A DNA stretch of 64,000 nucleotides from assembly GCF_000471625.1 (NCBI RefSeq), contig NZ_AUSW01000017.1, forward strand, positions 1 through 64,000, written 5' to 3'. Source of the stretch: Psychrobacter aquaticus CMS 56. GTDB taxonomy: Bacteria; Pseudomonadota; Gammaproteobacteria; Pseudomonadales; Moraxellaceae. The position numbers were made by a program, and so were the translations under genes. This document shows, piece by piece, positions 1 through 64,000 of the stretch. A model generated the notes under the pieces. It worked only from the letters and a program-made list of their open reading frames with translations, had not been told where the DNA came from and did not search any database. Positions within the stretch are counted from its first letter, which is position 1; every line of letters begins with the position of its first letter.

Positions 1-90
1 TATACATAGAGATAATCAAAAAATCTACATCGTATATATATCATATGATGTAGCTTATAGTTAATTAGCATTGTTTCTATAATTTTAGTC

Positions 91-125
91 CGCGAGCCTT
101 GCCAAGGTTGGGGTTTCCCGCTCCA
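91..125 (+). pseudogene. tRNA-Gly(GCC) remnant lacking the 5' half and the T arm
   Basis: The segment keeps a glycine-type anticodon loop (TTGCCAA, anticodon GCC) inside an imperfect anticodon stem. It then jumps directly to the 3' acceptor strand TTCCCGCTCCA typical of bacterial tRNA-Gly(GCC). The 5' acceptor strand and D arm are absent upstream, and roughly 18 bases of the T arm are missing between GGGGT and TTCCCGC. It cannot fold as a tRNA. The comparison is with the remembered E. coli glyV sequence, so the family call is strong but the history (deletion, recombination between tandem tRNA copies, or an integration scar) is inference. Confidence 0.6.
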
Positions 126-146
126 AATATGGCTTGAAAAAGCACT

Positions 147-187
147 AAAAGCCTCACTCCTTAAATAGGAAGTGAGGCTTTTTTTTG
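147..187 (+). terminator. Rho-independent terminator after the tRNA-Gly remnant
   Basis: A nine-base stem AGCCTCACT pairs with AGTGAGGCT across a loop of about 12 bases and is followed by a run of eight T. It probably ended the transcription unit that carried the tRNA-like sequence or a gene to the left of the window. Confidence 0.8.
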
Positions 188-392
188 TCTAATTTTTGGG
201 GTTTGGAAATGAAAAGTGGTTTAATATTATGATTAAGAAGTTTTAAATTAGTGAACCCCTACTATGATGAGTTTACCAAGTTTGTTTGTACGATTTTTTT
301 AATATAGATTGATACAGGTTATCAGCACTCTTAAAATGCCAAATATAATAACAAACACCCACAAACACACATTAATGATTAGGAAAAATCTT

Positions 393-716
393 ATGGCAAA
401 ATTAGAATCAAACATCGAATTAGAAGCCGCGGCATTTCGTCGCTTATTGGCTCATTTAGACGAGCGTAAAGATGTACAAAATATTGACCTAATGAACCTT
501 GCCGATTTTTGTCGTAACTGCTTATCTAAATGGTATCAAGCTGCTGGTGAGGAACGTGGTATTGAAATCGAATACGAAGATGCGCGCGAGCTTGTTTATG
601 GTATGCCTTACTCTGAATGGAAAGAGAAGCATCAACAAAAAGCAACACCAGAGCAATTAGCGCGTTTTAACGAGATTGAAGCTGCCAAAAACGAGAGTGA
701 TAAAGGACAAGACTGA
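393..716 (+). CDS. DUF1244 family protein
   Basis: This 107-residue protein matches the small DUF1244 family through its central stretch IDLMNLADFCRNCLSKW followed by a GIEIEYEDARE and YGMPYSEWK block, which are the family's hallmark. The reading frame stays open further upstream, but the ATG at 393 is preceded by AGGAAAA at proper spacing, and the upstream extension is not family-like. The function is unknown; the conserved CRNC cysteine pair could bind a metal, which is inference. It is a single gene with its own upstream region after the tRNA terminator. Confidence 0.85.
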   Translation: MAKLESNIELEAAAFRRLLAHLDERKDVQNIDLMNLADFCRNCLSKWYQAAGEERGIEIEYEDARELVYGMPYSEWKEKHQQKATPEQLARFNEIEAAKNESDKGQD

Positions 717-818
717 TTAAGAATAATAAGAGTTGCCCAAACTCCATAAGCGACACTCAGAGCAAACTATAAAAGATATTACAAAGACCCCAAGATAAAA
801 CTAAACATTGCCTCTAAT

Positions 819-1256
819 TTAGCGGCTTTCTAAAGACTTGAGCATGCTATTAAAGACTATTGTGCCTTGTTTCTGCATTTTACGATCAAACAAACGCCCA
901 ACCAATGGCACAACCAATCGGCCTTCAGAGATCCAAGTCACGTGTGTGCTTCCATCCCCTAAGTCTTTTAAATCAATAATGCCCTTATAGTGCTCCATTT
1001 TTATAGGCTTAGCTTTTTCGATTTGATATTGCATATGCGTAGGACGCTCAAACGCAGTAATTCGCTCCCAGACTTTAAAGGCTCCGGTTTGTACCGTTCT
1101 TAAAGCGCCGACTCCATTACGCTCTTCATCACCTTCGGTCACCAACTTAGCCACACCTACAGATTTGAATAACCCATAACTGGCATGGTCACTTAGTGCC
1201 TCAAACACCTCATCAATTGGTTTTCTGACAATGCGTTCTACTTTTATTTTAAACAT
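819..1256 (-). CDS. SRPBCC-fold protein (polyketide cyclase/dehydrase-like)
   Basis: The 145-residue protein begins with the typical START/SRPBCC opening, a beta strand with VERIVRKPIDEVFEALSDH. It continues with alternating strands ending in THVTWISEGRLVVP and a C-terminal amphipathic helix (residues about 118-143) that would close the hydrophobic cavity. Such proteins bind lipids or other hydrophobic small molecules; the ligand cannot be told from sequence. It is monocistronic and lies downstream of rluF on the same strand with an 80-base gap, so read-through is possible. Confidence 0.75.
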   Translation of the reverse strand: MFKIKVERIVRKPIDEVFEALSDHASYGLFKSVGVAKLVTEGDEERNGVGALRTVQTGAFKVWERITAFERPTHMQYQIEKAKPIKMEHYKGIIDLKDLGDGSTHVTWISEGRLVVPLVGRLFDRKMQKQGTIVFNSMLKSLESR

Positions 1257-1337
1257 AACATTATCTCGCTAAGGTTAAAGTTATTTAGCTTACTGCCATT
1301 TCAGAAATAAATAAAGCAGTCACACTTTAAAAACTTA

Positions 1338-2324
1338 TTACCGTGAAGAGCCTCGACCTTTTGCAGGACGCTTGCCATTTGTGGCAGGTTTGCCATTGCC
1401 CCCAGACTTTTTGCCATCACCAAAAGGACGTCTATTTTTACCTTTAGAACCTGCTGGTTTTTTAGCATCATCCTTGGCGTATTTATTACGGCCCTTTGCT
1501 GCACTCGCTGATTTTGAAGATGACCTCTCTTTTGACGAGGCATCAGTACGAGGTTTTTTGCGTGCTGCATTGCCAGATTTCTTGCCCGAATGATTGTCTT
1601 GCGAGGAAGAGTCTTCTACAGATTTAAGTAAAATAGACAACTCTGTTGGGGTTAAGTCTCGCCAATCACCAACGGGAGTACCTTTGAGACTTACATTCAT
1701 AATCCGCGTACGCTCAAGCTTCACGACTTCATAGCCGAAATGTTCACACATACGGCGAATTTGACGGTTCAAACCCTGTACTAGCGTGATGTTAAATACG
1801 TTGGGCGCCACTTTAGTAACAGGACATTTTTTCGTCATCTTGCCAAGCATAGGCACGCCGCCCGCTAAACCCTCAATAAAACTATCTGTTATCGGCTTAT
1901 TCACCGTTACCAAATACTCTTTCTCGTGATTATTACCAGCACGCAATACTTTATTCACCAAATCGCCATTGTTGGTCAAAAAGATTAGACCCTGAGAGTC
2001 TTTATCCAAACGACCAATCGGGAAAATACGTACCGAATGTCTCACAAAATCGACAATGTTATTTTTCTCGGAGCTTTCCGTGGTGCTCACAATGCCCACT
2101 GGCTTATTTAAGACAATAAAAACGAAATCATCAGCCTCTCGTAGTTCAATAAGCTGCCCGTTGACTTTTACCGCATCTCCAGCAACCACTTGCGCGCCTA
2201 CTTGAGCACGCTTGCCATTGATGTACACATTACCTTGTTCAATAAAGCGGTCAGCGTCGCGCCTGGAGCAAATACCGCTTTCGCTAATGTATTTATTTAA
2301 ACGAGTCGAGGAAGCGTTGAACAT
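1338..2324 (-). CDS. rluF: RluF-type 23S rRNA pseudouridine synthase
   Basis: An S4 RNA-binding domain lies at residues 7-55 ([20 protein letters not shown]), followed by an RsuA/RluB/E/F-type catalytic domain at about 68-235. The catalytic aspartate motif [10 protein letters not shown] is present near residues 104-113 and the family motif [17 protein letters not shown] near 185-200. RluF modifies U2604 (and U2605) of 23S rRNA in E. coli; the orthology is inferred from overall similarity. The last 90 residues are a low-complexity Lys/Ser/Gly tail unlike the short E. coli enzyme and may add RNA affinity. No strong ribosome binding site is visible. Confidence 0.85.
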
Positions 2325-2584
2325 AAAGCACCGTTTTACCTGATAAGAAGCATTTTTTGCTAAGAAAAAAGCCTAAATTGAATGGATTATCAATAACGAA
2401 ACAGCTCACATTATATAGGAAATTGAGCAACTCTTTGAGGAGAGATGGGCAAAAACCTAGAAATATATGCAGAATCATAAAATCGGAATGGCGTCAAAAG
2501 AGTTTCTTACAACCTGTGTAAACATTAGATTTAACATCAGAATCATGCTTTTAATCTGATACTCTATAAGTTTCTACCAACTTA

Positions 2585-2690
2585 CTATAGTCAATCCACT
2601 ATAAAATAAATACAGTACTACCAGAATAATATTTTCTTATTCTCTGTCAGCAACGGCACAGCAAGCAAAATTTGCTCCAGTCCCGCATCA
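2585..2690 (-). repeat. Dispersed hairpin repeat, copy A
   Basis: Read on the minus strand, a block starting GCGGGACTGGAGCAAATTTT, continuing through GCTTGCTGTGCC, is followed about 60 bases later by the partly palindromic end TTATAGTGGATTGACTATAG. Related blocks occur at 24459-24555 and 39235-39355, and the end motif alone recurs at 12211 and 36723. It sits between rluF and the TSUP gene. It carries no coding potential and is probably a MITE- or REP-like element (inference). Confidence 0.55.
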
Positions 2691-2757
2691 TAATTTAGGG
2701 AGTGTCCTAGCGTATTCATTTTATTTAGTATCGACCATATGGGAATAGGATTTTATA

Positions 2758-3531
2758 GTGGACAGTATTTTAAACCTATTGCAAACCATCCCAACTTGGC
2801 ACTTAGTAGGCTTGTTTGTGGCTGGCATGCTTGCTTTTATTATCTCTATTATATCGGGTGGTGGCGGTGCCATATTACTGATACCTGTCACTTCTTGGAT
2901 GATCGGGGCAACCGCTGCAGCCCCTGTGATCAATTTGGCCACTTTTGTTAGTAACGGCTCGCGGATGTATTTATTCTGGCATGATATTGATTGGTCGTTG
3001 ACCAAATACTATGTGCCAAGTGCTCTCGTCGGGGCATGGCTGGCAGCATTGATATTTAGTCGATTGGATGCAGGCTGGATTCAGTTATTGATTGGCGTAT
3101 TTTTAGTGTCTACCATCTTCCAATATAAGTTCGGCAAAGTCAGTAAAACGTTTGATATGCCCAAAGTAGGCTTTATACCGTTAGGCTTTGTCATTGCCTT
3201 TATGAGCACTTTGGTGGGTGGTCTAGGTCCTATACTGAACCCCTTTTATATGAATTCTGGACTAGAAAAAGAAAACCTTATCGCCACCAAAACGGCCAAT
3301 TCTTTTTTTGTGGGTATTATACAAATCGCTAGCTACGCTTTTTTTGGCTTACTCACTGCCAAGCTTTGGGTCTATGGTCTTGTATTAGGATTGGGTGCGG
3401 TTATTGGCAATATCATTGGCAAACGCTTTTTGGCGGGAATGAGCATTAGTCAGTTTAGAGTTATGCTACTCATACTCATGGTCATCAGTGGCTTGATCAT
3501 GATAATAAGAAATATCAATGTAATTTTCTAA
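2758..3531 (+). CDS. TSUP (TauE/SafE) family membrane permease
   Basis: This 257-residue protein has eight or so hydrophobic segments and the two-halves architecture of the TauE/SafE family. A conserved glycine-rich loop follows the first helix (ISGGGGAILLIP, residues about 32-43), and a matching loop VGGLGPILNPF begins the second half (about 150-160). Family members export or import sulfite, sulfoacetate or other organosulfur anions; the substrate here is unknown. Translation most likely starts at a GTG, because AGGA lies seven bases before it and the first helix would be lost with later starts. It is a single gene. Confidence 0.8.
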   Translation: MDSILNLLQTIPTWHLVGLFVAGMLAFIISIISGGGGAILLIPVTSWMIGATAAAPVINLATFVSNGSRMYLFWHDIDWSLTKYYVPSALVGAWLAALIFSRLDAGWIQLLIGVFLVSTIFQYKFGKVSKTFDMPKVGFIPLGFVIAFMSTLVGGLGPILNPFYMNSGLEKENLIATKTANSFFVGIIQIASYAFFGLLTAKLWVYGLVLGLGAVIGNIIGKRFLAGMSISQFRVMLLILMVISGLIMIIRNINVIF

Positions 3532-3642
3532 TCCGTTTTTATTAACACTGTTCTGTTTTTTGCCGTGGGCCAAACTCTCAACAGCCAAAAGGCTGTCCTA
3601 GACTATTTTATCTAGAGCAACCCTACAGACTGAACCACCCTA

Positions 3643-4347
3643 CTATTCCGCATCATCTAATAGTTTGTTAAGCGCCTCTACCATAGCGTCATCTATGATG
3701 TTGTTTTCTACATAGCTTACTATCTCATCGATGGTCGTCAGATCCATTTCTCGAATACCTAAGCTCGCTAGCTGCTCATTAATAGAGTCTAAACTTTCAT
3801 TACTTTCAGTATCATCCAATAAATTTTCTTCGAATCTTCCTCTGACGAACCAATACATTTTTTCTAGCACGGTTTCTTTTTTGGTCAACGTAGAATAACC
3901 GTCGCCATAAATGAATAGATTAAAATGATACGGTATCTCTACATCATTAATGAAAAAAGTACGCATGCATTCTAATGTATAGGCTTGAATCTCTTCATTT
4001 TCGACATCTTCATCACCTTTATTATCCTCATCATATTCAATCGCTTCTTCTATCAATCCGCCTAGTATTTGATAGTCGCCTACTTTGATTTTATGATTGT
4101 AAATTATACTAGAATCCGCTATCGCATCGAAAATAATGGCACTGACATCCAAGGTATGATTATCAATATCATAAAATACTTTTAACGCTGGTAAAAACTC
4201 TGTCAGCTTTTCTTCGGGCACTGGAATGAGAAACTGCTGCTCGTATATTTTAATCATGTCTTCAGGCGCATAGGTATTGGCACTATCAGTTTCATTTCTG
4301 CCGGTAGGCTGCATCGGTAAAAAATTATACGGGTTATTATTGGTCAT
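3643..4347 (-). CDS. Acidic protein of unknown function
   Basis: I do not recognise this 234-residue protein. It is strongly acidic, with Glu/Asp clusters at residues 100-118 (EYDEDNKGDEDVENEEIQ) and at 175-190, no signal peptide and no membrane segment. A central region with alternating hydrophobic residues (about 120-170) looks like a small alpha/beta domain. The start codon is preceded by AAGG ten bases upstream. It stands alone, convergent with the TSUP gene. A short hairpin at 3581-3596 separates the two but lacks a T run. Confidence 0.55.
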   Translation of the reverse strand: MTNNNPYNFLPMQPTGRNETDSANTYAPEDMIKIYEQQFLIPVPEEKLTEFLPALKVFYDIDNHTLDVSAIIFDAIADSSIIYNHKIKVGDYQILGGLIEEAIEYDEDNKGDEDVENEEIQAYTLECMRTFFINDVEIPYHFNLFIYGDGYSTLTKKETVLEKMYWFVRGRFEENLLDDTESNESLDSINEQLASLGIREMDLTTIDEIVSYVENNIIDDAMVEALNKLLDDAE

Positions 4348-4854
4348 GTAGTACGGCCTTGTTATTTGGGTTGGGTTTGTTAAATATCTATGGGCGTATT
4401 GTCTCTTATTCAGACGCTTTTGGATATACCGTTATAAAAATACCCGTTCAATCAGTCTTATCCAGTGACTAGCCATTACAAGTATCTACGCTTGTAAACT
4501 TACCTTCAAAAAATAGAAAAACTTTTATCAAACTGTCACTCCTTCTTGTACTGTTTGACTCAATCTTTAATAAGGCAAGCCTTTGATTTTGTGAATAAAT
4601 ACTCCATAACAGAATCGCATTAAATGATATTCGATAAGTTACAGAACTTACGCTAAATTAAACATTCTCGCTATCGGAGATTGCTTGGGTCTATGGCACA
4701 CTCATGATAAGGCTTAGTTAATTATTGGTTATGAATTTATAAATCACTACTTAACGACCTATTGGCTTTACATAGATTATCTCGAATTTGGGTTAAATAA
4801 GGCCAAAACATAAGACGGCTCTATTTAAAAGGAAAAAATCTGACTTCTGCAAGG
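4348..4854. other. 507-base intergenic region upstream of the ots operon
   Basis: No coding frame, RNA gene or repeat is apparent. It lies between two divergent genes, so it should hold the promoter of the osmolyte operon to the right and that of the acidic protein to the left. The sequence is AT-rich and I could not single out a convincing promoter or operator. Confidence 0.4.
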
Positions 4855-5742
4855 ATGCTCCGCTTGAATTTATCCCCTATATATATTCAGCCAAATAACT
4901 TTGCTGATTACTTATCCAATCAGCAAGAGTATTGTTTGTTTTTAGATATAGATGGCACGCTTGCCAATTTTACGCTCAATCCAAAAGACAGCGTCATCCC
5001 AAGTTCGACACTAGTTCTTTTACAAAAAATCCAAAGTCACGGTGTCAAAATCGCTGCCATCACAGGACGCAGCCTGATAGAAGCAAAGCAGATGCTCTCC
5101 CCTATGACATTACCCATTGCAGCGACTCACGGATTAGAAATAGCGTTTGATGATGAGACAGACAATGACGGTATCACTATTGATACCACTGAGCTGTCTA
5201 CCATTAGGCAAGCCATAATCGACTCTTGCACACCTTATAATGACTTCATTATAGAAACCAAACCCTATTCTGTCGCCTTACACTATCGGCAAAACCCTAC
5301 TCTAGCCGATGTGGCTGATAGCATTGTGTCAACCGTTCTGGACAGTCACGCTGATTGGACAGTAAAGGTAGGAAAATATGTGTTTGAAATTGTGCCAAAA
5401 GGGATAAATAAAGGCGCCGCCATTTTGAGCTTATTAGAAAAAATGCAAACCAATGAGACGTCTTGTGCGATTTTTATCGGTGATGATGTCACTGACGAGG
5501 CAGGATTTGTAGCAATACAAGAGGGAAATGGCGCAATAGAAAACGCCTTCTCGCCAGCAACTGGCATGGGTATTAAAGTGGGTACTGAGCCAACCTGCGC
5601 CCATTATTATGTAAATGACATTTCTGAAGTGACGGTTCTACTTCAAAGCTTTTTAACCTTTTGCCAAACACACGCCACGCTAGCGCCTGACTTAGCAGCT
5701 GTTAGCCCTACTACTAACAAAACAGCGAGACACTTGATATGA
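4855..5742 (+). CDS. otsB: Trehalose-6-phosphate phosphatase
   Basis: OtsB removes phosphate from trehalose-6-phosphate to release trehalose, an osmo- and cold-protectant. The HAD nucleophile motif DIDGTLANF is at residues 31-39, motif II lies in IAAITGRS (about 64-71), the conserved lysine in KGINKGAAIL, and the acidic motif GDDVTDEAGF near residue 208. The 295-residue length fits the family, with about 25 extra C-terminal residues. AAGGA touches the annotated ATG; a TTG three codons later (4864) has that AAGGA at better spacing and may be the true start. It overlaps otsA by four bases (ATGA), so the two are translationally coupled. Confidence 0.92.
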   Translation: MLRLNLSPIYIQPNNFADYLSNQQEYCLFLDIDGTLANFTLNPKDSVIPSSTLVLLQKIQSHGVKIAAITGRSLIEAKQMLSPMTLPIAATHGLEIAFDDETDNDGITIDTTELSTIRQAIIDSCTPYNDFIIETKPYSVALHYRQNPTLADVADSIVSTVLDSHADWTVKVGKYVFEIVPKGINKGAAILSLLEKMQTNETSCAIFIGDDVTDEAGFVAIQEGNGAIENAFSPATGMGIKVGTEPTCAHYYVNDISEVTVLLQSFLTFCQTHATLAPDLAAVSPTTNKTARHLI

Positions 5743-7406
5743 GCCGCTTAATCGTCTTATCCAATCGGGTTAAAATGCCCGACAATAACCCGATGGCAGG
5801 TGGACTTGCGATAGCATTGCACAACGTATTGACAAGAAATTCAGGCATCTGGATGGGCTGGAATGGCGAAATAATTGACCCCTATGCAGACACCCATAAC
5901 AGCTGTGACACCAATGAATTTAGCAATAGCAGGCAAAATGCTTTAGCAAATTCTGTTCTGCAAAGGGCTGATGCAAAAGTCACTTATATGACCACTGCTC
6001 TAACTCGCAAACAATATCAGCATTTTTACTGCGGATTTGCCAATAGTGTGCTGTGGCCACTGTTACACGAGCGCACTGAGTTAATCAGCCAAGCACCAGA
6101 AGATTATACAGGCTATCAAGTGGTAAACCGCCTTTTTGCTAGCCAATTAAAAAAAGTCGTTCAACCCGATGATGTGATTTGGGTGCATGATTATCACTTT
6201 TTAAGTGTGGCGTATCATTGTCGTCAATTGGGCATGAGTAATCGCATCGGCTTTTTCTTGCATATTCCATTTGCACCATTGGCATGTTGGCAACAGCTTG
6301 ATAAAAGCCCTGAACTTATTACGCATCTTGCCCATTATGATGTGCTCGGTACACAAACTCAGAAAGGTAAAGCCAATGCGCTTGCTGTCTTTCGACATTA
6401 CTTAAAAGACAGTATTTTAAGAGATTCGCCGATAAACGTATTAGATGCAGAGCAAAATTTTGCAAGCTCTCATAAACCAGCGAGCGCGCAGTTGATGCTC
6501 AATCTGGACTTAAGCGCCCCGCACTGTTTGGCAATTAATGCCTATCCAATCGGCGTCAATATAGCAAAAATCCAGCAGCAGGTCATGAACTCGTCCTCAT
6601 ATTTATCTTCACAATCTGCCCAGCATAATCAAAAAATAGCGGCTATAAAACCTACCGCCCAACAAATCATTGCGGTAGATAGGATTGATTACTCCAAAGG
6701 TCTATTGAAACGTTTTTCAGCGTATCGCTCTTTTTTACAGCACTATCCGATGTATCAACATCAGCTAAAATTATTACAAATTGCGTGCCCTAGCCGCTTA
6801 GACTTACCTCTTTACCAACAGCTTTACGATGATGTCAGACAAGCAGTGAATGGCGTTAATCAGCATTTTTCGCATAGTGAATGTAGAACAGATGCCTTTA
6901 AAGCCAATGATCTTAAAGCCGATGGTTTGAAAGTTAGCGACGTTAAAGCTGGCACTCTTATAAAAAATTGGCAGGCGATTACATATAGCGAAAAAGTCTT
7001 AAGCCACGAGACAGTAATGACAGCGTTTTGGCATAGTGATATCGGCTGGGTGAATTCACTGAAAGACGGTATGAATCTAGTCGCCAAAGAATACATTGCC
7101 GCGCAAAATCCTGACAATCCAGGAGTGCTGTTGCTGTCACAATATGCAGGGGCTGCCGAGCAAATGCAAGCGGCGGTCATCATCGACCCACACCAGCCCA
7201 AAAGCATCATCCACGGTTTAAAAATGGCTTTAGAGATGCCACTTGCGCAGCGAAAGGAACACCATCAGGAGTTATTGCACGGATTGCAGCAAGACAATTT
7301 GCACGCTTGGCAGCAAAATTTTTTAGATGATGTATACAATGGCAAAAGCCGACAAAAAAGCAGCGAACACCCAGCCGCAGTCCAAATGCCTGAACCACAA
7401 GAATAG
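5739..7406 (+). CDS. otsA: Trehalose-6-phosphate synthase
   Basis: This GT20 enzyme joins UDP-glucose and glucose-6-phosphate. Recognisable blocks are the N-terminal NRVKMPDNNPMAGGLA with its glycine loop, IWVHDYHFLSVAYHCRQLG (about 147-165), AVDRIDYSKGLLKRF (about 311-325) and SLKDGMNLVAKEYIA near residue 440, which binds the nucleotide sugar. At 555 residues it is longer than the usual 450-480. The excess lies in an insert near residues 225-265, a repetitive Lys/Ala/Asp insert near 383-410 and a C-terminal tail. It is the second gene of a six-gene operon; the next start is 13 bases beyond its stop. Confidence 0.92.
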   Translation: MSRLIVLSNRVKMPDNNPMAGGLAIALHNVLTRNSGIWMGWNGEIIDPYADTHNSCDTNEFSNSRQNALANSVLQRADAKVTYMTTALTRKQYQHFYCGFANSVLWPLLHERTELISQAPEDYTGYQVVNRLFASQLKKVVQPDDVIWVHDYHFLSVAYHCRQLGMSNRIGFFLHIPFAPLACWQQLDKSPELITHLAHYDVLGTQTQKGKANALAVFRHYLKDSILRDSPINVLDAEQNFASSHKPASAQLMLNLDLSAPHCLAINAYPIGVNIAKIQQQVMNSSSYLSSQSAQHNQKIAAIKPTAQQIIAVDRIDYSKGLLKRFSAYRSFLQHYPMYQHQLKLLQIACPSRLDLPLYQQLYDDVRQAVNGVNQHFSHSECRTDAFKANDLKADGLKVSDVKAGTLIKNWQAITYSEKVLSHETVMTAFWHSDIGWVNSLKDGMNLVAKEYIAAQNPDNPGVLLLSQYAGAAEQMQAAVIIDPHQPKSIIHGLKMALEMPLAQRKEHHQELLHGLQQDNLHAWQQNFLDDVYNGKSRQKSSEHPAAVQMPEPQE

Positions 7407-7419
7407 TGAGGAGACGTGT

Positions 7420-8508
7420 ATGTCATTATTAAATACCAGAAATTCGTTATTGCTAAATATCAAATCCGCCATAGAAGAAATCATTACCGCTGATAATCAA
7501 TCCATCAGTACATTTGTCATCACCGATACATTGCGCCATGACATTTTAAATATCTTAGTGACTTATAGCGACAAAATTCCTCACCCTGCCAATGGTGACG
7601 GCAACCATTCACAAACCTTGATCCGTTGGCAGATTTTGGCATATGTGGCAGGCATTGACTTAACGATTGCGAAATGGTTCGAGTCGCACTTAGACGCGCT
7701 TAGTATTTTACATGAAGTGGGCTATAGCGAAGCGACACAAGGGCTATGGGCAATTTGGGCAGCAGAAGGTCATCCTGATCCCATACGTTATCAACAAGGC
7801 AAAATCAGTGGCACGAAATCGTGGTGTTCAGGGGCCAATATCGTTCATTATGGCCTCATGACTTACCGAGATGAACAGGGTCAATCACAACTGCTAGTTG
7901 TGAACATGAAGCAAGATGGGATCAGTATCGATAATGGAGCATGGCAAGCGGTCGGCATGCAAGCCACTGATACGGCTACTATACAGTTTCATCAAGTAAC
8001 AGCCAGTAATGTTGGGGCGGCAAATGCATATTTAGAGCGTGTGGGATTTTGGCATGGAGCAGCAGGTGTGGCGGCTTGCTGGTATGGGGCAACGACTTCT
8101 CTAGCTGACTATTTAATAAAGGCGTATCAGCAAAAACCAAATGATTATAAAGCCATGTATTTGGGGCAGATTGGTACGGCATTGGCAGTTACTCAGCAGT
8201 ACTTTCATCACGTTTCTCACTTGATCGACAGTCAACCAAATCGCAGTCATGAACTTGCCATTCGCCAATTAAGAGCAAACGTCGAGCAGCTGGCGCGCGA
8301 AGTCATCGAAACCGTTGGACTGGCATTGGGCGCGGCACCCTTTTGTGGTAATGCCCATTTCGCAAGACTAGCAGCGGATTTGCCTGTGTTTATTCGCCAA
8401 AGTCATGGCGCGTTTGACTTACAAAAGATTGGCGAACTATCAAGTACTTTAACCAGCGAATCAATCACTGCATCAACTGATGGGGAGGAAAATATATGGC
8501 AACTGTAA
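7420..8508 (+). CDS. Divergent acyl-CoA dehydrogenase of the PIG-L/NodS/GT2 cluster
   Basis: A 362-residue member of the acyl-CoA dehydrogenase fold. The middle beta domain carries a KISGTKSWCSGANIVHYGLM block, and the C-terminal helical domain runs from about residue 210. The usual end of the family (an RD pair followed by an EGT motif carrying the catalytic glutamate) is not seen. In its place is a block reading LPVFIRQSHGAFDLQKIGE, so normal acyl-CoA oxidation is doubtful. The start at 7420 is chosen because GTGAGGAG precedes it by seven bases; the longer frame overlaps otsA. It overlaps the PIG-L gene by 13 bases. FAD-dependent oxidation of an unidentified substrate is likely. Confidence 0.82.
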   Translation: MSLLNTRNSLLLNIKSAIEEIITADNQSISTFVITDTLRHDILNILVTYSDKIPHPANGDGNHSQTLIRWQILAYVAGIDLTIAKWFESHLDALSILHEVGYSEATQGLWAIWAAEGHPDPIRYQQGKISGTKSWCSGANIVHYGLMTYRDEQGQSQLLVVNMKQDGISIDNGAWQAVGMQATDTATIQFHQVTASNVGAANAYLERVGFWHGAAGVAACWYGATTSLADYLIKAYQQKPNDYKAMYLGQIGTALAVTQQYFHHVSHLIDSQPNRSHELAIRQLRANVEQLAREVIETVGLALGAAPFCGNAHFARLAADLPVFIRQSHGAFDLQKIGELSSTLTSESITASTDGEENIWQL

Positions 8509-9395
8509 CCAACAGTATGTCAAAAAATCCCGCATGGTCTGACCTAACATTTAGCGATAATGGTACAGGGATCAGTACCAATGCCGTAACCGATCATACG
8601 GCAGCGCCTGAACACCATCACCCAATTGTCGGTGACCGTGTGATTGAAGGTGATGGCACCAGTCAAAACGCTTGGCAAAACTGGCAAGGGTTGCAAGATT
8701 TACCTCGATTGCATATTGCACAAGACTTCTTACCGCATCAGCGTGTGTGTGTCTTTGCCCCTCATCCCGATGATGAAATCTTGGGCTGCGGCGGTATGCT
8801 GCAACAACTGGCGGCAAATGGCAATCCCATCGTCCTTGTCCATGTGACCAATGGCACGCAAAGCCACCCAAACTCGCAAATTTATCCGCCGCACACACTT
8901 GATATCATTCGCCCGCAAGAAAGCCTTGCTGCATTAGACATACTAGGTGTGGCGATTCAAACGACGACTGTTTCTCTAGATTTACCTGACGGTGATGTGT
9001 TCGCCCAGCAAGCACAGTTTAACGAAAAATTGGCCGCTATTATCCAGCCTGATGATATTTTGGTGACGCCCTTTATTCATGATGGGCATCCTGATCATGA
9101 AGCAACAGGGCAAGTGGTCGCCGCATTTGCCAAACAGCACAATCTGGCCTGTTATCAAGCATTAATTTGGGCGTGGCATTGGGCAAAGCCTGACGATAGC
9201 CGCATTCCTTGGCATTCTGCCATTAGATTGGACTTAACTGCGGAGCAGCTACAGCGTAAAACTCAAGCCATTGCTTGCTTTACAAGCCAAATAACCGTTG
9301 ATGAAAGTACGGGTAACTCGCCCATTTTATCGGCTCAAACCATCGCTAGAATTAGCCAGATCTGGGAGGTCTATTTATATGAGCCACACCTCTAA
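8496..9395 (+). CDS. PIG-L family deacetylase
   Basis: PIG-L (LmbE-like) enzymes are zinc hydrolases that remove acyl groups from N-acetyl-glucosaminyl and similar substrates. The zinc motif AHPDDEILGCGG occupies residues 89-100 and the second metal/catalytic block DGHPDHEATG lies near residue 190, so the active site looks intact. The first 75 residues are a less conserved extension found before the core. GGGGAGG precedes the start at good spacing, and the start lies inside the end of the acyl-CoA dehydrogenase gene. The gene in turn overlaps the methyltransferase by 17 bases. The position in the operon suggests it deacylates an amino sugar intermediate (inference). Confidence 0.88.
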   Translation: MATVTNSMSKNPAWSDLTFSDNGTGISTNAVTDHTAAPEHHHPIVGDRVIEGDGTSQNAWQNWQGLQDLPRLHIAQDFLPHQRVCVFAPHPDDEILGCGGMLQQLAANGNPIVLVHVTNGTQSHPNSQIYPPHTLDIIRPQESLAALDILGVAIQTTTVSLDLPDGDVFAQQAQFNEKLAAIIQPDDILVTPFIHDGHPDHEATGQVVAAFAKQHNLACYQALIWAWHWAKPDDSRIPWHSAIRLDLTAEQLQRKTQAIACFTSQITVDESTGNSPILSAQTIARISQIWEVYLYEPHL

Positions 9396-10191
9396 ATCGA
9401 CGACACCAATGAGTCTTACCGATGATTCGTATGTCCCTAAAACAGCCTCGGCTGGCGATGCCGCTATTGATCATCAATCTGATACTTATTCAGAAACCTA
9501 TTTTGATGCCTTATATAGTGACAGTACCGACCCATGGGAGTATCAGACGCGCTGGTACGAAAAACGCAAACGAGATATGTGTCTGGCGGTACTGCCACAA
9601 GCGCAATATAGCAATGCCATTGAATTGGGCTGCGGTAATGGTGTATTCAGCGAATTACTTGCCCGCCGTTGTCAGGCATTGGTCAGTATCGATGGTAATA
9701 AAAATGCGGTAGAACTTTCCACACAACGCTTGGCAGGATTTTCTCATGTCAGAGTGATACAAGGAGTGATTCCTAATGGATTATTGACGCTAGGTGAGGC
9801 ACTTTTAAGTACTTATCCTTTATCAGACTTACCTGCCAATCCATCGCCCTTTGATTTGATTGTCATTAGCGAAATTCTATATTATTTATCACCAACTGAT
9901 ATCGATACAGTAATCGCTTGGATCGAACAAAACCTTGCCATAGGTGGCACGTTATTATGCTGTCATTGGCGCTACCCCATTGATGGCTTTAAGATGACAG
10001 GCGAAATGGTACATCAACGCTTACACCAAACGTTTAACTTGACCAATACTGTGCCAAGCAATAAGACAGTTAATATAAAAAATCATCAAGGGACTTTTAC
10101 GCATCAAAGTAAGATGGTAGATACCGATTTTTTATTGGATGTTTGGCAAAACTCTCCGAAATCAGTCGCTATGCAAGAAAACTTAATATGA
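9379..10191 (+). CDS. NodS-like SAM-dependent methyltransferase
   Basis: A 270-residue class I methyltransferase. The block DPWEYQTRWYEKRKR (residues about 51-65) is the characteristic opening of the NodS/nodulation methyltransferase family. The SAM loop IELGCGNGVFSELLA follows at 81-95 and an acidic post-strand residue in VSIDGNKNAVELS near 107. NodS N-methylates the deacetylated amino group of chito-oligosaccharide in rhizobia, so an amino-sugar substrate is a reasonable guess after the PIG-L deacetylase. The start at 9379 follows GGGAGGT; the longer open frame would be wholly inside the upstream gene. Forty-two bases separate it from the glycosyltransferase. Confidence 0.85.
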   Translation: MSHTSKSTTPMSLTDDSYVPKTASAGDAAIDHQSDTYSETYFDALYSDSTDPWEYQTRWYEKRKRDMCLAVLPQAQYSNAIELGCGNGVFSELLARRCQALVSIDGNKNAVELSTQRLAGFSHVRVIQGVIPNGLLTLGEALLSTYPLSDLPANPSPFDLIVISEILYYLSPTDIDTVIAWIEQNLAIGGTLLCCHWRYPIDGFKMTGEMVHQRLHQTFNLTNTVPSNKTVNIKNHQGTFTHQSKMVDTDFLLDVWQNSPKSVAMQENLI

Positions 10192-10233
10192 CGGATATGA
10201 CAATCAGTAAAATAGCGCGAGGAAGATGGAAAC

Positions 10234-10914
10234 ATGGCTGATATAAAAATCGGTATTGTGATTCCTGCTCATAACGAGGCGATGACTATTAGCGATTGCC
10301 TAGCATCGGTTCAGACCGCTATTGAGCAACTGCCCTCAAACATTTCGGCGTATCCGCTTGTGGTGCTGGATGACTGTACCGATGACACACTGGCGTTAGT
10401 CGAAAACGCAGGTGTTGATTATATAGAGTGTGATTATCATTGTGTAGGAAAGGTGCGAGACCTGGGCATTCGCCATGCTATCAAAAAAGGCGCAACATGG
10501 ATTGCTTGTACGGACGCAGATTCAATCGTGACGCCAGATTGGTTGATGGAGCAAGTTACTCATATTAAGCAGCAGCCTACCGATATGATTTGCGGCGTAG
10601 TAGACGTTGATAACTGGGCGCATCTGACATCACAAACGCGAGAAGCTTATATCGCGCATTATCAAGATATGATGGGACATCGTCATATTCATGGGGCAAA
10701 TTTGAGCTTTAGGGATGAGGCCTATCTCGCCGTTGGTGGCTTTGCACCACTACCTTGCCATGAAGATGTGGATTTGGTCAAAAAATTTGAAAATCAAGGC
10801 TATGCCATTACTTGGAGTAATCATGTCCGTGTGATTACCAGTAGTCGTTTAGAGGCGCGGGCGAATGAAGGTTTTGCGGCATTTTTAGCAAATTTAGAGA
10901 AGAGTAATTTATAA
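10234..10914 (+). CDS. Family 2 glycosyltransferase
   Basis: A GT-A fold family 2 enzyme of 226 residues. It opens with IGIVIPAHNEAMTISDCLAS, the first nucleotide-binding acidic pair is in LDDCTDDT, the metal-binding DXD is CTDADSIVTPDWL near residues 92-104, and the acceptor-side motif is PCHEDVDLVKKFENQG near 172. There is no membrane segment, so it acts in the cytoplasm or at the inner face of the membrane. It is the last gene of the operon, followed by a strong terminator. Sugar donor and acceptor are unknown; with the preceding deacetylase and methyltransferase it probably assembles a small glycoconjugate (inference). Confidence 0.88.
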   Translation: MADIKIGIVIPAHNEAMTISDCLASVQTAIEQLPSNISAYPLVVLDDCTDDTLALVENAGVDYIECDYHCVGKVRDLGIRHAIKKGATWIACTDADSIVTPDWLMEQVTHIKQQPTDMICGVVDVDNWAHLTSQTREAYIAHYQDMMGHRHIHGANLSFRDEAYLAVGGFAPLPCHEDVDLVKKFENQGYAITWSNHVRVITSSRLEARANEGFAAFLANLEKSNL

Positions 10915-11059
10915 AGCCTTAGTATTAAATATCGCAAAAAATTTACACCAGCAATACTGTAGCGACTTTAAAGCATTTCAACTATATGAGTCAAAACGTT
11001 CTATCATTACTGATCACGCAATGTCTAAACCTTATTAAAAATAACAACGTACACAAACG

Positions 11060-11100
11060 AAAAAAGCTACAATACATAGGCTTATGTATCGTAGCTTTTG
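11060..11100. terminator. Bidirectional terminator between the ots operon and the NADAR gene
   Basis: The arms AAAAGCTACAATACATA and TATGTATCGTAGCTTTT form a long, nearly perfect stem with a small loop, and A/T tracts on both sides allow termination from both strands. It closes the six-gene operon and the convergent gene on the right. Confidence 0.85.
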
Positions 11101-11131
11101 GCTGACTCAAATGTTTTATCGTTGCTGGCTA

Positions 11132-11863
11132 TCAGACCCAGCCAGCTTCCAAAAGGTTCTCGGTATTACTCACTTTAAACTCATGATATAAATTAAAAAA
11201 TACCATTGGATCTTCAACACTATCGAGCAACTCACGTTTATTCAGCGCGACAAACATGGCAAGTGCATAAGCTGCACAGTGGATAGATTTCTTGGGATTA
11301 AACTCAAGATCGGTAAAAGCCTGATATTGCATCACTTCTTCATGCAGCTGAGTATTTTGTTTTAGGGCATTCACATACAGCCAATCATAAAACGTGGTTA
11401 ATGGCTCGACACTCCATTCCATACCAAAATAGTTATAGCCAATCAGTTCACCCGAGGTTATTAAGCGCTCGTCTTTTCTGGTTTGTCGTGGCGGCACACT
11501 TAGCAAATCAGTATAAGGGCCACCGTCCTCAAAAATCATACTGCTTTGAAAGGCATTTTCGACACTGTACTGACTACCATCATCATTCGTGAGCTTTAAG
11601 CTCAATGGACTTAGCGGAAAACTCAACTTGTTGCCAGACTTGCTGGACAGCTCTAACACGTGACTGAAGCCATATTTTTTGCGAATAACTTGATGCATAT
11701 CATTGATGGATTTTTTCTTTTGTCGACTCGCAAACCCTACATGCCGCTCGAACCGAACCATGTCCGTTTTTACCAGATTGTCACTGGCGACTCTCGGCAT
11801 AAATACAGGTCTGTGTTCTACAGCGTCTGGTGTTTGTTGCATAGGGTTCTGTCTTGGTTCCAT
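11132..11863 (-). CDS. Orphan NADAR-family protein (DarT1-associated antitoxin type)
   Basis: The 243-residue protein shows the pattern I associate with NADAR antitoxins of DarT1 systems. An RPVFMP opening is followed by GFASRQKKKSINDMH, LELSSKSGNKLSFPLSPLSL, SVENAFQSSMIFEDGGPYTD, a KDERLITSG segment, and LTTFYDWLYVNAL. NADAR domains remove ADP-ribose from guanine and so reverse DarT1-type DNA modification. No DarT-like ADP-ribosyltransferase lies on either side: the left neighbour is the glycosyltransferase and the right one fadB. It may be a stand-alone protector against foreign toxins or phage defence, or a repair enzyme. AAGG lies nine bases before the ATG. The family call rests on remembered motifs. 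Confidence 0.72.
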   Translation of the reverse strand: MEPRQNPMQQTPDAVEHRPVFMPRVASDNLVKTDMVRFERHVGFASRQKKKSINDMHQVIRKKYGFSHVLELSSKSGNKLSFPLSPLSLKLTNDDGSQYSVENAFQSSMIFEDGGPYTDLLSVPPRQTRKDERLITSGELIGYNYFGMEWSVEPLTTFYDWLYVNALKQNTQLHEEVMQYQAFTDLEFNPKKSIHCAAYALAMFVALNKRELLDSVEDPMVFFNLYHEFKVSNTENLLEAGWV

Positions 11864-12246
11864 AGCGATGTGCCTTATATCAATATATCAATGGTCTTGT
11901 ATAAATGTTCTTTTATAACGGGTCTGGCATAAATATGATCGGTATCAAATAAAATAAATACGCGACATTATAATACCAAAGAGGCGCTGATCGGCTTCAA
12001 TGAAAGCATACCGTCGCCTTTTTTTGGTTACGAAAAAAGCCTGTTAGTATACTGATTTTACCAAGTTTATCCCTACTGTTTCTTCAAAATAACGCGATTT
12101 TCTGCCATCTTATTGAATCAGTGATAGTTGATCCAGTTTGAAAGTGGTACAAGGCAATCGAGTACAGATGTATATGTCATACTTCAAGCGAGGTTAACGC
12201 TGTAACTCTTTTATAGTGGATTGACTATATCAAATTATCCAGCGGA
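11864..12246. other. Intergenic region with the dispersed repeat end motif
   Basis: No gene is visible. A hairpin-free AT-rich stretch is followed by TTATAGTGGATTGACTATA at 12211-12229, the same imperfect palindrome as in the repeats at 2585 and 36723. The region separates the NADAR promoter from the 3' end of fadB. No clear fadB terminator is seen. Confidence 0.4.
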
Positions 12247-14439
12247 TCAGTCGTCCGAGAACAACTCACCTTTATCTGCCATCTCTAACAAAATCTGGGC
12301 AGGCGCAAAACGCTCACCGTATTGAGCCGCAAGCTCATGACTGCGCGCGATAAATGCCTCCAAACCCGTGGCATTGATAAACTGTAGCGTACCGCCGTGA
12401 TGAGGCGCAAAGCCCCAACCAAAGATAGAACCAATATTGGCATCAGCGACAGAGCGCACGACTTTTTCTCCATAACACTTGGCGGATTCATTGGCTTGAA
12501 TAAACATCAAACGATCAATCAAGTCTTGCTGAGACGGCTGCTCAGATTTTGGTGGATACAGATTCATCAGTTCAGGCCATAAATGTTTGTCACCATTATC
12601 CAAATACTCATAAAAGCCTTTGCCATTCTTTTTACCCTCGCGATTGTGCTCTTTCACCAGCGTTTTGAGTATTTCATAAGAAGGACGCACCTCAACAGGC
12701 TTGCCCTCAGCTGCCAGATCAAGCTGCTGCTGTTCGCTGACGTGCAATGCCAAACTCAATGACACCTCATCTTGTAGCGCCAATGGTGGCATCGGCATCC
12801 CTGTTCTCATACCAGCGACTTCGATACTGCGTGGATGAACGCCCTCACCTAACATCGCCATGCCCTCTGTGACATACGTGCCAAATACACGCGAGGTATA
12901 AAAACCGCGACTGTCATTCACAACGATAGGCGTTTTGCCAATGTGCATCACATAGTCAAAAGCTTTGGCTAAAGTGGCATTATCGGTTTGCTCACCCATA
13001 ATGATTTCAACCAATGGCATCTTATCAACTGGCGAAAAAAAATGCAGGCCGATAAATTGGTTCGGGCGCTTGCTGGCTTTTGCTAATCCTGTAATCGGCA
13101 ACGTGGAGGTATTAGAAGCGTAGATAGCTGTGTTAGCAATCATCGCTTCACTCTGTTCGGTACACTTGGCTTTAATCTCACGATTCTCAAATACCGCTTC
13201 AATCACAAGATCGCAGTCTGCCAAATCATCGTAGGAAACAGTCGGTTTGATGCGATCTAATAGCTCTTTTTTTTTCTCTTCAGTCGAATGCTGACGGCTG
13301 ATCGCTTTATCCAAAATAGTGGCAGAATAGACTTTGCCTTTTTCAGCATTTGCCATTTCAGTATCTAGGAGTACTACCTGTATTCCCGCCTTGGCGGTGA
13401 CATAAGCAATGCCCGCGCCCATCATACCAGCGCCCAAAATACCAACTTTTTTGGTTGCTGAACGCTCCATACCATGAGGACGAGACTGACCTTTTTTGAT
13501 ACTGTTAAGCTGAGTCCAAAGGGTATTAATCATATTTTTAGATTCAGTGGACAGCACACAAGCAGCAAAGTAACGCGACTCAATCTCAAGGCCAGTATCG
13601 ATATCCACGAGGCAGCCTTCGAACACGCAAGACAGGATATGGGTAATCGCGGGATAATTGCCGTGTGATTTTTGATTGGTCATAGCAGGCGCTACTGAAA
13701 ATATTGGCACGACGTTGGGATGGTTGCTGTCACCTCCGGGGATTTTGAAGCCTTTTTTATCCCACGGTTGTTGTGCATTAGGATTACCATGAATCCAGTC
13801 TTTGGCTTGTTTTAGCATATCTGCTCTACTGCTAGCAGTGGCATCTATCAGGCCGATGTCTTTGGCAGCAATTGGATGCAGCTCTTTGCCTTGGTTCATT
13901 AGCATCAATGCCGATTCAATACCTATTAAACGTGGTAAACGCTGAGTACCACCACCACCCGGCAATAAGCCCAACTTGACCTCAGGCAGGCCTAGTTTGG
14001 TTTTAGGTGAGTCAATAGCAATGCGATAGTGACATGCTAGCGCCAGCTCTAAACCACCGCCCAGCGCTGTTCCCGTTATGGCCGCAACGACAGGTTTTCC
14101 TGATATTTCAAGCTTACGCAGACTACTCTTGAGATTTTTAACCAACTCAAACGCTTGCTCAGCCGTTTCAATATGAGCCAGTTGATCGATATCTGCACCA
14201 ACGACAAAGGTTTCTTTACCAGAGGTTAAAATCAAACCTTTGGCAGCGTCATCACTGATAAAGCTGTCTGCTATCGTTGATAAAAAAGCCTCTGTAAAGC
14301 CATCACCGATGACATTCATTTTACGATTCGCTTGATCGATAATGACGGTAACAATACCATCAGCGTCACGCTGGGCAGAGAAGTTTTCTAGCTCGTTAAT
14401 TGTCGTTACGCTGTCTACTGTATGGTTATTTGTCATCAT
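12247..14439 (-). CDS. fadB: FadB/FadJ-like multifunctional enoyl-CoA hydratase / 3-hydroxyacyl-CoA dehydrogenase
   Basis: The N-terminal crotonase domain has an oxyanion-loop block GTALGGGLELALACHYRIAI (residues about 123-142) and a LGLPEVKLGLLPGGGGTQRL block. The Rossmann domain starts near residue 332 with VGILGAGMMGAGIAYVTAKA, with the catalytic histidine context IGLHFFSPVDKMPLVEII near 465. The C-terminal helical dehydrogenase halves end near 720. It performs the hydration and oxidation steps of beta-oxidation in complex with thiolase. AAGGGA precedes the ATG. It lies 56 bases downstream of the thiolase gene, an order opposite to fadBA of E. coli. Confidence 0.9.
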   Translation of the reverse strand: MMTNNHTVDSVTTINELENFSAQRDADGIVTVIIDQANRKMNVIGDGFTEAFLSTIADSFISDDAAKGLILTSGKETFVVGADIDQLAHIETAEQAFELVKNLKSSLRKLEISGKPVVAAITGTALGGGLELALACHYRIAIDSPKTKLGLPEVKLGLLPGGGGTQRLPRLIGIESALMLMNQGKELHPIAAKDIGLIDATASSRADMLKQAKDWIHGNPNAQQPWDKKGFKIPGGDSNHPNVVPIFSVAPAMTNQKSHGNYPAITHILSCVFEGCLVDIDTGLEIESRYFAACVLSTESKNMINTLWTQLNSIKKGQSRPHGMERSATKKVGILGAGMMGAGIAYVTAKAGIQVVLLDTEMANAEKGKVYSATILDKAISRQHSTEEKKKELLDRIKPTVSYDDLADCDLVIEAVFENREIKAKCTEQSEAMIANTAIYASNTSTLPITGLAKASKRPNQFIGLHFFSPVDKMPLVEIIMGEQTDNATLAKAFDYVMHIGKTPIVVNDSRGFYTSRVFGTYVTEGMAMLGEGVHPRSIEVAGMRTGMPMPPLALQDEVSLSLALHVSEQQQLDLAAEGKPVEVRPSYEILKTLVKEHNREGKKNGKGFYEYLDNGDKHLWPELMNLYPPKSEQPSQQDLIDRLMFIQANESAKCYGEKVVRSVADANIGSIFGWGFAPHHGGTLQFINATGLEAFIARSHELAAQYGERFAPAQILLEMADKGELFSDD

Positions 14440-14495
14440 TTTTATCCCTTAAATGATTCTTTGTATATTATTTTTTCATCTATTTGCGAAAAGGG

Positions 14496-15704
14496 TTAAA
14501 CACGCTCAATAATAGTGGCAATCCCCATACCACCGCCTACGCACAGCGTAATCATGGCGGTTTTTAGGTCACGGCGTTCTAACTCATCCAGAACAGTTGT
14601 CATCAGCATCGCACCCGTCGCCCCAAGCGGATGACCCATGGCGATAGCACCGCCATTGACATTCACGATGTCGAGCGAGAGTCCAAAATCATCGGCGGTA
14701 TTCAGCGGTATCGCGGCGAAGGCCTCATTGATTTCCCATAGGTCGATATCTGAGGCTTGCATGCCCGCTTTTTTGAGGGCTTTTTGACAGGCAGGCGTTG
14801 GACCTGTCAGCATAATGGCAGGTTCTGAGCCAATAACGGATGCCATGGTGATTTTGGCACGTGGCTTTAACCCTGCTTTTTGACCAGCCGCCGCATTACC
14901 CACTAAGCAAATTGCCGCGCCATCGACGATACCCGACGAGTTACCCGCATGATGCACGTGATTGACGGATTCAATGGTGGTATATCTGTCTAATATCACG
15001 CTATCAAAGCCAATTTTGCCAAGCTTAATAAAAGAAGGGTTAAGACCAGCCAAGGTTTCGACAGTGGTATTGGGACGGATGGTTTCATCTTTAGCCAATA
15101 GCATCATGCCATTGATATCCGTAACGGGGACGACAGATTTGTCATAATAACCCTGCTCCCAAGCATAGGCAGCACGGCAGTGTGACTCCGTGGCAAAGGC
15201 ATCGACCTCATTACGACTAAAGCCTTTGAGCGTCGCTATGGTGTCCGCACCAACCCCTTGCGGCACATAATGCGTGGCTTCATTGACGCGTGGATCCATA
15301 TACCAAGCACCGCCATCAGAGCCCATCGGTACACGGCTCATGGATTCTACGCCACCTGCGACCACCATATCCTCCATACCTGATATGACTTTGGCAGCGG
15401 CCAAGTTGATTGACTCAAGCCCTGATGCACAAAATCGAGACAAGGTTAGACCTGCCACACTTTGCGCCCAGCCAGCATCAATGACGGCAATACGCGCAAT
15501 ATCAGAGCCTTGTTCACCAACAGGTGTCACGCAGCCGAGCACCACATCATCGACCAAGCTGGTATCCAAATTATGGCGCTGCTGCATCTCTTTTAATAAA
15601 GTACGAACCAGCCAAATCGGTGATGCCTGATACAAAGAGCCGTCTTTTTTTCCTTTACCACGCGGCGTGCGGATAGCCTCATAAATGTACGCAATCTCAG
15701 TCAT
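14496..15704 (-). CDS. fadA: Acetyl-CoA C-acyltransferase (thiolase)
   Basis: A 402-residue thiolase for the last step of beta-oxidation. The acyl-accepting cysteine is in [16 protein letters not shown] (near residue 90), the histidine in INEAFAAI and [10 protein letters not shown], and the second cysteine in [10 protein letters not shown] at the C-terminus. The start at 15704 is used because AAGGA lies five bases before it; eight extra upstream codons have no support. It heads a two-gene unit with the FadB-like gene. The symbol is by role; chain-length preference is not evident. Confidence 0.85.
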
Positions 15705-15892
15705 AAAAATTCCTTTTTTATGGTTCAAATAAATAACAATCGTAATCTGGTCAGTTTACTTACTGAATAATTCGTTTGTTTATCCATATCTAAAATCAGA
15801 GTAGCAAGAAACACCAGTGTAAGTACTATATTTTATAGACTGTGCAGGCTTAGGATTGATTATAGCTATAAAAATATTTATTCTCTCCAAAA

Positions 15893-15921
15893 AGCAAAAA
15901 CCCCACAATAAAGTGGGGCTT
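15893..15921 (-). terminator. Terminator of the 15990-16622 gene
   Basis: Inverted arms CCCCAC and GTGGGG around a seven-base loop are followed, on the minus strand, by a T-rich tail. It lies 70 bases past the stop of the unknown gene on its right and before the thiolase gene. Confidence 0.65.
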
Positions 15922-15989
15922 GGTTCATCTGAATCTGTATGTTACTAATATTACGCTTAGGATATCAGCATTTTCGTATATCGAAGCGT

Positions 15990-16622
15990 CTACACACTAC
16001 TGGATTTTGGCAAACGGTACATTAAACTATCAACTACCTTGTTATTGTGCTCAGTCATTAGCTCGTAGCCTTTAATAACTCCGTCAAAAGGCAAACTACC
16101 TTCGTAACGCTGGTAGTGCTCACAAATACTTTCTTTCACAATCAAACTACGCTCTATTTCCTCTAATTCGGCAAAGTCATCCGGCAAACGTATATGAGCC
16201 AAACGTGAGGCATTACTGCGCGCCAGCCAATTTGCACCATCAAACTTAAATACTATCTTCGCTTGCAAGCTGTAGCTTGGTAAAACCTGAGGACAATGCG
16301 TCAAATCATATTTGATTTTGGCAATATCTTCTGCAAATGGCGTATAAGGTATCTCAAGCACCGCAAACAATTTGGTTAAAAATTCGTCAGCCGTAAAGTG
16401 TTTGTCAATATAGCTGCCGTCAAGCCCAAGGTGTTTGTTCGACAGAACATGCCGTAGCCGCTCACAGGCAGGTATGGTATGTTTTAAAGGATAACCCATG
16501 GCTTTGACAATGTCTTGTGAACACAGTTTGAGCGTGTCTATTTGATTGACCGCGTATTGTGCAAGAGGGTGACGGGGATGATAACGACGAGTATATTTGG
16601 ATTGGTTGGCAGTGTGGCTCAT
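15990..16622 (-). CDS. Conserved-looking protein of unknown function
   Basis: I do not recognise this 210-residue protein. It has a basic, His/Arg-rich beginning (YTRRYHPRHPLAQYAVNQID), no signal peptide and no membrane segment, and a central helical region around residues 85-150. The ATG at 16622 is preferred over the upstream in-frame ATG because the extra 27 residues are hydrophobic and untypical; AAGG lies about 11 bases upstream. It is monocistronic, with its own downstream terminator. Confidence 0.55.
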   Translation of the reverse strand: MSHTANQSKYTRRYHPRHPLAQYAVNQIDTLKLCSQDIVKAMGYPLKHTIPACERLRHVLSNKHLGLDGSYIDKHFTADEFLTKLFAVLEIPYTPFAEDIAKIKYDLTHCPQVLPSYSLQAKIVFKFDGANWLARSNASRLAHIRLPDDFAELEEIERSLIVKESICEHYQRYEGSLPFDGVIKGYELMTEHNNKVVDSLMYRLPKSSSV

Positions 16623-17011
16623 GATATTAAACACCTTATACTCCTGTAACTCCGACGAAAAAGGTTGAAATACGCCCAAATAGGCAAATAAAATCAGGCA
16701 CAAATGAGGATGTCGGAGTACAGGCTCATGCGCTTTACCAGAATTGTTTTATATCGTGCTGGAAGTTGCAAGGTTTGTACGCCACTATTTTATTGCAATA
16801 ATAATTGGCACACAAAACCGTTAAACCCACGATATAGCATTCAATAATGATAGCACATCAAATGATAAAAAATAAATACTGATACAAGCGCTCATTATCA
16901 AAAAACTCCTTTAACTGTTGCCATTGACTTGGTATCTTGCCCCGACATCCTTATATCACTTGATATTTTTCATATTGCTTTTGGCTATATTGCTGTATTA
17001 GCACCTTATTT

Positions 17012-18223
17012 GTGTTGGATTTTATGAAACATAACCTTGAGGCGAGCTCCTATTCTCGCCGAACTCAGTATTTTCAAGTATTCTTGATGGGCGTTAGTGC
17101 GTTCATTATGAATACCACAGAATTTGTCCCTGTCGCTCTATTAAGTGACATTGCCCAAGATTTCTCCATCACGACGGCAGAGACGGGCTGGATGTTGACG
17201 CTTTATGCGTGGATCGTCGCTGCCATGTCATTGCCACTGATGCTACTCACCAGTCGGTTTGAGCGCAAGCGTTTGCTCTTGGCATTGTTTGCGGTATTTA
17301 TTGCCAGTCATGCCTTGTCAGTATTTGCATGGAGTTTTAACGTGCTGCTTATCAGCCGCGTTGGGATTGCGCTATCGCATGCGATATTTTGGTCAATCAC
17401 GGCGGCCATTGCCATACGTGTGGCACCCGAAGGCAAAAAGGCGTTGGCGCTTAGTGTGCTTGCGACCGGTACGTCATTAGCGATGGTGCTGGGTGTGCCG
17501 CTAGGACGATTGATCGGTCAATGGTTTGGCTGGCGAGCGACCTTTGGCGGTATTGGTGTCGTGGCGCTCATTGTATTTATTCTACAAGCGAGACTATTGC
17601 CCACACTGCCCAGCATGTTTGAGGGGTCTTTTAGAAAAATCCCAGAGTTACTAAAAAATCCTATGCTGGTCTGCCTATACTTGCTTATTTTGCTCGTCTT
17701 TACAGCACACTATACCGCTTACTCTTATATTGAGCCATTTATGCGTCAAGTTGGCTCAATCAGTGAAAACTCAGCCACTTTTATCTTGTTATTATTCGGT
17801 GTGGCAGGCATTGCGGGCAGTGTGATATTTAGTCGCTGGGGTGACAAATTCAATACTAGGTTGATGCTGATATCGACGATACTGATGCTGGCGTCCATGC
17901 TCGTGTTGTTGTTTGCCGTGACGTCTGTATGGGCGCTCAGTGTGATTGCGCTGCTTTGGGGAACAGCACTTATGCTGCTGATTATCTCCATGCAAGCCAA
18001 GGTGCTCATGGTGGATGTCAGCGCCCAAGACATGCTGATGTCGATGTTCTCAGGTATTATTAATTTAGGAATTGGCGCAGGTGCTTTGTTCGGCGGTTAT
18101 GCGGTGACGCACGTCTCTCTATCAAGCGTAGGCTATGTTGGGGCAGCTATCGCTGTTGTGGCGTTGCTACTGATGCTATTTATGATAAGATGCTTTCCTG
18201 AGTTGAGCAAAAGACTCGGTTAA
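17012..18223 (+). CDS. MFS efflux transporter, SotB-like
   Basis: A 12-helix major facilitator of about 400 residues. The opening FLMGVSAFIMNTTEFVPVAL is the signature of the SotB/AraJ-type drug:H+ antiporter 1 branch, with the loop 2-3 motif SRFERKRLLLAL and a motif C-like GVPLGRLIGQWFGWR near residue 167. Relatives export sugars (arabinose, IPTG) or drugs; the substrate is open. A GTG at 17012 gives the longest frame, but the ATG at 17024 is equally plausible because neither has a strong ribosome binding site. It is a single gene with its own terminator. Confidence 0.82.
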   Translation: MLDFMKHNLEASSYSRRTQYFQVFLMGVSAFIMNTTEFVPVALLSDIAQDFSITTAETGWMLTLYAWIVAAMSLPLMLLTSRFERKRLLLALFAVFIASHALSVFAWSFNVLLISRVGIALSHAIFWSITAAIAIRVAPEGKKALALSVLATGTSLAMVLGVPLGRLIGQWFGWRATFGGIGVVALIVFILQARLLPTLPSMFEGSFRKIPELLKNPMLVCLYLLILLVFTAHYTAYSYIEPFMRQVGSISENSATFILLLFGVAGIAGSVIFSRWGDKFNTRLMLISTILMLASMLVLLFAVTSVWALSVIALLWGTALMLLIISMQAKVLMVDVSAQDMLMSMFSGIINLGIGAGALFGGYAVTHVSLSSVGYVGAAIAVVALLLMLFMIRCFPELSKRLG

Positions 18224-18261
18224 TTACAACCTTGGTTAGTTGCGACTAGTAAAATCAACAA

Positions 18262-18297
18262 AAAAATGCCAGCTCAGGAAAAGGGCTGGCATTTTTC
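18262..18297. terminator. Bidirectional terminator between the MFS gene and arfB
   Basis: A stem AAATGCCAGC/GCTGGCATTT with an 11-base loop is flanked by an A run on the left and a T run on the right, serving both convergent genes. Confidence 0.85.
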
Positions 18298-18322
18298 ATT
18301 GTTCCTTTAAAAAGCAATTTCC

Positions 18323-18736
18323 TTAAAAGTCTACTTTGCCGCGCAACACTTTGGTCTTGCCGCGCTGGGTTTTTTGATCCACTCGTTTTCGCTTAGCATT
18401 TCTACTCGGCTTGGTTGACTTGCGGGTTTTATTAACATAAGTGGCTTTTATGATAAAACTGCGCAGACGTTCTAGCGCATCGATTTTGTTTCTTTCTTGC
18501 GTGCGAAACTGTTGGGCTTTAATGATGAGTACGCCCTCCTTGGTGATCCGACTGTCTTTGCTATCCAGCAGGCGCTGCTTGTGCTCATCGCTTAAACTTG
18601 AAGCCGTGATATCAAAACGTAGATGAATGGCAGAGGAGACTTTATTGACGTTTTGACCGCCCGCTCCTTGCGCGCGTATGGCGCTGATATCGACTTCATT
18701 GTCACTTAGGCTAATTGTATCGCTGATAAAAATCAT
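18323..18736 (-). CDS. arfB: Alternative ribosome-rescue factor ArfB (peptidyl-tRNA hydrolase)
   Basis: A 137-residue GGQ-domain protein without the codon-recognition domains of class I release factors. The catalytic loop is AQGAGGQNVNKVSSAIHLRF (residues about 23-42). It has the basic C-terminal tail (RNAKRKRVDQKTQRGK) that enters the empty mRNA channel of stalled ribosomes. It hydrolyses peptidyl-tRNA on non-stop complexes. No clear Shine-Dalgarno sequence precedes the ATG. It is convergent with the MFS gene and upstream of the CoA-ester lyase gene on the same strand. Confidence 0.9.
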   Translation of the reverse strand: MIFISDTISLSDNEVDISAIRAQGAGGQNVNKVSSAIHLRFDITASSLSDEHKQRLLDSKDSRITKEGVLIIKAQQFRTQERNKIDALERLRSFIIKATYVNKTRKSTKPSRNAKRKRVDQKTQRGKTKVLRGKVDF

Positions 18737-18782
18737 AATGTGCTTTTATAAAGTATTGGTGTGGATGGTTTATGATAAAGCA

Positions 18783-19664
18783 TTATCCGCCCGTCTGCCA
18801 CTGAGTCAATAACTGACGGCAGCGCGCAATCACTGGCGCATCGACCATCTCGCCCTCTATCTTAAACACCGCCTGACCGCTGCGCTCATACTCTGCGACC
18901 ACACGCTTGGCAAACTGAATTTCCTTGTCTGTCGGCTGTAAAGCTTTGTGGACAATGGCTACTTGCTTGGGATGAATACAAAGCATCCCTGACATGCCCA
19001 TTTGTGACCATAGCTGTACTCGATTTCGCAGTCCTTCTTCATCCTTAAAGTCAGGATAGACGGTATCAATAGGCGGGGCGAGCTGGTGTACTTTTGAGGT
19101 CAAAATCAGCTGATAGCGAATCTGATTGGCGATGATATCTGCGGCAGGCGTGCCCACTTGTACACGTAGATCATTACACAAGTCTAAAAATCCATAACTG
19201 AATGCGGTAAGACCAGTGGCTTTCGCCATGCTGTCTATTTGATATAAACCAGCAGCGCTTTCTATGAGCGCAATGACTGGCAGACCCGTACGCTGGTGGA
19301 CATATTCAATGTCTGCGACCTGCTCTGCTTTTGCCAATAGCACACCCGCCAGCTTTGGCATTTGCTGATATAATATTAAGTCTGCAACAAACGCCTCACT
19401 GCTCGCTTGATTAATACGTAACCAAATTGGCTGATATATTTGCTTCTCGTTTTGATCGTCATAGTAGTTTTTTAATGCCTCTCGAGCTTGCACTTTGTCC
19501 GCTTCGGCAACGGCATCTTCTAAATCGACAATCACCGCATCCGCCCCCCTCGCAAATGCTTTTTCTATTCGATCAATTCGCGTCGCGGGGACGAATAACC
19601 ATGTGTTATTGTGAGCAGTAGTCTTCGTTTTATTACTATCTTTATTATTACTAACTGAATCCAT
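18783..19664 (-). CDS. HpcH/HpaI (CitE-like) CoA-ester lyase
   Basis: The 293-residue protein has the CitE/HpcH TIM-barrel pattern. It opens TWLFVPATRIDRIEKAFARG, then has the acidic metal block VIVDLEDAVAEADK, a catalytic glutamate in ALIESAAGL, and CIHPKQVAIVHKAL near the C-terminus. Such enzymes cleave malyl-, citramalyl- or related hydroxyacyl-CoA esters. AGGGAGG five bases before the ATG at 19664 fixes the start; nine upstream codons are discarded. A terminator lies between it and the SDR gene upstream, so it may be transcribed separately from the acyl-CoA cluster. Confidence 0.82.
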   Translation of the reverse strand: MDSVSNNKDSNKTKTTAHNNTWLFVPATRIDRIEKAFARGADAVIVDLEDAVAEADKVQAREALKNYYDDQNEKQIYQPIWLRINQASSEAFVADLILYQQMPKLAGVLLAKAEQVADIEYVHQRTGLPVIALIESAAGLYQIDSMAKATGLTAFSYGFLDLCNDLRVQVGTPAADIIANQIRYQLILTSKVHQLAPPIDTVYPDFKDEEGLRNRVQLWSQMGMSGMLCIHPKQVAIVHKALQPTDKEIQFAKRVVAEYERSGQAVFKIEGEMVDAPVIARCRQLLTQWQTGG

Positions 19665-19756
19665 ATTTGCCTCCCTACATTTTGACGCCACCCATTTATT
19701 TGAACTTCTATCTGAGCATACCTTATTTTAGATGTTTGCATTAAAACATGAATCAA

Positions 19757-19793
19757 AAAAAACCGCATAAACAATACTTTCATGCGGTTTTCG
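19757..19793 (-). terminator. Terminator after the acyl-CoA/SDR operon
   Basis: The arms AAAACCGCAT and ATGCGGTTTT surround a 12-base loop. On the minus strand the stem ends in a T run, placing it as the terminator for the SDR gene that ends at 19835. Confidence 0.75.
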
Positions 19794-19834
19794 ATTTTGA
19801 ATACTGTCGCTATTTTGCATTTAACCATTTAAAG

Positions 19835-20596
19835 CTAGGCAAGCATGCCACCATCAACCACCACTGTCGCGCCTGTGGTATAGCTTGAAGCATCAGACAC
19901 CAGATACAATACCGTCCCCGCCATTTCATCGGGATCAGCCACACGTCCTAGCGGTATGGTATGCAGCGCCATTTTTAATATTTTGTCATTGGTAGTCAGT
20001 GCGGAGGCAAATTTAGTATTCGTCAAGCCCGGCAATAGGGCATTCACACGAATATTTAATGGGCCACACTCTTTGGCAAAGGCTTTAGTCATGCTAATGA
20101 CAGCAGCCTTGGTGATTGAGTAAATACCCTGCTTGTCACCCGCAACCAAGCCGTTGACCGACGCTGTATTTAAAATCACACCGCCGCCCTGCTCGCGCAT
20201 CATCTTGCCAGCCGCCGTCGACATAAAGAAATAACCGCGAATGTTCACTTCTACAGTTTTATCAAAAGCGGCCAAATCCGTGTCCAAAATATGACCATAA
20301 TAAGGGTTTGCCGCCGCATTGTTTACTAAAATATCAATTTGACCGAACTCACTTTTAATATGCTCAAAAATCGCATCAATCTGCTCCATGTCTCCCACAT
20401 GACAAGCAAACGCGCTGGCTTTATGACCATTCGCTGTAATGCTATCCGCAACCGCTTGGCAAGCATCGACTTTACGACTAGAAACGATCACGTGTGCCCC
20501 TCTTGACGCCAGCAGACGGGCGATAGATTCACCAATACCGCGACTGGCACCCGTCACCAACGCAATCTTGCCCGTTAAATCAAATAAATCTTTCAT
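19835..20596 (-). CDS. SDR-family NAD(P)-dependent oxidoreductase
   Basis: A 253-residue classical short-chain dehydrogenase. The cofactor loop is TGASRGIGESIARLL (residues about 15-29), the structural motif is NNAAANPYYG, the catalytic Ser sits in NTASVNGLV, and YSITKAAVISM supplies the Tyr and Lys. ATG 20596 is used because AAGGA lies six bases upstream; the preceding GTG is less likely. Family members reduce or oxidise hydroxyacyl or alcohol groups. It is the last gene of a unit that starts with the acyl-CoA dehydrogenase, 58 bases after the next SDR gene. Confidence 0.85.
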   Translation of the reverse strand: MKDLFDLTGKIALVTGASRGIGESIARLLASRGAHVIVSSRKVDACQAVADSITANGHKASAFACHVGDMEQIDAIFEHIKSEFGQIDILVNNAAANPYYGHILDTDLAAFDKTVEVNIRGYFFMSTAAGKMMREQGGGVILNTASVNGLVAGDKQGIYSITKAAVISMTKAFAKECGPLNIRVNALLPGLTNTKFASALTTNDKILKMALHTIPLGRVADPDEMAGTVLYLVSDASSYTTGATVVVDGGMLA

Positions 20597-20654
20597 CACT
20601 ATTCCTTATAGTTTAAATGCTTGAATAAAAGCCTTATCAAAAATCCGTTTGATA

Positions 20655-21449
20655 TTAAGCCAGCATGCCGCCGTCCAAAGTAAAGGCATGACCGTTCATA
20701 AAACTGCTCTCGTCGCTAGCAAGCCACGCAATCGCGCCAGACACTTCATCGACTTCCCCTAAACGGCGCAGTGGGCTGGCCTTTATGGTGGCTTGCTGTG
20801 CGCGCTCGTTCATATTTGCCATGGTATTGCGTACCATTGGTGTGTCGATAAAACTTGGACAGACTGCATTAAAGCGAATATTGACACGTGCATACTCATG
20901 AGCAGCGGACTTGGTTAGTCCCATCACTCCATGTTTGGCGGCGCTATAAGCCGATAGCAAAGGCGCGGAACGCAGACCTGCAATAGAGGCCACATTAATC
21001 ACATGACCACCGCCATTGGTCGCCATACAAGCAACAGCAGCACGCATACAGTGCCAAACGCCTTTTAAATTGACCGCGATATTACGATCAAAATCATCAT
21101 CGCTCAGCTCATGCATGGGCGCAGGTTGATGGTCAATACCTGCATTATTGATCACGACATCGAGACCACCCAGCGCTTGCATCGCAAAAGCAAACAACGC
21201 GCGCACTTCATCGCCACTAGTGACATCGACTTTTTTAAACACGATACTATTGCCAGCATCTTGCCCTTGCTTGGCAACGGCAGTCCCCATCTCTTCTGCC
21301 AAATCGCCAATCACAACCTTGGCGCCGCGACTGGCCAGCAGTAGCGCACTGGCAGCACCAATACCAGACGCACCGCCCGTGATTAAAATCCGTTTGCCGG
21401 CCACATTACTGGCCACGCCTGATGCAATTCCCTTTGTATTCACTTTCAT
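20655..21449 (-). CDS. SDR-family oxidoreductase
   Basis: A 264-residue classical SDR with an 18-residue leader before the cofactor loop ITGGASGIGAASALLLASRG. DLAEEM at the end of the second strand suggests NAD rather than NADP. NNAGIDHQPAPM and the catalytic YSAAKHGVMGL follow. It is a second, clearly different paralogue of the neighbouring SDR. The stop of the preceding oxidoreductase gene lies only three bases upstream of its start, so the two are co-transcribed and probably act on the same substrate series. Confidence 0.85.
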   Translation of the reverse strand: MKVNTKGIASGVASNVAGKRILITGGASGIGAASALLLASRGAKVVIGDLAEEMGTAVAKQGQDAGNSIVFKKVDVTSGDEVRALFAFAMQALGGLDVVINNAGIDHQPAPMHELSDDDFDRNIAVNLKGVWHCMRAAVACMATNGGGHVINVASIAGLRSAPLLSAYSAAKHGVMGLTKSAAHEYARVNIRFNAVCPSFIDTPMVRNTMANMNERAQQATIKASPLRRLGEVDEVSGAIAWLASDESSFMNGHAFTLDGGMLA

Positions 21450-21452
21450 GAT

Positions 21453-22460
21453 CTATCCCTCTACCTTAAGAACCAACTTGCCGAAGTTTTTACCTTTAAA
21501 AAGCATCATCAAGGTATCAGGGAACGTCTCGATACCCTCAACGATGTGGTCTTTAACCTTGATATCACCTGACTGAATCCAGCCTGCAATATCTTTCATT
21601 GCCGTCGGGTATTCTTTGATATTATCAAAGACGACAATGCCTTCCATACGCGCGCGATTGACCAATAACGACAGATAGTTTGATGGACCTTTGATCGGTG
21701 TCGTGTTGTTATATTGGCTAATCGCACCGCAAATTACGATACGCGCGCGCAGATTGATTTGGGTAAGTACGTCGTTCAATATGTCGCCGCCCACATTGTC
21801 AAAGTAGACATCGACACCGTCTGGACAAGTTTGCTTAAGCGCTTTTTTCACATCTTCGTTTTTATAATCGATGGTCGCATCAAAACCCAACTCATCTATC
21901 AAAAACTGACATTTCTCACTACCGCCCGCAATACCAACTACTCGGCAGCCTTTGATTTTGGCAATTTGACCAACTAGGCCACCCACTGCGCCAGCCGCGC
22001 CAGATACGACGACGGTTTCGCCTGCTTTTGGCTCGCCCGTTTTTAATAATCCAAAATAACCTGTCATTCCCGGCATACCGAGCACACCTAGGTAATAAGA
22101 CAGGGGTGCAAGATTTGGATCAACCTTATATAATCCAGTACCGTCACTAACAGCATACGACTGCACACCGTTGTGACCACAAACATAGTCGCCGACTGCA
22201 AATTTCTCATGCTTACTGTCGATGACTTCACCCACTGTCCCCGCGCGCATGACATCACCAACTTGTACCGGCTCTATATAAGACTTCGCATCGTTTAGCC
22301 AGCCGCGCATTGCCGGATCTATAGAGAGGTATGCGATTTTTATCAGTAACTGTCCGTCAGTAATGGTCGGTAATTCTGACTCGGTATATTCCCAAGTATC
22401 GGCGCTCGGTTCGCCAACAGGTCTTGCTTTTAGTCGCCACTGCTTATTCATCGTTGTCAT
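21453..22460 (-). CDS. NADP-dependent zinc-free medium-chain reductase (CurA / 2-alkenal reductase type)
   Basis: A 335-residue MDR-superfamily protein. The N-terminal block STDTWEYTE-like region and IDPAMRGWLND (near residue 50) are typical of the leukotriene B4 dehydrogenase / CurA branch, and the cofactor loop is SGAAGAVGGLVGQIAKIKG. The conserved YFDNVGGDILN block is near residue 220. These enzymes reduce alpha,beta-unsaturated ketones with NADPH. The ATG at 22460 has AAGGA upstream; the longer frame starts inside the acyl-CoA dehydrogenase gene. It sits between the dehydrogenase and the two SDR genes in one operon. Confidence 0.85.
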   Translation of the reverse strand: MTTMNKQWRLKARPVGEPSADTWEYTESELPTITDGQLLIKIAYLSIDPAMRGWLNDAKSYIEPVQVGDVMRAGTVGEVIDSKHEKFAVGDYVCGHNGVQSYAVSDGTGLYKVDPNLAPLSYYLGVLGMPGMTGYFGLLKTGEPKAGETVVVSGAAGAVGGLVGQIAKIKGCRVVGIAGGSEKCQFLIDELGFDATIDYKNEDVKKALKQTCPDGVDVYFDNVGGDILNDVLTQINLRARIVICGAISQYNNTTPIKGPSNYLSLLVNRARMEGIVVFDNIKEYPTAMKDIAGWIQSGDIKVKDHIVEGIETFPDTLMMLFKGKNFGKLVLKVEG

Positions 22461-22482
22461 TTCTCTTTCCTTAGAGCTGTTA

Positions 22483-24303
22483 TTAGAACCATTCAGCTTG
22501 CATGTCAGTGCAGACCGAGTTGGTGTTGGTGAGTAATTCAATATCGCGTTTGATTAGTGGTAACTCCCAATCGATAAAGTATTTTGCCGCTTGTATTTTG
22601 CCGCGATAGAAGTTTTGTTTGTCACTATTTTTGGTTTCATTCTTTTCGGCTTCAATCAGTAACTGTTCAGCTTTACTGGCTTGACGAATCCAAATCCAGC
22701 CCACCACGATTGAGGCAAAAATATTCATCAAAGCCTGCGCGTTACCCGTGAGTGTCACCGCTTTTTCTGTCTGTAGAATGTTGCCCAAATGAACTAGAAC
22801 TTCATGTAAATGCGCCATATAAGGCGTCAATTTACCTGCCAATTTAGCGGTCTCAGGTGTGGTAATACTTTCCAAATCTTGGGTGATTTCCCGTTTCAAA
22901 ATCTGAATACCCAGACCCTTGTTTTGCCATAATTTGCGAAATGACAAATCCAACGCTTGCACGCCATTTGTGCCTTCGTGAATGGGGTTTAAACGATTGT
23001 CACGCCAAAACTGCTCGGCTTGATACTCACGCGTATAACCAGCACCGCCCAATACTTGAATGCCCAAGTCATTGGCTTTGGGGCCATATTCAGACGGCCA
23101 TGCTTTTAGCACAGGCGTGAGTAAGTCCAACAACTCTGACAGCTCGTTTTTTAACACATCATCTTCACAAGTGTTGATGCGGTCGATCAGGTTTGAGCCG
23201 TATAAGCACAATGACATCCCGCCTTCAGAATACGCCTTTTGCGCCAGCAGCATCCGCTTCACATCGCCATGTTGAATAATGGCAATTGCCGCATCTTCAG
23301 GTTTGTTATTGGGTGCAATCCTGCCTTGCGTTCTGTCTTTGGCATAATCAAGCGAATATTGATAACCGCGATACCCAATCATTGCCGCGCCAAAACCAAC
23401 CGCGATACGCGCCTCGTTCATCATCTTAAACATATAACGCAAGCCAAAATGCTCTTCGCCAATGAGATAACCGTAACATTCGCCGTCATCACCGAAGCTT
23501 AATGCCGTGGAAGTCGCACCTCGATAGCCAAGCTTATGAATGAGTCCTGTTAGATGCACGTCATTGCGCGCGCCAACGGACAAATCGTCATTTAAACGAT
23601 ATTTTGGCACCGCAAATAAAGAGATACCTTTCACGCCCCTAGGGCCGCCTGGCACTTTGGCCAAGACCAGATGGACGATATTGTCAGACAGCTCATGATC
23701 GCCCGCTGAGATATAGATCTTGCTACCTTTCACTCGATACGAGCCGTCCTCTTGTTTTACTGCGGTGGTTTTGATATCCGCCAGCGACGAGCCAGCGTGC
23801 GGCTCTGTTAGCGCCATCGTTCCAGTAAACTCACCCGTCAACATGCGCGGCATAAAGGCCTCTTTGATCTCATCACTAGCGAAATGTGAAATGACATTGA
23901 TCGCGGCGGTGGTCAAAAAGGGATACGCAGTGGTTGATGGATTGGCTGCCATAAAATAGCCTGCCACTGCGGTCATGACCGTCTCAGGCAACTGCATGCC
24001 CCCATCTTCAAAGCTGTAGCGCCCAGCAATAAAACCTGATTCGCGAAAGGCATCAAAAGCAACTTTTACCTCGTCTATCATGCTCACTTTTTTGCCATCG
24101 AACTGCGGCTCATTCTTATCCGCCAAGTGGTTGTGAGGCAAAAATAAATCAGTGGCTATTTTGTCTGCTGTGTCTAATACGGCGTCAAATGTGTCGCGGC
24201 TGTGTTCCGCAAATTTTGGATGTTCAGTTAGCGTCTCAGTACCTAAGACATCATATAGTTGGAAGGGTAATTCAAAATCGTTGATGAGTTTATCTGCTGC
24301 CAT
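22483..24303 (-). CDS. Acyl-CoA dehydrogenase with C-terminal extension
   Basis: A 606-residue enzyme of the larger acyl-CoA dehydrogenase class. The FAD-binding block is MALTEPHAGSSLADIKTTA (about residues 160-178), followed by GSKIYISAGDHEL. The C-terminal active-site region is NPIHEGTNGVQALDL with the glutamate near residue 437. About 140 further residues form the extra C-terminal domain usual for this subgroup. It catalyses alpha,beta-desaturation of an acyl-CoA. It is the first gene of a four-gene unit (with the reductase and two SDRs) and is divergent from a GlxA-like regulator, which probably controls it. Confidence 0.88.
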   Translation of the reverse strand: MAADKLINDFELPFQLYDVLGTETLTEHPKFAEHSRDTFDAVLDTADKIATDLFLPHNHLADKNEPQFDGKKVSMIDEVKVAFDAFRESGFIAGRYSFEDGGMQLPETVMTAVAGYFMAANPSTTAYPFLTTAAINVISHFASDEIKEAFMPRMLTGEFTGTMALTEPHAGSSLADIKTTAVKQEDGSYRVKGSKIYISAGDHELSDNIVHLVLAKVPGGPRGVKGISLFAVPKYRLNDDLSVGARNDVHLTGLIHKLGYRGATSTALSFGDDGECYGYLIGEEHFGLRYMFKMMNEARIAVGFGAAMIGYRGYQYSLDYAKDRTQGRIAPNNKPEDAAIAIIQHGDVKRMLLAQKAYSEGGMSLCLYGSNLIDRINTCEDDVLKNELSELLDLLTPVLKAWPSEYGPKANDLGIQVLGGAGYTREYQAEQFWRDNRLNPIHEGTNGVQALDLSFRKLWQNKGLGIQILKREITQDLESITTPETAKLAGKLTPYMAHLHEVLVHLGNILQTEKAVTLTGNAQALMNIFASIVVGWIWIRQASKAEQLLIEAEKNETKNSDKQNFYRGKIQAAKYFIDWELPLIKRDIELLTNTNSVCTDMQAEWF

Positions 24304-24458
24304 AGTGTTCTCGTTAGTATTGTCGTTAACAAATGAGTGAGGCTTATCACTAAATACTAAGCTAATTTTGTGCGCTTCCGTATTGTCATTTATGACATAA
24401 TTATGGTCAAATAAGACATATTATCGATACTGCATAAAATGGGTACCAGACATTATGA

Positions 24459-24555
24459 CGCGAGACGGGTACAAATTTTTCTTGCTTTGCCTTCGCAGCT
24501 CGATGCTACAAAAAACTTGTCCCCGTCTCGCTGTGTTTTTTGATATTAACTTAAC
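24459..24555 (+). repeat. Dispersed hairpin repeat, copy B
   Basis: The arms CGAGACGGG plus ACAAATTTTT and AAAAAACTTGT plus CCCCGTCTCG can form a long imperfect stem around a core TTGCCTTCGCAGCTCGATGC. The same core and flanks recur at 39241-39286. It lies in the divergent promoter region between the acyl-CoA dehydrogenase and its likely regulator. The frame reading across it is not part of the regulator gene. Confidence 0.6.
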
Positions 24556-24592
24556 TATAGTATTGGCAAGCAATAAAGGAAAACAAAGACTC

Positions 24593-25591
24593 ATGTCTCA
24601 ATTAAAACCGTTTAAGGTCATTATTTTAGGTTTCGATGGCGTGCTGGGCAGTGTACTGGCTGGCGCATTGGACTTGTTTTCGTTTACAGGTGTCAGCTGG
24701 CAGCGATTTTTGAATGAGGCGGTAGCGCCTAGATTTAACGTGCAGACAGCCAGCTTAGGCGGGGTCGATATTCGATGTAGCAATCGCTTAATCATGCAAG
24801 CGCATTGCGATATTCAAGAAGTAGCCGAGTGCGACTTACTGTTAATCCCTACCATCGGCGATTCAATTGATAAAGTATTGATGCAAAACAGTGAGCTATT
24901 GCCCCATCTAAAAAGACTGGCAAATACCAAAGCGGATATCGCCAGTAACTGTAGCGGCGCATTTTTTTTGGCCGCAGCAGGACTGTTAGACAATAAGGTA
25001 GCGACAACCCACTGGGGTTATGCGAGTAAATTTAAGGCAGACTTTCCGCTGGTGGATTTGCAGGAAAACCAATTTGTCACCCAGTCGGGCAACATATTTT
25101 GTGCGGCAGGTGGCAGCGCTTTTTATGACTTGGGATTGTTATTGATAGAACGTTATTGTGGACGTGAGATTTCTACGCAAGTGGCAAAAACTCAGATTAT
25201 CGACAGCAAAAGAGGCAATCAAAACAGTTATACCAACGTGACGTTGCACAAACCGCATGCAGATCAACTGGTCAAACAAGTACAAGAATTCATTGAAGAA
25301 AATTTTAATCAGTCTATTCAAGTGAACCACTTAGCTACCATGGTCAATATCACACCGCGTACGTTAAACAGACGCTTTCAAGCCGCTGTTGCCATGCGTC
25401 CGATTGAGTATATTCAAGCTGTCAGAATCGAACAGGCAAAGCGTTTATTGGAATCAGGCGATGTGACCATTAAATCGCTGGCGGATAAGGTTGGCTACGA
25501 TGACCTCTCTTCGTTTACCCGTTTATTCAAACGTGCTACTGAGCTAACTCCTAAAGAATATCAGGATAAATTTTCGCGATTGGCGATTTAG
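24593..25591 (+). CDS. GlxA-family (DJ-1/PfpI + AraC) transcriptional regulator
   Basis: A 332-residue regulator. The N-terminal half is a DJ-1/PfpI-like domain with the nucleophile-elbow region IASNCSGAFFLAAAGLL (near residue 115). The C-terminal half (about 225-325) holds two AraC-type helix-turn-helix motifs, VNHLATMVNITPRTLNRRF and IKSLADKVGYDDLSSFTRLF. The ATG at 24593 follows AAAGGA; the upstream frame runs through a repeat element and is rejected. Family members activate neighbouring catabolic genes in response to a small molecule, so the divergent acyl-CoA operon is the likely target. Confidence 0.85.
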   Translation: MSQLKPFKVIILGFDGVLGSVLAGALDLFSFTGVSWQRFLNEAVAPRFNVQTASLGGVDIRCSNRLIMQAHCDIQEVAECDLLLIPTIGDSIDKVLMQNSELLPHLKRLANTKADIASNCSGAFFLAAAGLLDNKVATTHWGYASKFKADFPLVDLQENQFVTQSGNIFCAAGGSAFYDLGLLLIERYCGREISTQVAKTQIIDSKRGNQNSYTNVTLHKPHADQLVKQVQEFIEENFNQSIQVNHLATMVNITPRTLNRRFQAAVAMRPIEYIQAVRIEQAKRLLESGDVTIKSLADKVGYDDLSSFTRLFKRATELTPKEYQDKFSRLAI

Positions 25592-25620
25592 GCTTTCTTT
25601 ATTACTACTTTCTCTGATAG

Positions 25621-26931
25621 CTAAACGTTTTGCCACAACCCTTCTACATGCATGGCATCCGCCTTAATAGTGGGATAATCCGTAAATGACAATTGATAAC
25701 CGCCGCTAGTATTTGGACTGATTTGACAGGTCGACCCCAGTGGAAAGCTGTGCTTCTCCCCAATATGACCAAAGCGCATGCCACTATAAATCGGCAATCC
25801 TGTCAGCTCATGTAATTGCCGAATAACGGTGGCAACATCATAACGTTTATCATAACTGTCCTCCCCTGCACCAGACAATGCCCCAAACACAATCGCTTGC
25901 TGACCTTTGAACACGCCTGCCAAATACAAATCATACAACATGCGCTCAATGCGATAAGCCTGCTCGCCCACATCTTCTAAAAACACAATACCACCGTCAA
26001 TGCGTGGCAAATACTCACTACCTGCCAGCGCCGATACCACGCTCAGATTGCCACCCCAAATAGTGCCCGTTAATGTTGTTGGCTGACCTTTTGTTAAAAT
26101 GCTGGTTGTCAGAATATTGGTTGTCAAAATACTGGGTAAATTTGGACTAGTCAGCGATGCATCTTGTATGTTAATGGTCAGATTAGGATTGCACAGCGCT
26201 TCAGCAAATTGTTGGCACGTCACTCTATCTGGTTTGGTTTTGCCAAACTCGCTATAAAGCATGGGCGCGGCAAGCGAACTCATATCGCCTTTTGCCAGTA
26301 GCGCACACTGAATGGCGGTCACATCGCTAAAACCTGCGAGTATCGTGCCACGCTCCGCCATAATACGCCCAAGCGTCGTCCAGTCAACCATGGGCAGTAT
26401 ACGCATCGCACCATAACCGCCGCGCACACCTAATAATAATTTTGGTGCCGCTATCGCACCAGTGGCAAGGTTTTGAAAATCACTAGCCCGCTGTGAATCC
26501 GTACCTGCAAAGCGCAAATATTGACGATTGGTAATCAACGGGTTGTCTACTTTAAAACCAGCGCAAGCCAGACGATCTAATGCCAATTGATTGCGCTCAC
26601 CACTGCCCCCGACATTCGAGCTGGCAAAAATCCGTGTCTCGATGGTCGGCGTGATACAACCGGTTTGCGCGAGCGCTGTTTGCGCTGAGAACTGCTCATC
26701 CAATAATGCGGTTGGTAAATCGTCCTTGGTGACTTGCAGGTTGTTATCACTATAGTCGCTAGGGCTGGCGGCAAAAACCTGAGAAATACCTTGCGCCGCT
26801 AATGCTGCCGTACCCGCGCTGACACCTATACGGCGCAAGAACTGCCGCCGGTTTAACCCAGTACTGAGTGTCGCCTCTGTCTTTGACTGCATATTTATGG
26901 TTTGCTGTATAAATGGCGCTTTTGAACCCAT
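25621..26931 (-). CDS. Tat-exported LD-carboxypeptidase (peptidase S66)
   Basis: A 436-residue protein with a twin-arginine leader (NRRQFLRRIG, then a hydrophobic stretch ending QVFA). S66 landmarks are GVRGGYGAMRILPMVDW, the nucleophile serine in AGFSDVTAIQCALL, the glutamate in VFLEDVGEQAYRIER, and the histidine in GHIGEKHSFPLG. LD-carboxypeptidases trim the terminal D-Ala from murein tetrapeptides during recycling; most are cytoplasmic, so export is unusual but known for this subgroup. A threonine/leucine-rich repeat insert lies near residues 268-290. Start choice between two in-frame ATGs is open, both keeping the RR motif. Confidence 0.85.
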   Translation of the reverse strand: MGSKAPFIQQTINMQSKTEATLSTGLNRRQFLRRIGVSAGTAALAAQGISQVFAASPSDYSDNNLQVTKDDLPTALLDEQFSAQTALAQTGCITPTIETRIFASSNVGGSGERNQLALDRLACAGFKVDNPLITNRQYLRFAGTDSQRASDFQNLATGAIAAPKLLLGVRGGYGAMRILPMVDWTTLGRIMAERGTILAGFSDVTAIQCALLAKGDMSSLAAPMLYSEFGKTKPDRVTCQQFAEALCNPNLTINIQDASLTSPNLPSILTTNILTTSILTKGQPTTLTGTIWGGNLSVVSALAGSEYLPRIDGGIVFLEDVGEQAYRIERMLYDLYLAGVFKGQQAIVFGALSGAGEDSYDKRYDVATVIRQLHELTGLPIYSGMRFGHIGEKHSFPLGSTCQISPNTSGGYQLSFTDYPTIKADAMHVEGLWQNV

Positions 26932-27175
26932 GCTTTTCTACTACCTATATATTTTTATATTTGTTATTTATCTTTTTTAAAACAGTGCGTTACGCGTAAG
27001 CACATTGTCAGGTACACGCATTATTACGCATGCGTATTGTACCGCATCTGCTCACTCGCCAAGTTGCCTAACCTTTACCCATCTTTACTTTTTCGCTACC
27101 TAGACACACAATACGACGCTCTTATGTTTGTTACTGTAGATACATATTCATGGCAAACAAGCAAAGGCAATCATT
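26932..27175. other. Divergent promoter region
   Basis: It separates the LD-carboxypeptidase from the DUF1232 gene. A short inverted stretch around 27010-27040 (ACGCATTATTACGCATGCGTATTGT) is rich in ACGC/GCGT but I see no defined operator. Confidence 0.25.
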
Positions 27176-27670
27176 ATGTTTAACAAAAAAACTGGTAAAA
27201 AAGACGCGCTTGACTCCAATTTGAAATACTTGATTGGCAAAGAAGGCAAACTTAAAGAAAAACTAGAAGACAATAGCTATCTTGAACCTTTTAGCGATGA
27301 TTTGATGCTGTTTATGAATCTTATCAAAGACTATTACAAAGGTGATTACCGTAAGGTTCCGTTTAAAACTATCTCAGCTGGCGTGGTTGGCGCGATCTAT
27401 ACGCTAAACCCCATTGACCTTATCCCAGACTCCATTCCATTCATTGGTTACATCGACGACGCCCTCGTACTGAAATTTTGCTTAAGACAGGCTCGAAAAG
27501 ATCTACAAAAATACAAAGCATGGAAGCAAGAGCAATCGGATGCTCAGAGTAAGTTAGAGGCTAAGGAAAACACGGATAAAATCAGTAACGAGCAGACTAA
27601 CACTGATAAAAAAGAGAGTGATCAGAAAGATAGTGATAAGAACAGCACAGACCTCAAAAAGGCCTCATAG
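27176..27670 (+). CDS. DUF1232 (YkvA-like) protein
   Basis: The 164-residue protein contains the DUF1232 core at residues about 60-105. This is YRKVPFKTISAGVVGAIYTL, then NPIDLIPDSIPFIGYIDDA, which is the family's signature and forms a membrane-associated hairpin. After residue 120 the chain is a hydrophilic Lys/Asp/Ser/Asn-rich tail likely to be disordered. The role of the family is not established. AAAGG precedes the start. It is monocistronic, with a terminator 40 bases after the stop. Confidence 0.85.
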   Translation: MFNKKTGKKDALDSNLKYLIGKEGKLKEKLEDNSYLEPFSDDLMLFMNLIKDYYKGDYRKVPFKTISAGVVGAIYTLNPIDLIPDSIPFIGYIDDALVLKFCLRQARKDLQKYKAWKQEQSDAQSKLEAKENTDKISNEQTNTDKKESDQKDSDKNSTDLKKAS

Positions 27671-27707
27671 CTGCTAATATATTAATCGCTCAGAAAACTG
27701 CAGTCTC

Positions 27708-27754
27708 GAAAAAGCCACGACCGTTCACATAAGAACTGGTCGTGGCTTTTTTGT
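27708..27754. terminator. Bidirectional terminator
   Basis: Arms AAAAGCCACGACC and GGTCGTGGCTTTT with a 15-base loop, then a T run. It lies between the convergent DUF1232 gene and the small membrane-protein gene. Confidence 0.88.
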
Positions 27755-27778
27755 TGCCAGTTTATCTACTAACACGCG

Positions 27779-28084
27779 TTAATCTGGTACATCATAACGA
27801 GCCTTTTCGGGATTAAGACCGAACGAATAGACAAAGGTCGCGACGAGGCTGTTAATAACAATAAAAGGCAAATCAAGCGACGCATGCCCTAATAAATAAC
27901 GACTAATTAACCAAGAGATTATCAGCATAATAATAAGAAACCCGCCCAAGTACGCCAAAATAGTCGGATGCTTAAGATTATAAGGCTGCTCAGGTTCAGG
28001 TTTTTTATCCAATATATACGTTCTTATTGCCCAACCCGCTGCATAAGAAAAACCACCTAATACCACATAACTAAAAAAATTCAT
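27779..28084 (-). CDS. Small membrane protein of unknown function
   Basis: A 101-residue protein with three hydrophobic segments, at about residues 4-24, 44-66 and 71-92. A short charged cytoplasmic-type loop (LDKKPEPEQPYNLKHP) lies between the first two. No family is recognised. TTAGG precedes the ATG at suitable spacing, which with the terminator supports a real gene. It may be co-transcribed with the lipoprotein gene 62 bases upstream. Confidence 0.6.
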   Translation of the reverse strand: MNFFSYVVLGGFSYAAGWAIRTYILDKKPEPEQPYNLKHPTILAYLGGFLIIMLIISWLISRYLLGHASLDLPFIVINSLVATFVYSFGLNPEKARYDVPD

Positions 28085-28146
28085 ATTGCCTAACTCTAAT
28101 AATCCAACGGTTTATAACAGCGGATATTTGATAATAAATGACGTTT

Positions 28147-28698
28147 TTAAATACTCTCATTAACGTTATCAATAACAATATTGGCATGCGGATTGGCCAA
28201 AATATCAGTATTGACCTCGTCGCATTCCACACGATAGATCGTATTGGCACCGCGATAAATATGAGACAAATACTCGCTATCTAGTAGCGGATCGATATTG
28301 GCATAAACGGGTTTGACATGAGCCAGCACCAGCACTCTATCAGGACGCCCAATAACGGCATCGACATTGTCTGGATCGATAGAGAAAAACTGCGGTATTT
28401 CACTGTTCTCAATCATCTCTAATGGCTCAGGATTATCCCAGACGCGCTTGGCACTTGCAGGTTCTTTCATTTGCATCACCCACGAGCCATCTTGTTGACT
28501 GACTTTTATTTGAGCAGGCTCATCACTACTGACCGTATAACACCCTTCAAAAACCGACAGGTCTGTCGTTTCAGCCACGACTGGATTGGTCTGCGTATGA
28601 CTGTCATTACAAGCGGCCAACCATAGCGGACTACTCACCACTATACCAACCAACAGCTGTGTCACTCTTTTGGAAAAAACGTTTGGGCATAAGGACAT
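28147..28698 (-). CDS. Putative lipoprotein
   Basis: A 182-residue protein with a lipoprotein signal: basic start, hydrophobic stretch and lipobox WLAAC near residue 30. The mature part contains a VFEGCYTVSSDEPAQIKVS segment and a second cysteine near the C-terminus (YRVECDEV). The function is not recognised. The ATG at 28698 is chosen because AGGA lies ten bases upstream and the preceding in-frame ATG has no such site. It lies upstream of the small membrane protein on the same strand. Confidence 0.65.
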   Translation of the reverse strand: MSLCPNVFSKRVTQLLVGIVVSSPLWLAACNDSHTQTNPVVAETTDLSVFEGCYTVSSDEPAQIKVSQQDGSWVMQMKEPASAKRVWDNPEPLEMIENSEIPQFFSIDPDNVDAVIGRPDRVLVLAHVKPVYANIDPLLDSEYLSHIYRGANTIYRVECDEVNTDILANPHANIVIDNVNESI

Positions 28699-28716
28699 AA
28701 TAGGGTTATCCTGCAT

Positions 28717-29102
28717 TCATGCGTTAAAAGCTTTGGTTGAGAACGCTGTCATCACATCGCTTATCAGCAAAACTGCTATTTAGCACTATGGTGATAGCAT
28801 TGGGACGCAAGCAATGCGCTGATCTTGCTCATTTTAATGACACCAAAAGACAGACATCTCTTAGTTAATTTTTAGTTGCTTGTTAGTTACTTGCTCTATT
28901 TTAACAGAAAACCAGCCCGTTACTATTGTCATATAGAAAGCGCGCAAGAGTTTTGCATTTTCGTGCGCCAAAGCTGCCCATAGCAACAACAGATTTGTTA
29001 TACTCAAGCCCGCATATAAAGGGATTTTCAGCGTTAAAATCATGTTAACAAAATCCCTTTGCGCGACCTCACGTTTATCATTTATCAGGCCAATACGTTT
29101 TT
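28717..29102. other. Intergenic region before rnhA-dnaQ
   Basis: A 60-codon minus-strand frame with a hydrophobic middle exists at 28861-29043, but it has no ribosome binding site and no recognisable pattern, so it is not called. The region should contain the promoter for the fusion gene to the right and for the lipoprotein to the left. Confidence 0.35.
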
Positions 29103-30704
29103 ATGTCAGACAATCACTCCTCAGCGCAGCCATTCAATAAAAACAACGCGATCAATCCGTTGACCGCCAAACCAAACACGACAGTTGCCTATACGGACGG
29201 TGCCTGCAAAGGCAACCCCGGTGCTGGTGGTTGGGGGGCGCATCTCATCTTTAGCGATGGTCTTACGCAGGATTTGTATGGTGGCGATAAAGAGACGACC
29301 AATAACCGTATGGAGCTGATGGGTGCGATACAGGCTTTGACACACAGCCCACTTACGCAAAAGCTTGAGATTTGGACTGACTCAAGTTATGTCAAAAAAG
29401 GTATCACCGAGTGGATTGAGGGCTGGAAAAAAAGAGGCTGGAAAACTGCCAGTAAAAAACCAGTCGCCAATCAAGACCTTTGGCAACAATTAGACAAGCT
29501 GTGTCAACAGCGCGATGTCGATTGGCACTGGGTTAAAGGTCATGCAGGACATGCTGGCAATGAAAAAGCAGACGAGCTGGCAAATTTAGGCGTTACTTCC
29601 AGTAGTAGTGAGGGGTTGTCAACGACACATGCACAAGATATATCTAAAAAAAAACAGCCAATAATGCCTGATAAAGCAGCAACTTCTCATGATGACTGGT
29701 TGAGTTTTGACCCACTCGGTCTTGATATAGTGGAAGATGAGCTTGACGAAGAATTATTCGACAGTCATGACCATAAACACCATGACGATAGTATGATCCA
29801 TAAAAACGCTATCATAGAAGCAGACTGCTATCAAAATAGTGTCACCAAACCAGCGAGTACCACAGATATGCTAGACGCCCACGCGCCCGTGACTGATACA
29901 ATAGACGAAAATAATACGCCAGAGATTGCAACTGATGCCATAAAGTTCGATGGGAACACCAGCCGTGCCAATCCCCACTTTAAACCGCTGCTACCTAAAC
30001 CGATACATCGTCATGAAACCGACCGCCAACTCATTATGGATACTGAGACCACAGGGCTTGATGCCCTAAAAGGCGACCGCATTATTGAAGTTGGTATTGT
30101 CGAGATGGTCGGACGTAAGTTTACTGGCGAAAAACTGCACGTCTATATCAACCCTCAGCGCGGTATGGATGATGAGGTTATTCGCATTCATGGTATTTCT
30201 GAGGCATTTTTAGCCGACAAACCAACATTCGATCAAGTCGCTCAGTTTTTGTATGACTTTATGGACGGCGCCGAGATTATCGCTCACAATGCGTCGTTCG
30301 ACATGAACTTCTTAAATATGGAATTTGCCAAAGTCGGTCTAAATGACTTTGCCGAGCGTGTACAAGTAACTGATTCGCTTGTCATGGCAAAACAGCAATA
30401 TCCTGGACAAAAAAACACCCTAGATGCGTTAGTGCGTCGTCTAAATGTAGGTAAACAAGATCGTACCTTCCATGGTGCCTTACTTGACTCAGAGATTTTG
30501 GCTGAAGTATATTTGGCAATGACTGGTGGACAAGTCACACTTGCCATTGAAGACGACACGCAGACGGACGGCAAACAGACCGCCCATGCCAGCTTTGCTA
30601 ATCTAGCGGCTTTATTATTAGAATCATCGGTGGATGAGGAATCCAATCACCACTGGTACACCTCGCTTGCAGCAGATTACCCTGAGCTCAAAGCCAACCT
30701 ATAG
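29103..30704 (+). CDS. RNase HI - DNA polymerase III epsilon (DnaQ) fusion
   Basis: One 533-residue frame encodes two enzymes that are separate genes in E. coli (rnhA and dnaQ, neighbours there). RNase HI occupies about residues 26-162 with catalytic D32 ([16 protein letters not shown]), E71 ([13 protein letters not shown]), D93 ([10 protein letters not shown]) and D157 ([11 protein letters not shown]). A 145-residue acidic, low-complexity linker follows. The proofreading exonuclease starts near 308 with [13 protein letters not shown], then [16 protein letters not shown] near 393, and [15 protein letters not shown] near 457. A QVTLAI segment after it resembles a sliding-clamp motif. All active-site residues look intact. 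It would bind RNA:DNA hybrids and proofread within the replisome. Confidence 0.92.
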
Positions 30705-30920
30705 ATATCATTTGAATGGGACATCATTTAAGTAGCTTATGATATGAATATTTGTATAATATGGTCTTGATTATTGCTGTAATAAGCGTTAAAACGTTAG
30801 GGCTTGTTTGAACATTCAATCATGGCGCTGACAGAGACTATTTGTGAATATCAAACACGCCTTAATAATAAATGCTTTTTTAAACCTCATTGAAACCATC
30901 GCCATTCTCATCAGTACCTT

Positions 30921-32618
30921 ATGGAAAAAATACCTATGGACCAGCCTGCGCAAATGAAGTTAACAGCCCCAACGCTTAGTGTTACTGATTTTAATCTGCC
31001 ATCACTACATTTGTTGCATGATGAAATCATAGTGACCCTAAAAGACACTGAGATTCATCTGAGCGAATTCAATGATGATAACAGTCAAGCTCCTTTATTA
31101 TTAGACTCTATTATCGTATTAAAGCAGCTGTCCTGTATCTTTAAGCTGATTACTTTGGTCGGTGCCGAGGTTTTATGTACCGCTATCGCTCATGGTCTCC
31201 AGCACCTTTATGATAATGGTGATAATAACGATACCAAATTAATCATGGACTTATCAGAGGCCATCATGACGCTGGATCGCTATGTCGAGTTTGTCTTATT
31301 GACTGAGTCGGTCGAGCCAACCTTGTTATTACCAGTTATCAATAAGCTAAATGCTCACAGACAAGAGGCACCTATCACCGCAGACAATTTTTCTGCTTTT
31401 GGCAGTAGTAGCGTTATCATTGCAAATCCTGAAAAAAACTTTCAATCACTGAGCGAGCTCAATCTTGACAGTAAATTACTGACTGATGCTTACCGTAGTG
31501 GTCTTGGCGTTGTTTTGCTTCATCGAGATGGTCACGTCAGCCCAGATGACCAGCAAAAACTTGATGCCATGAGTGCCGCCTGTGCTTTGATAGCGGCAAA
31601 TACCGACAGCTTATTTTGGCAAGCGGCCAATGCGGCTGTTACCGATATTGCGACTGTCTTACCGTTGAATCTTAGCCAAAAACACACTCTTATCTATTTA
31701 GAGCAGCAGTTCCAAAGTTACTTACCTGTGTTAGACAGGCGTTTTGCAGAGTTGGTCAGTTTTGCGTGTCAACGTGATAACGAAGAGGCACAAAGATTGC
31801 GGGAACAATACGCAATTAATAAGTTAGAAGGCCCGCAAATTGAACAAATGAAGCGCTTCTTGTTCGGCCCTAATCGTGCACTTACCGATACGTTGCACAC
31901 CATTATTCAAACCCAAATTAACGAGATCAAAGAACGCGTGGACAGCTACGCACGTGGTGATTCCCTCAATCCTATTGACATGCAGACAACACAAATTATT
32001 GAAGAACTCACTGTCTTAAGCTCGGTAATGCGCTTACTGGGTTTGGTAAATGCTGCCAACAGCCTTATCACAGCGGCAGACGCTGTCAAACGTTGGAAAG
32101 CGCCTTCGCCTGAGGATTTTGATCATTTGTTACTCGCATTAATGCAAGCAGAAAATGCCACCATCGCTATGGCAGAAATGCATACCCCTGGGGCAATTTA
32201 CTTGCCTTTGAATAACCCTCATATCTCATTGCATCAGCTCAATACTGCCAATGACACTTTGATACAAGAAAGTCGTACCGCCATTGCCAGTGCCGAACAA
32301 GCGATCAATGACTATTTGGCTGAGCCAGAGCGAGATATGCTCAACATTCAAAATATACCTGAGATGATGCGCCAAGTGGCAGGAGCGGTGCGTTTCTTGC
32401 AGCTGCCAACGCCAGCCAGTATGCTGAGTCAGTTAGCCAACTATCTTGAACAGCAAATCAAAGACGGAAAACGTGTAGAAGATGATACGCTTGCCTATAT
32501 TGCGGATGTTATTATGGCTGTCGATTATCATCTAGATGGTTTTGAACACAATCGTCCTGTTAGCAAGCAAGCACTTGATATTGGTCAGCAGAGTTTGAGT
32601 CATCTCCTCACTGCTTAA
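30921..32618 (+). CDS. FimL-like protein (ChpA N-terminal-like helical protein)
   Basis: The 565-residue, almost entirely helical cytoplasmic protein resembles FimL of Pseudomonas/Acinetobacter, which is related to the N-terminal part of the pilus chemotaxis kinase ChpA. Examples are the blocks AIMTLDRYVEFVLLTE, SVMRLLGLVNAANSLITAAD and AEQAINDYLAEPERD followed by an AGAVRFLQLPTPASMLSQL segment. In Pseudomonas FimL supports type IV pilus function and cAMP signalling. No phosphotransfer histidine motif is apparent. No pilus gene lies near. The start is either 30921 or the ATG five codons later. The call rests on pattern memory. Confidence 0.6.
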   Translation: MEKIPMDQPAQMKLTAPTLSVTDFNLPSLHLLHDEIIVTLKDTEIHLSEFNDDNSQAPLLLDSIIVLKQLSCIFKLITLVGAEVLCTAIAHGLQHLYDNGDNNDTKLIMDLSEAIMTLDRYVEFVLLTESVEPTLLLPVINKLNAHRQEAPITADNFSAFGSSSVIIANPEKNFQSLSELNLDSKLLTDAYRSGLGVVLLHRDGHVSPDDQQKLDAMSAACALIAANTDSLFWQAANAAVTDIATVLPLNLSQKHTLIYLEQQFQSYLPVLDRRFAELVSFACQRDNEEAQRLREQYAINKLEGPQIEQMKRFLFGPNRALTDTLHTIIQTQINEIKERVDSYARGDSLNPIDMQTTQIIEELTVLSSVMRLLGLVNAANSLITAADAVKRWKAPSPEDFDHLLLALMQAENATIAMAEMHTPGAIYLPLNNPHISLHQLNTANDTLIQESRTAIASAEQAINDYLAEPERDMLNIQNIPEMMRQVAGAVRFLQLPTPASMLSQLANYLEQQIKDGKRVEDDTLAYIADVIMAVDYHLDGFEHNRPVSKQALDIGQQSLSHLLTA

Positions 32619-32759
32619 TGAGGATGCTGCGTTGCCACTCTAGCGTTATTTTTGTGGTCAATTTTTTGCTGCTATCGTTGTTCATTTATTTATCTCACTT
32701 TTAGCAAGTTTGTATGTTACCCACTACAAACTTGTTTTTGACGTTTTGGAATTTTATAT

Positions 32760-33716
32760 ATGACTCGTGCTTTTGTATTTAGTGATGACACCCTACTATG
32801 CCGTCAAATGCCTGATGGCTGGTGGCCATTACAGGTTCAATTGCCCGAGTTTAATTCAATTTTAGACGATAGCACCTACCAGCAAGCTTATCAGATTGGT
32901 CATGTAACGCTACTCGAAAGTCTGTCGCCCAGTCATTGGCTACCTGACAGCTTGCTAGAGACTGCCGTTGACGTTGCGCATGACCTTACCGATAATAATA
33001 GCTTTACAGCTCTTGCCACCAGCGCCATTACCTATGATTACGCAATCACTCATGACGTGATCCTGCCTATTATCGCTGAGACCAGCGGTAATGCTTTTGT
33101 TCCTTATCGCCAACTTATCCCTCAGCTACCTGCCGCACTGTCTACTCAAGTTAGCCAAGCCATACAGTTATTGCGTTGGCAGGCAGATACGCAGTTTTGT
33201 AGTCGCTGTGCAGCCCCTGTCGTCCATGCCGAAACAGATGAGCGTGCCATGGTCTGTCCAGTATGCCGATTGCGGCAATACCCTCGTGTCCAGCCTTGCG
33301 TCATTACTGCTGTTACCCGCCCCAATCCGCAGACAGGAGAGATGCAAATTTTATTGGCACATCATCATCGCTACGGGGAGCAAAAATTGCCATTAATGTA
33401 TGGCTTGATTGCTGGTTTCGTAGAAGTGGGTGAAAGTCTAGAGCATGCAGTGGTACGTGAAGTAGCAGAAGAGGTCAATATTAGCGTAAAAGACATTCGC
33501 TATGTGAGCAGTCAACCGTGGCCTTTTCCTTCGAATTTAATGCTTGGCTTTCGGGCGTCTTACGCCAGCGGCGATATCATTATTCAAGAAGATGAGCTGT
33601 CGCATGCTGACTTTTTTGACATCTCAAACTTGCCCAAAATACCGCCAAAAGGCAGTATCGCTCGAGAGCTAATCGATCAAATAGCCAAAGAACAAAAAGT
33701 TTTGTTGTCCAATTAA
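32760..33716 (+). CDS. nudC: NAD(+) diphosphatase / RNA-deNADding Nudix enzyme NudC
   Basis: A 318-residue protein with NudC's diagnostic order. An N-terminal domain is followed by a four-cysteine zinc ribbon (FCSRCAAP, then MVCPVCRLRQYPRVQP). The Nudix box reads GFVEVGESLEHAVVREVAEE, and the NudC-specific SQPWPFPSNLMLGF lies just after. It hydrolyses NAD(H) to NMN(H) and AMP and removes NAD caps from RNA. The N-terminal domain is about 60 residues longer than in E. coli. It ends one base before the convergent EamA gene, with no room for a terminator between them. Confidence 0.93.
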   Translation: MTRAFVFSDDTLLCRQMPDGWWPLQVQLPEFNSILDDSTYQQAYQIGHVTLLESLSPSHWLPDSLLETAVDVAHDLTDNNSFTALATSAITYDYAITHDVILPIIAETSGNAFVPYRQLIPQLPAALSTQVSQAIQLLRWQADTQFCSRCAAPVVHAETDERAMVCPVCRLRQYPRVQPCVITAVTRPNPQTGEMQILLAHHHRYGEQKLPLMYGLIAGFVEVGESLEHAVVREVAEEVNISVKDIRYVSSQPWPFPSNLMLGFRASYASGDIIIQEDELSHADFFDISNLPKIPPKGSIARELIDQIAKEQKVLLSN

Positions 33717-34646
33717 TTAAGCATTACGTATCGTCAAACGCTGCTGTTGCCATTTCACTAATTTGGGTATCAATAAACCAGCAATCACAATAACCATGCC
33801 TAACAACTGCAAAGCCGTTACTTGCTGACCGTAAGCAAAGGCTGTGATCGCCGCAAACACTGGTACGAAGTTAAAAAACAAAGAGGCATTGGCAGCACCC
33901 AATTGCTTCACGCCAGAAATCCACAGTAGATAGCCGCCCACAGTCCCAAAGATGCCAATAAATATCAAGTCACCAAAGACACTGCGACTGATGGCCAAAC
34001 TCTCTTGTAGTGGATGCACTTCTGCACTAAACAGTAGCATGAGCGAGATCACTCCTAGACCTGATAGCATACCGACCAAAGTATAAGGAATCATCGGCAT
34101 CCATCGACTGATGCCTTGGGTTAAGTGGGTATACAGACTCCAGCACAGCATCCCTAAAAAAATCATCTGATCGCCGTGGTTAAATTTGAATCCCAGCAGT
34201 TTTGCAAACGCGCCATCAGTTAGTACCAGTAGCACCCCAGAGAGACAAACGACCAGACTAAAAAGCGCGCCCTTCGTAGGAAATGTCCGCTGCGCCACAG
34301 AGCCAATCAAAGAAGTCACCAACGGACTGAGCGCCATAATCAACGCACCATTATTGGCATTGGTCTGTGCCAAACCCGTAAACAAACCTAAGTTTAAACC
34401 GCCGACACCGATGATGGACACGCCAATGGCCCACGCCCATTGTCTTTGGGTAAGATCCGGCATTGGCATATGTTTATATTTTGCATAAAGATACAGACAC
34501 ACGGCTGCAATGCTAAAACGCCACACGACCAAGGTTAAGGCATGGACTTCCCCTAGAGCATGTTTGCCAACGGGGAAACTTGCGCCCCAAAAAAACGTGC
34601 ACAATAACAGACATAGTACGGCATTGGTATTTGCTGAACGACTCAT
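33717..34646 (-). CDS. EamA-family (DMT) transporter
   Basis: A 309-residue protein with ten hydrophobic segments in two EamA repeats. The first begins VLCLLLCTFFWGASFPVGKH, the second near residue 160 (MIFLGMLCWSLYTHLTQGIS). The second repeat ends GAANASLFFNFVPVFAAITA, which is typical. Substrates in this family include amino acids and metabolites and are usually exported. The ATG at 34646 is used instead of a TTG five codons upstream. It abuts nudC tail to tail. Confidence 0.85.
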   Translation of the reverse strand: MSRSANTNAVLCLLLCTFFWGASFPVGKHALGEVHALTLVVWRFSIAAVCLYLYAKYKHMPMPDLTQRQWAWAIGVSIIGVGGLNLGLFTGLAQTNANNGALIMALSPLVTSLIGSVAQRTFPTKGALFSLVVCLSGVLLVLTDGAFAKLLGFKFNHGDQMIFLGMLCWSLYTHLTQGISRWMPMIPYTLVGMLSGLGVISLMLLFSAEVHPLQESLAISRSVFGDLIFIGIFGTVGGYLLWISGVKQLGAANASLFFNFVPVFAAITAFAYGQQVTALQLLGMVIVIAGLLIPKLVKWQQQRLTIRNA

Positions 34647-34986
34647 ATTTATTACATCCAAAAACTTGCGAAAAGATACTCACCAGTGTATATATTTTAA
34701 ATACGGTATAAACAAGTAAGGCGTGTGGATCTGGGATTTATTCCCAATGCTGATGCACAGCTTTTAATCGCATCAGGCGATTTGCCATAGCAATTGCCTT
34801 ATAATGCTTGTGCCTTTTTATTTAGAATTCACTATAAATGTGTTAACCTTTCGCGGCGCAAAGGCACTCATCATGGCTAGTTTTTTTATGATTGAAGGTA
34901 TAACATCAATAAATAAACCTATAATATGCATATAAAATACCCAATAAATAGTTAATTGTCTGTCTTATTATTGACAGATATAAGCG

Positions 34987-35877
34987 ATGACCGATATTAA
35001 GGCCTGTAGTACCATGTCCCAGACCGACCACCACGTCCAAGCAGCGTCACGTACTGAGCAAACACGCTTAGTTAATCTGCCTATCTTGTTCGATACCTTA
35101 CATATCGAGACACTGCCTGCTGATATACAAGCAAAAATTTCACGAGTTGACGCTTGTCTGCCGCAAACACAATGTGGTCTTTGCGAGCATCCAGATGGCT
35201 GTTTGCCGTATGCCGCCGCTATCGTGCTAGATGGTGAGCCCTACAATAAGTGCGTTCCCGGTGGTCAACCGGTCACCGACGCTATCGCTCACATTATTGA
35301 CCCCAACACTAAGAACATCATACTTAAGGCGGTACCCTCGCAGTGGTCAACAGATATTAGCTCTGGACGACCGACAGAAGTACGCGCCATTATCCGCGAA
35401 GATGACTGTATCGGCTGTACCAAATGTATTCCGGCCTGTCCAGTCGATGCCATCGTCGGCACTGGCAAACACATGCATACTATTTTTACAGATTTGTGCA
35501 CGGGTTGTGAGCTGTGCATCGCACCCTGCCCAGTTGATTGCATCGATTTGGTTACGATAGAGCGCGAGCTTTCTATATCTGAGCGAGCCGCCGAGCAAGA
35601 AGATTTAAGACTGCGCTATCACACGCATTTAAGACGCGTAACCGAGCAGCTTACTGATAGCAGCAACAGCAGACCTGTGGTTAGCATGGTAGAGGCAAAA
35701 CTGAATAATGCTGCCAGCCAAACTGTCACTATCAGTGAATCTCAGGCAAAAAACACCATTGCGGCGGCCAAACTGCGTACCAAAATTAAAAAACTAGAGA
35801 AGCAATTAAGCGTTCGTGCCAACGAGCAAAAGCAAGCCGAGCTTGACGCACTACAGACCGAGCTTTTACAGTTATAG
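34987..35877 (+). CDS. rnfB: Soluble RnfB-like iron-sulfur protein
   Basis: The 296-residue protein has the Rnf/Rsx B-subunit cluster domain with cysteines in [17 protein letters not shown] and the family motif [11 protein letters not shown]. Two 4Fe-4S ferredoxin motifs follow at residues about 138-185 ([12 protein letters not shown] and [12 protein letters not shown]). The N-terminal membrane helix that anchors RnfB in the Rnf complex is missing, and no other rnf gene is nearby. About 100 C-terminal residues are a charged helix. It precedes nth by 32 bases, echoing rsxABCDGE-nth of E. coli. The start is uncertain: ATG 34987 lacks a ribosome binding site, ATG 35014 follows AAGG. Confidence 0.85.
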
Positions 35878-35909
35878 TCATCAATATCCAAAATAATAGT
35901 AAAAATACC

Positions 35910-36605
35910 ATGAGCAAAACCGTCAAACATAAAACAGCCGATACGCCGCCCTCCAGAAGAATGCCCAATCGTGATGTGCGTCCATTCTTTGAGAAGTTGG
36001 CGGAGACGATTAAAGAGCCTGTCACTGAACTCAATTACGCCAGCAATTTTGAGTTACTGGTGGCGGTGATCTTATCTGCCCAAGCGACTGATGTAAGCGT
36101 CAATATTGCGACCCAGAAATTGTATCCAGTGGCGAATACGCCTGAGGCAATATTGGCATTGGGCGAAGATGGCCTAAAGTCTTATATCAAAAACATTGGC
36201 TTATACAATGCTAAAGCCAAAAACGTCATCAAAACCTGCCGCGATTTGATCGAAAAATTTGACAGCACTGTCCCCAACAATCGCAAAGATTTGGAGTCAC
36301 TGGCAGGCGTTGGCCGAAAAACCGCCAATGTGGTGTTAAATACCGCCTTTGGTCAACCCACCATGGCGGTCGACACCCATATTTTCCGTGTGGGCAATCG
36401 CACAGGGCTCGCTACTGGTAAAACTGTATTAATCGTCGAAAATAAGCTGGTCGAACGTATCCCAGAAGACTACATTGTTGATGCCCATCATTACCTTATT
36501 TTGCACGGGCGCTATACTTGTCAAGCTCGCACACCCAAATGCGGTGCTTGCCCCGTTTATGACGAATGTATGTTTAAGGACAAAACCAAGTTCTTGGAGC
36601 TATAG
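35910..36605 (+). CDS. nth: Endonuclease III
   Basis: This base-excision glycosylase/AP lyase for oxidised pyrimidines is 231 residues. The helix-hairpin-helix LAGVGRKTANVVLNTAFG (near residue 130) carries the catalytic lysine, and VDTHIFRVGNRTGLA carries the catalytic aspartate. The C-terminal 4Fe-4S loop is CQARTPKCGACPVYDEC. The first 25 residues are an extension relative to E. coli. It is transcribed after rnfB with a short gap; an iron-sulfur delivery or redox link between the two is plausible but unproven. Confidence 0.93.
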   Translation: MSKTVKHKTADTPPSRRMPNRDVRPFFEKLAETIKEPVTELNYASNFELLVAVILSAQATDVSVNIATQKLYPVANTPEAILALGEDGLKSYIKNIGLYNAKAKNVIKTCRDLIEKFDSTVPNNRKDLESLAGVGRKTANVVLNTAFGQPTMAVDTHIFRVGNRTGLATGKTVLIVENKLVERIPEDYIVDAHHYLILHGRYTCQARTPKCGACPVYDECMFKDKTKFLEL

Positions 36606-37056
36606 TTTTTAGAATTATAATCAGCCAAGAATCGTAACCCAATAGTGAATCTAAGCAAGCGCTCATCAGATGTAGTTTATTCTAAATAAAAGAACTACAA
36701 CCCTAATATTACTGCATTCGTCTTATGGTGGATTGACTATCTCAATGTTCGGCAATAGCAAATGCCATGTTGAGCATTTCTTATAGTAAAGCAAGTGCTG
36801 CTCACTAGAGTTTTATTGCGTTTCGAGGTAGAATAACCCTATTTTACGTCCAAGCATTATGACAATTACCATGACTATAATAAGGTAATGGGCATAATGC
36901 TAATGGTATATCCGGATTCATTTTGGCTTAACGCTCTATAATATAAGCTAATCAGTGAAGTTGATAATCACCTATTGCACGGCCAACATTAATCCAAGCA
37001 GCGCTCAGACGTTATGCTTTTTCCTATACTTATCGATTCAATTAAGCGATCCCATT
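36606..37056 (+). other. Upstream region of metK with repeat end motif
   Basis: A 450-base region without a supported gene. TTATGGTGGATTGACTAT at 36723-36740 is another copy of the dispersed palindromic end motif, followed by sequence unlike the other copies. No SAM riboswitch fold was recognisable by eye. The frame extending upstream of metK (from 36955) is not counted as coding because the family start is downstream. Confidence 0.45.
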
Positions 37057-38223
37057 ATGCGTGAATACAATTTATTTACCTCAGAATCTGTGAGCGAAGG
37101 CCATCCTGATAAAATGGCTGACCAAATATCAGACGCTATTCTTGATGCTATTTTACGTGAAGACCTACATGCGCGCGTGGCATGTGAGACCTTGGTTAAA
37201 ACAGGTGCAGTGGTATTGGCTGGTGAAATTACCACCACAGCCAATGTCGACTTTGAGCGTATTGTCCGTGATACAGTAAATGGCATTGGCTATCATCATT
37301 CAGACTTAGGCTTTGATGGCGAAACTTGTGCGGTGATTAATATGCTGGGCAAGCAATCTCCTGAGATTGCTCAAGGGGTTGATCGCAGTGATCCTGAAGA
37401 ACAAGGTGCTGGCGACCAAGGCCTCATGTTCGGCTATGCCAGCAATGAAACTGAAGTATTAATGCCCGCACCTATCGAATTCGCTCATCGCTTGATGGAG
37501 CGTCAGTCTGAGTTACGCCGTGGAGGAGAACTGCCTTGGTTACGTCCAGATGCAAAGGCTCAAGTGACTCTAAAATACGACGGTAACAAACCTGTCGCCA
37601 TTGATGCGGTCGTATTATCAACGCAGCATGATCCTAGTATCTCGCAGTCTGATCTACAAGAAGCGGTGATGGAATCTATCATCAAACAAGTACTGCCAGC
37701 GGATCTATTACATGCGGGTACACGCTATCATATCAATCCAACAGGTAAATTCGTCATCGGCGGCCCTGTTGGGGATGCAGGATTGACTGGTCGTAAAATT
37801 ATCGTTGATACTTACGGCGGTATGGCGCGTCATGGTGGCGGCGCATTCAGTGGTAAAGATCCTTCAAAAGTGGATCGTAGTGCTGCTTATGCTGTCCGTT
37901 ATGTTGCTAAGAATATCGTAGCAGCAGGACTTGCTGAGCGCTGTGAAATACAGGTCAGCTATGCTATTGGGGTCGCTGAACCAACCTCTATTTCGGTCAA
38001 TACTTTTGGGACGAATAAAATCAGCAATGATGAGATCATTCGTCTGATTCGTACCCATTTTGATCTGCGTCCTTATGGCATTACTCGTATGCTCAACTTG
38101 CTGCAACCAATGTATCAGCAAACCGCTACTTTTGGTCATTTTGGGCGTATAGGGTCAGAAACTGCCTTTACGTGGGAAAAAACAGACAAAGCTGAGATCT
38201 TAAAAGCAGACGCTGGTTTATAA
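37057..38223 (+). CDS. metK: S-adenosylmethionine synthase
   Basis: The 388-residue enzyme makes SAM from methionine and ATP. Family blocks are [20 protein letters not shown] at the N-terminus, the signature [12 protein letters not shown] (near residue 117) and [19 protein letters not shown] (near 260). The ATG at 37057 gives the universal MREYNLF-type start; 34 further in-frame codons upstream are rejected. No typical Shine-Dalgarno sequence is seen. It stands before the DUF3144 gene with a 72-base gap. Confidence 0.95.
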
Positions 38224-38295
38224 GAGACATACTTTTATAGTTTTACAAATCCTCTTTATATATAGAAAATTACTGACACTTATTAGGAGTCGTTT

Positions 38296-38652
38296 ATGTC
38301 TCAAGACAATATTCAAGATAGCAATGTTGATACAAACATTGAAATCACCCCTGAAATGCAGGCATTTTATCAACGTGCTGATGCCATCATTGGTATCGCA
38401 AACAGTCAGTTAGGTTCCGATGCCCATTCAGGACAAGTAGGGGCTTCTTTATTGTATGCCGCCGCCCGTTATAGCGCGTCAGTTGCTTCTATTGGTTTTA
38501 TCAAAGGCGACGATTTTGCTAAAGAAAAAGACGATATCGTTGAGTTTTACGTCAAACAATATCGTCAAATGCTGAGTGATAACTTGACTGATTACGCACA
38601 AAACTTTGATAAATACGTACAAGTAAATCAAGACGAGAAATCAGCAGAATAA
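38296..38652 (+). CDS. DUF3144 family protein
   Basis: A 118-residue acidic protein whose core matches DUF3144. Its features are FYQRADAIIGIANSQL, then SGQVGASLLYAAARYSASVA and a helix with DDIVEFYVKQYRQMLSDN. The function is unknown. TTAGGAG precedes the ATG by about six bases. A terminator follows, so it may be the end of a metK-DUF3144 unit or its own transcript. Confidence 0.8.
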   Translation: MSQDNIQDSNVDTNIEITPEMQAFYQRADAIIGIANSQLGSDAHSGQVGASLLYAAARYSASVASIGFIKGDDFAKEKDDIVEFYVKQYRQMLSDNLTDYAQNFDKYVQVNQDEKSAE

Positions 38653-38710
38653 ATAAAGTCTCACTGCTCAAGTGATGTCTTAAATTTAAAAAACTTGTAC
38701 ATTCATTATA

Positions 38711-38748
38711 TTAAACCCCAAGCTCAGTATGGAGCTTGGGGTTTTTTA
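38711..38748 (+). terminator. Terminator after DUF3144
   Basis: Stem AAACCCCAAGCTC/GAGCTTGGGGTTT with a five- to six-base loop, followed by six T. Confidence 0.9.
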
Positions 38749-38876
38749 GGCGTCGTTTAAAATTGGTTTACCGCACCTTGACTATAGATAGCATTCTACA
38801 AATGCGCTACTATAAACAAGAAAGCCGACTATCGTTAATAAGAAATCACAACTCTCATTTATAAGGACATATTTTT

Positions 38877-39194
38877 ATGGGCAATTTTTTTAAATCCTCA
38901 CTACTTGGTCTAACTCTGACCATGGCGTTGGCAAGCTGTAGCTATCTGCCTAACTCCGTTACGCCTGATACCACTCCTACCCAACCAGCCACCAACCCGC
39001 TGCTTAAAGGCAGTTTTACTCAATGCCCATCTTCTACTTCCAAGCCTGGAGATACTATGTGTACCATGCAGTATGATCCTGTCTGCGTGAAAACCAAAGT
39101 TGGCTCAGTAATAAGTTATCGTACAGCAGGTAATGCCTGTTCTGCTTGTAACATGCCTGAAGCCATAGGATATGTAAAAGGCGAATGCCAGTAA
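38877..39194 (+). CDS. Small lipoprotein with a Kazal-like cysteine domain
   Basis: A 105-residue protein with a lipoprotein signal (LTMALASC, cysteine near residue 21), a Pro/Thr-rich spacer and a six-cysteine C-terminal domain. That domain has Kazal-like spacing: MCTMQYDPVCVKTK, then YRTAGNACSACNMPEA and a terminal GEC. Kazal domains are serine protease inhibitors in eukaryotes; bacterial lipoproteins of this form exist but their targets are unknown. AAGGACA precedes the start. Single gene, probably periplasmic or outer-membrane anchored. Confidence 0.7.
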   Translation: MGNFFKSSLLGLTLTMALASCSYLPNSVTPDTTPTQPATNPLLKGSFTQCPSSTSKPGDTMCTMQYDPVCVKTKVGSVISYRTAGNACSACNMPEAIGYVKGECQ

Positions 39195-39234
39195 TATAGT
39201 CGAATCTAAATAAAACAGAACCATTATATTTCAA

Positions 39235-39355
39235 CGCTGAACGGGTATAAATTTTTCTGGCTTGCTGTGCCTTCGCAGCTCGATGCGGCGAAACTTCTCG
39301 TTTAAAGATAAGCATTCCAGTCCCGCTATGTCTTTTTTATACTGAACTCACTATA
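39235..39355 (+). repeat. Dispersed hairpin repeat, copy C
   Basis: ACGGGTATAAATTTTTC and CTTGCTGTGCCTTCGCAGCT with CGATGC after it match copy B at 24465-24506. The far end (AGTCCCGC, T run, then ACTGAACTCACTATA) matches the distal part of copies A and B. The inverted arms are degenerate here. It lies between the Kazal-like lipoprotein and the BCCT gene. Confidence 0.55.
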
Positions 39356-39399
39356 TTTATTTAGGCCGTGTTCTCATAGACTCAATGAAAGCGCCATAA

Positions 39400-39433
39400 A
39401 AAATCCTAAGATGTCTCTGCATCTTAGGATTGC
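39400..39433 (-). terminator. Terminator of the BCCT transporter gene
   Basis: Arms AATCCTAAGATG and CATCTTAGGATT with a six-base loop; on the minus strand the stem ends in a T run, matching the BCCT gene whose stop is 47 bases away. Confidence 0.88.
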
Positions 39434-39479
39434 CTGTTTTCATTTTCTATTCATCATCTTGCATGTAGATGCAGGATGC

Positions 39480-41123
39480 TTAGTCGCCCTTAACTATCTT
39501 AGGCGGGCCTTTGAGTAAATGCTCATCAACGAATTCGTTAGCCGAATTATGATCTGCCGATTCATCAGTAATAAAGTCCTGCTGTGCCCGGTATAAGATC
39601 AGACGATCACGACTCAGACCACGTAATAATGCATACATCATCACAAAAATGACTAAAGCAAATGGCAGTCCTGCGACAATGGCTGCTGCCTGTAGCGCAG
39701 ACAACCCGCCAGCCGCTAGCAAGATAGCAGCAATCACCCCTTCAGTCGTTGCCCAAAACAACCGCTGAATTTTTGGTGGATCGGTATCACCACCAGCGGT
39801 CAGCATATCAATGACAAAACTGGCTGAGTCTGACGATGTCACAAACCAAAGCATAATCATCACCACAATCAACAGCGTGATCGGTTGTGCCAATGGATAG
39901 TATTCCACCAGTTTAAAAATTGCACTACCAGTATCTGCTTGTACTGCTTCCACCAGTCCTGGGCTAATACCGGTTACTGCAGAGGCAAGCTCCATATGAA
40001 TGGCAACACCACCAAACGTCGTGAACCAGAAAAATAAAATCAGCATGGGAATAAGCAATACCCCGAGCGTAAACTCGCGAATAGTACGGCCACGAGAGAT
40101 ACGAGCAATAAAGATACCGACGAATGGTGCCCAACTAACCCACCATGCCCAATAAAATATCGTCCAACCGCTCTGCCAATCTGTCCCACTATAAGACTCG
40201 CCCCACGTCCCTAGAGATACAATCACTGTCAGATAATTACCAATGTTTTCAATAAAGCTATCAAAGATAAAGAGCGTCGGCCCCAAAACGACCATGAATG
40301 CTAATAAAACAACCGTGAATCCAATATTAATATCACTGAGCCGTTTAATGCCTTTATCCAAACCCATCATAACGGAAGCCGCTGCAAGCGCTGTAATGAA
40401 TGCGATTAAAGCAAATTGTATAGGGAGACTACTCGGTATCCCAAACAGCTTCTCAAGCCCAGAATTGATCTGCATCACCCCAAGCCCAAGTGAGGTGACC
40501 ACACCAAACATCGTACCAAATACCGCCAAAATATCGACAGTATGTCCCCATCGACCGTAGATTCTTTTGCCAATCAACGGATAAAGCGTCGATCGAATCG
40601 ATAAAGGCAAACCACGGCGAAAATGGAAATAGGCTAACGATAAAGCCACAACCGTATAAACAGCCCAAGCATGTAGACCCCAATGCATAAACGACAGGTT
40701 CATCGCTTGCTTGGCTGCCGCAACTGTTTCGGCGTCACCCATTGGCGGTGCCATAAAATGATACAGGGGTTCAGCTGTACCCCAGTAAACCAAGCCAATA
40801 CCAATCCCTGCAGAAAACAACATACCAATCCACGAAAACAGATTGTATTGTGGCCGCTCAGTTTGATTGCCTAGCCGTATATCGCCATAGCGACTCGTCG
40901 CTAAGTAAATACAAAGTGCAAGAGCCATATTCACCAAGATAATAAACAGCCAACCGAATTTATCGGTGATAAAACCTTGTAAAAAACTAAAAAGCGTCCC
41001 TGCGGTTTCGGTAAAAAATGCGCCAAAAATGATAAAACCCAAAATCAACAGCGACGATGTGATAAACACAGGCTTACTTACCCGTGGAAAAGGACCCAAT
41101 CTACCTACTTTTACTTTGTCCAT
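39480..41123 (-). CDS. BCCT-family glycine betaine/choline/carnitine transporter
   Basis: A 547-residue protein with 12 hydrophobic segments. The BCCT signature lies in IFYWAWWVSWAPFVGIFIAR followed by ISRGRTIREF (about residues 325-355), with GMLFSAGIGIGLVYWGTAEP near residue 96 forming the substrate/Na+ region. It imports a quaternary-ammonium osmolyte driven by Na+ or H+. The extended C-terminus is short, so osmosensing by a long tail is unlikely. The ATG at 41123 follows GGGA; 19 upstream codons are rejected. It complements the trehalose operon as a second osmoprotection route. Confidence 0.9.
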   Translation of the reverse strand: MDKVKVGRLGPFPRVSKPVFITSSLLILGFIIFGAFFTETAGTLFSFLQGFITDKFGWLFIILVNMALALCIYLATSRYGDIRLGNQTERPQYNLFSWIGMLFSAGIGIGLVYWGTAEPLYHFMAPPMGDAETVAAAKQAMNLSFMHWGLHAWAVYTVVALSLAYFHFRRGLPLSIRSTLYPLIGKRIYGRWGHTVDILAVFGTMFGVVTSLGLGVMQINSGLEKLFGIPSSLPIQFALIAFITALAAASVMMGLDKGIKRLSDINIGFTVVLLAFMVVLGPTLFIFDSFIENIGNYLTVIVSLGTWGESYSGTDWQSGWTIFYWAWWVSWAPFVGIFIARISRGRTIREFTLGVLLIPMLILFFWFTTFGGVAIHMELASAVTGISPGLVEAVQADTGSAIFKLVEYYPLAQPITLLIVVMIMLWFVTSSDSASFVIDMLTAGGDTDPPKIQRLFWATTEGVIAAILLAAGGLSALQAAAIVAGLPFALVIFVMMYALLRGLSRDRLILYRAQQDFITDESADHNSANEFVDEHLLKGPPKIVKGD

Positions 41124-41296
41124 GTGCAAGTCCCTAAATTTAAGAAACGTCACCTTAACAAAATATGTCTTAACAATCAATTAATTACAAAATAAAACTT
41201 GATATGAATATTGTTTTAATATAGATAAATTAAGTTACATATGATGGGTGACGCACCGTAGGCAGGCGCGTCACTAAAAACAATACTAAGACTCTA

Positions 41297-42547
41297 CTAC
41301 TTAGGTAACAACTTTAACAATCGTCCACTATCGCCATCTTCCAACACCCACACCTCACCATCCACGGCCAATACACTGCGAATGCGTTCGCCCATATCAT
41401 AGCGATAACGCTCATCAGCAGTATTGTCAGCAGCAGTATCAACGACGATAAGCGCCTTGGATGACAAACCGCCGATAAGCATGTTACCTTGCCACGCTGG
41501 AAAATTGCGCTGCGCACCCACAGTATAAAGACTCATCGATGAAGGGGATATGACAGGTGTCCACGTAATCTTGGGCGCTACAAACTCGGGGCCAGTATCA
41601 TGATCTGGAATATCAAGACCTGAATAATTACGCCCATTAGAGACCAGCGGCCAGCCATAGTTACTGCCTTTTTCGATCAGATTAAACTCATCGCCGCCTC
41701 TTGGACCCATCTCGTTCGCCCATAATTTACCATCACCATCAAACACCATACCCAATACATTACGGTTGCCTGTGGTCCAGAACTGAGCGGCAATATCATT
41801 GCCATTGTCCGCAAATGGATTGTCTGCTGGCACTGAACCATCAAGGTTTAACCTAATGATTTTACCCAAATTCACCGTCATGTCTTGCGCGGGTTCTTTT
41901 TGTTGACGATCACCTGAGCTGATATATAAGTACTGTCCATCAGGTGAGAAGAGCAAACGGTGACTATAATGACCTTGCCCTTTTACTTTTGGTGTTTGCT
42001 GCCAAATCGGTACAATTTCTTGCAAGCGTGGCGCATTGGTATTCAATCCTGAAAGTTTGGCTTTGACAACTTTAGCACCAAATGCATTACTCTCGCTGCC
42101 TGTGCCCGCCTCTGCATAACTGATATAAATAGCGTTAGACGTGGCAAAATCTGGCGCAATGACGACATCGCCAAGTCCGCCTTGCCCGCCATAAGCAACC
42201 TTGGGCACGCCTGTCACAGCTGTCTTAGCCCCTGTTGCTGTATCGACGATAAATAACTCACCTGTCTTTTGCGTCACAAGGAATTTTGGTGGCTCATCAT
42301 TTATTTTAGGTAGCGCAGTCATTGCCCAAGGTTCAGAAAAAGTAGCCACAGCCTTGGTAGTAAATTCAGGTTTTTCGGCACTGGTTGATGCAGCAGCGGT
42401 AGGAGATTTTTCTTTATATTCTGCAAGATCGGCGTTGGTGTTGACTACCGCCTGATTAGAGCAAGCAGCCGTACTAAACAGAAGTGCTGATATGATGATT
42501 GGTAGGGTTAATGGCGCATTCTTGTATCTGGCATTGATTATTGTCAT
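41297..42547 (-). CDS. PQQ-dependent sugar dehydrogenase (Asd/YliI-type), lipoprotein
   Basis: A 416-residue beta-propeller protein. A lipoprotein signal ends STAAC near residue 29. Typical blocks of soluble aldose sugar dehydrogenases are GHYSHRLLFSPDGQYLYISS, GKIIRLNLDGSVPADNPF, TGNRNVLGMVFDGDGKLWA, EMGPRGGDEFNLIEKGSNYG and a final VWVLEDGDSGRLLKLLP. It would oxidise periplasmic aldoses with PQQ; no PQQ synthesis gene is in the window. GGAGAGGA precedes the start. Single gene. Confidence 0.88.
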   Translation of the reverse strand: MTIINARYKNAPLTLPIIISALLFSTAACSNQAVVNTNADLAEYKEKSPTAAASTSAEKPEFTTKAVATFSEPWAMTALPKINDEPPKFLVTQKTGELFIVDTATGAKTAVTGVPKVAYGGQGGLGDVVIAPDFATSNAIYISYAEAGTGSESNAFGAKVVKAKLSGLNTNAPRLQEIVPIWQQTPKVKGQGHYSHRLLFSPDGQYLYISSGDRQQKEPAQDMTVNLGKIIRLNLDGSVPADNPFADNGNDIAAQFWTTGNRNVLGMVFDGDGKLWANEMGPRGGDEFNLIEKGSNYGWPLVSNGRNYSGLDIPDHDTGPEFVAPKITWTPVISPSSMSLYTVGAQRNFPAWQGNMLIGGLSSKALIVVDTAADNTADERYRYDMGERIRSVLAVDGEVWVLEDGDSGRLLKLLPK

Positions 42548-42643
42548 TTGTCCTCTCCATCTATGTTAAGTTCATGTCATTAGAGCTTAAATTATTTATG
42601 GCATAAAAAACGTGTTAAAAAAGTAAATAATATTGAAATGCCA

Positions 42644-42684
42644 AATAAAAACCCTTTACCTGCTATCACAAGTAAAGGGTTAAA
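42644..42684 (-). terminator. Terminator of clpB
   Basis: Arms AACCCTTTAC and GTAAAGGGTT with a 12-base loop; on the minus strand it is followed by a T-rich tail. It lies 45 bases after the clpB stop. Confidence 0.8.
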
Positions 42685-42726
42685 TTTAATTTATAAAGAC
42701 AGTCGTTTAGCGTTTAATACTGGCTA

Positions 42727-45324
42727 CTAGCTCATTCTAAGTTTTTCAAAAACCAACTTATCATCTGCACCGACATCAACTTTGATGATATCGCCCGCAA
42801 TAAAATCACCTGCCAATAGTTTCAATGACAAGGGGTTTTCGATCTCTTGCTGAATGGCACGTTTGAGTGGACGCGCACCATAGACAGGATCATAGCCAAC
42901 GGCAACCAGTTTGTTCATAGCATCGGCTGAGAGTTCGATATCCATCTCACGCTCATATAAGCGCCGGCGCAAGCGATTTAACTGAATGGCTGCAATCCCT
43001 GCCATCTGTGACATACCAAGCGGATGGAAAACCACAATTTCATCAATACGGTTGACAAACTCTGGGCGGAAATGCTGCCCAACCGAGTCCATAACTTCAG
43101 CTTTGATAGCATCGTAGCTTTCGCCGACCATCTCTTGGATTTTATGCGAACCCAAGTTGCTGGTCATGATGATGACGGTATTTTTGAAGTCTACCACTCG
43201 GCCTTGTGAATCAGTCAAACGCCCATCATCCAACACTTGCAATAAGATATTGAACACATCAGGATGCGCTTTTTCGACCTCGTCAAACAAAATTACACTG
43301 TAAGGTTTGCGGCGTACGGCTTCCGTTAAGGCACCGCCCTCTTCATAGCCGACATAACCTGGAGGCGCACCCACCAAACGACTGACGCTATGTTTCTCCA
43401 TGTATTCGCTCATGTCGATACGGACGATCGCATCTTCACTATCGAACAAGAAGTTCGCCAGTGACTTGGTCAGCTCCGTTTTACCGACACCCGTAGGCCC
43501 TAAAAATAGGAACGAGCCTGAAGGACGGTTCGGATCAGACAAGCCCGCTCGACTACGACGTACCGCATTTGCCACGGCTTCGACCGCTTCATTCTGTCCA
43601 ATAACGCGCTCATGAAGCTTTTGTTCCATAGCAAGCATTTTGTCACGCTCACCTTGCATCATTTTACTGACTGGAATGCCAGTCGCTGCGGCAACCACTT
43701 CGGCAATTTCATTGTCCGTGACTTTATTACGTAACAGTTTTACGCCATTGCCTTCGCCTGTTTGCTCTTTTTGTTCCGCCAAGTCAGACTCAGTAATACG
43801 GCGCTCTAACTGCGGAATCGTCTCATACTGCAGTTTACTCATGGTTTCATAATCGCCTTCGCGGCTGGCTTTGTCATAAGCAATACGGGCTTTGTCCAGC
43901 TCGTCTTTTAATTGCTGACTGCCTTTGACCAGAGCTTTTTCTGCTTGCCAAATCTCATTGAGATCAGCGTACTCTTTTTCTAGCTCTTCAATTTGCGCGT
44001 CAAGCACTTTACGCTCCGCTTGTGCGCCAGCGTCTTCTTCATTTTTGAGCACTTCGCGCTGCATTTTTAGTTGAATCAAGCGACTATCGAGCTTCCCTAA
44101 TGATTCAGGTTTACTGTCCATCTCCATACGCAAACGACTGGCCGCCTCATCAATCAAATCAATCGCTTTGTCCGGTAGCTTACGGTCGGTAATATAGCGA
44201 TGGCTCATGCGAGCAGCAGCGATAATCGCGCTGTCCTGAATATCAACCCCGTGGTGCAGCTCATAACGCTCTTTGAGACCACGCAATATCGCGATGGTAT
44301 CCTCAACCGTTGGCTCATCAACCAGCACTTTTTGGAATCGACGCTCAAGCGCTGCATCTTTTTCGATATATTTGCGATATTCATCCAACGTTGTCGCGCC
44401 GACGCAATGTAGCTCACCGCGAGCGAGTGCTGGTTTTAACATATTACCAGCATCCATTGCCCCTTCCGACTTACCAGCGCCAACCATGGTATGCAGCTCA
44501 TCAATGAACAAAATGACATTGCCTTCTTGCTTGGCCAAGTCACTCAATACGCTCTTGAGACGCTCCTCAAACTCACCGCGGAATTTAGCACCTGCAATCA
44601 GTGCACCTAAGTCTAACGACAGTACTTCTTTACGGCGCAGACCTTCTGGTACGTCACCATTGATGATCTTTTGTGCTAAGCCTTCGACAATAGCCGTTTT
44701 ACCAACACCTGGCTCACCGATCAGTACGGGGTTATTTTTGGTACGACGTGACAATACTTGAATGGTACGGCGAATCTCTTCATCACGACCGATCACAGGA
44801 TCAAGTTTGCCAAGCTCTGCCTGTTCAGTCAGGTTAATCGTATATTTATTTAACGCATCACGCTGATCTTCCGCATTTTGATTGTTTACCGTATCATCCC
44901 CGCGCAATTGCTCAATGACTGCCTTTAACTTACTTGCCGTCACGCCAGCACTTTCAAATATTTTTTTGGTTTCGCCTTGCTCAGCGAGTGCCAACATCAC
45001 CCATTCGGTTGCGATAAAATCATCACCTTCTTTTTGGGCTTGGCGATCCGCTAAGTTTAAGATTTTTACTGAGTTTGGGTTTAGATTGACGTCGCCTGTT
45101 GGCTCCGAAATCGTTGCTTGATTATTTAATGCCTTTGCCACGCCGTTTTTTAATGCAGGAATAGAAGCACCCGCTTGTTGGCAAATAGACAAATTGGATT
45201 CATCTTGTAGCAATACGGCCAGTAGATGAACTGGATCAATACCAGTATGATCGCGTCCCAACGCTAGGCTCTGTGCTTCTTGAATCGCAGATTGCAGTTT
45301 TTGGGTAAATTTTTCGAACCTCAT
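42727..45324 (-). CDS. clpB: ClpB disaggregase
   Basis: An 865-residue Hsp100 chaperone that resolubilises aggregates with DnaK. The N-domain (1-145) precedes the first AAA+ module with Walker [10 protein letters not shown] near 203 and Walker [13 protein letters not shown] long coiled-coil middle domain (about 410-525) is present, which separates it from ClpA/ClpC. The second AAA+ module has GPTGVGKTE near 606 and an [12 protein letters not shown] block. AAGGAC precedes the ATG. A possible heat-shock promoter lies 115-140 bases upstream. Confidence 0.95.
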
Positions 45325-45437
45325 TATTGTGTCCTTTTATAATTAGTATTTTTAGTTGATTGACAAAAAATAAGATGCCAAAAATATGGCATTTATTATC
45401 GCTCTAATTTCGTATCCATCACTGTTAGTTGTTCTTG

Positions 45438-45467
45438 ATATAGGGTGCAATATGTAAGATATCAACT
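45438..45467 (-). promoter_or_regulatory. Candidate sigma-32 (heat-shock) promoter of clpB
   Basis: On the minus strand GTTGATA is followed after 14 bases by CCCTATAT, resembling the sigma-32 pattern CTTGAA/CCCCAT. It points toward clpB, about 115 bases from the start codon. The match is partial, so this is a candidate only. Confidence 0.4.
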
Positions 45468-45823
45468 CGTCTGAATTACTTGTCAATTATAAATAATGAC
45501 TTAGTGGCAAATGACAGAAAAGTCAGGTTTTGATTCTGTCAAAAAACCTTACTGATTGTGATGATATCGCCATAGAACTTTAATAGGTACATTAAGAATG
45601 TATTTCAAGAGAACAAATAAAGAATAACAAAAAGAAAGGTTTACTTCACAGAAAAGCATACGTAGAGTACCGATTTAAAAGAATTTTGATAATAGTTGAT
45701 ACATCATATTTGACAGACATTTTTTAATACTGACTATTAAGTATGGTTAGAATATCTACAAAACCCACTTTACTACAAGTATGAATGTTTCATTGACTTG
45801 AGTGATAGAAAGTTAAACAACAT
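45468..45823. other. Intergenic region between clpB and the L,D-transpeptidase gene
   Basis: AT-rich and without a coding frame, RNA gene or clear repeat. Both neighbouring genes are on the minus strand, so part of it is the 3' region of the transpeptidase gene. I see no strong terminator in it. Confidence 0.3.
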
Positions 45824-46393
45824 TTACTCAACTATTTCAATAGCAGTGCCTACCTTCACTACTGCCATAATCTCATCCATCTCGCTATTGGTGACCGCAA
45901 TACAACCATCTGTCCAATTACGACGTTGATTAATCCAAGCCAAATGACCAAAGCCATTCATCTGTCCATGAATCATGATATTACCACCCGGATTGATGCC
46001 TAATGATTGTGCCTTTGCTTTATCAGTAGCATTGGGATAACTGATATGAATGGAGCGATGGGCAATAGAATTTTCGTTTTTATAATCTAACGTATAGTTT
46101 CCTACTGGCGTACGCTCATCGCCTTCTTGCTGCTTATGCCCAATAGGATTATCGCCTAACGCAATATGATAAGTTTTAACAACCTCGCCTTGACTTAATA
46201 ACTTCAACACACGTTCTGATTTATCAACGAAAACTTTATCGATAATGACCGTATTAGGAATGGGAGATTTGGTATTTGAGGCATTTTTGATGTAAGCAAT
46301 GGCGCTTGCGCTAACAATAGTCGCAAGGCTCAGTCCTATCACAATGAGAAACCAGCTTGAGTATTTACGAGACTCTATACGAAAAAATGACAT
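45824..46393 (-). CDS. L,D-transpeptidase (YkuD domain)
   Basis: A 189-residue membrane-anchored protein with one N-terminal hydrophobic segment (about residues 14-34). The YkuD domain starts near residue 50 (VFVDKSERVLKLL). The catalytic region has the histidine in MIHGQMNGFGH and the cysteine in NWTDGCIAVTNSEMDE, the ErfK/COG3034-type variant where TDGC replaces SHGC. It forms or exchanges L,D-links in the periplasmic murein. AAGGAG precedes the start. It is separate from the SDR gene upstream by 114 bases. Confidence 0.87.
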   Translation of the reverse strand: MSFFRIESRKYSSWFLIVIGLSLATIVSASAIAYIKNASNTKSPIPNTVIIDKVFVDKSERVLKLLSQGEVVKTYHIALGDNPIGHKQQEGDERTPVGNYTLDYKNENSIAHRSIHISYPNATDKAKAQSLGINPGGNIMIHGQMNGFGHLAWINQRRNWTDGCIAVTNSEMDEIMAVVKVGTAIEIVE

Positions 46394-46507
46394 AGGCTTT
46401 GCTCCTTATAACTCATACTTAATAGCAAGGAATCATAATATAGCAAAGCACTATGTCAATCTTTGTGCAGAATTAATGAATAAAGCGCTAAGGACACTTA
46501 AAAGCAC

Positions 46508-47287
46508 TTATACCATACGAATCGCCCCATCTAGACGAATGACTTCACCATTTAAGTACGCATTATCAATAATATGAGTGACCAGTTTGGCAAACTCATT
46601 TGGATTGCCCAAACGTTTTGGATAAGGCACACCAGCCTCCAACTGCTCGCGCGCTTTTTCGGGAATACTTTGCATCATTGGCGTCGCAAAGACTCCAGGA
46701 GCAATGGTCATGACACGAATACCATGACGCGCCAACTCACGAGCCAGCGGCAAAGTCAAACCGACCACACCCGCTTTCGACGACGCATAACTGGCTTGTC
46801 CTACTTGACCGTCAAAGGCCGCGATAGAGGCTGTATTGATAATGACACCTTGATCGATATTTTTCTCATCACTGCCATCATGAGCCACACGCTTGGCAAT
46901 ACTGGCCGCGACCAAACGCGCAACATTAAAAGAACCCACAAGATTGATATTGACGCCGCGACTAAAGGACTCAAGATCGGCTGGATTGTTGTCACGATCT
47001 AGCAGCTTTTGTACCACTGCGATACCCGCACAATTAATCGAACCTTGCAGACCGCCAAACGCTTTTTCTGCCATATCGACAGCCGCTTGTACTTCATCAC
47101 CACTGGTTACATCACAGCGTACAAAACGTGCGTTATCACCCAACTCATCGACCAATGCTTGTCCGGCAGATTCATTGAGATCAGCGATGACGACATTACC
47201 ACCTTGAGCGACGATAGCGCGAACCACTGATTCACCCAATCCAGATGCACCGCCCGTGACCAAAAAGCTGTTTTCTTTAATTTGCAT
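46508..47287 (-). CDS. 3-hydroxyacyl-CoA dehydrogenase, SDR type (HSD17B10-like)
   Basis: A 259-residue SDR of the type II 3-hydroxyacyl-CoA dehydrogenase group. Its features are TGGASGLGESVVRAIVAQGG, an acidic DLNES after the second strand (NAD preference), NCAGIAVVQKLLDRD, the serine in NTASIAAFDG, YASSKAGVVGLTLPLAREL, and APGVFATPMMQSIPE. It oxidises 3-hydroxyacyl-CoA, often from branched substrates. AAAGGA precedes the ATG. It follows the acyl-CoA synthetase gene by 102 bases on the same strand, suggesting joint action. Confidence 0.85.
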   Translation of the reverse strand: MQIKENSFLVTGGASGLGESVVRAIVAQGGNVVIADLNESAGQALVDELGDNARFVRCDVTSGDEVQAAVDMAEKAFGGLQGSINCAGIAVVQKLLDRDNNPADLESFSRGVNINLVGSFNVARLVAASIAKRVAHDGSDEKNIDQGVIINTASIAAFDGQVGQASYASSKAGVVGLTLPLARELARHGIRVMTIAPGVFATPMMQSIPEKAREQLEAGVPYPKRLGNPNEFAKLVTHIIDNAYLNGEVIRLDGAIRMV

Positions 47288-47389
47288 GATGATTCCTTTA
47301 TATAGCTATTTTTATTCAATGTTTTCATTCAATATTTTTATTGAGAAAAATGCATCCTAGTATAATGCCTTGTTTTAAACCGACTACAT

Positions 47390-49117
47390 TTAAGCCACCG
47401 ACAAGCTACGTAATAAAAAGCGCTGAATCTTACCACTGGGCGTCTTTGGTAGCGCGGCCACAAACTCAACTTCACGTGGGTATGCATGAGTTGATAAACG
47501 CTTACGTACCAATTCTTGGATTTGCTTGGCAATCTCTTCAGTCCCTTCGATGCCGTCTTTTAGCACCACATACGATTTGATGGTATGACCACGCACCTCG
47601 TCTGGCACACCAACGGCGGCTGATTCTGCAACCGCTTCGTGTTCTAGCACGGTGTTTTCAACATCGGTTGGCCCCACGCGATAACCTGCAGTGATAATAA
47701 TGTCATCATCTCGTCCTGAAAACCAATAACTGCCATCGCTATGGCGCTCGACCACATCACCTGTCAGATAGTAATCATCAGCGAACGCTTGCTTTTCATT
47801 CCAGCTATAGCCACGAAAATAAAACGCTGGCGACTGACTGACCACGACTGCCAATTGCCCTTGCTCGCCATCAGGCAACACGTTCATGTCATCGTCCAAT
47901 ACGACAAGGGTGTGCCCCGGTAATGCCATACCCATAGAGCCGACTGGACATTCATGTGTCAACGCATGATGCTCACAGCAGGTCATGCCCGTCTCTGTCT
48001 GACCATACTGATCACAAACCTTACAATTTAAATAGGTTTCGACCCAATTGACCACTTCAGTATTTAACGTCTCCCCTGCTGAATTGGCACAGCGTAAAAA
48101 TAGTTTACTGCTGTCATTAGCATCGTCATTAACGTTGTCAAACACCCCGCTGGATTTCATCATACGAAATGCCGTTGGTGAAGAAGCCAAATTGCTAATC
48201 TTGTGACGTATCATAAAGTCGCGAGTGTTGGCAGCATCAAAGCCAGCTTCATTAAAATACGTGGTAATGCCTAATAATAATGGTCCTGTGATGGCGTAAT
48301 ACAATCCATACGCCCAGCCCGGATCTGCCATATTCCAATAGTGATCGTCTTTGCGTAGATCGATGGCATAGTGCATATATAGATAAAAAGCGGATAGCGC
48401 TGATAACGGTACGCTGACCCCTTTAGATTTACCAACCGTACCTGAGGTAAACATCTGCAAAAATGGCGCAGCGGTATCTAATATCACAGGCTCTATTGTT
48501 TGCGGCTGCGTCGCCAATGACTTGCTATAGTTGTCGTCACCCCACGTCTGAGCGTCCGCGACACTGCCAACCAGTACCATCTTGGTTTGCTCGGCCAAAT
48601 TTTCAAATTTTCCGCGATTCTCCTGATTGGTAAAGACCACTTTGGTGCCTGCTTTGTCCATTCGGTACTTAATAGAATCGTAACCAAAAGCGGTAAATAA
48701 CGGTTGATAGACTGCTCCAATCCGCCATGTGGCCAATACAATGGTCAGTAGCTCTGGCGTGCGCGGTAGCATGGTCGCCACTTGATCGCCTATCTGTACA
48801 CCATAAGACTGCAATAAATTGGCAACTTGGGCGCTCGCGTTATCAAGCTCCGCAAATGTCATTTGCGTCACATTACCCGCCGTGTCTTCGTGCACCAGCG
48901 CGATAGTATCGCCACGACCGTCACGCACATGGCGACCGCAGCACGCCATATAGGCATTCAAACGATCGTCTATATGCTCACCAAATATTTCCGTCAACAA
49001 TGTATTCATATCGAAGTTATCATAATAATCACGATAATTCGTTGGTGCATTTTTAGGACTGGTATCCGTGTCTAACGATGAAGGGCTTAAAGAAGCACTT
49101 GGAGAGGAGATATTCAT
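47390..49117 (-). CDS. AMP-binding acyl-CoA synthetase
   Basis: A 575-residue adenylate-forming ligase. The phosphate loop is QMFTSGTVGKSKGVSVP (near residue 222), CDQYGQTETGM is the A5-type block (near 370), the hinge is YWFSGRDDDIIITAGYRVGP (near 468), and the catalytic lysine is in LPKTPSGKIQRF at the C-terminus. The overall pattern is that of acetyl/medium-chain acyl-CoA synthetases; the acid activated is unknown. The first 25 residues are a Ser-rich extension. AAAGGA precedes the ATG. It is the first gene of a pair with the SDR dehydrogenase. Confidence 0.87.
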   Translation of the reverse strand: MNISSPSASLSPSSLDTDTSPKNAPTNYRDYYDNFDMNTLLTEIFGEHIDDRLNAYMACCGRHVRDGRGDTIALVHEDTAGNVTQMTFAELDNASAQVANLLQSYGVQIGDQVATMLPRTPELLTIVLATWRIGAVYQPLFTAFGYDSIKYRMDKAGTKVVFTNQENRGKFENLAEQTKMVLVGSVADAQTWGDDNYSKSLATQPQTIEPVILDTAAPFLQMFTSGTVGKSKGVSVPLSALSAFYLYMHYAIDLRKDDHYWNMADPGWAYGLYYAITGPLLLGITTYFNEAGFDAANTRDFMIRHKISNLASSPTAFRMMKSSGVFDNVNDDANDSSKLFLRCANSAGETLNTEVVNWVETYLNCKVCDQYGQTETGMTCCEHHALTHECPVGSMGMALPGHTLVVLDDDMNVLPDGEQGQLAVVVSQSPAFYFRGYSWNEKQAFADDYYLTGDVVERHSDGSYWFSGRDDDIIITAGYRVGPTDVENTVLEHEAVAESAAVGVPDEVRGHTIKSYVVLKDGIEGTEEIAKQIQELVRKRLSTHAYPREVEFVAALPKTPSGKIQRFLLRSLSVA

Positions 49118-49472
49118 AAGCTAATCCTTTAGCAATAGCAGGTCACTGGTAAAATGGTTTAAATAATTGCCAGACGGTCACATCCTATAGGCCGTTGTGC
49201 AATCGTATTTAACATGATCTATTAGTAACGCATTTTTATATTTATTTCAATACATAACGTATCATTTATAAAAAATCCCGTCCAGACAATTATATGATAT
49301 CAAAGCTCGACAAAATTCTTTACCGCTTTATGTTTCTTACCGCACTATATGATTCGAATTCTCAGATGACCTTTAATTGGTTAATATTCATCCAGACTAA
49401 GTGGAACATAATTCCTGTTACTTTTTCAATTTTAAAGTAATTGGTTTTAATGAGAAAACTTAGTATTTAATT

Positions 49473-49491
49473 GCGAATATTTATCATTACC
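49473..49491. promoter_or_regulatory. Candidate Fur box upstream of the iron ABC importer
   Basis: Read on the minus strand, GGTAATGATAAATATTCGC agrees with the 19-base Fur consensus GATAATGATAATCATTATC at 14 positions by hand count. It lies about 65 bases before the permease gene, where a Fur repressor would block transcription. It is the only recognisable element in the 438-base gap from 49118. Confidence 0.6.
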
Positions 49492-49555
49492 ATTATAATC
49501 CTCAATTCAAATTTCAAGCGAACACAATAGGGTTGTTTAATATGGCTCTAACCCT

Positions 49556-50605
49556 ATGGATTATAAAATGACCCAATCAGTCAGCGAGCGTATCATTCGT
49601 GAGCAACGAAAAATCGAGAACAAGCGCCGCCTAGTGTTGTTGGCGTTTGCGGTAGCGTGCTTAGTGGGGCTGATTTTGGATGTGATGACAGGCCCTTCGA
49701 TGTTACCTATAAGGGATGTGATTGAGGCATTATTACGCCTAACAGGTGTGGAAGATACCACCCATACCATTGTTTATGATCTACGCTTGCCCGTTGCCTT
49801 GATGGCGTTAGTGGTCGGTGCATCGCTTGGGGCAGGCGGTGCTGAAATGCAAACCTTATTAAATAATCCCATGGCAAGCCCATATACCTTGGGTCTTGCA
49901 GCAGCGGCAGGGTTTGGGGCGTCGCTCGTGATTGCGTTTGGTGGGTTTGGTTTACCTATACAGTATGCCGTACCGATCGGTGCATTTGTCATGACCATGC
50001 TAGCCTCAGCGGTGTTGTTTTTATTCGCTTCTCTAAAGCAATTTGCCGCCGCCACTTTGATACTGGTGGGCATTGCCCTTTTGTTTATTTTTCAATCGCT
50101 GTTATCGTTGGTGCAATTTATCGCATCGCCTGAAGTGTCTCAGCAAGTTCTATTTTGGTTATTTGGTAACCTTAACAAAGCCACGTGGACCAATATTGCG
50201 GTGGTTGCTGTGGTCAGTACGGTTTGCATTACCTTATTGATGCGAGATGGCTGGCAATTAACGGCTTTACGTCTCGGGGAGGAGAGAGCCGCCGCCCTTG
50301 GCGTCAATTTAACAAGATTACGTATTAGAACGCTAATTTTGGTCGCTATGATGACGGCAACGGCGATTAGTTTTGTTGGAGTCATTGGGTTTATCGGCTT
50401 GGTTGCCCCGCATGTTGCCCGCCTATTGGTGGGAGAAGACCAACGCTATTTTTTACCAGCAACCATGCTCGCTGGAGCGGCTTTTTTATCATTTTCATCG
50501 GTATTATCAAAAGTTATTATTCCAGGGGCATTGTTCCCTGTAGGGATTGTGACCTCATTTGTGGGCGTGCCCTTTTTGTTTTGGATTATTTGGAGTAAGC
50601 GGTGA
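49556..50605 (+). CDS. FecCD-family iron-complex ABC transporter permease
   Basis: A 349-residue inner-membrane permease with nine to ten hydrophobic segments. The FecCD pattern is clear: LRLPVALMALVVGASLGAGG, QTLLNNPMASPYTLGLAAAA, and near the C-terminus the ATPase-contact block GVIGFIGLVAPHVARLLVGE. It moves siderophore- or haem-type iron complexes inward. The ATG at 49568, four codons later, has a weak GGA in front and is an equally good start. It overlaps the binding-protein gene by four bases (GTGA). Confidence 0.9.
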   Translation: MDYKMTQSVSERIIREQRKIENKRRLVLLAFAVACLVGLILDVMTGPSMLPIRDVIEALLRLTGVEDTTHTIVYDLRLPVALMALVVGASLGAGGAEMQTLLNNPMASPYTLGLAAAAGFGASLVIAFGGFGLPIQYAVPIGAFVMTMLASAVLFLFASLKQFAAATLILVGIALLFIFQSLLSLVQFIASPEVSQQVLFWLFGNLNKATWTNIAVVAVVSTVCITLLMRDGWQLTALRLGEERAAALGVNLTRLRIRTLILVAMMTATAISFVGVIGFIGLVAPHVARLLVGEDQRYFLPATMLAGAAFLSFSSVLSKVIIPGALFPVGIVTSFVGVPFLFWIIWSKR

Positions 50606-51846
50606 GACAATTTATTCGTGCCACGTTGGCGACAGCAGTATTAATGACAGCGATGAGTGCACAAGCTGAAATCAAGACAATTCATGATGTACTAGGGCGT
50701 GACGTTAAAGTCGATGTGCCTGCCAAACGGGTGGTGTTAGGGTTTTATTATCCTGATTATATTGCGGCAACGGGGGCAGATAGTTTTGGGCAAGTGGTGG
50801 GTATTTCTCGGGAGTTTTGGGAAAAATTCAATCCGGGTAGCTGGGAATTATATAGTAAAAAATTACCCAATTTACAGGGCATTGGCGATATTGGCAATAT
50901 CGATAGAGGCACGTTCTCGCTTGAAAAAACTTTGGCAATGAAACCTGATGTGGTGATATTGGCAAAGCAGCAGTACGATACGCTAAAAGCCGAAATGCCT
51001 CGTTTTGAGGCGGCAAACATCCCTGTGGTGGTGGTCGATTATAACGACCAGAGTGTCAAAAGGCATACCGAAAGCACCAAAATTTTTGGGCAAATCGCAG
51101 GGACAGAACAACGGGCTAACCAAGTCGCCCAAGAGTATGCCGATGGGATTACCGATATCCAAAAGCGGGTTCAAGCCGCTGAGTCAGCAAAGCCAAAAAT
51201 TTATGTTGAATTTGGTGATAAAGGACCAAAAGAGCACAGCTTTACGTTTGGCAAAAATATGTGGGGTGCGATTGCCGATACGGTGGGCGGTGATAATATC
51301 AGTAAACCGTTTGTCGAAAATTGGGGGCCTATTAACCCTGAGCAACTACTGGTGAGTAAACCTGACGTTATTATGATCTCAGGTACAGAAGTTGGTATGA
51401 AACAAACTGATGCGATGGCAATGGGCATTGATGTTAGTGCCAATGAAGCCCAGCGCCGGCTCAAAGGCTTTACCACACGTAACGGTTGGGAAAATCTACC
51501 GGCGGTAAAAAATAACCGTGTGTATGGCATTTATCATACGGCTTCTCGCTCGTTGTCTGATTTGGCATCGGCTCAGTTTATGGCAAAGGCTCTCTATCCT
51601 GAAGCCTTTACTGATATAGATCCTGAAAAAACCTACATGAATTTTCATGAAAAATACTTGCCAGTTAAGCCGAGCGGCACGTTTTTTATTCAGCTAGGCT
51701 GTGGCGCAAGTATTTGTAAAAACACTGCATCAACGACAGTCACAGCGCCCGACATAGCTGACACAGAACTGACCACCGCTACGCCGCCTCAAACAATGTC
51801 ATGGTGGGATAAGATGGTTAATTGGCTGGGTAACCTGTTTGCTTAA
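50602..51846 (+). CDS. Iron-complex ABC transporter substrate-binding protein
   Basis: A 414-residue periplasmic protein starting at GTG, with a Sec signal peptide ending MSAQA near residue 22. The two-lobe BtuF/FhuD-type fold is suggested by LGRDVKVDVPAKRVVLGFYY, MKPDVVILAKQQYDTL and SKPDVIMISGTEVG. The C-terminal 60 residues are odd: a cysteine pair in LGCGASICK, a Thr-rich spacer and an amphipathic end WWDKMVNWLGNLF. This is not usual in the family and may anchor the protein at the membrane. It is translationally coupled to the permease gene. Confidence 0.85.
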   Translation: MRQFIRATLATAVLMTAMSAQAEIKTIHDVLGRDVKVDVPAKRVVLGFYYPDYIAATGADSFGQVVGISREFWEKFNPGSWELYSKKLPNLQGIGDIGNIDRGTFSLEKTLAMKPDVVILAKQQYDTLKAEMPRFEAANIPVVVVDYNDQSVKRHTESTKIFGQIAGTEQRANQVAQEYADGITDIQKRVQAAESAKPKIYVEFGDKGPKEHSFTFGKNMWGAIADTVGGDNISKPFVENWGPINPEQLLVSKPDVIMISGTEVGMKQTDAMAMGIDVSANEAQRRLKGFTTRNGWENLPAVKNNRVYGIYHTASRSLSDLASAQFMAKALYPEAFTDIDPEKTYMNFHEKYLPVKPSGTFFIQLGCGASICKNTASTTVTAPDIADTELTTATPPQTMSWWDKMVNWLGNLFA

Positions 51847-51877
51847 TTTTTGCTATTAACTTTATAAAGATATCATA

Positions 51878-52645
51878 ATGCTTGAACTTGATCATTTAAC
51901 CGTACAGCGTGGCTCGCTCACTGTTGCCCAAAATATCAATGCCCAGTTCCACTCAGGCAAAATATACACGCTGCTTGGGGCAAATGGCGCAGGAAAATCA
52001 AGCTTATTAAAGGCGATTTTTGGTGAATTGGCATTTTTGGGCAATGTCCGCTATCGAGACACCGTGCAACGTAAAGCCCATCTGATGGCATGGCGTAAGC
52101 CCATCGCTTATATGCCCCAAGATAGCCATACCGATGCCGAGCTTAACACGCTTGAGGTAGTGCTATTGGGGCGTATGGACGCGCTGGGTCGGCATATTAG
52201 CGATGACTTGATGCGTGAGGCAATTGACCTGATGGCACAATTAAATATTGCTGAACTGGCACATCGTCCTATCGGTGCATTAAGTGGAGGACAACGTCAG
52301 CTTGCCATGTTTGCCCAAGCCTTGCTACGTCGTCCCAAAATTTTATTACTTGATGAGCCTGTATCGGCACTAGACATGGCACATCAAATCAATTTATTAC
52401 AAAAGGTGAGACATTATACTCAAGAACATCAACTTATTTGCTTGATGGTATTGCATGATTTAAGCCTTGCCGCTCAATTTTCTGATGAATTATTGCTGTT
52501 GGCAGATGGTAAAATCCAAGCACAAGGCACGCCTAAAACAGTGCTACAGCCTCAAATTTTACGTCAAGTGTATCAAGTGGACATCGAGATTTTGACCAGT
52601 AGCCGAGGGTTGCCTGTTGTACATCCTTACCGGAAAATCGATTAA
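51878..52645 (+). CDS. Iron-complex ABC transporter ATP-binding protein
   Basis: A 255-residue ATPase of the FecE/FepC type. Walker A is LLGANGAGKSSLLKAIFG (residues about 32-49), the Q-loop AYMPQDSHTDAELN, the signature ALSGGQRQLAMFAQALLRRP, Walker B ILLLDEPVSALD and the switch histidine in VLHDLSLAAQ. It completes the importer with the two preceding genes; no TonB-dependent receptor lies in the window. The next gene is convergent, and the 25-base gap shows no strong terminator. Confidence 0.92.
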   Translation: MLELDHLTVQRGSLTVAQNINAQFHSGKIYTLLGANGAGKSSLLKAIFGELAFLGNVRYRDTVQRKAHLMAWRKPIAYMPQDSHTDAELNTLEVVLLGRMDALGRHISDDLMREAIDLMAQLNIAELAHRPIGALSGGQRQLAMFAQALLRRPKILLLDEPVSALDMAHQINLLQKVRHYTQEHQLICLMVLHDLSLAAQFSDELLLLADGKIQAQGTPKTVLQPQILRQVYQVDIEILTSSRGLPVVHPYRKID

Positions 52646-52670
52646 ATTATTGATCATTGTTAATGCAATT

Positions 52671-53540
52671 TTAATCAGTTTTCTTCTCAGGAAAGCTACT
52701 AACCACCCCTGCCAAAATCACTGCCACAATACCTAAAATCTCTAAGGAGCCGATGGTTTCGCCTACAAATACCACCCCATAAATTGATGCAAATACCACG
52801 GTCAAATAAGACAACGCCGCCACCGTAAATTTTTGTCCCACATGATATGCATGGGTCATTGCAAGTTGTGCCAACAATCCTGCGCCACCAATACCAGCTA
52901 TATAAGGCAAGATTTCTGGCGTCAGACGATGCCACCCTACCCACGTTGCCACCACTGCCGAAATTACCGCCGCCACCGCCGAAAAGTAAAACACAATCCG
53001 CCACGCAGGTTCGCCCATCAGCGACAACGCCCGCACTTGTAATAGGGCAAAAGCGGTAAAAATGCCGCCACTCAGCGTAATCAAGGTTTGAATTAACCTA
53101 TCTGACTCAAAGGCAGGTTTCAACATCAAACAAATACCGCCCAAGCCCATTAACAGGGCTATCCATGTTTTTAACGAAGGCGTTTCTTTTAGCCAGACAA
53201 TGGATAAAATTGCAATGAATACGACTGAAGTATAGTTAAGGGTCACTGAGGTTGCCAGAGGTAGCTGACTTAACCCATAAAAAGCCAGTAATAAAGCGGT
53301 TGTTCCTGCGACGCTACGCTTCATGTGTCCCCAAAAAAATGGGGTTTTAAGGGTTTGACGACGCACGAGCGTCCCACAAAAAATTATCAAGGCAGGCAAA
53401 ACCGAGCGCCAAAACGCCAACTCGTAAGGATTCATATCAAGCTGTGTGCCAGCATTTTTTACCAAAATGCTCATTAAGGCAAATAAAAATGCCGCCACAA
53501 TCATCCATGCTGAACCTAACGCATATTTTGCTTTTATCAT
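52671..53540 (-). CDS. EamA-family (DMT) transporter
   Basis: A 289-residue protein with ten hydrophobic segments and two EamA repeats. The first starts SAWMIVAAFLFALMSILVKN, the second near residue 145. SVTLNYTSVVFIAILSIVWL and the closing TVVFASIYGVVFVGETIGSL are typical. The substrate is unknown. The open frame continues 74 codons upstream into transposase-like sequence, so the ATG at 53540 is chosen although its ribosome binding site is poor. It is separated from the iron importer on the other strand by 25 bases. Confidence 0.82.
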   Translation of the reverse strand: MIKAKYALGSAWMIVAAFLFALMSILVKNAGTQLDMNPYELAFWRSVLPALIIFCGTLVRRQTLKTPFFWGHMKRSVAGTTALLLAFYGLSQLPLATSVTLNYTSVVFIAILSIVWLKETPSLKTWIALLMGLGGICLMLKPAFESDRLIQTLITLSGGIFTAFALLQVRALSLMGEPAWRIVFYFSAVAAVISAVVATWVGWHRLTPEILPYIAGIGGAGLLAQLAMTHAYHVGQKFTVAALSYLTVVFASIYGVVFVGETIGSLEILGIVAVILAGVVSSFPEKKTD

Positions 53541-53659
53541 TGTCAATTTATCAAATGGTGAAAAAACGCTATTGTAGCATTCTGCCTCCCTGTAATAGCG
53601 ACCTGTGCTATCAATCACGGACAAAAACACTTGGTAGATTATGTCCGGTAGCCTGACGG

Positions 53660-53780
53660 TAAAAGTTTTGAAATACCTGAGTAAATAACTTAAATCCCAA
53701 CCCTTTGGTATTGTTTGACGGTTGTAAAAAACTTCAATATATCTGATTGAGTCATCAAACATGCTCCAATATAAGTGGTT
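53660..53780 (-). pseudogene. IS3-family transposase C-terminal remnant
   Basis: The minus-strand frame from 53762 reads FDDSIRYIEVFYNRQ, which resembles the conserved end of IS3-type OrfB transposases (a YIEVFYNRQR pattern before a LSP motif). It then drifts into KGWDLSYLL and unrelated residues that run into the EamA frame. There is no intact transposase, DDE core or inverted repeat pair nearby. It is a scar, and its position suggests that the EamA gene or the neighbouring iron module was brought in or rearranged next to an insertion sequence (inference). Confidence 0.5.
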
Positions 53781-54289
53781 TCATTATAGCGGTCTATTTT
53801 AAGTGGTCTATTAATAAGTTCTAAGGGCGAAATAGTTGGTTCCGTTGAGGTATACATCAATAGAACCAGTGAAAACTGACTTCCTATATCCAAAGTTACT
53901 TACCATAACGTTTAGTATAGGATTACATATTCGGTGCGCTATACAGGCATTGAACAGCTTATGATAAATATGTACTTAACGACGATAAAATCGATATCCT
54001 GAGTCATTATGATCAAACTGTCTGATTAGTGCCCTTCATGTTAATTTCTACAGTTTATTCAGCATAGCTCATCGTCTAACATCCCCACCGAAAAAAAGAA
54101 TTATATCTAGGACATATTCCCAATTTTAAAATTGGGAATAAAAATAATATAAATTACAGTAAAACGAGATAAACAGTATAAATAATATTGAACTATTAAT
54201 CAGACATTCAGACGTTCTTGGCCCATCTATACATTATCGTTTGGATTGAGAACATACCTTGGATAGCATTTTTCTGAGATAAAGTTTTA
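53781..54289. other. Intergenic region with no recognisable gene
   Basis: About 500 AT-rich bases with only short broken frames. Immediately right of the transposase scar, a stretch around 53836-53874 could be part of the lost insertion sequence end, but no matching second end is found. CCCAATTTTAAAATTGGGAAT at 54119-54139 is a perfect small inverted repeat without a clear role. Confidence 0.35.
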
Positions 54290-54652
54290 TTATTTTTTAT
54301 GATAAACCCCGCTGCCGTTCTCTACTTCCACACATATTTGCAAGGCAACTCGTTCGGATTGTTTCTCACTTAACTCCACTTCTATGGTTGTGATTAACAG
54401 TTCTGCCAGCTGATTACGAATGTCCAAACTACGGCCTGTCATTATTTTTAGATTTGCATAAATAAAGCCGTTTGTTTGCTCGTCATCTTCAAGGCCCACT
54501 AAAAACGTATCGATAGGTATCATACGGGCTTTAATATCTGTTGGCTTACCAAAATGCCCACTATCCCAAAGCACCTTATTCAAAGATTTAAGTAATGATT
54601 CTTTATGAGTAATGCTGACATTAGGTGTCGCTTGAATGGTTAAATGTGGCAT
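54290..54652 (-). CDS. 5-carboxymethyl-2-hydroxymuconate isomerase-like tautomerase
   Basis: A 120-residue member of the tautomerase superfamily. It begins MPHLTIQATPNV, with the catalytic Pro exposed after Met removal, and has the CHMI-type length and LKIMTGRSLDIRNQLAELL block. Homologues isomerise muconate derivatives in homoprotocatechuate degradation. No other gene of that pathway is here, so its substrate is open. It lies 50 bases after the EamA gene on the same strand, probably one transcript. Confidence 0.78.
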   Translation of the reverse strand: MPHLTIQATPNVSITHKESLLKSLNKVLWDSGHFGKPTDIKARMIPIDTFLVGLEDDEQTNGFIYANLKIMTGRSLDIRNQLAELLITTIEVELSEKQSERVALQICVEVENGSGVYHKK

Positions 54653-54702
54653 AAATATATCCTTTTGAGTATGAGTGAGAAGTGCGTCTAAAAAAATATA
54701 AC

Positions 54703-55581
54703 CTAAACTGAAGCCCTTCTACCAGTTTGAATTAATAGAACGCCACCGATAATTGATATTAAGGCTATGATCTCTAAACTGGTGATATCCTCTCCAACTA
54801 TAGCACCAATAATAACAGCAACGATTGGTGCAATATAAGTAGCACCAGCAGCTTTCACAGAACCTAACCTTTCAATAATAAAATAATAGATTAGATAAGC
54901 TGCCCCTGTTCCTAATAAGCCAAGTCCAAGTACTGTTCCCCACATTGCCTGAGTGTTCGTTGCTATCTTAGTAATACCCTCAAAATCGATCAGTACTGAC
55001 AGCGTTATGACGGCTATACCCGTCTGCCAAGTTGCCAACGCAAGTGGCGGTAGTTTCAAAGGAGATAAAAAACGACGTGCATATACAAATGATGCACCGA
55101 CACTCAGAGATCCTGCTAACATCCATAATACGCCTATGAGAGAAACACCCATTGCCCCTTGCCAAGGTCGTGCACTTAATACAATGCCAGCAAACCCTAA
55201 AGCAACGCCTAGAGCCATTCGCTTAGTTGGTCGCTCTTCTGGCAAAAATAACGCAGCACCTAAAAAAGTAAAAATGGGAATTGAACCGCTCAATAATCCT
55301 GCGATACTACTGGGTAATAATGCAGTGCCTGCAACAAACCCATAGTAATAAAAGGAAGTTGCGAGCACTGACATCACTATAAAGTGTGGTATGTGAGGCA
55401 ACTGTTTACGAGTAATGACCTTACTACGCCATGCGATTAGTGCCAACGGCAAAAAACCAAATAATACTCGTAAAAACACAGTTTGAGCGGGCGAAATTAA
55501 TTCTGTAGCCCACTTCATAAAAATGAAATTTGACCCCCAAATCACACCCAGTAAAATGAGCGCTGCATATACTCTAAACAT
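54703..55581 (-). CDS. EamA-family (DMT) transporter
   Basis: A 292-residue ten-segment exporter. It starts MFRVYAALILLGVIWGSNFI, has TVFLRVLFGFLPLALIAWRS after helix 2, and a second EamA repeat from about residue 148. The ATG at 55581 follows AAGG at eight bases; an upstream in-frame GTG is rejected. It is divergent from a LysR-type regulator with a 357-base shared region containing an inverted repeat, so regulation by that protein is likely. Confidence 0.85.
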   Translation of the reverse strand: MFRVYAALILLGVIWGSNFIFMKWATELISPAQTVFLRVLFGFLPLALIAWRSKVITRKQLPHIPHFIVMSVLATSFYYYGFVAGTALLPSSIAGLLSGSIPIFTFLGAALFLPEERPTKRMALGVALGFAGIVLSARPWQGAMGVSLIGVLWMLAGSLSVGASFVYARRFLSPLKLPPLALATWQTGIAVITLSVLIDFEGITKIATNTQAMWGTVLGLGLLGTGAAYLIYYFIIERLGSVKAAGATYIAPIVAVIIGAIVGEDITSLEIIALISIIGGVLLIQTGRRASV

Positions 55582-55835
55582 AAAAGCCACCTTAAAAACT
55601 CGAAAGCTATCTAAGTAGCTAGACGGCGATTTGCCTCACTTGTGAAGTAGAACAAACCCTCATCAATAGGTATCTAATTAGTAAGCATAGAACCTATGTT
55701 ACCTAAGCCTTATTTGGCTCATAGATGAAAGTATGGCTGTACGACAACTATGTTGAAGAAGTTTATGAGCTGGAGTAGCATCTCTGTTTGATCTACTGGT
55801 GTAATAGAAATGAGTTTTTCTACAGTCACTCTCTA

Positions 55836-55873
55836 CTTCATTAGCTATCATTTATTCATTATAGCTAATGAAG
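55836..55873. promoter_or_regulatory. 13-bp perfect inverted repeat in a divergent promoter region
   Basis: CTTCATTAGCTAT and ATAGCTAATGAAG are separated by 12 bases. No T run follows, so an operator is more likely than a terminator. It lies 66 bases from the LysR-type gene and 255 bases from the EamA gene, where autoregulatory LysR sites normally lie. Confidence 0.5.
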
Positions 55874-55938
55874 GTGAATGCCTTGCATGATATTAAAAGG
55901 TGTTAGACTATAGAAAATCTATTGTATAAAGGATTACT

Positions 55939-56814
55939 ATGTCACGTCATTATCGTTCTCTGCCGCCGCTAAATGCCTTACGTGCATTTGAAGCTGCTGG
56001 TCGTAAGCTAAGTTTTCGTGCAGCAGCTGATGAGCTTTTTGTGACCCAAGGGGCAGTTGCTCAGCAAGTTCGCATATTAGAAGAATATATTGGTTTTTCT
56101 TTATTTCAGAGGTTACCCAGAGGCGTTGCACTTACCAGTAAAGGAAGCGTATATTTTGCAGAAATCACGAAGGCTTTTGACACGATAGACCAGGCAACAG
56201 TACAACTACTTAAAGAGCCTGAAACTGTTACTATCAGCGTGACACCTGCGTTTGCCACTAAAATCTTGTTGCCTCAACTGTCTGTCTTAACGACCGCAGT
56301 TCCTCATATTGATTTGCGCACGGTAGCGACCGAATCCATTGCAGACTTTGATCGTGATCAAGTGGATATTGCTGTACGTCTTACTCATCCACCATTCCCT
56401 ACATCGTTTGAGACGCGGCTACTGTTTAAACAAAAACTTGTGCCAGTTGCCAGCCCTCATCTTATCGGTGACAGAACACTTCCTATGTCACTTAAGTACT
56501 TGCGTGATATGCCACTACTGCACGACTCGCACAATCATTGGCCACGCTTCTTTGGGATCACAGGTAAATTACCGGGCGCAGTATTTAACCAAACTGCGCT
56601 CGCTTTAGATGCTGCTTTGGCTGGTCAAGGAGTTGCGATTGCCTGTCAGGCTTTTGTACAAGCAGACTTATCGGCGGGTCGATTGATTCAAGTTAGTGAG
56701 TCGGATTTAATCGTAGAACCAGATTATTATCTTGTCCGAAAACGAGTGACTGCATCTAGGAAGAATGTGGATGCGGTATGGGATTGGTGTATTGAAAACT
56801 TAGTAACTACCTAA
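55939..56814 (+). CDS. LysR-type transcriptional regulator (GcvA-like)
   Basis: A 291-residue regulator. It opens with PPLNALRAFEAAGRKLSFRA, and the helix-turn-helix continues AADELFVTQGAVAQQVRILEE (split here as family core), typical of the GcvA subgroup. The effector domain occupies about residues 90-290 (ETVTISVTPAFATKILLP onward). AAAGGA precedes the ATG. It most likely controls the divergent EamA exporter and tautomerase genes; the inducer is unknown. Confidence 0.88.
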   Translation: MSRHYRSLPPLNALRAFEAAGRKLSFRAAADELFVTQGAVAQQVRILEEYIGFSLFQRLPRGVALTSKGSVYFAEITKAFDTIDQATVQLLKEPETVTISVTPAFATKILLPQLSVLTTAVPHIDLRTVATESIADFDRDQVDIAVRLTHPPFPTSFETRLLFKQKLVPVASPHLIGDRTLPMSLKYLRDMPLLHDSHNHWPRFFGITGKLPGAVFNQTALALDAALAGQGVAIACQAFVQADLSAGRLIQVSESDLIVEPDYYLVRKRVTASRKNVDAVWDWCIENLVTT

Positions 56815-57013
56815 ATCTCTTAGCTCTATTTAAAATAATTCTCCATTCAGCCTTGGTGTAGAAACGTAGCTTGTGACTATTTAGGTTATGCCCATTTTTT
56901 CTCGATAATTACTTTAAAATATTTGATTTGGTATTCTTCTTTTGTGTCAATTATGGCTATGTCTGATGTCAGCATGCTTTTTAGAACACCACCGGATTAT
57001 TTTATAAGCAGTG

Positions 57014-57211
57014 CTAATTTGATCGTAACTTATATTGCCTAACTAACCACTGAATCAAGGTAGCTAATGTTAATGCTGCTAATAGTGTACAGATAGCCAG
57101 TAGGTCAATACGGATAGGTGCGATCATATCCTGTGTTAATTGCTGACTAATAAAGTAATAAGGTATAGACAGCAACCATGCCCCTAAAGTAACTATTTGT
57201 AGTTTAGTCAT
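57014..57211 (-). CDS. Small two-segment membrane protein
   Basis: A 65-residue protein with two hydrophobic segments at about 4-22 and 34-54, and a basic C-terminal end (RQYKLRSN). No family is recognised. Support is limited to a plausible hydrophobic pattern and a free intergenic position; no strong ribosome binding site is present. Confidence 0.4.
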   Translation of the reverse strand: MTKLQIVTLGAWLLSIPYYFISQQLTQDMIAPIRIDLLAICTLLAALTLATLIQWLVRQYKLRSN

Positions 57212-57280
57212 ATGCTTAACTCTCTATTAAAATTATAGTAGTGTATCAGAAAGTACGCTGAGGGATTAGAAGAGGAGTGA

Positions 57281-57607
57281 CACCCAAATACTGATGCAGA
57301 TACTGTTTATACATATTTGATAAATGGCATAGAAGTAATAGAATTTCTATCGCCTGAGCTAGATATCATTGATAGTAAAGTTACTGTGCCAACTAAAGTT
57401 TTTACTGATGGTTGCTATCTCTGGACGATGATAATTCCTCATCTAGTAAAAAATTATAAGGTGTCGTTACCAGAAGAGTTTATGCATTATTTAAGAAAAC
57501 AGAATAAGTATGCTAATCAATATGATAGTGATCGTATAAGACAAATACTAGACAGTCTCGAAGGTAAAAAAATTGACAGTTATATGAAGTTTAGTGTTGA
57601 TGAATAA
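57281..57607 (+). pseudogene. Unknown small protein, probably 5'-truncated
   Basis: The frame is open from a stop at 57278 to 57607 (108 codons), but the only start-like codon is a TTG at 57317 (96 residues) without a ribosome binding site. The residues before that codon (DADTVYTYLINGIEVIEF) read like protein, suggesting that the original start was further upstream and is lost. The remaining chain, with VPTKVFTDGCYLWTMIIPHL and a helical, Lys-rich end, is not recognised. Confidence 0.4.
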
Positions 57608-57741
57608 TTAACATATTTTGAGTACTTTAGCATTCATTTGCCATAAGAAACGTTGTAGGAACATGTTGCCATAATGATGTTAAATTACTACCTTTTTACC
57701 GTCTAGAATGGGCAGTAAAGAACCCCAAAAAACCCTGACTG

Positions 57742-57765
57742 TTCCCATAACGTCCGTTATGGGAA
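57742..57765. repeat. Perfect 24-base palindrome
   Basis: TTCCCATAACG and CGTTATGGGAA are separated by two bases. The stem is too tightly closed and lacks a T run for a terminator. It sits next to coding debris and could be a recombinase site or an inverted-repeat end (inference). Confidence 0.5.
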
Positions 57766-57798
57766 ATTACTTTAGACCTGAAAAATCTATCGTATCGG

Positions 57799-57910
57799 TT
57801 ACGCTAAAATAGCAATATCCTCAGCGATAATACGTTTAAAAAATACTGGATCGTATTGGACGACATCTAACTTCGCATTTAAACGATGACGGCTTATGCC
57901 TGCATTCTGT
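57799..57910 (-). pseudogene. C-terminal coding remnant of an unidentified protein
   Basis: A minus-strand frame bounded by a stop upstream gives about 35 residues with protein-like composition, ISRHRLNAKLDVVQYDP and FFKRIIAEDIAILA, ending in a stop at 57799. It has no start codon and no partner frame. It may be the tail of a lost gene, perhaps linked to the palindrome 35 bases beyond it. The evidence is composition only. Confidence 0.25.
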
Positions 57911-57924
57911 TAATTATTACTTTA

Positions 57925-59046
57925 TTACTTTTCTACTTTGTTCAAAAATCCAAGCAATGCCTTTTCTTCACAACTTTGATATTTCTTGGTACGTCCACGG
58001 CGGGCTTGTTTGTAAGACTCAAAAAACTGATCCGCTAAGAATTGCTCAATAATAATAGGATTAATATAAGAAGAACGGCAAACAGCAGGAGTATTACCCA
58101 GTGCTTCTGCCACTGCTTTAACCATATCCGTGACCAACTGCTGGCGATCAGAGCTTTCAGGCTCACTGGCTAATACATTTTTACCCTCTGCTGTATCAAG
58201 CGCATCATACAAATGACTGGCTGCGAGGACACTGGCCATCCATGTACGAAAATCTTTTGCACTATACAGTTGACCATTGCTGCCACTAACGCAAGTATGG
58301 GTTCGTAGATACTCATTGATATCGGCACTATCAACGACTTGCTTGACACCATTGTCATCCAAATATTTAAAAATCTGATAACCAGGCAATTCAGAACAGG
58401 CTTGCACAATCTGTATCAAGCGCTCGTCTTGTAGCTCAATATGATGCTCTTTTGAGCTTTTACCAACGAAGTCAAACGCCAGACCGTTGTCTATTTCGCT
58501 CACATGCTTGCTTCTTAACGTACTCAAACCATAGCTTTTGTTCAATTTAGCATAACGGCTATTGCCGATACGAATCAAAGTCGTCTCTAACAATTTGACC
58601 ACGGCTGCGAGGACATTGGCTCGTGATAAAGGCGTTGCCTCCAAGTCTTTTTCGACTTGAGCGCGCAAGTTTGGTAACGCTTCTGCAAAGCCAATCATGG
58701 CGTCAAACTTAGCTTGGTCGCGGACGCGATCCCACTCGGGATGGTACAAGTACTGTTTACGTGCTTTGTCATCACGCCCTGTTGATTGCAGATGGCCCTT
58801 ATTATCTTGGCATATCCAAACCTCTGACCACATTGGCGGTATCACCAAAGCATCAAATCGCTTACGCAATGCTTTGTCTTTTACCGTTTTGCCAGTTGCA
58901 TCTCGATAAGTAAACCCGCGACCCCAACGTCTGCGTCCATATCCCGGTTCATTGTCGCTCACATAGCGCAGATTTGCCAAACCAGCTAAGTGTTCATAAT
59001 CATGACGCACATCTTGAATAGGGTTTTGCTGATTTTCTTTGTCCAT
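57925..59046 (-). CDS. Type IB DNA topoisomerase (poxvirus-like)
   Basis: A 373-residue bacterial type IB topoisomerase, which relaxes supercoils through a 3'-phosphotyrosine. Its features are YGRRRWGRGFTYRDATG, the KALRKRFDALVIPPMWSEVW block, GYQIFKYLDDNGVKQVVDS, and FRTWMASVLAASHLYDAL. The nucleophilic tyrosine is in NTPAVCRSSYINPIII near residue 335. The ATG at 59046 is used; twelve upstream codons are unsupported. Single gene beside a scarred intergenic region. Confidence 0.88.
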   Translation of the reverse strand: MDKENQQNPIQDVRHDYEHLAGLANLRYVSDNEPGYGRRRWGRGFTYRDATGKTVKDKALRKRFDALVIPPMWSEVWICQDNKGHLQSTGRDDKARKQYLYHPEWDRVRDQAKFDAMIGFAEALPNLRAQVEKDLEATPLSRANVLAAVVKLLETTLIRIGNSRYAKLNKSYGLSTLRSKHVSEIDNGLAFDFVGKSSKEHHIELQDERLIQIVQACSELPGYQIFKYLDDNGVKQVVDSADINEYLRTHTCVSGSNGQLYSAKDFRTWMASVLAASHLYDALDTAEGKNVLASEPESSDRQQLVTDMVKAVAEALGNTPAVCRSSYINPIIIEQFLADQFFESYKQARRGRTKKYQSCEEKALLGFLNKVEK

Positions 59047-59225
59047 AAGAAGACTCGTCTGATAAATGAATCGTTTTAGCATAATGAACTATGGTAAATT
59101 TTGCTGTTTATTTGCCACGGATAAAGTGTAATCCTGTGTAAAATAAAATTGATACAAGGGTTTTAGGTTATGGGCTTTTAAGGCATAATTTAGCACTACT
59201 CACGACTTAAGTTTATTAAAATAAA

Positions 59226-59678
59226 ATGAACCATTCATCTGTAAAAATAAAACCGCTAGCTATCACTGATTACGACCTTTGGTTACACTTATGGCAAAAC
59301 TATCTGACGTTTTATAAGACCAGTTTGCCGTCAACTACAACGGAGACGACGTGGCGCAATATGCTTAATGACGACGTGGCTATCTATGGATTTGGGGCGT
59401 GGAAAGATGATATTTTGGTAGGTATTACCCATGTAGTGCTGCATCCCAATACATGGAATACCACAGAATGTTGTTATTTAGAAGACTTATACGTTAGTGA
59501 AACTGTGCGCGGTCAAGGCGTAGGACGTGCTTTGATTGAGCAGGTCTATGCATTTGCCAATGAGAAAGACTGCAACCGTGTTTACTGGACGACGCAAGAA
59601 GGCAACACCGACGCGCGCCAACTTTATGACAAAATTGCGAGCTTGACTGATATGGTTCAGTATCGTCACAACTTATAG
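59226..59678 (+). CDS. GNAT-family N-acetyltransferase
   Basis: A 150-residue single GNAT domain. The acetyl-CoA loop is VSETVRGQGVGRALIEQVYA (about residues 95-114), preceded by the strand YLEDLYV. RVYWTTQEGNTDARQLYDK near 119-137 is typical of small-molecule or aminoacyl acetyltransferases. The substrate is unknown. It is monocistronic, followed by a shared terminator. Confidence 0.85.
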   Translation: MNHSSVKIKPLAITDYDLWLHLWQNYLTFYKTSLPSTTTETTWRNMLNDDVAIYGFGAWKDDILVGITHVVLHPNTWNTTECCYLEDLYVSETVRGQGVGRALIEQVYAFANEKDCNRVYWTTQEGNTDARQLYDKIASLTDMVQYRHNL

Positions 59679-59708
59679 TATTGGGAACCCACTTCTTTTA
59701 AAATGACC

Positions 59709-59752
59709 ATAAAAAAAACGCCAAGCGTTAAACACTTGGCGTTGGTTGTTTT
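59709..59752. terminator. Bidirectional terminator between the GNAT gene and ppnP
   Basis: Arms AACGCCAAG and CTTGGCGTT with an eight-base loop, an A run on the left and a T-rich tail on the right. Confidence 0.82.
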
Positions 59753-59796
59753 AAGACAACATTAGTCATATAAATGTAGCTTTAACTCAACAAATA

Positions 59797-60081
59797 TTAT
59801 TTGCCATACACACATAAATAAGCCGTTTCGACTTCTACTTTTACCTGAAACTTTTTATTGGCTTCAACGGTAAACTGCTCGCCAGCATTAAAAGTTTGCC
59901 ATTCATCACTTTCTGGTAGCTTGACCGTCAATGCGCCGCTGACTACACTCATGGTTTCAAACTCACTGGTGCCAAATTCGTACTCACCAACTTCCATCAC
60001 ACCAACGGTGGCAGGCTTGGTTGCCGTTTGAAAGGCGATAGAAGTGACTTTATTATCAAAATAATTGTTAACGCTTGGCAT
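59797..60081 (-). CDS. ppnP: Pyrimidine/purine nucleoside phosphorylase PpnP
   Basis: A 94-residue single-cupin protein (DUF1255, YaiE). It begins [16 protein letters not shown] and has the family blocks [28 protein letters not shown] and [13 protein letters not shown], ending YLCVYGK. PpnP phosphorolyses several nucleosides. AAGGAACC precedes the ATG. It lies 43 bases downstream of prfB on the same strand and could be read from its transcript. Confidence 0.92.
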
Positions 60082-60124
60082 AATGGTTCCTTAATAAGAT
60101 TTTAGGTAATATTTCAAAGGTATT

Positions 60125-61220
60125 TTACAGACCTGCTTTTAGACTCGCTTCGATAAATTGATCGAGGTCACCATCTAACACAGCACCGGTGTTAAAGGTT
60201 TCAACGCCTGTGCGCAGATCCTTGATACGTGAGTCATCCAGTACGTAAGAGCGAATTTGACTGCCCCAGCCAACGTCAGATTTGCCATCTTCGACCGCTT
60301 GCTGTTTTTCCATGCGCTTTTGCATCTCAAGCTCATAAAGCTTGGCGCGCAGCATTTTCATGGCAGTGGCTTTGTTGCCATGCTGGCTGCGTTCATTCTG
60401 ACACGTCACAACCACCCCACTTGGCTCATGAGTAATACGCACGGCAGAGTCAGTGGTATTAACGTGCTGACCACCTGCCCCCGATGAGCGATACGTATCA
60501 ATGCGTAAATCCGCAGGATTGATGTCAATCTCGACATTATCATCGATTTCAGGCGAGACAAACACCGCAGCAAATGACGTATGACGTCCATTATTACTAT
60601 CAAACGGTGATTTGCGTACCAGACGATGCACGCCAATCTCGGTACGAAGCCAACCAAAAGCATAATCGCCCTTAATCTCAATCGTCGCTGATTTAATCCC
60701 AGCGACACCGCCAGCGGAGACTTCGATCACATCAACCTTGAAGTCATGAGCCTCAGCCCAGCGTGTATACATACGCAGTAGCATTTCTGCCCAATCTTGT
60801 GCTTCCGTACCACCACTGCCCGACTGAATATCCAAATAGCAATTGTTCGGGTCCATCTCACCACTGAACATGCGGCGGAATTCTAAATCAGCAACGCGTT
60901 TTTCCGCATTATCCAGCTCGCTCTGTACGTCGGCAAGCAGTGACTCATCGTCTTCTTCTACCGCCAACTCTAGCATTGCAGATGCATCTGCTAATGTGGT
61001 TTCAAGTGAGACTACGACATCGATGACACCATCGAGATGACTTTTTTCTTTGTTGATCTTGGTCGCACGCTCTGGGTCATTCCATAGCTCGGGGTTCTCT
61101 AGTTCTAAATTGACTTCTTCTAAGCGCTCTTGCTTACCATCGAAGTCAAAGATACCTCCGCAAGTCCTGCCCACGTTCAGACAAGTCTTTGATTTTTTCT
61201 TGATACGAATTGATTTCCAT
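60125..61220 (-). CDS. prfB: Peptide chain release factor 2, with programmed +1 frameshift
   Basis: RF2 ends translation at UAA and UGA. The first 24 codons start at ATG 61220 ([20 protein letters not shown], then RRYL) and hit TGA at 61148-61146. Slipping one base on CTT gives GAC and the remaining 340 codons, for 364 residues in all. A GGAGG sequence lies just before the slip site. The SPF tripeptide ([13 protein letters not shown]) and GGQ loop ([18 protein letters not shown]) are intact. The regulation is autoregulatory: low RF2 favours the frameshift. The frame open at 61174 is not the true start. Confidence 0.96.
61144..61160 (-). promoter_or_regulatory. prfB: prfB frameshift signal
   Basis: On the minus strand, GGAGGTATCTTTGAC contains an internal Shine-Dalgarno-like GGAGG, the slippery CTT codon and the TGA stop followed by C, the classic arrangement for +1 shifting in RF2. 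Confidence 0.93.
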
Positions 61221-61348
61221 AAATTTTCCTATTTTTTTGAATAATGCCTGTTTTCTTGAACAGCGAGTGTATAACCAATAAGGTGCTATTTTAAAGGAGA
61301 TTGACGTTAAATGGTTGGCTAATTACGGTTGACCATACACTAAGCAAA

Positions 61349-62050
61349 CTAAATTGACCAATCTTCTACTGCCCAGCGATGCGCGAGTGCATGGGCATGT
61401 AGTGCGTCATCAGGTGAGACACAAATAGCGACATCTGCCCACTCAAGCAGTGGAATGTCGTTTTTGGAGTCTGAATATGCATAGGTTTTTTCAAACGTAA
61501 GGCCTGCTGCTTGCTGCTTATCAAGCCATTTATTAAGATGATAAATCTTGCCTTCTTGGAAGTTTGGCTTATCCATTAATTTACCAGTATAGCGTTCATC
61601 CTTTATCTCAAGCGGTGTCGATAAAACATTGGCGTCTTCAATACCAAACCGTTTGGCAATGGCAGAAACCACAAAGTCATTGGTCGCAGAAATGATTACC
61701 ACTTCATGACCCTGCTCAATATGCTGACACAGCACTTCCATTGCTTTTGGGCGAATGTGTGGCTCGATTTCACTTTTGATATAATCTTCTCGCAGCTCAT
61801 GCAATCTGTCCATCGGTAGACTACTCAAAAACTGAGCGACAAATTCATTGTACTCAGTTGCATCAAGCGTGCCTTCGATATAATCTTGATAAAACTTTTG
61901 GTTGGCCGTGCGATATTCAGCTTCGTCAACGAGTTCATGCTTGACGATATATTCGCCCCACAGATAGTCGCTATCGACATCGAGTAAGGTATGGTCTAAA
62001 TCAAATAACGCCAATTCTTTTTGATCATTCTGTGTTTGAGTCGCCTGCAT
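61349..62050 (-). CDS. HAD-IB family phosphatase (SerB/PGP-like)
   Basis: A 233-residue HAD hydrolase. The nucleophile motif ALFDLDHTLLDVDSDYLWGE lies at residues about 13-32, motif II is VVIISATNDFVVSAIAKRFG (near 110), the lysine is in NFQEGKIYHL and motif IV is AYSDSKNDIPLLEWAD. Members dephosphorylate phosphoserine-type or histidinol-type substrates; the tryptophan after the nucleophile (DYLW) fits the HAD-IB group with unknown substrate. AAGG precedes the ATG. Single gene. Confidence 0.85.
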   Translation of the reverse strand: MQATQTQNDQKELALFDLDHTLLDVDSDYLWGEYIVKHELVDEAEYRTANQKFYQDYIEGTLDATEYNEFVAQFLSSLPMDRLHELREDYIKSEIEPHIRPKAMEVLCQHIEQGHEVVIISATNDFVVSAIAKRFGIEDANVLSTPLEIKDERYTGKLMDKPNFQEGKIYHLNKWLDKQQAAGLTFEKTYAYSDSKNDIPLLEWADVAICVSPDDALHAHALAHRWAVEDWSI

Positions 62051-62175
62051 AGTAAAACCTTATTGTTGTTTTTTGAGGGATATAATTTTTGATATAAATG
62101 AATGTATGCATAAAAAACTTGATGAATAAGCTTGCGAGAACGTTACTGTTTACCAAATAAAATTATGGTAACTTA

Positions 62176-62218
62176 ATTTTCATAGTCCATTTTCATAGTC
62201 CATTTTCATAGTCCATTT
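62176..62218 (+). repeat. Three tandem 13-bp repeats upstream of a membrane-protein gene
   Basis: TTTTCATAGTCCA occurs three times in a row, the last copy ending about 20 bases before the start codon of the gene at 62238. Such repeats vary in number by slippage and could alter the spacing of promoter or leader elements. Confidence 0.7.
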
Positions 62219-62237
62219 AAAAAATTTAGAGAACGCT

Positions 62238-62687
62238 ATGAAATCACCGAATGATAAACTTGACCCACCTAACAGACCACGTAGACCTGCTCGCTCAACT
62301 AGAGAAATTCGGCAGCGCAAGTCAGGGAACAGCGATCAGTCATTCTTAGATCGTCTGATGTATGCGCTCTTGAACGGGCTAATGTATGGCGTTGGTGGCC
62401 TACTGATAGACTTAGCCATTGTGGTCATTCGTTCAATATTCGGTCATGGCAATGGCGACGTTTTCTGGCTCTTCACCCCTTTTATGTTGATACTTGGGGC
62501 ATTAATGGGGTTCATCGTTGGTAAATCCGCTGGCGCTGAAAGTGTTAATGCGTTAAATATCAACGAAACGAGCAATCAGAGCGCTTACCTAAGTGACTAT
62601 TCTGTACGCCATGATATTTTTCGCGGACTGGTTATTGGCATCGTCATTTTTGCCATTATTTGGCTGGTGATGATGTTGATGGCATAA
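62238..62687 (+). CDS. Membrane protein of unknown function
   Basis: A 149-residue protein with a basic, Pro/Arg-rich start (DPPNRPRRPARSTREIRQRK), then hydrophobic segments at about residues 42-66, 77-97 and 127-149. No family is recognised. GAG-rich sequence lies before the ATG. Its 5' leader contains three tandem 13-bp repeats. Confidence 0.65.
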   Translation: MKSPNDKLDPPNRPRRPARSTREIRQRKSGNSDQSFLDRLMYALLNGLMYGVGGLLIDLAIVVIRSIFGHGNGDVFWLFTPFMLILGALMGFIVGKSAGAESVNALNINETSNQSAYLSDYSVRHDIFRGLVIGIVIFAIIWLVMMLMA

Positions 62688-62795
62688 AGGCCAATTATAT
62701 AAGAATAAGATCAAAAACATAAATAGAATATAAGCCGTTCAAGATAAAAGAGATACACTAGAACTTATGACTCTATTATTCACTTATCGTTAAAT

Positions 62796-63332
62796 TTAGT
62801 CTGGCATTGTCATTTCTTTCAAGCCCTTTTTAAAACTCTGACAATGCTCTGCATAATGCAGCGCTGACAGTTTTAGCATAGCCGCTTGCTCATCCGTCAG
62901 TGTCTTAACCACTTTTGCTGGTGCGCCCATCACTAATGAGTTATCGGGAATCTCTTTGCCTTCAGTAACCAATGCCTTGGCACCAATAATACAGTTTTTA
63001 CCGATTTTGGCATTATTCAATACTACCGCCCCAATACCAATCAAACTATTATCACCAATTTCACAGCCATGTAACATTGCTAAATGACCGATGGTGACAT
63101 AGTTGCCAATTTTTACTTCAATGCCAGCATCGGTATGAATCACGCTGTTTTCTTGTACATTACTATAATCACCGATATGAATGTGACTCACATCTCCGCG
63201 AATTACCGCGCCAAACCAAACGCTGGCTTGATGACCCAAATATACGTCGCCTATCACGCGTGCTGAATCAGCCACCCAACCGTTAAATGGTACAGCAAAC
63301 TCAGGCGTTTTGTCTAAATACTGATAAATCAT
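62796..63332 (-). CDS. Gamma-carbonic-anhydrase-like hexapeptide protein
   Basis: A 178-residue left-handed beta-helix protein of the YrdA/gamma-CA group. Metal-binding histidines sit in NVQENSVIHTDAG, IGHLAMLHGCEIGDN. Hexapeptide repeats run from about residue 25 to 135 and a C-terminal helix follows. Members bind zinc or iron; catalytic activity varies. AAGGA precedes the ATG. Single gene. Confidence 0.9.
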   Translation of the reverse strand: MIYQYLDKTPEFAVPFNGWVADSARVIGDVYLGHQASVWFGAVIRGDVSHIHIGDYSNVQENSVIHTDAGIEVKIGNYVTIGHLAMLHGCEIGDNSLIGIGAVVLNNAKIGKNCIIGAKALVTEGKEIPDNSLVMGAPAKVVKTLTDEQAAMLKLSALHYAEHCQSFKKGLKEMTMPD

Positions 63333-63482
63333 AATCCATCCTTAGTCGTTATATTTTATAAAAGACAATCTGTCGTAGAAATCGTTTTATAAAGAAATTT
63401 GAGGTAAAGCTTGATAGTCATAAAGACTGATAAAAACTTTGTAGTATAATGCCGCCAATAAACCCTATTTAGGCTCGCCGCA

Positions 63483-64000
63483 ATGATCAGTAAAAAATAT
63501 ACAGCTACTTTTATATTGTTATCAAGTAGCATTATTGTCACTACCCCTACTCATGCGGGCAACAGCTCTGATATTGCCAAAGCAGGAGACATACTATCCT
63601 TTGCCATACCTGCAGCTGCTTACGGTAGCACTTATTATATGGACGATAAAGAGGGACGGCAGCAATTTTACTATTCATTTGCGACCAATGTTGCCGCTAC
63701 TTATGCTTTGAAATCAGTAGTTGATAAAGAGCGACCTAATGGTAGTGATGATAACTCTTTTCCCTCCGGTCATACCTCAAGAGCTTTTCAAGGCGCTAGC
63801 TTCATTCATAAACGCTATGGACTAGAATATAGCATTCCTGCTTATATTGGTGCAGGTTTTGTTGCCTATAGTCGTGTCGAAGCAGATGAACACGATACTG
63901 CCGATGTGGTAGCAGGAGCAGCGTTAGGCATTGCCAGTAGTATGTATTTAACGAAAAGTTATCATAATGACCAGCTGCACATCGCAACCAATTTATCCCC
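63483..64000 (+). CDS. PAP2-family phosphatase (3' end beyond the window)
   Basis: The frame starting at ATG 63483 stays open to the window end (172 codons so far). A Sec signal peptide ends THA near residue 25. The three PAP2 motifs are seen: KSVVDKERP (near 81), SFPSGHTSRAF (near 97), and YSRVEADEHDTADVVAG (near 132-148) with the conserved Arg, His and Asp. It probably dephosphorylates a lipid phosphate or pyrophosphate at the periplasmic face. It is incomplete, so length and topology are unknown. Confidence 0.85.
   Translation, partial: MISKKYTATFILLSSSIIVTTPTHAGNSSDIAKAGDILSFAIPAAAYGSTYYMDDKEGRQQFYYSFATNVAATYALKSVVDKERPNGSDDNSFPSGHTSRAFQGASFIHKRYGLEYSIPAYIGAGFVAYSRVEADEHDTADVVAGAALGIASSMYLTKSYHNDQLHIATNLS

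Follow-up and report, generated by a model that had tools for sequence, protein, structure and literature searches.

The analysed window, positions 1 to 64,000 of contig NZ_AUSW01000017.1 of Psychrobacter aquaticus CMS 56, contains a six-gene operon at positions 4855–10914 of the plus strand. The first two genes belong to trehalose synthesis: otsB (4855–5742), coding for a trehalose-phosphatase of 295 aa with the motifs DIDGT and GDDVTDE (PF02358, 102 bits; TIGR00685, 125.6 bits with a cut-off of 68.05), and otsA (5739–7406), coding for a trehalose-6-phosphate synthase of 555 aa. OtsA stays below the TIGR02400 equivalog cut-off (421.6 vs 564.85 bits) and carries the active-site motifs RIDYSKG and DGMNLVAKE and the family domain (PF00982, 286.8 bits). 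Downstream lie four genes, here called the cassette: a gene for a flavoprotein-like protein of 362 aa with the acyl-CoA dehydrogenase (ACAD) fold, a likely oxygenase or oxidase (7420–8508), a PIG-L (LmbE-like) deacetylase of 299 aa (8496–9395), a NodS-family SAM methyltransferase of 270 aa (9379–10191) and a small soluble GT2 glycosyltransferase of 226 aa (10234–10914). The genes, their order and their overlaps are as an earlier note on this DNA had described them: all six reading frames are intact, with spacings of −4, +13, −13, −17 and +42 bases. Trehalose_PPase, Glyco_transf_20, PIG-L, NodS and Glycos_transf_2 are the Pfam families found above cut-off in the six operon proteins, none of which has a membrane stretch.

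A consensus scan for an internal terminator that would separate otsA from the rest found no plus-strand terminator-like site in the gap between otsA and the ACAD-like gene, and promoter-like sites were at chance level (16 vs 17.3 expected); consensus matching of this kind is no proof of how the genes are transcribed. The single terminator assigned to the operon end is only weakly borne out: a 17-bp hairpin, a possible terminator, does lie between the convergent ends of the GT2 gene and a NADAR-family gene (11062–11099), but it is terminator-like on the minus strand only, the plus-strand 3' arm ending in TTTT with no T run after it. The same operon occurs in 12 of the 13 genomes of the genus that carry the cassette, the window's own included. 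Since the six-gene order is kept in 11 of the 12 other genomes with the ACAD-like gene, at protein identities of about 52–92%, the arrangement is more than chance.

The PIG-L protein (PF02585, 94.3 bits with a cut-off of 28.2) contains the metal motifs PHPDDE and HDGHPDH, and its named solved relatives are diacetylchitobiose and teicoplanin deacetylases. The methyltransferase (PF05401, 45.8 bits with a cut-off of 24) carries ELGCGNG; among solved structures it matches 4isc (100.4 bits), NodS (47.1 bits) and gentamicin N-methyltransferase (28.2 bits). Thus, the zinc and methyltransferase motifs reported earlier are all present, and the solved relatives of both enzymes agree with the amino-sugar reading proposed with them. 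The GT2 protein (PF00535, 66.9 bits; model pLDDT 95.0) lacks a hydrophobic stretch, its peak 19-residue hydropathy being 0.98. The motifs DAD and ED are invariant in 49 GT2 sequences, while a Q..RW string, absent from the window protein, is aligned just ahead of DAD in 11 of 107 relatives. Its fold matches are scattered across many GT2 enzymes and indicate neither donor nor acceptor.

Acyl-CoA dehydrogenases carry the catalytic Glu in a C-terminal EGT motif, and R..FG is their flavin motif. In the ACAD-like protein the ACAD fold is complete (model pLDDT 93.0; Z about 30 over 317–333 residues), with a sub-threshold Pfam match of the ACAD middle domain (30.8 vs 33.3 bits). Residues were counted in 123 sequences of this family, leaving out the plasmid rows, L035 and L069. 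The catalytic Glu is missing in all of them, the aligned position 328 being S in 109, P in 8, A in 3, T in 2 and C in one, and no acid residue occurs at the base position or its neighbours (positions 326–330). An EGT string within the last 80 residues was found in 2 of the 123, and R..FG in one, vs 9 of 10 ordinary ACADs in each case; E88, H90, W113, K133, G138, Y204, F210, G213, R285, R326 and Q327 are invariant. The best PDB profile scores belong to flavin monooxygenases: DszC (68.3 bits), TdsC (66.9), MsuC (57.9), KijD3 (45.4) and DnmZ (34.4). Foldseek and VIA-align both leave dehydrogenases and monooxygenases unseparated, VIA-align with a tie at Z 29–31. No flavin reductase is encoded in the operon. 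Judged by its sequence, the protein resembles flavin enzymes that use oxygen more closely than it does acyl-CoA dehydrogenases. The earlier note had assigned it no role.

The four-gene cassette is conserved far beyond close relatives, in many distantly related bacteria, consistent with the recurrence in proteobacteria that had been claimed for the four families. Of 398 genomes sampled across the phylum, 34 encode the ACAD-like protein. In 134 loci with this protein, a set partly redundant (the ACAD-like proteins of L047 and L122 are identical, as are those of L106 and L108), tblastn and HMM searches detected a methyltransferase gene at 133, a PIG-L gene at 117 and a GT2 gene at 112. Among the named loci, which are the best 80 of at least 512 confirmed candidates, all seven of Paraburkholderia and three of Achromobacter belong to the 17 loci lacking PIG-L, and all six of Caballeronia to the 22 lacking GT2. 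The deacetylation step is therefore not universal; some PIG-L gene was found in each of six genomes searched, in one as a weak match of 36 bits. The parts of the open-licence PubMed Central literature covered contain no description of the cassette as a unit: its genes are tabulated in PMC5660220, where the text of section 8 is silent on it, and the available portion of PMC10325922 does not describe it.

The cassette has been joined to otsBA or treZ repeatedly, on separate branches of the ACAD tree (FastTree, long branches flagged, L035 and L069 excluded). The locus labels on this tree were assigned by the analysts: a Legionella locus is labelled 'ots' through an otsB-like gene, L140 is labelled 'treZ' through a match on the other side, and L046 was not counted as 'treZ'. 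In Comamonas antarctica the four genes sit between otsA and otsB. The OtsA tree could not date the joining, because every OtsA row in it is a linked one and two of its branches are very long. Of the 34 phylum genomes with the cassette, 27 encode otsA, within 10 kb of it in four; the association with otsBA noted at this locus is thus recurrent, but it is not obligatory. Either otsA or treZ occurs in 32 of the 34 genomes with the cassette vs 116 of the 364 without it, a count that ignores phylogeny, and two genomes (G174 and G244) carry the cassette with neither gene found in the otsA and treZ searches.

The stress context suggested for the operon is upheld by the cassette loci, of which 13 of 32 contain stress genes vs one of 40 control stretches. 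The neighbours in annotated loci are trehalose, catalase and NHEJ genes, not envelope clusters, as scored with a marker list chosen for stress; NHEJ labels 17 of 133 rows of the ACAD tree. In Acinetobacter baumannii, a gene set matching the window cassette by sequence decreases alongside otsAB and a catalase operon of two genes, according to the table of section 8 in PMC5660220, the data being those of mutants in work on colistin rather than of dried or salted cells. DtpC and KatE shield dried A. baumannii cells (PMC13232832), and on an Acinetobacter plasmid a PF14518 gene, a candidate dtpC, adjoins the cassette. The cassette goes unmentioned in the portions covered of the desiccation literature on A. 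baumannii DtpC-KatE and Acinetobacter. Drying lowers several acyl-CoA dehydrogenases of Acinetobacter Tol 5, the cassette ACAD-like gene possibly among them (PMC13130816). The RpoS table of Pseudomonas fluorescens gives treZ to glgX as RpoS-dependent, and the passages available do not list the cassette (PMC6372562); for P. aeruginosa, the available part of PMC8084333 contains no cassette gene.

With roughly even chances, these observations point to a cassette of the general-stress repertoire (drying, oxidation, stationary phase) that makes an N-methylated amino-sugar conjugate and is regulated together with trehalose. From the enzyme families we infer a sequence of reactions in which the GT2 enzyme would transfer an N-acetyl-hexosamine to an acceptor, PIG-L would remove the acetyl group and the NodS-type enzyme would methylate the freed amine. 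The ACAD-fold flavoprotein, lacking the dehydrogenase base, could then work as a flavin monooxygenase or an oxidase and oxidize this product. Because the cassette is fused to otsBA, a single transcript probably yields trehalose and the cassette product together; the latter, a small conjugate, would stand beside trehalose by co-regulation and not be derived from it. Counted in favour of this reading were the spread, the otsBA/treZ joining, the stress neighbours, the A. baumannii co-regulation, the amino-sugar relatives, and the residues and profiles of the ACAD-like protein. On the other side were placed the PIG-L and GT2 gaps, the structural tie of dehydrogenases and monooxygenases, the lack of a flavin reductase in the operon, the uninformative GT2 fold, the linkage of otsA in only four of 27 genomes, the Tol 5 drying data and the colistin-mutant origin of the expression data. 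A bolder version, which we regard as a long shot, makes the ACAD-fold protein a sugar N-oxygenase and the product an N-methylated, N-oxygenated conjugate of hydroxylamine or nitrone type, a widespread and so far undescribed radical-trapping protectant that many Pseudomonadota and some actinomycetes would use beside trehalose when drying or in stationary phase.

Roughly one sampled species in 12 across the phylum has this unnamed cassette (34 of 398). Should its product prove to be a protectant, a stress metabolite has gone unnoticed alongside trehalose, one that bears on how soil, plant and hospital bacteria survive drying; the answer would also assign a function to this branch of the ACAD fold.

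Alternatively, the cassette could modify glycans or glycolipids at the cell surface (LPS, capsule or membrane lipid), the ACAD-like protein acting on an envelope acyl chain or sugar. Glycans are common substrates of GT2, PIG-L and methyltransferase enzymes, and another PIG-L protein, DnpA of P. aeruginosa, lies within an LPS cluster (PMC6048251); the absence of membrane stretches from the six proteins and of envelope clusters from the annotated loci, the latter with stress-chosen markers, makes this unlikely. A route with trehalose or its phosphate as the actual substrate, giving an amino or methylamino trehalose derivative, is quite unlikely: the repeated joining, the arrangement in C. antarctica and the co-occurrence with otsA or treZ (phylogeny ignored) fit it, but non-trehalose stress genes are linked as commonly, as NHEJ shows, and G174 and G244 keep the cassette with neither trehalose gene detected. 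It is very doubtful that the base of the ACAD-like protein has merely been displaced, which would make it a true dehydrogenase of acyl-CoA or acyl-ACP and the product an unsaturated N-acyl amino-sugar. The full fold and the first VIA-align ranks, held in a tie by isovaleryl- and short-chain acyl-CoA dehydrogenases, are set against the acid-free positions 326–330 and an operon that encodes neither an acyltransferase nor an acyl-CoA ligase. A true Nod-factor-type system making a chitooligosaccharide signal is extremely improbable, since the NodS-family methyltransferase, deacetylase and GT2 in one operon are offset by a missed NodS equivalog cut-off (NF041650, 61 vs 300 bits), a short and soluble GT2, and the absence of NodB-family and NodA-type genes among the six.

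The preferred stress-conjugate reading still shares with Nod-factor enzymes a NodS-family methyltransferase and the idea of de-N-acetylation followed by N-methylation of a hexosamine. The description of the operon as a Nod-factor-like enzyme set nevertheless fits one gene only. NodB is of the polysaccharide deacetylase family, whereas PIG-L is the sole Pfam match of the deacetylase here up to E = 1; NodC is a processive membrane synthase, unlike the short soluble GT2; and no NodA-type acyltransferase is encoded among the six genes. Since the NodS Pfam model matches 33 of 38 relatives and also 8 of 14 control genomes, the NodS label alone says little. The mycothiol and bacillithiol pathways likewise pair a glycosyltransferase with a PIG-L deacetylase (MshB or BshB), but their glycosyltransferase is a GT4 enzyme and not GT2, and the PIG-L protein is far under the cut-offs of BshB1 (62.4 vs 182.5 bits), BshB2 (39.6 vs 195.25) and MshB (17.3 vs 224.35). 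In place of cysteine ligation, the cassette has a methyltransferase and a flavoprotein. These thiols are small amino-sugar conjugates protecting against oxidation, with MshB having its role in the pathway (PMC4101496). With the group D flavin monooxygenases, which include N-hydroxylating enzymes (PMC6165268), the ACAD-like protein shares the fold and its top profile scores (DszC, TdsC, MsuC, KijD3, DnmZ), but at about 14–16% structural identity it forms a family of its own. The cassette copy of A. baumannii decreases with members of the otsAB/DtpC-KatE stress group, namely otsAB and the two-gene catalase operon.

The run of six intact genes on the forward strand at positions 4855-10914, with spacings of -4, +13, -13, -17 and +42 bases, was correctly described at the outset: family searches identify its members, in order, as otsB, otsA, an acyl-CoA dehydrogenase (ACAD)-like gene, PIG-L, a NodS-family methyltransferase and a GT2 glycosyltransferase. 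The ACAD-like protein has a single family match, a sub-threshold one to the ACAD middle domain. The OtsA protein (5739-7406) carries an insert at about residues 380-410, which splits its Glyco_transf_20 match; matches split at the same insert region also occur in several relatives within the genus. The divergent neighbour at 3643-4347 (reverse strand) has no match in a Pfam search. At the other end, GT2 is convergent with a NADAR-DarT1 antitoxin-family gene (11132-11863, reverse strand; PF22397, 281 bits), and a hairpin at 11062-11099 is common to the ends of both genes.

Within the genus, the ACAD-like gene is present in 13 of 25 genomes, the window's own counted, and in none of the 13 genomes sampled from other families of the order. 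All 12 genus genomes with otsA carry the four-gene set, and otsA was not found in the 12 genus genomes without it; since the genes belong to one operon, this co-occurrence is no independent evidence of function. The six-gene order is kept in 12 of the 13 genomes, again counting the window. The exception, G002, has the set, but otsBA and the first, N-terminal part of the ACAD gene are missing, and a single deletion could account for both losses. Genome G013 contains a second OtsA-like gene (C36:1106-2611), about 60-71% identical, and no second ACAD-like gene. On the ACAD tree, the window's protein adjoins that of Acinetobacter.

The adjacency of the last four families extends well past close relatives, and more widely than a first reading of the sequence could know: the ACAD-like family profile matches 34 of 398 phylum genomes, representing 23 genera, at 170 bits or more, with all lower matches at 60 bits or less, save one 73.7-bit fragment inside one of the 34 genomes. 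A tblastn search of plasmids yielded 44 records, 20 of them from Acinetobacter and others from, for example, Cupriavidus, Pandoraea, Comamonas, Kitasatospora, Legionella and Bradyrhizobium; the lowest-scoring records may be ordinary ACADs. Annotation covered 134 loci: 10 from plasmids, 12 from the genus, 32 from the phylum sample and 80 from named contigs, the best 80 of at least 512 confirmed candidates. The methyltransferase accompanies the ACAD-like gene in 133 of 134 loci, PIG-L in 117 and GT2 in 112, indicating that the ACAD-methyltransferase pair is the core, with PIG-L and GT2 as frequent partners. All four genes occur together (tblastn, within 4.5 kb, same strand) in 12/12 genus, 18/32 phylum, 51/80 contig and 8/10 plasmid loci. 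Among the best 80 contigs, PIG-L is missing from all seven named Paraburkholderia and three Achromobacter loci, and GT2 from all six named Caballeronia loci. When six genomes were searched, including four that lack PIG-L next to the set, each proved to have a PIG-L gene somewhere, the match in G358 being weak. Several Pseudomonas loci (L038, L040, L043, L110, L113 and others) have a second PIG-L gene directly after the set, and in four loci of the alphaproteobacterial-type branch (L022, L062, L065, L067) a GT2 relative is encoded on the other strand, downstream of the operon and not within it.

The joining to trehalose genes seen in the earlier note recurs in separate branches of the tree. The complete six-gene order is also found in Comamonas sp. 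JUb58, Giesbergeria and Delftia; otsA and otsB flank the four genes in Comamonas antarctica, and in Acinetobacter plasmids the set and otsAB are convergent. In many Pseudomonas loci the set is preceded by treZ and glgX, and a Legionella locus combines it with an otsB-like gene and one of family GH65. On the ACAD tree, the ots label requires four changes and the treZ label three, starred branches forcing three changes of each. Such linkage is not obligatory: otsA lies within 10 kb of the set in 4 of 27 phylum-sample genomes having both, where position alone would predict 0.15, and treZ in 5 of 26, where it would predict 0.12 (one more at 10.5 kb). Two of the four otsA cases come from the window's own genus, and four of the treZ cases from one genus. 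As raw counts, uncontrolled for phylogeny and genome size, 32 of 34 set-bearing genomes have otsA or treZ versus 116 of 364 without the set.

Other stress genes also accompany the set. In stretches of up to 19.5 kb, otsA, treZ, katE, LigD or Ku occur at 13 of the 32 phylum-sample loci that lie outside the genus, compared with 1 of 40 control stretches placed at round coordinates in 20 of the same genomes; with trehalose genes excluded, the counts are 6/32 and 1/40. LigD, with or without Ku, adjoins the set in a Pseudomonas branch including P. putida, and in Achromobacter. In two Acinetobacter plasmids the neighbours are katE, DUF421 and a heme-oxygenase-like gene, one of the latter matching PF14518; dried A. 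baumannii is protected by KatE and the heme-oxygenase-like protein DtpC (PMC13232832). A divergent DUF2171 gene lies immediately upstream of the set in Acinetobacter (L016, L017, L150).

In A. baumannii, ACICU_02432 to 02435 (glycosyltransferase, SAM methyltransferase, LmbE, acyl-CoA dehydrogenase-related) form one operon, which is listed among 33 genes and falls by 31 to 62 fold in two colistin-dependent mutants (PMC5660220). Also down in these mutants are otsA and otsB (12 to 50 fold), whose locus tags are distant from those of the set, and catalase (22 to 31 fold); no discussion accompanies the entry of the four genes in the section containing the table (PMC5660220). ACICU_02436, adjoining the set, is also among the most strongly falling genes of that table. 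In another A. baumannii record the four genes are arranged likewise, and their products are 47-74% identical to the reference proteins. Control of otsA/B and katE by DksA is reported for this species (PMC10325922).

The predicted structure of the ACAD-like protein (362 aa, 7420-8508) is a complete ACAD fold (pLDDT 93.0, pTM 0.92). In ordinary ACADs the Glu of the EGT motif is the catalytic base. Aligned with it is S328, a column occupied by S, P, A, T or C in all 123 sequences, none of which has an acidic residue at positions 326 to 330. The R..FG motif is present in 1 of the 123 versus 9 of 10 ordinary ACADs. A PDB profile search placed DszC, TdsC and MsuC first (58-68 bits), with the rest at 48 bits or less, including KijD3 (45) and DnmZ (34); DszC is also top-ranked by Foldseek, and VIA-align Z values tie monooxygenases with dehydrogenases. 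Group D monooxygenases have the same fold, and some are N-hydroxylating (PMC6165268). We infer that the protein is a flavin oxygenase or oxidase.

For the methyltransferase, the best match is 4isc, an entry with no more specific name than 'Methyltransferase' (100 bits); NodS (47) and a gentamicin N-methyltransferase (28) follow. PIG-L scores highest with an unnamed Pyrococcus-type entry, PH0499 (36.6 bits), and nearly as high with diacetylchitobiose deacetylase (35.8); teicoplanin-type deacetylases come next, and there is a weak match to the bacillithiol deacetylase. GT2, in which no hydrophobic stretch was found, has DAD and ED motifs invariant in 49 sequences, and its predicted structure (pLDDT 95.0) matches diverse GT2 structures.

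The reading we favour, at about even odds, is a general-stress cassette co-regulated with trehalose synthesis, whose product would be an N-methylated amino-sugar conjugate. As for the likeness to Nod-factor enzymes drawn in the earlier note, the set is not a member of that system, but the analogy of reaction types holds.
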